From positions 1 to 33,320 of the forward strand of contig JAGBEA010000035.1 of assembly GCA_017937195.1 (NCBI GenBank): a stretch of 33,320 nt of DNA. Direction: 5' to 3'. Each line of letters starts with the position of its first letter. Positions within the stretch are counted from its first letter, which is position 1. The position numbers and the translations under genes were made by a program. Below are positions 1 to 33,320 of the stretch, piece by piece. This stretch comes from Oscillospiraceae bacterium. GTDB taxonomy: Bacteria; Bacillota; Clostridia; Oscillospirales; Oscillospiraceae. The notes under the pieces are model-generated. The model searched no databases. It was not told the origin of the DNA and saw only the letters and a list, made by a program, of their open reading frames with translations.

Positions 1-144
1 ACCCAGCTTGACGTGCAGCTCGACGGTCTCATCAAACTTAGCGGAAGCGGTCTTGCAGATCAGCTCCAGACCTTCCTTGGGATCATACAGCAGAGCCTTG
101 TCGATCTGCTTGGCACTTTCCTTATACTTCTTACCTCTAAACAT
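1..144 (-). CDS. rplA: Ribosomal protein L1, N-terminal part (cut by window edge)
   Basis: The first 48 codons read [20 protein letters not shown] and continue into a [20 protein letters not shown]-like stretch, the usual start of L1. L1 forms the L1 stalk of the 50S subunit and in many bacteria represses its own operon by binding the mRNA. The gene runs off the left edge, so about four fifths is missing. The start has an AGGAGGGTGT ribosome-binding site at 151-160 that touches the stop codon of rplK, so the two genes are probably translationally coupled. It is the last visible gene of the rpmG-secE-nusG-rplK-rplA operon. Confidence 0.95.
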
Positions 145-159
145 ATCCTTACACCCTCC

Positions 160-585
160 TTAGTCTTCCACGACAACGCCCATGGAGCGTGCGGTACCGG
201 CGATCATGCTCATAGCGGCTTCCAGAGAAGCGGCATTCAGATCGCGCATCTTCATCTCGGCGATCTTCTGAACGGAGGCCTTGGAGATGGTGGCGACCTT
301 GGTCTTGTTGGGGACGCCGGAACCGGACTCGATGTTGCACTCCTTCTTGATCAGGACGGCTGCGGGGGGAGTCTTGGTGATGAAGCTGAAGGAACGGTCG
401 GAGTAAACGGTGATCACCACGGGGATGATCAGACCCATATCGTTCTTCGTGCGCTCATTGAACTCCTTGGTGAAAGCGGCGATGTTGACGCCGTGCTGAC
501 CCAGAGCGGGGCCAACGGGGGGTGCGGGGGTTGCTTTACCTGCAGGAATCTGCAGCTTTACATAACCAACAACTTTCTGTGCCAT
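160..585 (-). CDS. rplK: Ribosomal protein L11
   Basis: The 141-residue product (start [18 protein letters not shown]) matches the usual L11 length. L11 binds the GTPase-associated centre of 23S rRNA in the 50S subunit. Visible family hallmarks are the Pro/Gly-rich [16 protein letters not shown] segment near residues 20-35, the [10 protein letters not shown] linker, and the C-terminal [12 protein letters not shown] motif. An upstream in-frame start exists, but the ATG at 585 is preceded by AAGGAGGTG and gives the standard length, so I chose it. The gene sits between nusG and rplA, the classic order. Confidence 0.98.
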
Positions 586-670
586 GAGAGGCACCTCCTT
601 CATTAAAATGTGGTAACGGCCGGTCAATTACCGGATCCGCCCTTGGCGAGATGGTATCCATCTCTCCCAC
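586..670 (-). promoter_or_regulatory. Probable L1-type autoregulatory leader before rplK
   Basis: On the minus strand this stretch reads GTGGGAGAGATGG..., a small hairpin (GAGATGG/CCATCTC), and then CCGTTACCACA just before the rplK ribosome-binding site. The GTGG at 667-670 can pair with CCAC at 610-613 and close a structure. A GTGGGAG...ACCAC closing pattern upstream of rplK is what I recall for the Firmicutes L11-L1 operon leader, where L1 is the expected ligand. The pairing is visible; the L1 link is inference. Confidence 0.5.
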
Positions 671-722
671 TTGCTCCGGAGGGGTTTACTCCGGACTCTC
701 GCTTTGCGGAAACTGCCGCAAA
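671..722 (-). other. Two small hairpins between nusG and the rplK leader
   Basis: Immediately after the nusG stop there is a TGCGG/CCGCA hairpin (705-709 with 716-720), then a TCCGGAG/CTCCGGA hairpin (675-681 with 689-695). Neither has a U-run, so they do not look like a terminator. They may be mRNA-processing or stability elements, or part of the larger rplK leader. Confidence 0.5.
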
Positions 723-1247
723 TCAGGACAGGACCTCCACCTGATCGAGCTCCAGCTCGACGGGAGTTTCTCTTCCGAACATGGAAACCACAACGCGGAC
801 CTTGTTCTTCTCCGGCTCGATGTCTTCCACCGTACCGGTAAAGCTGGCCAGGGGGCCGTCCGTGATCTTCACGGTATCGCCCACATGGTACAGCACCACG
901 ATCTCGTGCTTTTCCATGCCCAGCGCGGCGACTTCTTCCTCTGTCAGGGGAATGGCCTTGTTGGCCTCGCCGACGAATCCGGTCACGCCGCGGATATTGC
1001 GGATCAGATGCCAGGTGTCATCTGTCATCACCATCTTGATCAGTACGTAACCGGGGAACACCTTGCGTTCCACTTCCTTCATCACGCCGGCCTCAGTCAC
1101 TTCCGTTACCTTCTCCATAGGGATCTCGATACGGACGATCATATCCTGCAGATTCCGGTTGGCCACAAACTTCTCGATGGCGGTTTTCACCGCGTTCTCG
1201 TAGCCGGAATAGGTATGTGCTACATACCACTTTGCGTTATCAGCCAT
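723..1247 (-). CDS. nusG: Transcription termination/antitermination factor NusG
   Basis: The 174-residue protein begins [20 protein letters not shown], the typical NGN-domain start with the WYVxHTYSGYE motif. The C-terminal part from about residue 125 ([20 protein letters not shown]) is a KOW domain. NusG binds RNA polymerase and modulates pausing, and its KOW domain contacts S10 or Rho. The length is standard. The start has a GAGGAAT ribosome-binding site overlapping the secE stop region, 10 bases after secE, which indicates co-translation. Confidence 0.98.
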
Positions 1248-1257
1248 TGCTTATTCC

Positions 1258-1473
1258 TCAGCCGGCGAAAGCACTCAGCAGTGCCTTGACAGCCAGAGCA
1301 GCAACACCGTCAAACGCCCAGATCACGGCACCCACGCACAAAGAGCACAGCAGAACAGTCAGCGTGTTCTTCATAGTGGTCTTGCCGGAAGGCCACACGA
1401 CCTTCTTCAGTTCGCTTCTCATTTCACGGAACCACTTCATGCGGTCCTTAGTCATCTTCTTTTCCTCTGCCAT
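1258..1473 (-). CDS. secE: Preprotein translocase subunit SecE
   Basis: This 71-residue protein has the single-TM SecE layout: a basic amphipathic N-terminal part containing WFREMRSELKKVVWPSGK, and one membrane segment around residues 38-60. The KKVVWPS motif is the family hallmark. SecE clamps SecY in the SecYEG channel. The start ATG has GGAGAT about 7 bases upstream. It lies 18 bases after rpmG and 10 bases before nusG, the conserved order in Firmicutes. Confidence 0.97.
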   Translation of the reverse strand: MAEEKKMTKDRMKWFREMRSELKKVVWPSGKTTMKNTLTVLLCSLCVGAVIWAFDGVAALAVKALLSAFAG

Positions 1474-1491
1474 AGCTAAATCTCCTTCCGA

Positions 1492-1641
1492 TTACTTGGT
1501 CTCGGTGTGAACCGTATGCTTTCTGCAGAAGCGGCAATACTTGTTCATGGAAAGCTTGTCAGGGGTATTCTTCTTGTTCTTCATCGTGTTGTAGTTTCTC
1601 TGCTTGCACTCATTGCAGCGAAGAGTAATTTTCACGCGCAT
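1492..1641 (-). CDS. rpmG: Ribosomal protein L33, zinc-ribbon (C+) form
   Basis: A 49-residue protein starting [19 protein letters not shown]. Cysteines at positions 9, 12, 36 and 39 (CNEC and CRFC) form the zinc ribbon of C+ L33. It is a 50S subunit protein. An AAGGAGGTG ribosome-binding site lies just upstream of the ATG. It is the first gene of the operon, about 145 bases downstream of a strong promoter. In many Firmicutes zinc-dependent and zinc-free L33 paralogues are exchanged with zinc supply; only this C+ copy is visible here. Confidence 0.97.
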
Positions 1642-1780
1642 CTAACGGCACCTCCTTATTAGATTAGGCACCCTTCGACCTTCCGCCGAAGGCACCCGCT
1701 GCCTCCCTGTTTCGCACGGTCTTTTCGGCACACCTGAAGCGAAAAAGTGCGCAAAAAAGAAAGCCCTACTCACAGGTAAT
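1642..1780 (-). other. Leader of the rpmG operon mRNA
   Basis: The roughly 137-nt untranslated leader between the promoter and rpmG can form a GCGCAC/GTGTGC hairpin with a 13-base loop and a CCTTC-GGCG-GAAGG hairpin nearer the gene. No U-run follows, so no terminator is evident. I do not recognise a named RNA family. It may hold a ribosomal-protein or NusG-related control site, but that is speculative. Confidence 0.35.
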
Positions 1781-1784
1781 ACAG

Positions 1785-1813
1785 ATAGTATCATAATTAT
1801 TGTCGCAGGTCAA
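1785..1813 (-). promoter_or_regulatory. Promoter of the rpmG-secE-nusG-rplKA operon
   Basis: On the minus strand a TTGACC -35 box (1808-1813) and a TACTAT -10 box (1785-1790) are separated by exactly 17 bases in an AT-rich spacer. This is a strong housekeeping-sigma promoter about 145 bases upstream of rpmG. Confidence 0.85.
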
Positions 1814-1867
1814 GAACTTTTTTAGCAAAAATTGCGGTTTTTTTCATCGTTTCCTCCCCTTTCGCAG

Positions 1868-1896
1868 TTGCGGCGGAACATAAAATCGTGTATGAT
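1868..1896 (+). promoter_or_regulatory. Promoter of ruvX-baiN
   Basis: TTGCGG (1868-1873) and TATGAT (1891-1896) with a 17-base spacer lie 44 bases upstream of the ruvX start. Confidence 0.75.
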
Positions 1897-1939
1897 GGTT
1901 TCACTGACGAAATCTGCCGCAAAAGGAGGCGTTTTCCCT

Positions 1940-2365
1940 ATGAAAATTATGGCCATTGACTACGGTGATGCCCACACCGGCATCGCCATTTCCGACCTGA
2001 TGTGTACGCTGGCCGGCTACACCACCGTCATTAACACGCGCAAGGCGGAGGTGGTGGTGCAGGAGGTCAAAAAAATCATCGCCGAGCACGGCGTCACCGA
2101 GCTGGTGCTGGGTCATCCCAAGAATATGGACGGCACGCTGGGTCCCCGCGCCGAGAAGTGTGAGGCGTTTGCCGAAGTCCTGCGCGCCGAGACCGGTCTC
2201 TCTGTCACACTGTGGGACGAGCGGCGCACCACCATCGACGCCCACAACATTTTGATGGCAGGCGGCAAGAACGCCAAGCAGCGCAAAAAGACGGTGGACG
2301 CCGTGGCTGCCGCGCTGATGCTGGAGGGCTACCTCACCCGCCGGAAGCTGGAGGGCTCGCTATGA
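1940..2365 (+). CDS. ruvX: RuvX/YqgF-family Holliday-junction resolvase-like nuclease
   Basis: The 141-residue protein starts MKIMAIDYGDAHTGIAISD, with the catalytic Asp in the AIDYGD strand of an RNase H-like fold. LVLGHPKNMDGT, DERRTT near residue 95 and a C-terminal VDAVAAALMLEGYL match the YqgF family (usual length about 140). Family members act in 16S rRNA 5'-end processing and have been proposed as Holliday-junction resolvases. I chose the ATG at 1940 because of AAGGAGG at 1923-1929; a longer in-frame reading has no such signal. The stop overlaps the next start (ATGA), so the two genes are coupled. Confidence 0.93.
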   Translation: MKIMAIDYGDAHTGIAISDLMCTLAGYTTVINTRKAEVVVQEVKKIIAEHGVTELVLGHPKNMDGTLGPRAEKCEAFAEVLRAETGLSVTLWDERRTTIDAHNILMAGGKNAKQRKKTVDAVAAALMLEGYLTRRKLEGSL

Positions 2366-3564
2366 CCGTTTGTATCATCGGCGGCGGCGCTGCCGGTATG
2401 ATGGCGGCGCTGACGGCAGCAGACTGCGGACACGAGGTGATTTTGCTGGAACGCCAGAGCCGCGTAGGGCGCAAGCTGCTGGCCACCGGCAACGGTCGGT
2501 GCAACCTGACCAATCACCACGCCGCGCCCGACCACTATCACGGCGAGTCGTCCGGTTTCTGTGCCGATGCCCTTGCCGCCTTTGACGTAGACGCCACGCT
2601 GCAGTGGTTCCGCGAGAAGGGTCTTGTCACCGTAGCGGAGGACAGCGGACGGGTCTATCCCTACAGTAATATGGCAGGCAGCGTGCTGGATGTGCTGCGC
2701 TACGCATTGGAGCGCCCCGAAATCACTCTGCACACCGGCTGCACCGTGCAGCGCATCCGCCACCGCAGCGGCAGCTTCACGGTGGAGGCCGATTTGGGCA
2801 GCTTCAGCGCCGATAAGGTCATTCTGGCCGCCGGCGGCGCGGCAGGCAGTAAGGTGGGCGGCGTGATGGACGGCTATCAGCTGGCAAAGCAGCTGGGACA
2901 CCACCGCACCGCGCTGTATCCCTCGCTGGTGCAGCTGAAGACCGACCCCACCTATCCCCGCGCCCTCAAGGGCGTGAAGGCGGAGGCGGGCATCACCGTC
3001 CGCCGCGGCAATGAGGTGCTGACGCAGGGACGCGGCGAGATCCTCTTCACCGAGTACGGTGTCAGCGGTCCTGCTATCTTCGATATCTCCCGCGCCGTCT
3101 CTGCAGGCGGCGAGGATCTGACCGTGGAACTGGATTTCCTGCCCGATTGGCAGCAGGATGCCACGCTGGCTTGGCTGACACAGCAGCAGGCGAACGCAGC
3201 GCAGCGGGAGGCAGGCACATTGCTGACCGGCACGCTCCACAGCCGCTTGGGGCAGATGGTGTGCAAGGCAGCAGGCTTCACCACCCAGCGTGCCGACACC
3301 TTGAGCGCCTCCGACCTGCATCGCATCGCCCAAAAGCTGCGCTCTTTCACTCTGCCCGTCACCGGTGTGTGCGGCTTTGATCAGGCGCAGGTAACGGCAG
3401 GCGGTCTGCGTACCGACGAGTTTGACCCCCATACCATGCAGAGTCGGCTGGTTTCCGGTTTTTATGCCTGCGGCGAGGTGCTGGATATCGACGGCGACTG
3501 CGGCGGCTATAACCTGCAGTGGGCGTGGTCCAGCGGCCATCTGGCAGGCTTGCTGATGGAATAA
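2362..3564 (+). CDS. BaiN/HI0933-like NAD(P)/FAD-dependent flavoprotein
   Basis: The 400-residue protein opens with a Rossmann FAD motif (CIIGGGAAGMMAALTA, residues 4-19). GRKLLATGNGRCNLTN follows, the signature of the YhiN/HI0933 family, and near the C-terminus is VLDIDGDCGGYNLQWAWSSG, also diagnostic. Relatives are annotated as aminoacetone oxidases or as the bile-acid reductase BaiN, but the real substrate of most members is unknown, so I assign the family only. It overlaps ruvX by 4 bases (ATGA), forming a two-gene operon, and is followed by a strong terminator. Confidence 0.9.
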   Translation: MTVCIIGGGAAGMMAALTAADCGHEVILLERQSRVGRKLLATGNGRCNLTNHHAAPDHYHGESSGFCADALAAFDVDATLQWFREKGLVTVAEDSGRVYPYSNMAGSVLDVLRYALERPEITLHTGCTVQRIRHRSGSFTVEADLGSFSADKVILAAGGAAGSKVGGVMDGYQLAKQLGHHRTALYPSLVQLKTDPTYPRALKGVKAEAGITVRRGNEVLTQGRGEILFTEYGVSGPAIFDISRAVSAGGEDLTVELDFLPDWQQDATLAWLTQQQANAAQREAGTLLTGTLHSRLGQMVCKAAGFTTQRADTLSASDLHRIAQKLRSFTLPVTGVCGFDQAQVTAGGLRTDEFDPHTMQSRLVSGFYACGEVLDIDGDCGGYNLQWAWSSGHLAGLLME

Positions 3565-3570
3565 TGAAAA

Positions 3571-3606
3571 AGCTGCCCCCGAAGGAATCCCTTCGGGGGC
3601 GGCTTT
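3571..3606. terminator. Bidirectional terminator between the flavoprotein gene and 3612-4472
   Basis: A GCCCCCGAAGG-AATC-CCTTCGGGGGC hairpin with flanking AAAAGCT/GGCTTT sequence lies between two convergent genes and can serve both strands. Confidence 0.85.
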
Positions 3607-3611
3607 ATGTA

Positions 3612-4472
3612 TCATATTTCTGCCATTTCTTTTTTAGGCTGCTCATCTGCGTCTTCTTCGTCCGACTTCCCGATATATTGGCTGACTCTCGGCAATTTCG
3701 GCACAGGAATTGTAATTCCAAAGAACAGTTTGACTAACCACAACATAAACCACACCACCAAAATCGGCATAGCGCAGTAGGCCACCAAAAAGATGACAAC
3801 GGCATCGATGAAGCGGTTGATCAGTTTCTTGCCCTCTTCCTTTATATCTGCGCCGGCATTCTTCAGCTTATCGAAGGTTTTCTGCCACCAGGTTTTCTCC
3901 TCCGTGTCGGCGTTGTCAGCAAATTCCATCACATCTTCGCTGACCATCTCCGCGGTGTGCCGGTTGACCTCGTAGATCTTATCGCTCACCTGCATAGCCA
4001 CGGGCACCACCGTTGCCAGCACCAGTGCCAGCGCGGCGATTTTGACCGCAAAGAACCCCATTCGCTTTTTGGCGCCGATCACCGCCGCTATGCCGATGGC
4101 CGCCGCCAGCGGTATCAAGATTCTGCACGCCACCGCGCCTAAAATCGTCAGCAGCGACTTTTCCAGCACCAGCGCACAAACCACAATCGTCAGATACCCG
4201 CTGATATCCATAATTTTCTCGGCGATGGGTGTGGTGGCATCGTCGGGGATCATAGCGATAGCTGTGGCTGTGGCAGCAGCACTGCCGGTGATGCCCAGCA
4301 CGGCGGCCCGTTTCGAGTCGATAGACTGGATGGTTCTTTCATACGCTGCCGGATCGGAGCAATACTCCGCCAGTGGAAAAGCGGACAGCAGCGCCGCGCA
4401 AAGCAGCACCACCGCAACAACATACCGCCACGGCTTCACTCTGCTCAGATAGCTTGTGACCTTTCCCATCAT
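3612..4472 (-). CDS. Multi-spanning membrane protein of unknown function
   Basis: The product has 286 residues, or 285 if the second ATG is used, which is better spaced from the AAGGGTGT site. I do not recognise a family. Hydrophobic segments lie near residues 17-34, 57-75, 88-132 (probably two or three helices), 140-160 and 224-258. A charged soluble stretch at about 165-220 (SEDVMEFADNADTEEKTWW and KLKNAGADIKEEGKKL) separates the last pair. The C-terminus (KSDEEDADEQPKKEMAEI) is acidic and probably cytoplasmic. The gene has its own extended -10 promoter and stands alone, so its context gives no functional clue. Confidence 0.8.
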   Translation of the reverse strand: MMGKVTSYLSRVKPWRYVVAVVLLCAALLSAFPLAEYCSDPAAYERTIQSIDSKRAAVLGITGSAAATATAIAMIPDDATTPIAEKIMDISGYLTIVVCALVLEKSLLTILGAVACRILIPLAAAIGIAAVIGAKKRMGFFAVKIAALALVLATVVPVAMQVSDKIYEVNRHTAEMVSEDVMEFADNADTEEKTWWQKTFDKLKNAGADIKEEGKKLINRFIDAVVIFLVAYCAMPILVVWFMLWLVKLFFGITIPVPKLPRVSQYIGKSDEEDADEQPKKEMAEI

Positions 4473-4517
4473 ACACCCTTCTTTCTATGTCGTTTCTTTT
4501 CTCGCGTCTTCAGAAAC

Positions 4518-4526
4518 ATTATAGCA
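4518..4526 (-). promoter_or_regulatory. Extended -10 promoter of 3612-4472
   Basis: TGCTATAAT on the minus strand is an extended -10 element with a perfect TATAAT, about 45 bases upstream of the start. No good -35 box is visible, as expected for this promoter type. Confidence 0.65.
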
Positions 4527-4550
4527 CAAACAATCGCAGAAAAGAATACA

Positions 4551-4583
4551 AAAAACAGCCTTACGCATACCGCGCAAGGCTGT
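4551..4583 (-). terminator. Terminator of the DUF4430 lipoprotein gene
   Basis: An ACAGCCTT...AAGGCTGT stem with a GC-rich inner part is followed by a run of six U on the minus strand, 11 bases past the stop codon. Confidence 0.85.
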
Positions 4584-4593
4584 TTTATGCTTC

Positions 4594-5034
4594 TTATTCC
4601 ACTTTCATGGTATAGGTGGCGCCGTCCACGATCTCGGTCATATCCACACCAGTCACGGCATACTCGCCGTTGACATAGAACGACCAGTACTTGCCGTCCT
4701 TTTCATACTCGTAGGTCATGGAGTTCACCGTCTTGACATAGAGTCCGTAGGGTCCCTCCTCGCCTGCCAGCAGGTCCAGCGCCATCAGCGCGTCGCCAAC
4801 GATCTTCTCGTCGGTCTTGATGGTGGCCGATACCTCCTTGCCATTCACATCCACCACCGTGAAGGTGAACTGGCGGCTGCCCTCACCCAGCGTTTCACCG
4901 CCGGTGATCACATTGGTATCGCCGTAGTCATCGGGCGCTGTCGCCTTGCATCCCGTCGCAAACAGTGCCATAGCCGCAATCAGCACCGCGCAAAGGATGA
5001 ACGACAGCAGTTTCTTCATGCTGCTTTTCATCAT
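4594..5034 (-). CDS. DUF4430 (transcobalamin-like C-terminal domain) lipoprotein, cobalamin-riboswitch controlled
   Basis: The 146-residue precursor has a lipoprotein signal ending LFATGC, with the lipid-bearing Cys at 29. The mature part is one small beta-rich domain of about 110 residues with KYWSFYVNGEYAVTGVD near the C-terminus. That W-F-x-V-N-G-x-x-x-x-G-V-D pattern is typical of DUF4430, a fold related to the C-terminal domain of transcobalamin and intrinsic factor. The protein should sit outside the membrane. A cobalamin riboswitch covers its 5' leader (5104-5254) and the gene is monocistronic, so a role in corrinoid capture is a reasonable inference. There is no transporter gene beside it. 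The first ATG is chosen for its spacing from AAGGAG (5043-5048). Confidence 0.88.
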   Translation of the reverse strand: MMKSSMKKLLSFILCAVLIAAMALFATGCKATAPDDYGDTNVITGGETLGEGSRQFTFTVVDVNGKEVSATIKTDEKIVGDALMALDLLAGEEGPYGLYVKTVNSMTYEYEKDGKYWSFYVNGEYAVTGVDMTEIVDGATYTMKVE

Positions 5035-5103
5035 TGCATACTCCTTATAGATTGTATTTCCCCGCCGTGTGACCGGCCCTCGCAGTCGGAGCGGAGCTTT
5101 GAT

Positions 5104-5254
5104 GCTGGGATATACCGGCTCGACACAGCAGCTTCCGCCTTCTCAGATCGCTCCAATGGCTTGTCCCCGCCTGCGGCGGCGGGTCAGGAAACGGCTATTT
5201 GTTCGTGTCTTACGGCGACGGGCTCGCACAGGTCTTGCACCTGTTTCCCCCAGC
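5104..5254 (-). ncRNA. Cobalamin (B12) riboswitch aptamer
   Basis: Reading the minus strand, the conserved core is present in order: GGGAAACAGGTGCAAGACC, then GAGCCCGTCGCCGTAAG, then AAGCCATTGG...GAGAAGGCGG, and finally TCGAGCCGGTATATCCC. These correspond to the GGGAA/GGTGNNANNCC, GCCCNCCGCYGTAA, GCCACTGG...GGGAAGG and GAGCC-GG-A-ACC blocks of the cobalamin aptamer. GCTGGG (from 5254) pairs with CCCAGC (to 5104) to close P1. The next 60 bases have no U-run terminator, so control is probably translational. A CTCC segment near 5090-5096 could pair with the GGAG of the ribosome-binding site, but that pairing is short. Confidence 0.9.
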
Positions 5255-5264
5255 CTTCGCCGCT

Positions 5265-5293
5265 ATCATACCACACCCCACCACCCTTTTCAA
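5265..5293 (-). promoter_or_regulatory. Promoter of the riboswitch-lipoprotein transcript
   Basis: TTGAAA (5288-5293) and TATGAT (5265-5270) on the minus strand with a 17-base spacer place the start near 5258, just before the aptamer. Confidence 0.8.
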
Positions 5294-5349
5294 CGGCGTT
5301 CTTTCAAAAAATTTTGTTTGGAAAATGCAAAATTTTTCTGTTTTCCGTA

Positions 5350-5378
5350 TTGATTATCTGTCCGCTTTGCCGTATACT
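5350..5378 (+). promoter_or_regulatory. Promoter of serC
   Basis: TTGATT (5350-5355) and TATACT (5373-5378) are 17 bases apart. A second -10-like TATAAT occurs at 5384-5389 without a good -35 box. Confidence 0.7.
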
Positions 5379-5432
5379 ATCTATATAATGAAGCAAAGCA
5401 ACCACCGATCACAATGATAAGGAGGATATACG

Positions 5433-6521
5433 ATGAAATACGAACGTTCCTTTAACTTCTCTGCCGGTCCTGCCATGATGCCCGAGCCGGTGCTGGAGGA
5501 GATCCGCGACGAGATGCTGAACTACCGCGGCAGCGGTATGTGCGTGATGGAGATGAGCCACCGCTCCAAGGTGTTCGCCCAGATCGCCGAGGAGGCGGAG
5601 GCTGACCTGCGCGCACTGATGGGCATCCCCGACAACTACAAGGTGCTGTTCATTCAAGGCGGCGGCACGGTGCAGTTTGCCATGGTGGCTATGAACCTGA
5701 TGAAGAACGGCAAGGCCTGCTACATCGAGACCGGTGCGTGGTCCAAAAAGGCCATCGCCGAGGCCAAGAAGTACGGCGAGGTGCAGATCATTGCCTCCTC
5801 CAAGGACAAGAATTTCTCCTATATCCCCGATTGCAGCGATCTGGACATCCCCGACGACTGCGACTATGTCTACATCTGCGAGAACGAGACCATCAACGGC
5901 ACCACCTACAACAAGCTGCCCGATACCAAGGGCAAGGTGCTGGTGTCCGACCAGTCCTCTATGTTCCTCTCCCGCCCCTGCGATGTGTCCAAGTACGGCC
6001 TGATCTGGGCAGGTGTGCAGAAGAACGTAGGTCCTGCCGGTATGGCGGTGGTCATCATCCGTGAGGATCTGATCCGCGAGGATCTGCCCGCTTGGGTGCC
6101 CACCTATATGAGCTACAAGACCCACGCTGACAACGACTCCATGTACAACACCCCCAACTGCTGGGCCATCTACTGCTGCGGCAAGGTGTTCCGCTATCTG
6201 CGCGATATAGGCGGTCTGGAGGAGATGGCACGCCGCAACGAGGACAAGGCCAAGGTGCTGTACGACTTCCTGGACAGCTCCGCTCTGTTCACCGGTGCCG
6301 TGGTGCCGGAGGATCGCAGCCTGATGAATGTTCCCTTCGTCACTCCCAGCAAGGAGCTGGATGCCGAAGTGGTGGCAGCCTCCAAGGCAGCCGGATTTGA
6401 CAACCTGAAGGGTCACAAGTCCGTGGGCGGTCTGCGCGCCTCCATCTACAACGCCATGCCCAAGGAGGGTGTGGAGGCTCTGGTAGAGTTCCTGAAGAAA
6501 TTCGAGGCTGAGCACAAGTAA
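5433..6521 (+). CDS. serC: Phosphoserine aminotransferase
   Basis: The 362-residue protein matches the family length. It starts YERSFNFSAGPAMMPEPVLE, the hallmark SerC N-terminus, and has the PLP-lysine motif IWAGVQKNVGPAG with Lys197 as the likely Schiff-base residue. SerC converts 3-phosphohydroxypyruvate and glutamate to phosphoserine and 2-oxoglutarate in the cytoplasm, the second step of serine synthesis. AAGGAGG lies 10 bases upstream of the start. In many Clostridia serA follows serC, but here a terminator and an acyltransferase gene follow, so serA must be elsewhere. Confidence 0.97.
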   Translation: MKYERSFNFSAGPAMMPEPVLEEIRDEMLNYRGSGMCVMEMSHRSKVFAQIAEEAEADLRALMGIPDNYKVLFIQGGGTVQFAMVAMNLMKNGKACYIETGAWSKKAIAEAKKYGEVQIIASSKDKNFSYIPDCSDLDIPDDCDYVYICENETINGTTYNKLPDTKGKVLVSDQSSMFLSRPCDVSKYGLIWAGVQKNVGPAGMAVVIIREDLIREDLPAWVPTYMSYKTHADNDSMYNTPNCWAIYCCGKVFRYLRDIGGLEEMARRNEDKAKVLYDFLDSSALFTGAVVPEDRSLMNVPFVTPSKELDAEVVAASKAAGFDNLKGHKSVGGLRASIYNAMPKEGVEALVEFLKKFEAEHK

Positions 6522-6530
6522 ACACAACAA

Positions 6531-6560
6531 GAGGGCAGCCAACCGGCTGCCCTCTTTTTT
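6531..6560 (+). terminator. Terminator of serC (first copy of a duplicated terminator)
   Basis: A perfect 10-bp stem (GAGGGCAGCC-AACC-GGCTGCCCTC) is followed by six T. The same 31 bases, including the following G, recur at 7710-7740. Confidence 0.95.
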
Positions 6561-6569
6561 GTTTCCGTA

Positions 6570-6598
6570 TTGCAAAATACCGCCAAATCCCTTATCAT
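6570..6598 (+). promoter_or_regulatory. Promoter of the acyltransferase gene
   Basis: TTGCAA (6570-6575) and TATCAT (6593-6598) with a 17-base spacer lie directly after the serC terminator. Confidence 0.75.
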
Positions 6599-6620
6599 AC
6601 GAACAGAAAGGCGGTGTCCT

Positions 6621-7673
6621 ATGAGTAATACGATCCAACAACGCTCCAATACCGTCGACACCGTCAAGTGTCTGCTGATCCTCAGCATCTATGTGTTTCA
6701 CTTCGGGGAGGCCGCCGGAAACTGGTATCTGTTTTTCAGCTGCTTCCATGTCCCGTCCTTCTTTATGGTTTCCGGCTTTTGGGCGATGAAGCATCTGCAG
6801 CGCTCCGTGTGGGATTTTTTGAAGCAGGCATTTTTTAATTGTCTGCTTTTGTGGCTGTGTTGGGTGTGTATCTACCCCGTCTATTATGCCTTGACGCAGG
6901 GCTACGGGCTGGAAACCACATGGGGTCTGTTTGTCCAGTATTTTTGCGGCAAGCGCAGCGGTATCGGTGGAATGTGGTTTGTTCCCGCCTTTTTCCTTGT
7001 AACACTGTGCTACTTTTTGACAGCGAAGCTGCTGTCCCGCCTCCCCCGTCTCTCGGAAACTGGGCAGGCACTGCTGCACTTTGTTCTGGCACTGACAGTC
7101 TATCTGGTTTACCGAAACAATGTGGATTCCTCCCTGCGCCTTCTTTTCTCGCTGGATCAGGTGCCGGTCCATTGGATGTTCTACGCCCTTGGCCGCGTTC
7201 TGTTTTGTGGATATGAATGGCTGCGCCGGCAAAAAAGAGAACTGCAGCGTGGGATTTTTGTCGCCTCGGCAGTCCTCAGTTTCGGGTATATGCTGGTCAT
7301 TTTCTACGATCGCGGTCCGGAATTGTGGGGCGCGCTGGGTCGCGCGATACCGGTTTTCCCCCTGCTGGCAGACGCTGTCTTGCCGCTGTGCGGCTTGTTC
7401 TGGTTGGCAAAGGTGATCAGCTGCCGCTTTTTAGGCCAAATTGGCCGCAACACTTTGGGGCTTTGTCTGTGTGAGATCCTTGTCAAGTATCCTTTCACAT
7501 GGCTGATGGAGCATTTCGGTCTGCCATTGGATCAAGTCTGGATGGTGTTTTTGATCGCGGTGGCGGCGATCCTGCTGGGACACTTTATCGTCCTGCCGCC
7601 GTTCTTGTGGGTAATCCGGCAGCTGCAGGCGCGGCTCTCTCCTTCCGCTGCCGCTGCAGCGCATAAGAGATAA
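6621..7673 (+). CDS. Acyltransferase family 3 membrane protein (OafA-like)
   Basis: The 350-residue protein starts MSNTIQQRSNTVDTVKCLLI. It has about ten hydrophobic helices and the family-3 motifs near the N-terminus: IYVFHFGE with the conserved His, and FHVPSFFMVSGFW. Members transfer acetyl or other acyl groups to sugars on exported polysaccharides, wall glycans or lipids. The acceptor cannot be told from the sequence. I chose the ATG at 6621 because AAAGGCGG precedes it. The gene is more T-rich than its neighbours, stands alone, and is bracketed by two identical terminators, which suggests it may have been inserted as a unit. Confidence 0.88.
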   Translation: MSNTIQQRSNTVDTVKCLLILSIYVFHFGEAAGNWYLFFSCFHVPSFFMVSGFWAMKHLQRSVWDFLKQAFFNCLLLWLCWVCIYPVYYALTQGYGLETTWGLFVQYFCGKRSGIGGMWFVPAFFLVTLCYFLTAKLLSRLPRLSETGQALLHFVLALTVYLVYRNNVDSSLRLLFSLDQVPVHWMFYALGRVLFCGYEWLRRQKRELQRGIFVASAVLSFGYMLVIFYDRGPELWGALGRAIPVFPLLADAVLPLCGLFWLAKVISCRFLGQIGRNTLGLCLCEILVKYPFTWLMEHFGLPLDQVWMVFLIAVAAILLGHFIVLPPFLWVIRQLQARLSPSAAAAAHKR

Positions 7674-7709
7674 CCTCCGTTATTGAATAGCCGACTTTTG
7701 AAAAGCTTT

Positions 7710-7739
7710 GAGGGCAGCCAACCGGCTGCCCTCTTTTTT
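7710..7739 (+). terminator. Terminator of the acyltransferase gene (second identical copy)
   Basis: This is base-for-base the same GAGGGCAGCC-AACC-GGCTGCCCTC hairpin and six-T run as at 6531-6560. Confidence 0.95.
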
Positions 7740-7744
7740 GCGGC

Positions 7745-7780
7745 AAAAAACAGCAGCGGAAATCTCCGCTGCTGTTTTTT
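7745..7780. terminator. Bidirectional terminator, mainly for the penicillin-binding protein gene
   Basis: A CAGCAGCGGA-AATC-TCCGCTGCTG hairpin is flanked by six A on the left and six T on the right, so it works on both strands. It lies 19 bases past the stop of the minus-strand gene. Confidence 0.93.
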
Positions 7781-7799
7781 CATATTTAGTGGTTATGAA

Positions 7800-10631
7800 T
7801 TAGCCAAACCGGAATCCGCCCCAAGGGAAGAAACCTCCGCCGCCGGTTCCTCCACCGGAACCGCTACCGCTGCCGGAGCCGGAGCCACTGCCGGAGTCGC
7901 CGGAGCCGGAACCGGAACCGCCATCACCGCTGCCGCTGCCGGAGCCGGAGCCGCCATCGCCGGTGCCCGTGCCATCGCCGTCACCGGGATTGTCGGGATC
8001 ATCGGGATCGTCGGGATCGTCGGGATTGTCAGGGTTGCTGGGATTATTGGGGTTATTGGGATCCCACGGGAACAAGGGATTATCAGGATTGTTGGGGTCG
8101 GTGGGCTTCACCAGATGGACGGGGCACTTTTCGACCTTGCTGACCACCTTCAGCAGGTAGTCATGGTCGGCAGCCTTGACCACATTGTCATCGGTCACCG
8201 TGCCGCCCTCGCTGGCTACCAGCGGACGGTCATAGTCCAGCAGAGCGATCTGCTTGACATCCTTCTTGTCGCACAGATCGGTTGCCAGACACTTGCCCTT
8301 TTCGCAGTAGTCCACCATCTTGTGCATGGTGCAGGGCGTGGTGGGTGCGAACTGTGCCGCCACAGACACGCTGCGGGTACGGTCACCGCGGGGATCCTTG
8401 GTGCAGGCCTCGGATGCCAGCATACCGCTGTCAGAGCAGACGGAAACGGTGATCATACCGCCGCAGGAATTGAAGTCCTTGTACTCCAGCGGCTCGTGGA
8501 TGCGCTCCATCACCTCACGCCACAGATTGGCGGAGGGGTTGTCCCACGCATCGATCTCCTCGTTGGACTTATAGCCGCACCAGACGGCTGCGCTGTAGTA
8601 GGGAGTAAAGCCTGCGAAGTAACGGTCGCGGGCTGCATCGGTGGTACCGGTCTTACCGGCAGTTGCCATGCCGTAGAAGTCCGCCTCCGTACCGGTACCG
8701 CCGGACACAACACGGCGCAGCAGCTCACGGATCTGGTAAGCGGTGGTCTCCTTCATGGCAACATGGGACTGGGACTCATTCTCGATCAGCAGCTCGCCGC
8801 TGTTGTCCAGCACGCGCAGGAAGGTGCGGGGCTTGGTGTAGATACCGTCGTTGACGAAGGCTGCATAGGCAGCTGCCATCTCCTCGGTGGTCACGCCCTC
8901 TTCCAGACCGCCCAGCGCCATATTACCCACCTGCTCGCTATCGGTATAGGTCAGGGTGGTAAAGCCCAGATTCTCGGTCATAAAGTTGTAGGATGCCGCA
9001 ACGCCGTACAGCTGGTTGACCTTGACAGCCGCGCAGTTGGAGGACACGCGCAGTGCTTCCTGCACGGAGATCATACCGTCATAGCGGCGGTAGGAGTTGC
9101 GGGGATAGGCGCCGTAGCCATACAGATCGATGGGATAGTCATCGATGCTGGAGCCGGCGTGGATGGTGCCGTTATCCAGGGCAGGCGCATAGGTGGAAAC
9201 CGGCTTGATGGCAGAGCCGCACTGGCGCACCTCCGTGGCCCAGTTCCAGCTGCGGTCATACTCCTTGGCGCCGGTACCGCCCACCATGGCCACCACATCG
9301 CCGTTAAACGGATCGATGACGGTGATGGCAGCCTGCAGAGGCTCGCCGTAGGAGTCGGTATACTCCACATAATCGGTATTCTCAAACACATCCTCGGCGA
9401 TCTCCTGATAGACGGGATTCTGCGCCGTGTAAATCTTCAGGCCCTTGCCATAGACCATGGCAACTGCCTTTTCATAAGCGGTACGAACATAGCCGTCGGG
9501 GTCTGCGGGGTCATCCTTCAGACCGTACAGATCGATCAGCGCGTAAGCCACATCCTCGATCACCGCGTCGGTGTAGTAGGAGTTGTTGGCAGTGCTGACC
9601 ACTTCCGGCTTCTCGTCCTCGTCGCTGTCGGTAGTAGGCGGTGTCACATGATTGCCCATGCAGGTCCAGCCGTCGGTAAAGACGATCTCCTCTGCCACAG
9701 CGGCGTCGTAGGTCGCCTTATCGATCATCTCCTGATCCAGCATATTCTTCAGCACCCGCAGCTGGCGCTCACGGTTCTCCTCGCGGCACCAGTCGGCGCG
9801 CAGAGGATCGTACTGGGAGGGGTTGTTGGTGATGCTGATGAGGCTGGCGCACTCTGCCAGGGTCAGCTCGGTCACATCCTTGCCGAAATACTTCTCGGAT
9901 GCCGTCTGCACGCCGTAGCACTGGTTACCCAAAAAGATCGTGTTGAGGTAGATGGTCAGGATCTCATCCTTAGTGTAGCCCTCATCCTCCAGCGCCAGTG
10001 CGCGGTAGATCTCGGTGATCTTGCGGCGAACGGTGTTCTCATTGTCACCGGTAATGTTCTTGATCAGCTGCTGGGTGATGGTAGAGCCGCCCTGCACGCC
10101 GCCGCCGGTGACGGTGCTGGTAATGGCACGGATCGTGCCCTTCCAGTCCACACCCTTATGGGTCTCAAAGCGCTTATCCTCGATGGCGATAGTGGCCTTC
10201 TTCAGATATTCGGGGATCTCCTCACTGTCCACCCAGATGCGGTTCTCGTTGGCAAACAGTGTCTGGTACATGACCCACTCACCGGAGGCAGGATCCTTAT
10301 AATACAGCTCCGTGGAGACCTCCTGCGTATACTCAGACAGATCCAGCTCCACATGGCCCTTCATAGTGGTGTTGATATAGTGCATGAAAAGGCCCACAAA
10401 AATGGCCATCGTCAGCACACCCACCAGACACACCGTACCCAGCGCCGCCCAGATCTTGCGTCCGCGGGAACGCTTCTGTGCCGCACTCACGGGCTGCTTA
10501 GGCTCCTTGGATTTGATCTTGTCGGCAGCCTGACTTGCGCCCTTCTGCGCCTTCTTTGCTATTTGATTGGCGCTCTGCTTCGCTTTGCCGGCCAGCTCGC
10601 TCAGCTTTTTCTTGGGGTTTTGCATATCCAC
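7800..10631 (-). CDS. Class A penicillin-binding protein (PBP1A-type transglycosylase/transpeptidase)
   Basis: The 943-residue protein builds peptidoglycan outside the membrane. A basic cytoplasmic tail (1-58) precedes one TM helix (about 60-82). The glycosyltransferase domain (about 120-300) has IEDKRFETHKG with catalytic Glu151, GGSTITQQLIKN, RRKITEIYRALALE and YLNTIFLGNQCYG. The transpeptidase domain has SAIK (nucleophile Ser473), SSN (530-532) and KTG (660-662). From about 844 to the end is a 100-residue low-complexity tail: Asp/Asn/Pro repeats, then Gly/Ser repeats, ending FFPWGGFRFG. I chose the GTG at 10631 because it is 9 bases from GGAAGG; an ATG two codons later is too far. Confidence 0.95.
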   Translation of the reverse strand: MDMQNPKKKLSELAGKAKQSANQIAKKAQKGASQAADKIKSKEPKQPVSAAQKRSRGRKIWAALGTVCLVGVLTMAIFVGLFMHYINTTMKGHVELDLSEYTQEVSTELYYKDPASGEWVMYQTLFANENRIWVDSEEIPEYLKKATIAIEDKRFETHKGVDWKGTIRAITSTVTGGGVQGGSTITQQLIKNITGDNENTVRRKITEIYRALALEDEGYTKDEILTIYLNTIFLGNQCYGVQTASEKYFGKDVTELTLAECASLISITNNPSQYDPLRADWCREENRERQLRVLKNMLDQEMIDKATYDAAVAEEIVFTDGWTCMGNHVTPPTTDSDEDEKPEVVSTANNSYYTDAVIEDVAYALIDLYGLKDDPADPDGYVRTAYEKAVAMVYGKGLKIYTAQNPVYQEIAEDVFENTDYVEYTDSYGEPLQAAITVIDPFNGDVVAMVGGTGAKEYDRSWNWATEVRQCGSAIKPVSTYAPALDNGTIHAGSSIDDYPIDLYGYGAYPRNSYRRYDGMISVQEALRVSSNCAAVKVNQLYGVAASYNFMTENLGFTTLTYTDSEQVGNMALGGLEEGVTTEEMAAAYAAFVNDGIYTKPRTFLRVLDNSGELLIENESQSHVAMKETTAYQIRELLRRVVSGGTGTEADFYGMATAGKTGTTDAARDRYFAGFTPYYSAAVWCGYKSNEEIDAWDNPSANLWREVMERIHEPLEYKDFNSCGGMITVSVCSDSGMLASEACTKDPRGDRTRSVSVAAQFAPTTPCTMHKMVDYCEKGKCLATDLCDKKDVKQIALLDYDRPLVASEGGTVTDDNVVKAADHDYLLKVVSKVEKCPVHLVKPTDPNNPDNPLFPWDPNNPNNPSNPDNPDDPDDPDDPDNPGDGDGTGTGDGGSGSGSGSGDGGSGSGSGDSGSGSGSGSGSGSGGGTGGGGFFPWGGFRFG

Positions 10632-10705
10632 GACAGGGCACCTTCCTTTCTTTTTTATTCAGCGGCGGATAAAAAACTCCCCCCGCAGTTTACATACCAA
10701 TCCAG

Positions 10706-10734
10706 TATAAAAATCATTTTACCACATTTGTCAA
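10706..10734 (-). promoter_or_regulatory. Promoter of the penicillin-binding protein gene
   Basis: A perfect TTGACA (10729-10734) and TTTATA (10706-10711) lie 17 bases apart on the minus strand. The long leader (about 70 bases) shows nothing I recognise. Confidence 0.65.
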
Positions 10735-10852
10735 GCTGTAAAAATGTGACTTTTTCCAAATTTTCTTCCATTTCGCGCTCATTTCTCCCGTTTTTTGGCA
10801 CAATCTCCGCCATTTCAGGTGCATTTTCACAAAAAACGCCACTTCCCTCCCC

Positions 10853-10881
10853 TTGCTTTTTTGATGAAAATCCGCTATATT
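10853..10881 (+). promoter_or_regulatory. Promoter of the DUF1292 gene
   Basis: TTGCTT (10853-10858) and TATATT (10876-10881) with a 17-base spacer lie 36 bases upstream of the start. Confidence 0.7.
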
Positions 10882-10917
10882 GCTGTGTAAGAACAGTTTT
10901 ATCAGGAGGTTTTTCTT

Positions 10918-11211
10918 ATGAGCAACGAATACGGCCCCAATTTCATCACCCTCACCGATGATGACGGCAACGATATCGAGCTGGAATATGTAGACGCACT
11001 GGAGCTGGACGGCAAGACCTATATGGCCTTCTTCCCCGTGATGGAGGAAGAGGACGACGATCCCGACGCCGAGGATTTCGGTATGGTGATCCTCAAGTCC
11101 GTGGTAGAAAACGGCGAGGAGCTGCTCTCCACGCTGGACAGTGACGAAGAGCTGGAAAAAGTCTACAATCTGTTTATGGAGCAGCTGATGGAAGAGGAAG
11201 AAAATTCCTGA
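10918..11211 (+). CDS. DUF1292 family small acidic protein (YrzB-like)
   Basis: The 97-residue acidic protein has NFITLTDDDGNDIELEYVDA followed by LDGKTYMAFFPV, the two-part core of DUF1292. The C-terminal third is rich in Glu and Asp. Relatives are found in most Firmicutes, often near ruvX, and their function is not known. A perfect AGGAGG lies upstream. There is no terminator between it and the structured RNA that follows, which has its own promoter. Confidence 0.85.
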   Translation: MSNEYGPNFITLTDDDGNDIELEYVDALELDGKTYMAFFPVMEEEDDDPDAEDFGMVILKSVVENGEELLSTLDSDEELEKVYNLFMEQLMEEEENS

Positions 11212-11251
11212 CCGCCGGCGACAAATACCCCTTTTCATTTCCCCCCGCTTC

Positions 11252-11260
11252 TGTTATAAT
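11252..11260 (+). promoter_or_regulatory. Extended -10 promoter of the structured RNA
   Basis: TGTTATAAT is an extended -10 element with a perfect TATAAT. The -35 region is poor. The start would fall near 11266, at the foot of a 7-bp hairpin (TGTCACC-CGAT-GGTGACA). Confidence 0.7.
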
Positions 11261-11265
11261 AGCGC

Positions 11266-11527
11266 TGTCACCCGATGGTGACATCCTGCGCGGTGCGTGA
11301 TGAGCCTTTTTTATCCTGACATATGTTATAGGGGATGTCGGATCAGTATGTGGTTTGCAGGCCTCCCGACTGCTGTCTGCGGTTGGATGTTGGAAGCAGT
11401 AAAGCAAGCTGGAGACAACCCACCTGCTAAATTGGTGCAGGTTATAACTTGGCTCCCACCGCCTCGCGGGATCGAAAGCCAGTCGGCTTTTCGCTCCGGT
11501 CCGGGAAATCCCCGGACCGGTTTTTTT
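11266..11527 (+). ncRNA. ssrS: Structured non-coding RNA, probably 6S RNA
   Basis: No gene is visible here, but there is a promoter, a long rod-like fold and a terminator. ATCCTGCG-CGGTG (11283-11295) pairs with CACCG-CCT-CGCGGGAT (ending at 11472), and GAGCC pairs with GGCTC further in. Inside is a large asymmetric bubble, a CCTGACAT/ATGTCGG hairpin, an ACCTGC/GCAGGT hairpin on the 3' side, and an apical ACTGCT/AGCAGT stem. A closed rod with a central bubble and about 190-nt core fits 6S RNA, which binds sigma-A RNA polymerase. In Bacillus subtilis bsrA (6S) lies beside the tcdA homologue yrvM, and tcdA is 1.8 kb downstream here. A different Clostridia RNA class is possible. Confidence 0.55.
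11496..11527 (+). terminator. Terminator of the structured RNA
   Basis: A perfect 10-bp stem, CCGGTCCGGG with CCCGGACCGG, is followed by seven T. A second hairpin (CGAAAGCC-AGTC-GGCTTTTCG) lies just before it. Confidence 0.93.
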
Positions 11528-11591
11528 GCGGACAAGCCCCGCTTTCAGCTTCACTTCAGTTTTTCCAAATATAATAAATCGATATTTCCCC

Positions 11592-11620
11592 TTGCGGAAC
11601 AAGAGAAACTCTTGTATAAT
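11592..11620 (+). promoter_or_regulatory. Promoter of the foldase gene
   Basis: TTGCGG (11592-11597) and a perfect TATAAT (11615-11620) with a 17-base spacer, the -10 also preceded by TTG. This shows that the RNA upstream is an independent transcript. Confidence 0.85.
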
Positions 11621-11681
11621 AGCTTGGTAACTTTATTAAAAAGGGTAGTAATACCTGATTTTTGAGAGGATTGACAACAAT

Positions 11682-13265
11682 ATGAGTGCATCAAGAGAAA
11701 AGAAGATCCGTCAGGAACTGGCTCAGGCCGGTATTCCCGACATCAAGGACATCCGCGCCAAAGAAGAGCGCGAGAAGCAGCGCAAGGCCAATCTGCTGTA
11801 CGGCGGTATCGCCATTGCCTTCGTCGTCGTTGCCGCAGCTTTGATTCTGTGGAACTCCGGCGTATTCCAGCGCAATGCCACTGCCATCTCCATTGAGGGC
11901 GAGAAGTACTCCGTTTCCGAAGTGAGCTACTATTATTACAACGCCTTCAACACCGTGGCCAACTCCAACGCCGCTTCCTACCTGAGTCTGGACACCTCCA
12001 AGCCCGCCAACCAGCAGACGATGGACAGCACCGACTATATGTTTATGGGTCTGACCGCTGAAGAGAATGAGGAGTATCCCACCTGGCATCAGTACTTTAT
12101 GGATGTTGCCAAGGACAATATGATTCAGGTCACTATGCTGTGCAAGGCCGCCAAGGAGAACAATATCTCCTGGAACGATGAGATGCAGGACGAGTTTGAC
12201 GCCACTATGGAGTCCCTCAAGGGCTATGCCAAGGAGACCGGCACCTCCGTCTCCTCCTATCTGAAGATGGTCTTCGGCGGCGATATCACTCTGTCCACCT
12301 TCAAGGATATCCTGAAGGACAACGTGATCGCTTCCCACTACTCCGCTTCCTATGCCGAAAAGCTGAGCTACAGCGATGACGCTATCGAGAAGTACTACAA
12401 TGAGCACAAGGATCAGTTCGACGTTGTGGATCACGAGTACATCTACTTCAAGGCCACCGCTGACGCCACCACGGACGCCGAGGGCAACACCGTTGCCGCT
12501 ACCGATGACGAGAACGCTGCTGCTGAGGCCAAGGCCAAGGCTGCTGCCGAGGACGCGCTGGAGCGCTATGAGAACGGTGAATCTCTGGAGGAGATCGCCA
12601 AGGATTACGATATCGGCACCTATTCCGCACAGCCCACCGGCTCCTACTACGGCGACACCATCAGCACCTGGCTGTTCGATGCTGACCGCGAGGCCGGCGA
12701 CAAGACCATCCTGAACAACAGCACCTACTACTATGTCGTGGGCTTCAACTCCCGCGGCCGTCAGGAGTATAACACCGTCAATGCCCGCCACATTCTGGTG
12801 ATGCTGGACACCACGGGTCTTGACAGCACGGCTGATGACTATGCTACCAAGCTGCAGGCCGTGAAGGACGCTGCCAAGACTGAGGCCGACAAGATCCTGC
12901 AGGAGTACAAGGATGGCGAGCAGACTGCCGAGGCCTTCGGCGCACTGGCCAACAAGTACAGCGATGACGGCGGCTCCAACACCAACGGCGGTCTGTACAC
13001 CCAGATCACCAAGGGCTATATGGTTCCCGAGTTCAACGACTGGATCTTCGATGAGTCCCGTCAGCTGGGCGACACCGACATCATCTTCGTGGAGAGCAGC
13101 AACTACTCCGGCTACCACGTGATGTACTTCGACGGTGTGGATCTGCCCTACTGGAAGGCGCAGGTGGAAAACACCCTGCGCAACGAGGAGTTCACCGCCT
13201 GGGGCGAGGCTCTGGTCAAGGATGTCACCGCTGAAGAGCACAACGGCATCAAGCACGTAGGCTAA
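11682..13265 (+). CDS. Membrane-anchored parvulin-type peptidyl-prolyl isomerase (PrsA/SurA-like foldase)
   Basis: The 527-residue protein has a charged cytoplasmic N-terminus (1-37), one TM helix (about 39-57) and a long extracellular part. A SurA/PrsA-like chaperone region (about 65-360) includes an Ala/Glu-rich insert near 258-290. It is followed by a parvulin domain (about 368-483) with NARHILVM, FGALANKYSDDGGSNTNGG and GYMVPEFNDWIFD. Such proteins help fold secreted proteins outside the membrane. Unlike PrsA it has no lipobox and uses a TM anchor. The start follows GAGAGGAT. A terminator follows, so it is monocistronic, with possible readthrough to tcdA. Confidence 0.9.
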   Translation: MSASREKKIRQELAQAGIPDIKDIRAKEEREKQRKANLLYGGIAIAFVVVAAALILWNSGVFQRNATAISIEGEKYSVSEVSYYYYNAFNTVANSNAASYLSLDTSKPANQQTMDSTDYMFMGLTAEENEEYPTWHQYFMDVAKDNMIQVTMLCKAAKENNISWNDEMQDEFDATMESLKGYAKETGTSVSSYLKMVFGGDITLSTFKDILKDNVIASHYSASYAEKLSYSDDAIEKYYNEHKDQFDVVDHEYIYFKATADATTDAEGNTVAATDDENAAAEAKAKAAAEDALERYENGESLEEIAKDYDIGTYSAQPTGSYYGDTISTWLFDADREAGDKTILNNSTYYYVVGFNSRGRQEYNTVNARHILVMLDTTGLDSTADDYATKLQAVKDAAKTEADKILQEYKDGEQTAEAFGALANKYSDDGGSNTNGGLYTQITKGYMVPEFNDWIFDESRQLGDTDIIFVESSNYSGYHVMYFDGVDLPYWKAQVENTLRNEEFTAWGEALVKDVTAEEHNGIKHVG

Positions 13266-13290
13266 TCCAGCCTGAACAAATGACGCAACG

Positions 13291-13321
13291 AAAGGGCTGG
13301 CGCCATGCGCCGGCCCTTTTT
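13291..13321 (+). terminator. Terminator of the foldase gene
   Basis: An AAAGGGCTGGCG...CGCCGGCCCTTT stem with a 5-base loop is followed by TTTTG. Confidence 0.88.
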
Positions 13322-13344
13322 GTTCCCATGAGAGGACGAATCCT

Positions 13345-14070
13345 ATGAACGAACGCTTTCTGCGCACGGAAATGATGCTGGGCGAGGCCGCTATGGACAA
13401 GCTGCAGCGCTGCCATGTGGCGGTCTTCGGGCTTGGCGGTGTGGGCAGCTACGCTGTGGAGGCGCTGGCGCGCTCCGGCATCGGTGAGCTGACGCTGATC
13501 GATCAGGACACCGTGAGCGTATCCAACATCAACCGCCAGCTGCTGGCGCTGCAATCCACCGTGGGGCTGCCCAAGGCGGAGGCTGCCGCCGAGCGCTGCC
13601 GCGACATCAACCCCGAAATCGCCGTACACCCTATCTGCGCCACCTACAGCGCGCAAAACCGCGATGCGTTCTTTATGACGCGCTATGACTACATCGTGGA
13701 TGCCATCGACCTTGTTTCGTGCAAGTTGGACCTCATTGAGCAGGCGCAGCAGCGCGGCATCCCCATTCTCTCGGCGCTGGGCACCGGCAACAAGCTGGAC
13801 CCCTCGCTGCTGCAGATCACCGATATCTCCAAGACCTCCGGCTGCCCGCTGGCGCGTGTGATGCGCAAGGAGCTGCGTGAGCGGGGCATCCGCCATCTGA
13901 AGGTGGTGTTCAGCCCCGAGCAGCCCGCACCCACCCAACAGCTGGAGTCCCCTCCTCCCGGACGCCGCAGTGTCCCCGCCAGCGTGGCGTGGGTTCCCTC
14001 CTGCGCTGGGCTGATGATGGCAGGTGCCGTCATCCAAGATCTCATCCACGAAAGGAGTCAGCAGCCATGA
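13345..14070 (+). CDS. tcdA: tRNA threonylcarbamoyladenosine dehydratase
   Basis: The 241-residue protein is an E1-like ThiF-fold enzyme. It has an ATP-binding VAVFGLGGVGSYAVEALARS (from residue 25), LTLIDQDTVSVSNINRQLLA, and a later DISKTSGCPLARVMRKELR. These are characteristic of TcdA (YgdL/CsdL), which cyclises t6A37 of tRNA to ct6A using ATP. The length is typical. GAGAGGA lies upstream of the ATG. It overlaps the next gene by 4 bases (ATGA), so the two are translationally coupled. Confidence 0.93.
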   Translation: MNERFLRTEMMLGEAAMDKLQRCHVAVFGLGGVGSYAVEALARSGIGELTLIDQDTVSVSNINRQLLALQSTVGLPKAEAAAERCRDINPEIAVHPICATYSAQNRDAFFMTRYDYIVDAIDLVSCKLDLIEQAQQRGIPILSALGTGNKLDPSLLQITDISKTSGCPLARVMRKELRERGIRHLKVVFSPEQPAPTQQLESPPPGRRSVPASVAWVPSCAGLMMAGAVIQDLIHERSQQP

Positions 14071-14744
14071 TTCTCACCGGCGCACTCGTTAACTTTGCCA
14101 CTGTTCTTGCCGGCACCTTTGTGGGTCTGTTCGCCGGCAAGCTGCTCAATGACCGCATCCGCGCCGCCACTATGTCGGCAGTAGCGCTGATTACCATCGG
14201 CATCGCCGTCCCCGGCCTGCTCAACAGCACCAAGCCCCTCGTCCCTATTCTCTCTCTGGTCATCGGCACGGTGATCGGTGAGGCACTGGATATTGACGGT
14301 CTCGTCAATCGGCTGGGCGACAAGCTGCAGGAGAAATTTAAGGGACACGGCAGGATCACCGAGGGCTTTGTCACCGCCACGCTGGTGTTTGCCGTAGGCG
14401 CTATGACCATTATGGGCTCGCTGGACAGCGGCTTGAAGAACGATCACACGGTACTGATCGCCAAGTCCGTCATCGACGGTATCAGCTCCATCATCTTCGC
14501 CTCCACTATGGGGATCGGCGTGGCCTTCGCCGCTGTCAGCGTGCTGGTGATTGAAGGCGGCATCACGCTGCTGGCAGCGCTGGTGGCACCGTTGCTGACC
14601 ACCGTGGTCATCAACGAGATCACCTTCGTTGGCTCGCTGCTGATCCTGGGCATCAGCTTCAATCTGCTGGGGCTGACCAAGCTGCGGCTCTTAAATATGA
14701 TCCCCGCTATGTTTTTACCCATTCTGTTTTGTCAATTTATGTAA
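14067..14744 (+). CDS. DUF554 family membrane protein
   Basis: The 225-residue hydrophobic protein starts MILTGALVNFATVLAGTFVG and has about six to seven TM segments. GSLDSGLKNDHTVLIAKSVIDG near residues 120-141 and the ATMGIGVAFAAVSVLVIEGG stretch are typical of DUF554 (YdfK/YqgA-like). The function of the family is unknown; a transport role has been suggested from topology. The start is set by AAAGGAG (14050-14056) and by the ATGA overlap with tcdA. Confidence 0.9.
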   Translation: MILTGALVNFATVLAGTFVGLFAGKLLNDRIRAATMSAVALITIGIAVPGLLNSTKPLVPILSLVIGTVIGEALDIDGLVNRLGDKLQEKFKGHGRITEGFVTATLVFAVGAMTIMGSLDSGLKNDHTVLIAKSVIDGISSIIFASTMGIGVAFAAVSVLVIEGGITLLAALVAPLLTTVVINEITFVGSLLILGISFNLLGLTKLRLLNMIPAMFLPILFCQFM

Positions 14745-14745
14745 C

Positions 14746-14777
14746 AAAAAAGAGCTGACTTACCGTCAGCTCTTTTT
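14746..14777. terminator. Bidirectional terminator between DUF554 and NUDIX genes
   Basis: An AGAGCTGAC-TTACC-GTCAGCTCT hairpin with A-run and T-run on its two sides separates convergent genes. It touches the stop codon of the NUDIX gene. Confidence 0.93.
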
Positions 14778-15340
14778 CATTCCATATACGCCTTTGCACG
14801 CTCGGTCAGCTTGCGGTAGACCCGCTCCACCATCCACGGCTCCGTGGACGATGCCAGCGCCTGCTCCGGCGTAAACCACGCCACGCCGCTGTTCTCATCC
14901 GGCTTTTCGTGGAGTCCCTCGTCCTCCGCCTGCAGCAGATAGGTGACATTCAGATGGATATGGCTGGGCACATACGCGCCCTTCTTCTCATGTCCGTCCA
15001 CCGTCAAGCACTCCAGCGAGCAGATGCCGTCACCAAGACAGCGCAGCTTCTTAAGCCCCGTCTCCTCACGCACCTCCCGCATAGCCACCGCCAGCAGATC
15101 CTCATCGCCATCCGCGTGACCGCCCGTCCATGACCAGGACCGATAGATGTTGTGATACACCATCACCACGTGCCGTCTGTCGGGGCTGATGACCCACGCA
15201 GAGGCGGTCATATGCGCCATGCTGTTCTGCCGCAGATAGGCATCGCCGTTGGTGCGCAGAAAGTGCAGCATAATTTCCTTGTCCCGCGCTTCCTGCTCAC
15301 AAAGGGGCACAAAGCGCTCAATATCGTTGATGATACTCAT
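14777..15340 (-). CDS. NUDIX hydrolase
   Basis: The 187-residue protein has a full Nudix box at about 74-96: GHADGDEDLLAVAMREVREE and then TGL, which fits GX5EX7REUXEEXGU with the metal-binding glutamates present. It should hydrolyse a nucleoside diphosphate linked to another group; the substrate cannot be told. It resembles Clostridia proteins annotated as isopentenyl-diphosphate isomerase-like or plain NUDIX. The ribosome-binding site is weak (GAGAAC), and there is no clear promoter, so it is probably read from the rubrerythrin promoter. Confidence 0.9.
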   Translation of the reverse strand: MSIINDIERFVPLCEQEARDKEIMLHFLRTNGDAYLRQNSMAHMTASAWVISPDRRHVVMVYHNIYRSWSWTGGHADGDEDLLAVAMREVREETGLKKLRCLGDGICSLECLTVDGHEKKGAYVPSHIHLNVTYLLQAEDEGLHEKPDENSGVAWFTPEQALASSTEPWMVERVYRKLTERAKAYME

Positions 15341-15361
15341 ACGCAGTTCTCATTACAAAGA

Positions 15362-15393
15362 CCGTGGGGCGGACGAAATCGTCCGCCCCACGG
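15362..15393. repeat. Perfect 15-bp GC-rich palindrome between rubrerythrin and NUDIX genes
   Basis: CCGTGGGGCGGACGA and its exact reverse complement are separated by two A. The minus strand after it has only CTTTGT, so it is a poor terminator. GGGGCGG-cored palindromes of this sort are often dispersed REP-like elements; a related one lies at 32864-32890. It could also stabilise the rubrerythrin mRNA end. Confidence 0.7.
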
Positions 15394-15405
15394 TGTGCCT
15401 TCCGA

Positions 15406-15939
15406 TCAATAATTTTCCTTGTGGACCTCGAAGTAGGCCTGAGGATGTGCGCAGACGGGGCAGATGGCGGGGGCCTTCTTGCCCATCACCAGATGACCGC
15501 AGTTGCGGCACTCCCACATAGTCTCCTCGCACTTTTCAAAGACCTGCTGCAGCTCCACATTCTTCAGCAGCGCACGATAACGCTCCTCGTGGGCCTTCTC
15601 CACAGCGGCAACACCGCGGAACTTGGCAGCCAGCTCCACAAAGCCTTCCTCCTCAGCCTCGCGGGCCATACGGTCGTACATATCCGACCACTCGTAGTTC
15701 TCGCCCTCGGCGGCGTGGGTCAGATTCTCGGCGGTATCGCCCAGCATTCCCAGTGCCTTGAACCACAGCTTTGCGTGTTCCTTCTCGTTATTGGCCGTCT
15801 CCTGGAAGATAGCGGCGATCTGCTCATAGCCGGCCTTCTTGGCGGCAGAGGCAAAATAGTCGTACTTGCAGCGAGCCTGCGCTTCGCCTGCCAGAGCCTC
15901 CAGCAGGTTCTTTTCGGTCTTGGTACCCTTCAGATTCAT
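15406..15939 (-). CDS. Rubrerythrin
   Basis: The 177-residue protein has a four-helix ferritin-like di-iron domain with two ExxH motifs (EKEH at 52-55 and EKAH at 114-117) and Glu19. A C-terminal rubredoxin-like domain follows, with CRNC (144-147) and CPVC (160-163). Rubrerythrins reduce hydrogen peroxide in the cytoplasm of anaerobes. The start at 15939 follows AAAGGAG; a longer in-frame reading lacks such a site. It has a strong promoter divergent from proC. Confidence 0.95.
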
Positions 15940-15974
15940 AGTTTGACTCCTTTCAAGTGGGTTTTGATAGTAGT

Positions 15975-16003
15975 ATGATACCAAGTTTCTCCGAAAATGG
16001 CAA
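15975..16003 (-). promoter_or_regulatory. Promoter of rubrerythrin
   Basis: TTGCCA (15998-16003) and TATCAT (15975-15980) lie 17 bases apart on the minus strand. I see no clear PerR-type operator. Confidence 0.8.
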
Positions 16004-16031
16004 TGTTATTTTTTTCAATTCACCATTTCTC

Positions 16032-16060
16032 TTGCGAAATTTCCCGCCTTGTTATAAGAT
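16032..16060 (+). promoter_or_regulatory. Promoter of proC
   Basis: TTGCGA (16032-16037) and TAAGAT (16055-16060) with a 17-base spacer, 33 bases upstream of the start and divergent from the rubrerythrin promoter. Confidence 0.6.
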
Positions 16061-16093
16061 AAGAAAAAGTAACCCCGTAAGGAGGGCATTTTT

Positions 16094-16894
16094 ATGACCG
16101 TTGGTTTTATCGGAAGCGGCAATATGGGCGGTGCGCTGGCGCGGGCGGCGGCCAAGTCCGTCACCCCCGACAGCATTTTGCTGTCCAACCGCACCGCCGC
16201 CAAGGCAGAGTCGCTGGCGGCGCAGCTGGGCGCGGTGGCAGCGGACAACAACACCATTGCCGCGGAGTGCGACTACATCTTTTTGGGTGTCAAGCCCCAG
16301 ATGATGGAGCAGCTGCTAAGCTCCCTGCGCTCGCTCCTCTCTGTGCGGAAAACGCCCTGCGTGCTGATCTCTATGGCCGCCGGCCTGACCGTCAGCGCCA
16401 TCCGCGAGATGGCGGGGCTGGAGCTGCCGGTGATCCGCATTATGCCCAACACCGCCTGCGCGGTTGGCGCGGGGCTGACGCTGTACACCTGCTCTAAGGA
16501 GGTGACAGCGCAGCAGAAGGCGGAGTTCCTCACGATGATGCAGGCATCCGGCGCGGTGGAGGAATTGGACGAGCACCTGATCGACGCTGCCAGCGCGGTG
16601 GCCGGCTGCGGCGGCGCGTTCGCCTGCCTCTTTATGGAGGCTCTGGCTGACGGCGCTGTGGTGTGCGGTCTGCCCCGCGACAAGGCGATGTGCTACGCCC
16701 AGCAGATGCTCTACGGCAACGCCAAGCTGGCGCTGGAGGGCGATCAGCATCCCGCAGAGATGAAGGACGCCATCTGCTCCCCCGGCGGCACCACCATTGC
16801 CGGCGTCCGCGCACTGGAGGAGGGCGGCTTCCGCGCCGCCGCCATGAACGCGGTCATTGCCGCCTATCAGAGGACACTGGAGCTGAAAAAATAA
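16094..16894 (+). CDS. proC: Pyrroline-5-carboxylate reductase
   Basis: The 266-residue protein begins VGFIGSGNMGGALARAA, the NADP-binding Rossmann motif of ProC. It has FLGVKPQMM, VIRIMPNTACAVGAG and the C-terminal signature SPGGTTIAGVRALEEGGFRA. It reduces 1-pyrroline-5-carboxylate to proline, the last step of proline synthesis. The length is standard. AAGGAGG lies upstream. It is monocistronic, closed by a terminator. Confidence 0.97.
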   Translation: MTVGFIGSGNMGGALARAAAKSVTPDSILLSNRTAAKAESLAAQLGAVAADNNTIAAECDYIFLGVKPQMMEQLLSSLRSLLSVRKTPCVLISMAAGLTVSAIREMAGLELPVIRIMPNTACAVGAGLTLYTCSKEVTAQQKAEFLTMMQASGAVEELDEHLIDAASAVAGCGGAFACLFMEALADGAVVCGLPRDKAMCYAQQMLYGNAKLALEGDQHPAEMKDAICSPGGTTIAGVRALEEGGFRAAAMNAVIAAYQRTLELKK

Positions 16895-16904
16895 TCCTGC
16901 GCGC

Positions 16905-16938
16905 AAAAAGAACAGCACCTTGCGGTGCTGTTCTTTTT
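16905..16938. terminator. Bidirectional terminator between proC and the repeat surface protein
   Basis: An AACAGCACC-TTGC-GGTGCTGTT hairpin with A-run on the left and T-run on the right separates convergent genes. Confidence 0.93.
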
Positions 16939-16950
16939 ATTTGTCTGCAA

Positions 16951-18831
16951 TTATTTGGCGTAGCGCTTTTTGCTCACCACATAGGCAGCGCCCAGTGCGC
17001 TGACCGTCAGCATCACGCTCCACAGCATCAGCTGTGCGTTATCCGCAGTGGGAGGTGCGCCCTCCTTGGTCAGCTGCCCCATATAGTTGGCGCAGATCAT
17101 CATACTACCCTCGTACATACCGGTGGTGCCGCCATCCAGATCGATCTTCTTGCCGTTGATATAGACCTCCACGTCGTCAGCAAAGAGGTAGCCCTCCTTG
17201 GCGAACAGAGCGGTAACCAGCCAAGCGTGCTGGCCTTCCTCAAACACACCCTCCAGCTCAACCAGCTCATCGATGTCATTGCTGTCAGCAACAGACCAGC
17301 CCATGAGGAACTCATTCAGCTCATAAGGAGCATCCTCTGCCACGGAAGGCTTGCCGCCCTCCTTGCCGATCTCGGGCTTATCAACGGTGATCTCCACCTT
17401 GTCGATCAGCTGCGTGTCATCCAGCACATACAGCTTACCATAGCGGATCTCTGTGGAGGTGACGGTCTTGAACATCGTATCAGGCAGCGGCTCACCGCCT
17501 ACGGTGACCACCACATCCTCGCTGAACTCACAGCCCTCTTCCGCCTCAGCCAGCAGCATCAGCGCATAGGCAGCCTCTTCCGCAGTAGCGCCGGCAGGTC
17601 CAAAGCCGTCATCGTATACGAGGCTCATACCGGAAACGGTATAGCCCTCTTCGTCCTTGAGGAGACCGGAGACAAGAGGATCGCCCACCTTCAGCTCATC
17701 GGGCAGCACATCGGGCAGATCCACAGCGGTAATGATGGTCTTGAGGTTCAGTTCACCGTTGGCGTACCAATAATCGGCCTCTCCGCCGCCGTCTACTTTT
17801 TCACCGTTGATCAGGGTGTCTGTATTGTCCTCGTCAAACTCGCAGCCCTGCTCAGGCCACAGCTCGATCTCGTATCTGTACTTCTTTCCCTTTTCCAGCA
17901 CGGCATCGGGCGCAATATCGCCATCCTCATCATACCAGCGAAGGCCCTGCACCGTGTAGAGTGCATCCTCGGGAACGGTGATATCGTCAATACCAAAGAC
18001 GGTATCGCCCTCGCCAATAGCGGGAACCGTCAGCTCCACCTTGTCCAGCTTCACCATAAAGGAGTAGCGGGGATAGATATTGAACACGCCATCGCTCAGC
18101 ATATAGGCGTTCATATCGTCGTGATCGGTCATATCCACGCCGTTGACGAAGATGGAAATGTCATACTCCTCGGCCCACACACAGCCCTCTTTGACCTCCA
18201 GATAGATGTCGGGATAGTAGGCATGGCCTGCCTCGACCACAGTTGCCGGATCCCAGTCCTCATTAATCCAGCCACGCTCGTACTCATCGGAGAATTCATA
18301 GTTGGCACCGGCAGGAATGGTGATCGCAGAGAACGCCTCGCCCAGCGCAGGCTCGGTAAAGCTGATCTCCACCTTGTCGATCACCGTGCGGAACTCATAG
18401 ATCTGCCTCATTTCGAATTCATTAAGGATGTGATCCGGCTCACCGCTATCAACGGGAATAACGTTTGTGAAAACAGATTCCACATCCTCGCCATTAAAAA
18501 CAACGGGAATGCCCGTGTCTTCAAACTCGTAGCCATCCTTCACAGTGATAGGGACTACAAGCGCATAGCTATCGCCCTGCTCCACCGCAGTACCGACAGC
18601 GGCATCAGCCCCGGCAACATTGTCCCACCACTTGGCGCTCACCGTATAGTTAGCGCCATCGGGTACAGCAAACGCCGCGCTGACGTCAGGCAGCGTGTCG
18701 CCCACCTCCAGCTCCGGCAGCGTGCCGGTGAAAGATATCGCGCCAATGACCGTCTCCTCCGCCATCGCCGTGACCGGCAGCAGGCTGAGCACCATCACCA
18801 GAGAAAGCAGCAATGCAAACAGTTTCTTCAT
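16951..18831 (-). CDS. Secreted surface protein with five degenerate repeats and a sortase-like tail
   Basis: The 626-residue precursor has a signal peptide (MKKLFALLLSLVMVLSLLPV, then TAMA). Five degenerate repeats of about 105 residues fill the rest. Each has an I(D)KVEI-like strand, a P.IG turn, A.Y followed by W, a G..Y stretch, and G(Y/C).F with a following ING or VNG. The C-terminus is PPTADNAQ, a membrane helix (LMLWSVMLTVSALGAAYVVS) and KKRYAK. This has the shape of a sortase tail, but reads PPTAD where related proteins have PxTGD. I know no named family; a wall-attached adhesin-like or binding role is only a guess. The start follows AAAGGAGA. Confidence 0.85.
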   Translation of the reverse strand: MKKLFALLLSLVMVLSLLPVTAMAEETVIGAISFTGTLPELEVGDTLPDVSAAFAVPDGANYTVSAKWWDNVAGADAAVGTAVEQGDSYALVVPITVKDGYEFEDTGIPVVFNGEDVESVFTNVIPVDSGEPDHILNEFEMRQIYEFRTVIDKVEISFTEPALGEAFSAITIPAGANYEFSDEYERGWINEDWDPATVVEAGHAYYPDIYLEVKEGCVWAEEYDISIFVNGVDMTDHDDMNAYMLSDGVFNIYPRYSFMVKLDKVELTVPAIGEGDTVFGIDDITVPEDALYTVQGLRWYDEDGDIAPDAVLEKGKKYRYEIELWPEQGCEFDEDNTDTLINGEKVDGGGEADYWYANGELNLKTIITAVDLPDVLPDELKVGDPLVSGLLKDEEGYTVSGMSLVYDDGFGPAGATAEEAAYALMLLAEAEEGCEFSEDVVVTVGGEPLPDTMFKTVTSTEIRYGKLYVLDDTQLIDKVEITVDKPEIGKEGGKPSVAEDAPYELNEFLMGWSVADSNDIDELVELEGVFEEGQHAWLVTALFAKEGYLFADDVEVYINGKKIDLDGGTTGMYEGSMMICANYMGQLTKEGAPPTADNAQLMLWSVMLTVSALGAAYVVSKKRYAK

Positions 18832-18900
18832 ATTCGTTCTCCTTTGCGGTATTTCCCCACCGCCGTTTTGCCGCGGTTTCCGGGGAGTTTCTGTGGCTGT

Positions 18901-18929
18901 ATTATACACTGCCACCGCCCCGCTGTCCA
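18901..18929 (-). promoter_or_regulatory. Promoter of the repeat surface protein gene
   Basis: TGGACA (18924-18929) and a perfect TATAAT (18901-18906) lie 17 bases apart on the minus strand. Confidence 0.75.
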
Positions 18930-18963
18930 CAAATTTTTTCTTCTGTCAAACTTTTTTTGAGCG

Positions 18964-19053
18964 TCAGCGATCCAACACCTCAATAACCTTCAGCACACCT
19001 TTTGTCAGCGTTGCAGCGCCGCAGACCGTGATAATGATTGCGAAAGAACCCAT
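18964..19053 (-). CDS. Small 29-residue hydrophobic peptide (unrecognised)
   Basis: The peptide begins MGSFAIIITVCGAATLTKGV and ends LKVIEVLDR. It is preceded by a very good AAGGAGG ribosome-binding site with an 8-base spacing. The first 15 residues are hydrophobic, enough for a short membrane helix, and the tail is charged. It resembles holin-like or type I toxin peptides of Firmicutes in size and layout, but I see no antisense promoter clearly. It could also be a leader peptide. The ribosome-binding site and clean frame are the main support; a -10-like TAAAAT lies about 30 bases upstream, without a convincing -35. Confidence 0.5.
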   Translation of the reverse strand: MGSFAIIITVCGAATLTKGVLKVIEVLDR

Positions 19054-19117
19054 ATTCTGTACCTCCTTTTGCTTTTGAGGTCATTTTAGCAGGGTCGGAG
19101 TCCCAAAATACGGACAT

Positions 19118-19148
19118 AAAAAGTGCGGTGGAGATCCACCGCACTTTT
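19118..19148. terminator. Terminator of the exporter-ylmH-DUF896-xpaC operon
   Basis: A perfect GTGCGGTGGA-GA-TCCACCGCAC hairpin is flanked by A5 and T4, so it can act on both strands. It lies right after the xpaC stop. Confidence 0.88.
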
Positions 19149-19149
19149 C

Positions 19150-20373
19150 TTATTCAATCGTGTCCTCGTCCTGCACGGCAGTGGCTGTGCCGCCGCCCAG
19201 ACCGAAGTCCTTCTCCGCACTGGAGCTGTCACGGCGCAGCATCGTCTCCATCACGCGGATATCGCTGTCGATATCCAGCGCGTCAGCGCGGTACAGCTCA
19301 TCCAGCTGATGCTCAAAGCCGCGAACGATGTTGTCCATAATACGCTCGATCTTGCGCTTCGCTTCGGTGAGGTTGCCGCCATTGATGCCGGCCTCTTCAA
19401 ACTCGGCATAGGAGTCCAGCAGCTTCTGCGTAGTAGGGATATAGTAGTTGAGGAAGGTGTTGGCCTTCGCCTTTTTCTCCGGCTCCTCCTCAATGATGCG
19501 GAAGATGCGGCCGGCAATGGCCTCCAGCCGGTCGATCTTGGCGCTCAGCGCCTCGTCGGCGATGCGGTCATTGGCGCGGCGCAGCTGACGCAGCACGCCG
19601 GAATAGCCCTGCAGCGCCTGCGGCGGCATTTCCGCCTTTTTCTCCTCACGGTTATAGTAGAACGACGCAGCCTCGCCCTGCTGATCGTAGAAGGTAGCCG
19701 CTGCCGCCTGAGAGCGGAACAGCTTGCCTGCACCCAGATCCACATAGGCATCCTTGCCCCACATACCGCGCTCGATCATAATGTCCAGATCCCGCTCTAC
19801 GCGCCGCTCGGACACCTGCGCCGCATCCGCCAGATAGCTGATGGGCACCACCGTACGGCTGCCGGCCGCCGCCAGATACTTGGCAAAGCGGCGCATCCGG
19901 CGCGTCATCCGCTGTCCGCCGTTCAGCATAGCGATACCGCCGGCAAGAATTCCAAGGCAGGGGAACAGCTCTTCAAAGAACCACCACAGCTCGCCGTAGT
20001 TGATATAGTAGCCCAGCTCGCTCAGCACGCCAAGGCACGCAATGCCGCCCAGCGCCGCCAGAATACCGCCCACGATCTTCAGCACACGGGCCGTCTTATT
20101 GGTATCGTTGGGGCTGCGGGTCACCTTTTTGGCGGCGGTGGGTTTGGCAGCGGTTTTGGCAGTGGTCTTAGTGCTGCTCTTCGTCCGCGTCTTGGTGTAG
20201 GTTTTCTTGCCGCTGCTCTCGCCCAGCTTTTTGATCAGGAAAAACAGACCCAGAGGCCACCAAATCACAAACATAAAGGCGATGAAAACCCACGAGAGTG
20301 CGTCATTGTCATCCTTCTTGGACTGCCGATAGCTATCCTTTTCGTAATCGTCGTAATCGTAGTGGTCGCTCAT
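19150..20373 (-). CDS. XpaC-like protein (5-bromo-4-chloroindolyl phosphate hydrolysis family)
   Basis: In this 407-residue membrane protein an acidic/tyrosine-rich N-terminus precedes a TM segment (about 27-48). A Lys/Thr/Ala-rich linker leads to further hydrophobic segments near 95-150. A helix-turn-helix-like stretch (ISYLADAAQVSERRVERDLD) lies near 180-200. The C-terminal part contains RIFRIIEEEPEKKAKANTFL and NYYIPTTQKLLDSYAEFE, the XpaC core. Despite the family name the biochemical role is unclear; relatives often neighbour TelA-type resistance genes, not seen here. The start overlaps the DUF896 stop (ATGA). Confidence 0.82.
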   Translation of the reverse strand: MSDHYDYDDYEKDSYRQSKKDDNDALSWVFIAFMFVIWWPLGLFFLIKKLGESSGKKTYTKTRTKSSTKTTAKTAAKPTAAKKVTRSPNDTNKTARVLKIVGGILAALGGIACLGVLSELGYYINYGELWWFFEELFPCLGILAGGIAMLNGGQRMTRRMRRFAKYLAAAGSRTVVPISYLADAAQVSERRVERDLDIMIERGMWGKDAYVDLGAGKLFRSQAAAATFYDQQGEAASFYYNREEKKAEMPPQALQGYSGVLRQLRRANDRIADEALSAKIDRLEAIAGRIFRIIEEEPEKKAKANTFLNYYIPTTQKLLDSYAEFEEAGINGGNLTEAKRKIERIMDNIVRGFEHQLDELYRADALDIDSDIRVMETMLRRDSSSAEKDFGLGGGTATAVQDEDTIE

Positions 20374-20591
20374 TTGTCCTGCTTGCCCTCCTTGTCTGTC
20401 AGCTTGCGCTTGTTGCCCTGCTCATCCACCACCCAGGTGTTGTCCAGCTGGCCGCGCAGACTTCCCAGCACCGCATCCACATACTCGCGGCGCAGCCCCG
20501 CGCGCTCCGCATGCTCCGCCTCGGTCAGACCCTCGGCTGTTTTCGCCTTGCGCGCCAGTTCATTGATTCGGTCAATTCTGCTCTGTTCCAT
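20370..20591 (-). CDS. DUF896 family small protein (YnzC-like)
   Basis: The 73-residue protein starts MEQSRIDRINELARKAKTAE, with GLTEAEHAERAGLRREYV following. The R-I-N-E-L-A-x-K-x-K and L-T-x-x-E-x-x-E-x-x-x-L-R-x-x-Y pattern is diagnostic for DUF896. Bacillus members form a two-helix hairpin and are SOS-linked; the role here is unknown. It lies 10 bases after ylmH and overlaps xpaC by 4 bases. Confidence 0.9.
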   Translation of the reverse strand: MEQSRIDRINELARKAKTAEGLTEAEHAERAGLRREYVDAVLGSLRGQLDNTWVVDEQGNKRKLTDKEGKQDK

Positions 20592-20601
20592 AGTAATATC
20601 C

Positions 20602-21387
20602 TCACAAAAAACGCTTGACGGTCACAAAAATGCGACCCTTTTTTGTCTCATTTCCTACGCTCTCCAGCACACATTTGCCAAGACCCCGCAGGCTGATGGT
20701 GTCGCCCTGCTCCACCGTGCGGTCCGCCTTGGTGCATGGTGTCCAGTTCAGCTGTACCCGTCCGCCGGTGATGGCCTCTGCCGCCTTGCCGCGACTGAGT
20801 GAAAAGCCGGATGCCACCACATTGTCCAGCCGCAGCGACGGCACGGTGTCGCGCACCGATTTCGTCTTAGGCTGCGGAATATGCAGCTGCGACAGCGGCA
20901 CCTCCTGCGTGTGCAGATGGATGCGTCCTGCCGCCGACCAGCTGCTCAGCAGAAAGTCCGCCACGCTGCCGGTCACAAGGATGTCCGCGCTGTCCTCACA
21001 CACCAGTATATCGCCAATTGCGTCGCGGGTCAAACCCAAACCCATCAAACTTCCCAAAAAATCACGATGATTGGGCGATTCGCCCCGATACCACGTGCAG
21101 CGCACCGCACGGATGCTGCCCTCCTCCGCCTCCCACGCCCAATCGGGCAGGAAGTGGAGCTGCTGCCGCTCCGCGCCGTCATAGCCGCCGCAAAACACAT
21201 AGCCGCTCATCACGCCCATAGCCTGCAGCAGCCGCTGCGCCGCCATTTGCTCCTGCGGACTTAAAAACGCCGTCGCCGCCGGAATATTCTTCACGCGGCA
21301 CTGGTCGTATTTATCCCACACGTGACCCAGCAGCAGCCGCTCCTCACCGGAGGTTGCCACACGGTCCAGCATCGTCCGCTTATCCAT
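20602..21387 (-). CDS. ylmH: YlmH-family S4-domain RNA-binding protein
   Basis: The 261-residue length is typical. The N-terminal and middle parts contain FLSPQEQMAAQRLL, HRDFLGSLMGLGLTRDAIGD and ILVCEDSADILVT, which are YlmH landmarks. An S4 domain follows (RLDNVVASGFSLSRGKAAEA, about 187-235). YlmH binds ribosomal or tRNA-linked RNA and in Firmicutes has been linked to rescue of stalled ribosomes. It usually sits in the ylm cell-division cluster, so its place behind an ABC exporter is unusual. I chose the ATG at 21387 because of GGAGGG upstream. It overlaps the exporter's end by 8 bases. Confidence 0.9.
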   Translation of the reverse strand: MDKRTMLDRVATSGEERLLLGHVWDKYDQCRVKNIPAATAFLSPQEQMAAQRLLQAMGVMSGYVFCGGYDGAERQQLHFLPDWAWEAEEGSIRAVRCTWYRGESPNHRDFLGSLMGLGLTRDAIGDILVCEDSADILVTGSVADFLLSSWSAAGRIHLHTQEVPLSQLHIPQPKTKSVRDTVPSLRLDNVVASGFSLSRGKAAEAITGGRVQLNWTPCTKADRTVEQGDTISLRGLGKCVLESVGNETKKGRIFVTVKRFL

Positions 21388-23137
21388 TGCTGCCCTCCAG
21401 ATTCTGGGTACGGTACAGCTTTGCATACAGTCCATTCTGCGCCAGCAACTGAGCGTGGCTGCCCTGCTCCGTGATGCGTCCGTCCTGCACCACCAAAATG
21501 CGGTTGGCGGCGCGGATGGTAGACAGCCGGTGGGCGATGATCAAGGTCGTGCGCCCGCGGGACAGCTCATCAAAGGCGCTTTGGATCTTGGCCTCGGTGA
21601 CGCTGTCCAGCGCAGAGGTAGCCTCATCCAGAATCAGAATGGGGGGATCCTTCAAAAAGATGCGGGCGATGGCAACGCGCTGCTTCTGTCCGCCGGACAG
21701 CAGCATACCCCGCTCGCCCACATAGGTGTCAAACCCGTCGGGCATAGCCAGAATGTCGTCGTAGATCTCCGCACGGCGCGCCGCCTGCTCCACCTCTTCA
21801 TCGCTGGCGTCGGGTCTGCCGTAGCGGATATTCTCACGGATGGTGTCGGCAAAGAGGAACACATCCTGCTGTACCACGCCGATGCTGCGCCGCAGCGAGC
21901 GCTGCTTCACCTGCCGCACATCCACGCCGTCGATGCGCACCGCACCGGCGCTGACATCGTAAAACCGCGGCACTAAGCGGCACAACGTACTCTTACCGCC
22001 GCCGGAGGGACCCACCACCGCCACCGTTTCACCGGCAGCCACCGTCAGATCCACATCGTGCAGCACCTCCGATTCCTCCTCGTAGGAGAAATCCACATTT
22101 TCCATACGGATCTCACCCCGCACCTCCGTCAGCTCCACCGCGTCGGGGGCGTCCTGAATGGTGGGTTCGGTGCGCATCAGCTCCACAAAGCGGTGGAGAC
22201 CGGCAAAACCGTTGGAAAACAGCTCCGTAAAGTTGGTCAGCTTGCGCACGGGGCTGATAAAGGTGGCAACATAGAGATTGAAGGTAATGAGGTCGATATA
22301 GTTCAGCTTTTCGTCCATAATGAGCCAGCCGCCCACTGCGATCACCGCCACGGACAGCACCGTCACAAACAGCTCCATGGACGCGGTGAAGCGTCCCATT
22401 GCCTTGTGGAAATTGCGCTTGGCGGTCTTGAACACCTAGTTGGCGCTGTCGAACCGCTCCTGCTGCTCCGCCTCGTTGGCAAATGCCTTGGTGGTACGCA
22501 TACCGGACAGACCGGACTCGATCTCGGTGTTGATGGCGCCGGTCTTCTGCTTGGCAGCCTGAGAAGCCTCGCTCATCGAACGGCGGGACCGGACGATCAG
22601 CAGCAGAAACAGCGGCACAAGGATGGCCACCACCAGCGCAAGGCGCCACTGCACCGTAAACATCACGATCAGTGCGCCGATGATGGTCACGATGGAGATG
22701 AACAGATCCTCCGGACCGTGGTGCGCCAGCTCCGTCACCTCAAAAAGGTCGGTGGTCAGACGGCTCATCAGCTGTCCGGTGCGGTTTTTATCGTAGAAAT
22801 CGTAGCCCATCTCCTGCATATGGCGGAACAGATCACGGCGGATATCCGCCTCCACGCGGATGCCGAAGGTGTGTCCCCAATACGCCACCACATAGAACAG
22901 CAGCGCACGAAGCAAAAAGCCAACCGTCACGATCAGCATCGCCACAAAGAAGATGCTGTAGCGCTTGTCCGGCAGCCACTGATACATGGCCGCGCGGGAC
23001 ACCAGCGGAAACGCCAGATCAATCAGCGCGATCAGCAGCGCGCAGCTCATATCCAGCGCAAACAGCTTGCCGTGGGGCTTGAAATAGGACAGAAAGATCC
23101 GCAGCGGTGTGCGGTTTTGGTAATCTTTTGGAGTCAT
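21380..23137 (-). pseudogene. ABC exporter (half-transporter) interrupted by one in-frame amber codon
   Basis: The frame from 23137 to 21380 encodes about 585 residues of a fused TM-plus-ATPase exporter, with a single TAG at 22436-22438 (...ERFDSAN-stop-VFKTAKRN...). Everything after it is intact: later TM helices, Walker A (GPSGGGKST), signature LSGGQ, Walker B (ILDEATSALD) and the H-loop (IIAHRLST). The amber falls in the cytoplasmic loop between TM4 and TM5, where relatives usually have a polar residue, so one base change from GAG or CAG would explain it. A GTG follows the stop directly but has no ribosome-binding site. The promoter is intact. It may be a recent pseudogene, a sequence error, or a recoded codon. 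Confidence 0.85.
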
Positions 23138-23174
23138 TGCCATTCTCCTTATTTTTCTGCTTTCGTAACTATAT

Positions 23175-23203
23175 ATTATAGCATCTTCTAAGAAAGATAG
23201 CAA
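23175..23203 (-). promoter_or_regulatory. Promoter of the exporter-ylmH-DUF896-xpaC operon
   Basis: TTGCTA (23198-23203) and TATAAT (23175-23180, with TG one base upstream) have a 17-base spacer on the minus strand. Confidence 0.82.
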
Positions 23204-23211
23204 GAAAATAG

Positions 23212-23242
23212 AAAACCGGTGCTCTTGCGAGCGCCGGTTTTC
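23212..23242 (-). terminator. Terminator of the GLUG-like surface protein gene
   Basis: An AAAACCGGTGCTC-TTGC-GAGCGCCGGTTTT hairpin lies 18 bases past the stop and is followed on the minus strand by CTATTTTC. It closely resembles the hairpin at 25036-25063. Confidence 0.85.
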
Positions 23243-23259
23243 CTATGATATCAGCAATG

Positions 23260-24915
23260 TTATGCCACTTTCTTGTTGTAAACGATGGCGCAGCCCAGCA
23301 GGGAGCCAACCATCAGGCAGACCCACAGCAGCACATTGCTGTGATCGCCGGTAGCAGGTGCAGCCTTCACGATGGCATACTCAGAGAAATGCTCCAGTTC
23401 CACCACCAGATAGCCCTCAACATACTCCGTAACAATGTTTTCCGTGCTGCCGTCATCAGCAATGTAGATCACCTTGTAGTCACTGCCGTTGGTACCTGCA
23501 GCAGGCTCAAAGGGGATGTAAACATTGATCTTTCCGCCGCCAAAATCACTGATCGGAGCGCCATTGTGCAGGATCTCAGCAGAAATCACAGCAGCCACAT
23601 CCTTCTGCTCCAAAGCAGCCTGCTGCTGCTCGTTCAGCACAGACTCCTCGATCTGCTCCACCACCAGTACGATCGTATCGGTGCCGTCAGTCTCGGCAAC
23701 GATCGCTTCCAGTGCGGCAGGCTCAATTTCCATCACAGCGGTTTCACTCACAATCACCAAGGCCTTCTCGCTCTCAACCACCTGCTGCAGACCGGAAACC
23801 GGCAGTTCCACGGTAGTGATGCCACCAGCAGCCTCAGCCACCGGCAGCTCAACAGCTTCGCCCTCGCCGGACATAGCGATGCTCTCCTCCATCAGCTCCT
23901 CACTGATTTCGATCTTCTCCTCGTCCAGCTTGGCAAGCACAAACCATGCCTCCTCGCTGATATTCAGCACGCCGCTGTCCGGTGCAACACACTCGTTGCG
24001 GAAGCAATCGTAATCACCGTCAACAATGTGCAGCGTACCGCCGCTGCCGAAACGGCCGAAGATCCGCACGATCTCCACACCGTTGGAGGTGACGGTGTTG
24101 CCGCTTACATCAGCAGCCACCCACACACCACCGGTCTTGCCGGCATACTCCGCACCGGCAACACCCACCGTACCCATCACAGAGCCGGCCTTCTTGTCGG
24201 AATCATCGGTGCAGATGATGACGTTATCGCTTACAACGCAATCTTCAATGTTCACACGCGTCCACAGGTTACCGGTAGCGTGACCGATAATGCCGCCGGT
24301 GGAGCCTGCACCGGTGATGGTGCAACCCTCAACGGAGCAGCCCATGATGTCGATGGTCTGGAACACGGGACCGTCATTCTGGTTGTTGTAACCGGCGGCA
24401 TAGCCGATCAGTCCGCCGGTCCAGTCCGCACCGGTGACGGAGCAATTCAGCAGATGGCAGTTATTCAGCGTGACCTGCTCCGTTGCCTCGGTATGACCGA
24501 TAAATGCACCAAAGCCGTTGTTGTCCGCGCCGCCGCTCATTTCGCTGTCAGCGATAGTCAGATCATTGATGATCAGATTGCCGTTGCCTGCCCAGGTGCC
24601 GCTGAACAGTGCGCCGGTCAGTCCGGAAATGGTGTTGTCATTGCCGTTGACGGTATAGACCTCAGCACCGCAATAACCGTTCACGAAGCCGGAGACCCAC
24701 TCCACTTCGGACACATCAATATTGTTGAGAATCTCCACCGTCAGATTCTTATACTGCACAGGCAGAGCTGTCGTATCCGTCAACACAGCTACCAGTTCCT
24801 CAGCCGTGGTCACTTCCACGACCTGCGTGTCGGTCTCCTCTGCAAAAGCGTTGACCGGCAGAACCAGTACCAAACACATAGCCAGCAAGGAAGCCAGCCA
24901 CTTCATCTTTTTCAT
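23260..24915 (-). CDS. Sortase-anchored surface protein with GLUG-like beta-helix repeats
   Basis: The 551-residue precursor has a signal peptide (1-26, ending NAFA). It continues with a beta-solenoid-like region (about 70-260) with GLUG-type repeats (GAFIGHTEA, GGLIGYAAGY, GGIIGHATG). An acidic middle part has EEKIEISEELMEESI and Val/Glu-rich strands. A final beta-sandwich-like domain (about 440-515) contains KINVYIPFEP and LVVELEHFSEYAIV. The tail is APATGDHSN, a TM helix and NKKVA, a PxTG-type sortase signal. It is probably wall-linked; its ligand is unknown. The start has GGAGG 10 bases upstream. No sortase gene is in the window. Confidence 0.87.
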   Translation of the reverse strand: MKKMKWLASLLAMCLVLVLPVNAFAEETDTQVVEVTTAEELVAVLTDTTALPVQYKNLTVEILNNIDVSEVEWVSGFVNGYCGAEVYTVNGNDNTISGLTGALFSGTWAGNGNLIINDLTIADSEMSGGADNNGFGAFIGHTEATEQVTLNNCHLLNCSVTGADWTGGLIGYAAGYNNQNDGPVFQTIDIMGCSVEGCTITGAGSTGGIIGHATGNLWTRVNIEDCVVSDNVIICTDDSDKKAGSVMGTVGVAGAEYAGKTGGVWVAADVSGNTVTSNGVEIVRIFGRFGSGGTLHIVDGDYDCFRNECVAPDSGVLNISEEAWFVLAKLDEEKIEISEELMEESIAMSGEGEAVELPVAEAAGGITTVELPVSGLQQVVESEKALVIVSETAVMEIEPAALEAIVAETDGTDTIVLVVEQIEESVLNEQQQAALEQKDVAAVISAEILHNGAPISDFGGGKINVYIPFEPAAGTNGSDYKVIYIADDGSTENIVTEYVEGYLVVELEHFSEYAIVKAAPATGDHSNVLLWVCLMVGSLLGCAIVYNKKVA

Positions 24916-24981
24916 TTGAAAGGTTCCTCCTATCTAATTTTAACTCTGCAGCAAGCCGCAAAGTTTCATAAAACAAGTATA

Positions 24982-25011
24982 TATATACTCGATATACTCG
25001 GCAAAAGTCAA
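24982..25011 (-). promoter_or_regulatory. Promoter of the GLUG-like surface protein gene
   Basis: TTGACT (25006-25011) and TATATA (24982-24987) have an 18-base spacer. The spacer and -10 region contain a repeated GAGTATAT (with C between), which might be a regulator site. Confidence 0.6.
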
Positions 25012-25035
25012 GCAATATTTCCCTAATTTTGGAAA

Positions 25036-25063
25036 ACCGCGGCACTCTTGTGAGCGCCGCGGT
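25036..25063 (-). terminator. Terminator of the zinc-ribbon/Big2 gene
   Basis: An ACCGCGGC...GCCGCGGT stem extended by CTC/GAG pairs, 18 bases past the stop, is followed on the minus strand by TTTTCC. Confidence 0.8.
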
Positions 25064-25080
25064 CTGTATGCGGTTTAATA

Positions 25081-25881
25081 TCAGTTCACCGTAACAGTAA
25101 TTTTAATTGTTTGTCCATCAACTTTTACAATCAAGGTTGTATTGCCACCACTCACACCGGTAACAACACCATCTGCATCAACAGTAGCAATATCTGTATC
25201 CGTCGTTTCCCAACTCGGTGTCGAATCTGTTCCAGAAACTTTCAGATCAATACTATTTCCAACACCGATGCTAAATGCCTCGTTAGGAACATATAAAGAT
25301 CCCCAGTTCGTCACAACCTCAAGATCCTTGGGCGCCGCCGTCACGGTGACCACGCAGACGGCGGAGCTGGCATTTTCAGCAGAGATGGTAATGGTGGCAC
25401 TGCCCTCCTTCTGGGCGATCAGATTGCCGTTCTCGTCCACCTTGACAACAGAGCCGTCGCTGCTGGACCACAGCACCTTGTCGGCGCCGCCGGCCATCAG
25501 CGTGGCACTGTCACCGGCCTTCAGCACCAGTGTGGTCTGATCCAGCGTCAGCACAACGGGATCCTTCACGGGATCGTCCTGCTTGTCGCCCTTGTCATCG
25601 GTTTTGTCATCATCCTGATTCACAACGGGGGGCTTCTTCTCACCGCTGATGAGATCTGCGATGTTGTCGCCCAGGAAGGTGTAGCCCAAAAAGCCCACCA
25701 ACAGCAGCACCACCAACAGCATAGCCGGACCGGCGATGCTGGGGCTTTTCTGCTTCTGCACGCGATGTCCGGCAGCTTTCTTCCCGCCGTTATAATATTC
25801 CTCATCCTCCAGACAGAAGGGGCACTCTTTATAGCTATCGGAGAACATCTCTCCGCACTTGGGGCATTTCAGCAAACTCAT
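25081..25881 (-). CDS. Zinc-ribbon membrane protein with two Big2 (Ig-like) domains
   Basis: The 266-residue protein has an N-terminal zinc ribbon (CPKC at 6-9, CPFC at 20-23), a TM helix at about 51-70 and an acidic Lys/Asp linker. Two bacterial Ig-like Big2 domains follow: about 108-182 (VLKAGDSATLMAGG, WSSSDGSVVKVDENGNL, GSATITI) and about 186-266 (WETTDTDIATVDADGVVTGV, GGNTTLIVKVDG). The ribbon should be cytoplasmic and the Big2 domains outside. Function is unknown. The DNA of the last domain (25081 to about 25325) is clearly more AT-rich than the rest, pointing to a mosaic origin. Confidence 0.87.
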   Translation of the reverse strand: MSLLKCPKCGEMFSDSYKECPFCLEDEEYYNGGKKAAGHRVQKQKSPSIAGPAMLLVVLLLVGFLGYTFLGDNIADLISGEKKPPVVNQDDDKTDDKGDKQDDPVKDPVVLTLDQTTLVLKAGDSATLMAGGADKVLWSSSDGSVVKVDENGNLIAQKEGSATITISAENASSAVCVVTVTAAPKDLEVVTNWGSLYVPNEAFSIGVGNSIDLKVSGTDSTPSWETTDTDIATVDADGVVTGVSGGNTTLIVKVDGQTIKITVTVN

Positions 25882-25929
25882 GGATCTGTTCCTTTCCCGC
25901 GCACACCGGCGCTCATTTGGTCTTTATCT

Positions 25930-25958
25930 ATCATACCGATTTTTCTGCCGTCAGTCAA
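25930..25958 (-). promoter_or_regulatory. Promoter of the zinc-ribbon/Big2 gene
   Basis: TTGACT (25953-25958) and TATGAT (25930-25935) have a 17-base spacer on the minus strand. Confidence 0.8.
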
Positions 25959-26014
25959 CCGGATTTCGACGGAAATTTGCCCCTTTTTTCCCATTTCGAC
26001 CCTTTCCGTCTGCA

Positions 26015-26043
26015 AAAAAGGCAGCCGCTCCGGCTGCCTTTTT
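26015..26043. terminator. Terminator of the birA-chromate transporter operon
   Basis: An AGGCAGCCG-CTC-CGGCTGCCT hairpin lies directly after the stop at 26046, with six U following on the minus strand. Confidence 0.93.
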
Positions 26044-26045
26044 CC

Positions 26046-26606
26046 TTAAAACCGAAAGATCACGCCCACAACGGCGCTGAAAAGAATGAACACAATAGGG
26101 TGCAGCTTCTTGGTGGGTTTCACCCAGCGCGTCAGCACCAGCACCACCGCCGACAGCGCAGCTGCCTTCCAGTTTACCGCCGCAAGACCGGTGCTTCCGG
26201 CGTACAGCAGCGCCGAGGTCACCACCGTGACGCCGGCAGAGGCCACCATAGCGGTGGAGGCAGGACGCAGACCGAAAAACGCCGCGTTGACATAGCGGTT
26301 ATCCCGAAAGCTCTTCAAAAATGCCGCCACGATCAGAACAACAATGATAGACGGTGTGATCAGACCCAGTGTGGCGAGCACCGCGCCCAACGGTCCGCCG
26401 CTGACAAAACCCACATAGGTGGCCATATTGACGCCGATAGGGCCCGGGGTGGATTCCGACACCGCGATCATATCCGCCAGCTGTGCGGCGGTGAACCAGC
26501 CGGTGCGGTCCGCCATATCGTAGAGGAAGGGCAGCGTTGCCATACCGCCGCCTACAGCGAACAGTCCCGTCTTGAAAAACTCAAAAAACAACTGCAGGTA
26601 CAGCAT
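26046..26606 (-). CDS. Chromate transporter family protein, second half-size subunit
   Basis: This 186-residue membrane protein is one CHR domain: LFFEFFKTGLFAVGGGMATL at the N-terminus, MIAVSESTPGPIGVNMATYV in the middle, and several C-terminal helices. The FxxGxxxxGGGxAxxP and PGPxxxN motifs are family hallmarks. Short-chain CHR proteins usually work as pairs made by adjacent genes, as here. They export chromate or carry related oxyanions; the natural substrate in gut Clostridia is not known. Its ATG shares one base with the stop of the upstream partner (TGATG). Confidence 0.92.
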   Translation of the reverse strand: MLYLQLFFEFFKTGLFAVGGGMATLPFLYDMADRTGWFTAAQLADMIAVSESTPGPIGVNMATYVGFVSGGPLGAVLATLGLITPSIIVVLIVAAFLKSFRDNRYVNAAFFGLRPASTAMVASAGVTVVTSALLYAGSTGLAAVNWKAAALSAVVLVLTRWVKPTKKLHPIVFILFSAVVGVIFRF

Positions 26607-27145
26607 CACTTCTTCACCTCCAGCGTTTTGATGAGGATACCGGCCACAGCCGCCACCACCACATAGATGATGGGGGACAGATCGGCAAACACAGATGCGG
26701 CGAAGATGACCGCGAAGATCAGGCCGCTCCAGATATCCTTGATGGCGCCCTTCCACAGCTTCAGCACCGCGTTGAAGATCAGCACGCACACGCACACCCG
26801 CACACCGGCAAAGGCGTGCTGCACCCACACAAGGTGAGAGAAGGCGTCAATGACGCCTGCCAGCGCCGAGATGATGAGCAGCGACGGGAACACCAGACCC
26901 AGCGTGGCAAAGATGCCGCCTAAAATACCTTTTTGCTTCTGCCCGATAAAGGTGGCGGTATTGACAGCGATGATGCCGGGGGTACACTGACCGATGGCAA
27001 AATAGTCCGTCAGCTCCTCGTCAGTTGCCCAGCCCTTATCCTCCACCACCTCGCGCTGCAAAATCGGCAGCATGGCATAGCCGCCGCCAAAGGTCATCAC
27101 ACCCACTTTTGCAAAGGTGATAAACAGTGTCCAAAGTTCTTTCAT
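26606..27145 (-). CDS. Chromate transporter family protein, first half-size subunit
   Basis: The 179-residue protein starts MKELWTLFITFAKVGVMTFG and continues GGYAMLPILQREVVEDKGW, then FAIGQCTPGIIAVNTATFIG, the CHR-domain landmarks. It forms a pair with the gene at 26046-26606, and the two should have opposite membrane orientation. The ATG at 27145 is 7 bases from GGAGG; earlier in-frame starts overlap birA and lack a site. It follows birA by 13 bases, so it is in the birA operon. Confidence 0.92.
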   Translation of the reverse strand: MKELWTLFITFAKVGVMTFGGGYAMLPILQREVVEDKGWATDEELTDYFAIGQCTPGIIAVNTATFIGQKQKGILGGIFATLGLVFPSLLIISALAGVIDAFSHLVWVQHAFAGVRVCVCVLIFNAVLKLWKGAIKDIWSGLIFAVIFAASVFADLSPIIYVVVAAVAGILIKTLEVKK

Positions 27146-27158
27146 ACACATTCCTCCA

Positions 27159-27959
27159 TTACGGCGCGTAGCCGTACATTCCACGCACCGACACCTCGCC
27201 GGCGCGCACCGTCTGCACCGTGCCGTCCGCCTCGCGCACCGTCAGTCCGTATTGATCATCCACACCGAGGGCAAAGGCCTGCCGCCTCTCCTCACCGGAC
27301 AGCAGCTGCACCTCCCTGCCCACGGTCATACATCTGCCGCGATACTCCTCCAGCCAGCGCTGCGGTGTTTCCAATGCATCTGCGCGCAGCAGGTCCAGCT
27401 CCTCCATCAAGGCTGCCGCCAAGGCGCTGCGGGACACCGGTTTCCCGCACTCCGCTTCCAGCGACGAGGCGATATCCGCCACCTCGCCGTCAAAATCCCG
27501 CTGCCTATGGCAAACATTGATGCCGATGCCCATAATGACCGCCGCGCCGCGGTTGGGATCGCTGACCAGCTCCGTCAGAATGCCGCCCAGCTTTTTGCCG
27601 CGACAGACCAGATCGTTGGGCCACTTGATCTGCACCTCGATGCCGCACACACGCTCCACCGCGCGGCAGGCAGCCACCGCGCCCAGCGCAGGCAGCGCCA
27701 TCAGATCCTGCGGCGGCACCTGCGGACGCCACAGCACCGACAGATACACGCCCAGTCCGCCCTTGGACTGAAAGCTGCGCCCCAAGCGTCCGCGCCCTGC
27801 GCTCTGCTCATTGGCGATCAGCACCGTGCCATCCCCTGCGCCCTCCAGCGCCAGATATTTCAAATTTGTATTGGTGGAATCCACCGCATCCAGCACCAGC
27901 CAGTTCTCTCGCGGTGCACGCAGGCAGGCGGCGATCTCCTGCCGTTTGATGGTAGCCAT
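27159..27959 (-). CDS. birA: Biotin-[acetyl-CoA-carboxylase] ligase without DNA-binding domain
   Basis: The 266-residue enzyme has DSTNTNLKYLA (27-37), the biotinyl-AMP loop GRGRLGRSF (55-63), KWPNDL (112-117), GKKLGGILTE and a C-terminal SH3-like domain. It attaches biotin to carboxylase carrier proteins via biotinyl-5'-AMP. It lacks the N-terminal winged helix of bifunctional BirA (about 320 residues), so it should not bind DNA itself. It is divergent from bioY and shares a 24-bp palindrome with it. Confidence 0.95.
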   Translation of the reverse strand: MATIKRQEIAACLRAPRENWLVLDAVDSTNTNLKYLALEGAGDGTVLIANEQSAGRGRLGRSFQSKGGLGVYLSVLWRPQVPPQDLMALPALGAVAACRAVERVCGIEVQIKWPNDLVCRGKKLGGILTELVSDPNRGAAVIMGIGINVCHRQRDFDGEVADIASSLEAECGKPVSRSALAAALMEELDLLRADALETPQRWLEEYRGRCMTVGREVQLLSGEERRQAFALGVDDQYGLTVREADGTVQTVRAGEVSVRGMYGYAP

Positions 27960-27985
27960 ATCGCCACCTCCTTCTTTTCCTCCCT

Positions 27986-28014
27986 ACTTTAGCACAACCG
28001 CAGCGGATTGTAAA
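27986..28014 (-). promoter_or_regulatory. Promoter of birA
   Basis: TTTACA (28009-28014) and TAAAGT (27986-27991) have a 17-base spacer. The -35 box lies in the left arm of the palindrome at 28008-28031. Confidence 0.7.
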
Positions 28015-28031
28015 CTGTGGACAGTTGACAA
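28008..28031. promoter_or_regulatory. 24-bp palindromic operator between birA and bioY
   Basis: TTGTAAACTGTG and its partner arm GACAGTTGACAA form an inverted repeat: TTGT pairs with ACAA and AACTGT with ACAGTT, with one mismatched position per arm and a 2-base centre. It covers both -35 boxes (birA at 28009-28014 and bioY at 28025-28030). The half-site TTGTAAAC recalls BirA boxes, but those arms are spaced further apart. The regulator is not in the window. Confidence 0.75.
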
Positions 28032-28053
28032 AACGCGCACCGTTCTGTATGGT
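28025..28053 (+). promoter_or_regulatory. Promoter of bioY
   Basis: A perfect TTGACA (28025-28030) and TATGGT (28048-28053) have a 17-base spacer. The -35 box lies in the right arm of the palindrome. Confidence 0.75.
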
Positions 28054-28084
28054 ATGGGTATCTCAAAGGCGAGGTACTGCACCG

Positions 28085-28621
28085 ATGAAAACACGCACAT
28101 TGATCCTGACGGCGCTGTTCACCGCACTGACAGCCGCCGGCGCACTGATCCGTATCCCCACGCCCTTTTCCGCCATCACCCTGCAGTTTTTCTGCACCGC
28201 GGCGGCAGGGGTGCTGCTGGGCAGCCGATACGGCGCACTGTCACAGCTTTTATATGTGCTTCTGGGTCTTGCAGGCCTGCCCATCTTTGCCATGGGCGGC
28301 GGGTTTGGCTATGTGCTGCAGCCCTCCTTCGGCTTCACGCTGGGGCTGATCGCCGCGGCGTGGATCATCGGCGCTGTGACCCGTCAGCGCTGCGATGCAC
28401 CGTACACCGCTATGGGCTGCGCGGCAGGCCTTGCGGCGGTGTACGCTATGGGGCTGCCCTATATGGCGGCGATTCTGAACGGCTATATGGGGCTGGAGCT
28501 GACCGCATCGCAGCTGCTGCTGGCGGGAATGGTGCCCTTTCTGCCTGCCGATGCACTGAAGATCGCGCTGTGTGCGCTGCTCTTCCCCAGACTGCGCCGT
28601 GCATTGGGCAATATCCACTAA
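28085..28621 (+). CDS. bioY: Biotin transporter substrate-binding subunit BioY
   Basis: The 178-residue protein has about six TM segments, starts MKTRTLILTALFTALTAAGA and continues with LIRIPTPFSAITLQFF, the BioY signature. It also has GGGFGYVLQPSFGFTLG in mid-protein. BioY is the S component of an ECF transporter for biotin and needs EcfAA'T encoded elsewhere, or works alone. The ribosome-binding site is weak, but the ATG at 28085 gives the usual length. Divergent birA and the shared palindrome point to joint control by biotin supply. Confidence 0.93.
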   Translation: MKTRTLILTALFTALTAAGALIRIPTPFSAITLQFFCTAAAGVLLGSRYGALSQLLYVLLGLAGLPIFAMGGGFGYVLQPSFGFTLGLIAAAWIIGAVTRQRCDAPYTAMGCAAGLAAVYAMGLPYMAAILNGYMGLELTASQLLLAGMVPFLPADALKIALCALLFPRLRRALGNIH

Positions 28622-28662
28622 TTTATCCGGTATTTTTCTATCGAATCTCGTCGCAGCTGCTC

Positions 28663-28691
28663 TTGCTTTTTCCCCCCTCGGCTCGTATAAT
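28663..28691 (+). promoter_or_regulatory. Promoter of the uracil permease leader
   Basis: TTGCTT (28663-28668) and a perfect TATAAT (28686-28691) have a 17-base spacer. The start should fall near 28698, followed at once by a strong ribosome-binding site (AGGAGG, 28707-28712). Confidence 0.85.
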
Positions 28692-28720
28692 GAACCCAGT
28701 GACTTGAGGAGGTGAAAATC

Positions 28721-28795
28721 ATGATGCATTCTGTCAGCCGCGCAGCTTCCATCATCGTTTTTCCCTCTGTTTTTGTTTCTATTTTTGGCTTTTAA
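28721..28795 (+). CDS. 24-residue U-rich leader peptide of the uracil permease gene
   Basis: A perfect AGGAGG with an 8-base spacing starts a short frame, MMHSVSRAASIIVFPSVFVS followed by IFGF and TAA. The last 12 codons lie in a very T-rich stretch: 25 of 37 bases from 28757 to 28793 are T, with several T4-T5 runs. The TAA overlaps the first two bases of an intrinsic terminator stem (28794-28822), so a ribosome at the stop would cover the 5' arm. This is the arrangement of the E. coli pyrBI leader (pyrL), in which low UTP stalls polymerase in U-runs, the ribosome catches up and the terminator fails. The match in logic is inference. Confidence 0.75.
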   Translation: MMHSVSRAASIIVFPSVFVSIFGF

Positions 28796-28822
28796 CCGGT
28801 AGTATTACCGGTTTTATTTTTT
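28794..28822 (+). terminator. Intrinsic terminator (attenuator) ahead of the uracil permease gene
   Basis: A perfect 8-bp stem, AACCGGTA-GTAT-TACCGGTT, is followed by TTATTTTTT. It lies between a good promoter plus leader peptide and the permease start at 28899, with no second promoter I can see, so expression must pass through it. Confidence 0.85.
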
Positions 28823-28898
28823 GCCCCAATGCGGGTAAAATAAGGCAGTTTGCGAGAAAATCACCATAAAACAAAAACGAAAGAGAGGCAAAATCGCA

Positions 28899-30236
28899 AT
28901 GAAGAACAACCTCGGCCAAGAGGCCATCTACGACGCCAGAACGCTGGGTCTGCCCCGCATGCTGATTCTGGGTCTGCAGCATCTGTTCGCCATGTTCGGC
29001 GCCACCGTTCTGGTCCCCATTCTGGTGTCCGGCTACGGTCTGCCCCTGTCCATCCAGACCACGCTGCTGTTTGCAGGTCTGGGCACCCTGATGTTCCACG
29101 TCTGCACCAAGTTCAAGATCCCCGCTTTTCTGGGCTCCTCCTTCGCTTTCCTGGGCGGCTTTGAGGCTGTCGCCAAGCTGGACAGCGGTATGTACGCCGG
29201 TATGACCGGTGAGGAGAAGCTGCCCTACGCACTGGGCGGCATCGTGGTCGCCGGCTGTCTGTATCTGGTGCTGGCTCTGCTGTTCAAGCTGGTGGGTGCC
29301 AAGAAGGTTATGCGCTTCTTCCCCCCCATCGTCACCGGTCCTATCATCATTCTGATCGGTCTGAATCTGTCCGGCAGCGCTGTTGCCAATGCCTCCACCA
29401 ACTGGTTCCTGGCTCTGGTGGCCATCGTCATCATCATCGTTGCCAACATCTTCGGTAAGGGTATGATCAAGATCATCCCCATCCTGCTGGGTGTTGTGGG
29501 TGCCTATATCGTAGCTCTCATCTGCGGTCAGGTGGACTTCTCCGCTGTGAATGATGCTCAGTTCGTAGGTCTCCAGCAGATCGTCATCGCCAAGTTCGAT
29601 GTCACCTCCATCCTGATCATGGCTCCCATCGCCATCGCCGCCATGATGGAGCACATCGGCGACGTTTCCGCCATCTCCTCCACCACCGGCCGCAACTTCA
29701 TTGAGGATCCCGGTCTGCACCGCACCCTGCTGGGCGACGGTCTGGCAACTGCCGTGGCCGGTATGTTCGGCGGTCCTGCCAACACCACCTACGGTGAGAA
29801 CACCGGCGTGCTGGCTCTGAGCAAGGTCTACGATCCCCGCGTTGTGCGTCTGGCTGCTTACTTCGCCATCATCCTCAGCTTCTCCCCCAAGTTTGATGCG
29901 CTGGTCAACTCCATCCCCACCGCCATCGTGGGCGGCGTCAGCTTCATCCTCTACGGTATGATCTCCGCCGTCGGTGTGCGTAACATCGTGGAAAACCGCG
30001 TTGACCTGACCAAGTCCCGCAACCTGATCATCGCCGCTGTCATCTTTGTGTGCGGTCTGGGCTTCACCTCTATCGGCGGTCTCAGCTTCACCATCGGCAG
30101 TGCCACCGTCACGCTGTCCGGTCTGGCCATCGCCGCTCTGGCAGGCGTGATTCTCAACGCCATCCTGCCCGGCAACGACTATGAGTTCGGCACCTCTGTG
30201 GAGGGCGACAAGTCCGCCGATCTGGGTTCCTATTAA
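28899..30236 (+). CDS. uraA: Uracil permease (NCS2/UraA family)
   Basis: The 445-residue protein has about 14 TM segments. It starts with TLGLPRMLILGLQHLFAMFG, has MEHIGDVSAISSTTGRNF then IEDPGLHRTLLGDGLAT, and GGPANTTYGENTGVLALSKV (291-310). These match UraA rather than xanthine permeases: Glu251 and Glu300 align with the uracil-contacting Glu241 and Glu290 of E. coli UraA. Asp255 replaces the proton-coupling His245. It imports uracil with protons. GAGAGG lies upstream of the ATG. Its 200-base leader carries the attenuator described above. A strong terminator follows. Confidence 0.93.
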   Translation: MKNNLGQEAIYDARTLGLPRMLILGLQHLFAMFGATVLVPILVSGYGLPLSIQTTLLFAGLGTLMFHVCTKFKIPAFLGSSFAFLGGFEAVAKLDSGMYAGMTGEEKLPYALGGIVVAGCLYLVLALLFKLVGAKKVMRFFPPIVTGPIIILIGLNLSGSAVANASTNWFLALVAIVIIIVANIFGKGMIKIIPILLGVVGAYIVALICGQVDFSAVNDAQFVGLQQIVIAKFDVTSILIMAPIAIAAMMEHIGDVSAISSTTGRNFIEDPGLHRTLLGDGLATAVAGMFGGPANTTYGENTGVLALSKVYDPRVVRLAAYFAIILSFSPKFDALVNSIPTAIVGGVSFILYGMISAVGVRNIVENRVDLTKSRNLIIAAVIFVCGLGFTSIGGLSFTIGSATVTLSGLAIAALAGVILNAILPGNDYEFGTSVEGDKSADLGSY

Positions 30237-30261
30237 TCGGTCAATACCCAATCCAATAAAG

Positions 30262-30291
30262 AGAGAGTGGCTCACGCCACTCTCTTTTTTT
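30262..30291 (+). terminator. Terminator of the uracil permease gene
   Basis: An AGAGAGTGGC-TCAC-GCCACTCTCT hairpin is followed by six T. Confidence 0.95.
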
Positions 30292-30303
30292 GCCCACAGC
30301 TGC

Positions 30304-30343
30304 AAAAAACGGGAGCCGAGGGTATATCCCTCGGCTCCCGTTT
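30304..30343 (-). terminator. Terminator of the first CWB2 protein gene
   Basis: A long AACGGGAGCCGAGGG...CCCTCGGCTCCCGTT hairpin with a TATAT loop is followed on the minus strand by six U. It lies 64 bases past the stop at 30407. Confidence 0.9.
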
Positions 30344-30406
30344 GATTGTCAGCACAGCGTTATGGATTCGTTCTAATAAGCCACGCAAGCTGTTTCCAAG
30401 TCTCCG

Positions 30407-32767
30407 TTACGGCGCCGTGATCTCGGTCAACACATCCTCCACGCTTCTCAGGTTGAAGATCTTCACCAGCGTCTCATCGCTGATCAGGGGTGCACCGCCC
30501 ATGGCAACGCCCATCGTCACGCCGTTATGCTCGGTATAGGAGGCGGCATAGACCTCGTCACCGTCAGCGGCCAGCAGCAGAGGCGCACCTATCATACGGG
30601 CCAGAGGACCTGCGCACAGACCGTCAGGGAAGTTATAACCGTAGGCTGCAACAGCCATCACGGGAGTGTCGAAGAAATACTCAGCCACCAGAGCGGAGGT
30701 CTCAAAGCGGTTGGCGCCTGCCAGACGATCCACCCAGACATAATACTCACCGTCGAGCTCGTCATACAGATGCCACAGCTGGTTCTCCACAGCGGAGGAA
30801 ACGGCGCCGGTGCCGCCTGCCAGCACGAATTCCTCAGGTGCCCAATCCTGCAGGAAGGTCACCTGCTCTTCCGTCAGCACATCGTCCACCAGCAGGATGG
30901 GCAGACCGACAGCGGAGGCAGACAGACTGTCGGCAAAGTTGTAGCCGGTGCAGACCACGCACTCCCAGGTGGCACCACCAGCGACGGTGAATGCCTCATC
31001 CAGAATGGCGAGGTTGGTCTCAAAGCGGCTGGGACCTGCCAGACGCTTGAAGGTCATACCAGCGCTCTCAACCGCTGCCAGCTCATCACTGACAATGGTG
31101 GCGCCGCCCAGTGCGTAAACGGTTGCGTCATCTGTAGCGTATGCCGCGATAAACTCCAGCACATCGTCCATATTGTCATTGTCGGTCAGCAGGATGGGCG
31201 CATGAGCCACAGAGGCCAGATAGCTGCCTGCCAGCGCATCGGCAAAGTTCTCGCCGCTGGTGACGACCACAGCCTTAAAGTCGCCGGTGTCTGCGTGCAT
31301 CAGCTGGGCAGCCTTGAAGGCGGTCTCATAGCGGTTGCTGCCGAAATTGCGGAGCACAAAGGGCCGGGGATTGGCGATCAGCACATAGTCGTAGCTGTCA
31401 GCCTCATCGTGCTTGTACTCGTCATAGTCGAAGTCCTCCACCTCGTATGCGGCATACACGCCAACATTAGGAGGACACTCCACATACAGACCGCCCAGAG
31501 GCACATCCAGTGCGCTGTATTCCCCTTCATACTCGCCGTTGGCGGCGGAGACCACTTCCACCTTCACAGCGGTGTAAACATCCATCGTGTCATAGACCTC
31601 GATGCCGTCGCGTCCAGCCTTGACATTCAGCTCACCGGCGGTAACCACCAGAGAGTTGTCTGCGTAAATGCCGGTGTAGGCGGCATCCACATTCACCGTG
31701 CCGCCGGCAACGGTGATCTCATCACCGTAGATACCGTCGCCGGAGCTCTTGATGCTCAGCGTGCCGCAGGAGGCGGAGTCGATGCAGAGGGCGCCATACG
31801 AGGTGATGCCGAAGGCAGAGCTCTCCGCGGTCTGGTTCAGGAAATTGGTGCCGATCAGGTTGATGTACACATCCGCGTACAGCGTGTTGATGACATCGTA
31901 GCAGCCCTCGTCGTCAGCATCATAGCTGCCCACGCCGGTGTAGGTATAGTTCTTCAGCGTCAGCACGCCGCCATAGTAGTGGGCATAGTTGTCACCGGGG
32001 TTGGAGGTGGTGGGAGCGGAAGCGCCGACCTCGAGATACTCGCCGTTTTCCAGCTCAACGCCGCCCACATAGATGGGATCCACTACCGGAGCGATGACCA
32101 GCTTGTCATAGTTGCTCCACGGCTCGTTTTCAAAGGGTGCCAGATAGTAGTTGTTGGCGCTGTCCTTATAATAATTCGCGGCCGCATAGCCTTCGGGATA
32201 AACGATGGGGGTATCCAGATAGGTAGCGTAGTTCGCCCAAGCATAGAGCTCGCCGCTCTTAATGACCAGCCCCTCGGCATAGATGCCGTCATCGTAGGCG
32301 TCGATAAACAGCGTAACATCCTGAAGCGTCACCGTACCATCGACATTGAAACCGTCATCCTGGCCATTCGCGCAGTATACCTCCAGGCTGCCGTTACCGT
32401 AAATGCTCACATCGCCGTAGATATCAAAGATATCTCCGGCAGAGGTAGAGCTGTTGCCCAGATAGTTTTCGCCCAGCACATTGACCGCCAGATCGCCGCT
32501 GTAGTAGACATAGTCGCCGCTCATAGCCAGCGCGCCGTCATAGTTTTTCAGCGTCAGCACGCCGCCTTCAAAGTAGGCATAGTTGTCCGTCAGCGGAGTA
32601 TCCGTGGGGGTGTTGCTGTCCTCGGACAGATACTGTCCGTCGCCCAGCGTAACGCCGCCGAAGGAGATCTCGTCCATGCTGGCCATTGCCGTGGCAGGCA
32701 GCAGGCTCAGCACCATCACCAGTGCCAGCAGGAGACCTGCCAGTTTCCTCATGCGTCTTTTCATCAT
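30407..32767 (-). CDS. Secreted cell-wall-binding protein with three CWB2 repeats
   Basis: The 786-residue precursor has a signal peptide (about 1-30, LAGLLLALVMVLSLLPATAM). An N-terminal half of beta-helix-like repeats follows (GGVLTLKNYDG, GGVLTLKNYTYTG, DGIYAEGLVIKSGELY, DGIYGDEITVAGGTV); the YVGGVELENGEY and FGGVTLGDGQY segments mark two copies of a module. The C-terminal half has three CWB2 repeats (NRYETAFKAAQL, SRFETNLAILDEA, NRFETSALVAEY; NFADALAG, NFADSLSA, NFPDGLCA). CWB2 binds the anionic wall polymer of Gram-positives without covalent linkage. The start follows GAGGAGG. The cargo half probably decides its role, which is unknown. Confidence 0.9.
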   Translation of the reverse strand: MMKRRMRKLAGLLLALVMVLSLLPATAMASMDEISFGGVTLGDGQYLSEDSNTPTDTPLTDNYAYFEGGVLTLKNYDGALAMSGDYVYYSGDLAVNVLGENYLGNSSTSAGDIFDIYGDVSIYGNGSLEVYCANGQDDGFNVDGTVTLQDVTLFIDAYDDGIYAEGLVIKSGELYAWANYATYLDTPIVYPEGYAAANYYKDSANNYYLAPFENEPWSNYDKLVIAPVVDPIYVGGVELENGEYLEVGASAPTTSNPGDNYAHYYGGVLTLKNYTYTGVGSYDADDEGCYDVINTLYADVYINLIGTNFLNQTAESSAFGITSYGALCIDSASCGTLSIKSSGDGIYGDEITVAGGTVNVDAAYTGIYADNSLVVTAGELNVKAGRDGIEVYDTMDVYTAVKVEVVSAANGEYEGEYSALDVPLGGLYVECPPNVGVYAAYEVEDFDYDEYKHDEADSYDYVLIANPRPFVLRNFGSNRYETAFKAAQLMHADTGDFKAVVVTSGENFADALAGSYLASVAHAPILLTDNDNMDDVLEFIAAYATDDATVYALGGATIVSDELAAVESAGMTFKRLAGPSRFETNLAILDEAFTVAGGATWECVVCTGYNFADSLSASAVGLPILLVDDVLTEEQVTFLQDWAPEEFVLAGGTGAVSSAVENQLWHLYDELDGEYYVWVDRLAGANRFETSALVAEYFFDTPVMAVAAYGYNFPDGLCAGPLARMIGAPLLLAADGDEVYAASYTEHNGVTMGVAMGGAPLISDETLVKIFNLRSVEDVLTEITAP

Positions 32768-32797
32768 TTGTACCTCCTCTTTTAATATTGTGTTTTT

Positions 32798-32826
32798 ACA
32801 GTACCACAAAATTTTTCATCATTCAA
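32798..32826 (-). promoter_or_regulatory. Promoter of the first CWB2 protein gene
   Basis: TTGAAT (32821-32826) and TACTGT (32798-32803) have a 17-base spacer in an AT-rich stretch on the minus strand. Confidence 0.6.
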
Positions 32827-32863
32827 CAAAAAATGTGAGAGGGACCCAAACTTTTATGTTGGG

Positions 32864-32890
32864 GCGGGAGAGGGTCAGCTCCCGCCCCCC
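32864..32890. repeat. GC-rich palindrome between the two CWB2 genes
   Basis: GGGGCGGGAG and CTCCCGCCCC form a 10-bp inverted repeat with a 7-base interior. On the minus strand it lies downstream of the right-hand CWB2 gene but has no U-run (AACATAAAAG follows). Its GGGGCGG core matches the palindrome at 15362-15393. Confidence 0.6.
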
Positions 32891-32942
32891 TTGATCGCGG
32901 AGTCGAAACGACTCTGCAGAGAAAGGCTTATTCCGTTACCGC

Positions 32943-33320
32943 TCAGCCCAGCTGGATATCCTCGCCTGCGCCCATGGAGAAGATGCGGTAGACAACGCCA
33001 TCATCGATCAGGCTGGGACCGCCGAGGACGAAGCCGCTCTCGATGCCGGCGTTGTTGGCATAGACCGTGGCCGGTCCTTCATCGCCGTTGGCGGTGAGGA
33101 TCAGCGGTGCGCCCAGTGCATATGCCAAGGGACCGGCGCACAGACCATCGGGGAAGTTGTAGCCGTAGGCCAGCACCGCGTAGTCAACGCCGGTGCTGCC
33201 GAAGGCCTCAATGGCCGTCAGCACGGAGGTGTCAAAGCGGCTGGCGCCTGCAAGGCGAACCACATCGCGGCCCGTTGCCCGCAGCTGCTCCTCCACGGCG
33301 GGCTTCACAGCGCCGGTGCC
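32943..33320 (-). CDS. CWB2 wall-binding protein, C-terminal end (cut by window edge)
   Basis: The visible 125 C-terminal residues begin GTGAVKPAVEEQL. They contain a full CWB2 repeat: RLAGASRFDTSVLTAIEAFG, VLAYGYNFPDGLCAGPLAYA and FVLGGPSLIDDGVVYRIF. The repeat is very like the last one of the neighbouring protein (YGYNFPDGLCAGPLA is shared exactly), so the two genes are probably a tandem duplication. The gene runs off the right edge and its cargo half cannot be seen. Confidence 0.92.
   Translation of the reverse strand, partial: GTGAVKPAVEEQLRATGRDVVRLAGASRFDTSVLTAIEAFGSTGVDYAVLAYGYNFPDGLCAGPLAYALGAPLILTANGDEGPATVYANNAGIESGFVLGGPSLIDDGVVYRIFSMGAGEDIQLG

Follow-up and report, generated by a model that had tools for sequence, protein, structure and literature searches.

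A U-rich leader frame ending inside a terminator precedes uraA in Oscillospiraceae gut bacteria: a probable UTP-sensing attenuator

In many Oscillospiraceae gut bacteria, the gene uraA is preceded by a U-rich leader frame whose stop codon lies inside an intrinsic terminator. We describe this leader on contig JAGBEA010000035.1 of an Oscillospiraceae bacterium (the window, 33,320 nucleotides, whose numbering is used throughout) and in its uraA relatives. By analogy with the pyrBI operon of E. coli, we consider it likely that the leader is a cis-acting, protein-free attenuator which senses UTP and thereby ties uracil uptake to UTP.

The uraA leader in the window

The leader and uraA are both on the plus strand. 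The leader-uraA promoter (28663..28691) consists of TTGCTT at 28663-28668, a 17-base spacer and TATAAT at 28686-28691. It is followed by an AGGAGG ribosome-binding site (RBS, 28707..28712) and by an open reading frame (ORF) of 24 codons (28721..28795, MMHSVSRAASIIVFPSVFVSIFGF), and a frame in the same position is conserved in relatives. The stop codon TAA (28793-28795) overlaps by 2 nt the stem of the intrinsic terminator that we take to be the attenuator (28794..28823). Its 8-pair stem (28794-28813) reads AACCGGTA-GTAT-TACCGGTT and runs into the T-rich tail TTATTTTTTG. The U-rich tract within the ORF (28757..28793) is the presumed UTP-sensitive slow stretch.

A preliminary description of this locus, made from the sequence alone, had reported the perfect AGGAGG, the 24-codon frame, the TAA overlapping the terminator stem and uraA downstream, and all of these are found in place. 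Its count of 25 T in the last 37 bases of the frame needs correction: there are 24 in the last 36 bases before the stop and likewise 24 in the last 37, and the T-richness itself stands. The promoter it called good is so only in part. The TATAAT and the spacer hold, and a promoter of the same pattern is found before 80 of the 95 non-redundant leaders described below, compared to 1.4% in shuffles. The -35 element TTGCTT is weak, matching the consensus at 3 of 6 positions, which is why the promoter is missing from the list of our promoter scanner. The terminator scan of the region returned three terminator-like sites compared to 1.8 in shuffles, and a single match of this kind is thus within chance expectation. 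Taken alone, the window's promoter and terminator matches are near chance; the conservation in relatives lifts the layout above chance.

uraA (28899..30236, ATG at 28899) is separated from the terminator stem by 85 bases and encodes an NCS2 nucleobase:cation symporter of the uracil permease type (445 aa). The protein matches TIGR00801 with 337 bits, above the cut-off of 291.8, and its best-scoring specific model is the uracil permease PRK10720, with 324.7 bits under a model cut-off of 477. Specificity for uracil is thus suggested by homology, the match to the narrow model being below cut-off. The uraA RBS is AGAGAGG (28882..28888), which is similar in relatives and recurs in many of them as AGAAAGAGAGG (judged by eye). 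The GAGAGGC in which the preliminary description saw a weak resemblance to the PyrR loop belongs to this RBS and is not a PyrR loop.

The earlier claim that uraA has no second promoter agrees with the pattern in relatives. Promoters between the terminator and uraA were found in 2 of the 85 upstreams tested, which equals the chance level; the terminator-uraA gap is shorter than 45 nt in 36 of the 95 leaders. With promoters there at chance, transcription probably reaches uraA by read-through of the terminator.

Elsewhere in the window, the neighbour genes include bioY and birA. A 6S RNA lies at 11280-11476 on the plus strand (Rfam, 54.4 bits, above the gathering score of 46.4), and a Cobalamin riboswitch (41 bits) at 5086-5293 on the minus strand, ahead of a DUF4430 ORF at 4594-5034. 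Also on the minus strand, 30407-32809 encodes a protein with cell wall binding 2 repeats, and the adjoining ORF at 32943-33308 looks similar by eye.

Conservation of the leader and of its U-richness

From a search with the uraA protein we kept the best 80 of 502 related loci, mostly labelled Oscillospiraceae, Ruminococcaceae and Clostridia, with a few spirochaetes; among these 80, the closest relatives are at most 92% identical and labelled Oscillospiraceae. The union of two detectors (hand count) gives 76 of these best 80 with a leader frame that ends at a terminator, 73 coming from one detector and three (L044, L067 and L071) being added by the other. Neither detector found the layout in L052, L064, L078 and L079. 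We also used a strict rule, which demands the layout plus a T count over the final 36 bases (T36) of 13 or more. Under this rule the leader is found in 49 of 81 uraA upstreams (the window and the best 80 of 502 relatives), compared to 61 of 3200 (1.9%) when the part before the terminator is shuffled, and at none of 341 other long ORFs from the same loci.

For statistics on the leaders themselves, we found 110 in 162 upstreams, kept 108 and retained 95 as non-redundant; the detector hits in L153 and L198 were struck out by eye as false before the 95 were analysed. These leaders are 17 to 38 codons long and their peptides differ widely. In 53 of the 95, the stop codon is positioned -4 to +1 nt from the stem; in most others it lies deeper in the hairpin. 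T36 is at least 13 in 86 of them and lower in 9.

What is retained is U at silent positions. Over their last 11 codons the leaders have a wobble T/(T+C) share of 0.70 (560/805), compared to 0.17 (3865/22725) in their own uraA genes, and the share is higher in the leader than in its own uraA in 95 of 95 cases (Wilcoxon, p value = 2.6e-17). Leaders use TTT, GTT, ATT and TCT where uraA uses TTC, GTC, ATC and TCC. The short frame, the T-richness and the stop/terminator overlap, whose conservation the preliminary description had named as support for its reading, are therefore kept in relatives. The peptide is only weakly conserved: dN/dS is around 0.52 for the leader compared to 0.084 for uraA (7 close pairs, with few sites and a rough method). 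A cruder estimate on 17 overlapping pairs gives 0.92 for the leader, which makes it difficult to judge how far the peptide is constrained at the level of the frame.

The same codons bear on whether the signal could be an amino acid or the general translation state, as in trp or his leaders. Such attenuators share with the uraA leader a short ORF with a strong RBS that ends at a terminator, and of the 1045 residues that the 95 leaders encode in their last 11 codons, the most frequent are Phe (179), Ser (163) and Val (113). No residue is dominant, however, and neither these codons nor the peptides checked contain a regulatory codon run for one amino acid. What is in excess is wobble T, unnecessary for a sensor of amino acids but expected of a UTP sensor acting via polymerase speed. 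Moreover, the leader stands before a uracil permease gene, or before carB in one congener. Amino-acid sensing was accordingly dropped, and we regard a signal of this kind as unlikely.

The leader design is also found outside the main group of loci. Three spirochaete-labelled contigs (L063, L070 and L075) carry a uraA that is 69-71% identical, with the same leader layout, which suggests either transfer of uraA together with its regulator or mislabelled bins. In the congener G218, carB is preceded by a leader of like design (L241:1790-1935) with its stop codon in the terminator loop, recognized by eye and not reported by the detector. Of five stretches fetched for the pyrimidine operons of congeners, four have the operon start within view (G240 does not); by eye, the de novo operon starts of G204, G207 and G220 have no leader, leaving G218 as the sole carrier among the four. 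The start of the window genome's own de novo operon lies off its contig. Among the G000 congeners, many of whose genomes are incomplete, carB is over cut-off in 7 of 31 genus genomes and carA in 1 of 25, suggesting that de novo pyrimidine synthesis is often lost and that these bacteria depend on uracil uptake.

PyrR in the family

In Bacillota, pyrimidine genes are usually under PyrR-type control. The PyrR attenuators of this phylum (RF00515) resemble the uraA leader in attenuating pyrimidine genes, and they require a sensor protein and an RNA site, neither of which was found in the window's genome. The best PyrR match there scores 23.9 bits compared to a cut-off of 138. That genome is 92% complete, yet no protein passes the PyrR cut-off in G125 either, a congener assembled into two contigs. 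The PyrR-binding RNA was found neither in the window nor in its genome, the genome search having stricter filters that may lose weak matches, and at a relaxed threshold no Rfam match in 28600-28960 scores more than half its gathering score. PyrR control, raised as an alternative in the preliminary description, was checked and rejected for this leader, there being no gene over cut-off and no site in this genome. In the Thermus pyr operon, translation of a leader frame relieves a terminator and PyrR controls the translation of that leader, whereas the window's genome is without PyrR over cut-off.

We surveyed 200 genomes of the family. PyrR is over cut-off in 35 of them, a PyrR site is found at E<=0.001 in 16 and over the gathering score in 2, and uraA is found at E<=1e-60 in 87. 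Of 90 listed uraA places, the upstreams of 82 were examined; left out were G196 (contig edge), G176, G161, G137, G197, G052 and G092 (distant partial matches) and the second piece of G189. With the strict detector, the leader is found in 26 of 69 PyrR-less compared to 0 of 13 PyrR-bearing upstreams, without correction for kinship. When the relaxed detector is applied to close orthologues (E<=1e-140), the counts are 35 of 57 PyrR-less and 0 of 11 PyrR-bearing (Fisher, p value = 1.3e-4, uncorrected for kinship), and in 22 of the 57 the leader was undetected, the struck-out hits L153 and L198 being counted as such. G136 (partial match) and G017 (distant) belong to the 13 PyrR-bearing places and fall outside the 11 close ones.

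Among the 13 PyrR-bearing relatives examined, pyrR directly precedes uraA in 11 (this fraction, 35/57 and 0/11 are hand counts; the Fisher test was computed). We therefore also inspected the regions upstream of those 11 pyrR genes. A terminator is found in each and a U-rich leader in none, with a single short frame (T36 of 8). Four of the 11 pyrR-uraA loci have a PyrR-site match below the gathering score, one of which agrees in strand and place with a match in the PyrR-site search of the family genomes. This distribution looks like one regulator replacing another and suggests that a protein-free sensor has taken the place of PyrR within one family.

Pairing of the ribosome-binding site, proposed mechanism and alternatives

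The preliminary description missed two features of these loci: the pairing of the leader RBS with the U/C-rich 3′ half of the leader, and terminators that often lie close to stop codons. In the predicted fold of the window, a hairpin at 28708..28768 pairs 28708-28726, a region with most of the RBS and the two ATG codons, with 28750-28768 (CATCATCGTTTTTCCCTCT). The 5′ arm includes 28708-28712 of the RBS, and the first part of the U-rich tract lies in the anti-RBS arm. The fold of leader and terminator has a z of -3.13, a value matched by 2 of 200 shuffles; shuffling codons in this one leader, without its relatives, gives a z of no more than -1.2. Across the 89 of 95 leaders long enough for a swap test, the RBS region pairs with its own 3′ half at -16.59 kcal/mol compared to -14.77 for swapped halves (0 of 5000 permutations). 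When just the last 12 codons are shuffled, the own order folds better (mean z of -1.18; z is below -1 in 50 of 95 leaders and above 1 in 2), and binding of the RBS to the 3′ end is more frequent (0.67 compared to 0.58, higher in 64 of 95). Shuffling the codons of the whole ORF gives a mean z of -1.32, with the RBS bound to the last 36 bases at 0.67 compared to 0.39 (higher in 82 of 95); this test is biased because the 5′-3′ gradient is also destroyed, and we relied on the last-12-codon shuffle instead. In these folding models, the pairing is a real but moderate effect, and it is new.

The hairpin is common to eleven aligned leaders, in which it is 88.5% paired compared to 43-59% for slid structures. 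The alignment has 8 double-change cells (32 of 500 shuffles are as high), with 45 of 500 for the score and 127 of 500 for the cells paired, so the evidence for compensatory change in these 11 leaders is suggestive only. Over the last 36 bases, the U content is 0.47 in the bases paired with the 5′ region compared to 0.45 in the rest, and the idea that the U-richness is a by-product of RBS pairing was rejected.

We propose that the leader works as follows. Transcription would begin near 28699 and a ribosome would load on AGGAGG. With ample UTP, RNA polymerase would outpace the ribosome through the U-rich tract, the hairpin at 28794-28813 would form and transcription would stop near 28822. With scarce UTP, polymerase would lag in the tract and the ribosome would reach the stop codon at the 5′ edge of the stem. 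From geometry only, a ribosome at the end of the frame would cover the 5′ arm of the terminator; its footprint would block folding and polymerase would read on into uraA. More weakly, we infer that the U/C-rich 3′ half, by folding back onto the RBS and the start codons, may allow a fast polymerase to shut the leader to ribosomes as well. Since the RBS would be closed when polymerase is fast, the anti-RBS arm could raise the sensitivity to UTP. It is possible, and we put it forward tentatively, that the tract is at once a UTP-sensitive polymerase brake and an anti-Shine-Dalgarno arm, making up a kinetic gate through which ribosomes load only when low UTP holds polymerase.

A review (PMC10953045, citing Johnson et al. 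2020) reports possible uncoupling of transcription from translation throughout Firmicutes and also gives short stop-terminator spacing as a sign of uncoupling predicted for this phylum. Of 44 terminators that follow long ORFs in our loci, 18 begin at most 12 nt from the stop codon. Given this mark of uncoupling, a ribosome following behind polymerase may normally fail to prevent termination at these loci, and polymerase outrunning ribosomes by default, if it does so here, would suit a terminator that stops transcription except when UTP is short.

The predicted pairing offers a different regulatory step, in which the anti-Shine-Dalgarno hairpin itself decides, through an unknown factor or its own kinetics, and the U-richness mainly follows from pairing with a purine-rich RBS. 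The preference of the RBS for its own 3′ half over swapped halves and the better folding of the own codon order over shuffled ends agree with it. The similar U content of paired and remaining bases speaks against it, as does the choice of wobble T over C although C pairs better with G, and the covariation is suggestive in one subset only; we hold this explanation to be improbable. Control by PyrR, another protein or a riboswitch would be the usual arrangement in Bacillota, and PyrR is over cut-off in a minority of the family genomes (35 of 200). The absence of PyrR over cut-off from the window's genome and from its congener G125, the lack of a PyrR site and the Rfam scores leave it a very small probability. 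We attach as little weight to the idea that the frame is an unrelated small gene with its own terminator that happens to lie beside uraA without regulating it. It draws on the near-chance promoter and terminator matches and on the short stop-terminator spacing common in these loci, but the position before uraA is conserved and was not seen at the 341 other genes, promoters after the terminator are at chance and the peptide is weakly constrained.

We therefore return to the UTP-sensing attenuator, and the pyrL-like interpretation of the preliminary description is supported in the sense that the leader probably works like pyrBI. In pyrBI, coupling across the leader prevents the terminator, which at normal UTP is not prevented, as the available sections of PMC4824070 and PMC5021804 describe. 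The same sections give the points of likeness, namely a short translated frame, a U-rich stretch before an intrinsic terminator and a pyrimidine gene downstream. pyrL has 44 codons and runs through its terminator, while the window leader has 24 and stops at the stem edge. By eye there is no peptide similarity between the two, and the likeness is one of design. Unlike pyrBI, the window system would serve uracil uptake, in Bacillota, and its anti-RBS arm overlaps the U tract. In a predicted fold of 110 bases of pyrL (E. coli MG1655, L244), run without a control, the RBS CGGGAGGA pairs with the U-rich UUUUCUUCCCG, and in a longer fold that includes the terminator this pairing is not formed. The short fold hints, no more, that pairing between RBS and U tract may have arisen twice.

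Ribosome-dependent attenuation has been described or proposed in Firmicutes for leader peptides of bacilli, such as histidine leaders (PMC2965389, in part) and drug-responsive ones, for example B. subtilis yxjB (PMC6851288, in part). Those leaders sense histidine or an antibiotic, whereas the window leader shows U-richness without a regulatory codon run. As of 2010, leader-peptide systems were considered unproven outside Proteobacteria and Actinobacteria, ermC apart (the same portion of PMC2965389), and the accessible portion of PMC6429828 does not mention uracil. Within the open-licence literature, subscription papers being outside the scope, no title or abstract opening that we found reports a uraA leader.

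The leader probably switches on uracil uptake at low UTP, in a group where such control was thought rare. It would give gut bacteria, many of whose congeners seemingly lack carAB, a way to tune uracil salvage. An attenuator that seems to depend on the ribosome catching up with polymerase also makes the question of coupling in Firmicutes testable at one gut-bacterial locus. If the kinetic gate is true, Bacillota, thought to be largely uncoupled, would have a locus at which coupling is switched on by nucleotide shortage.
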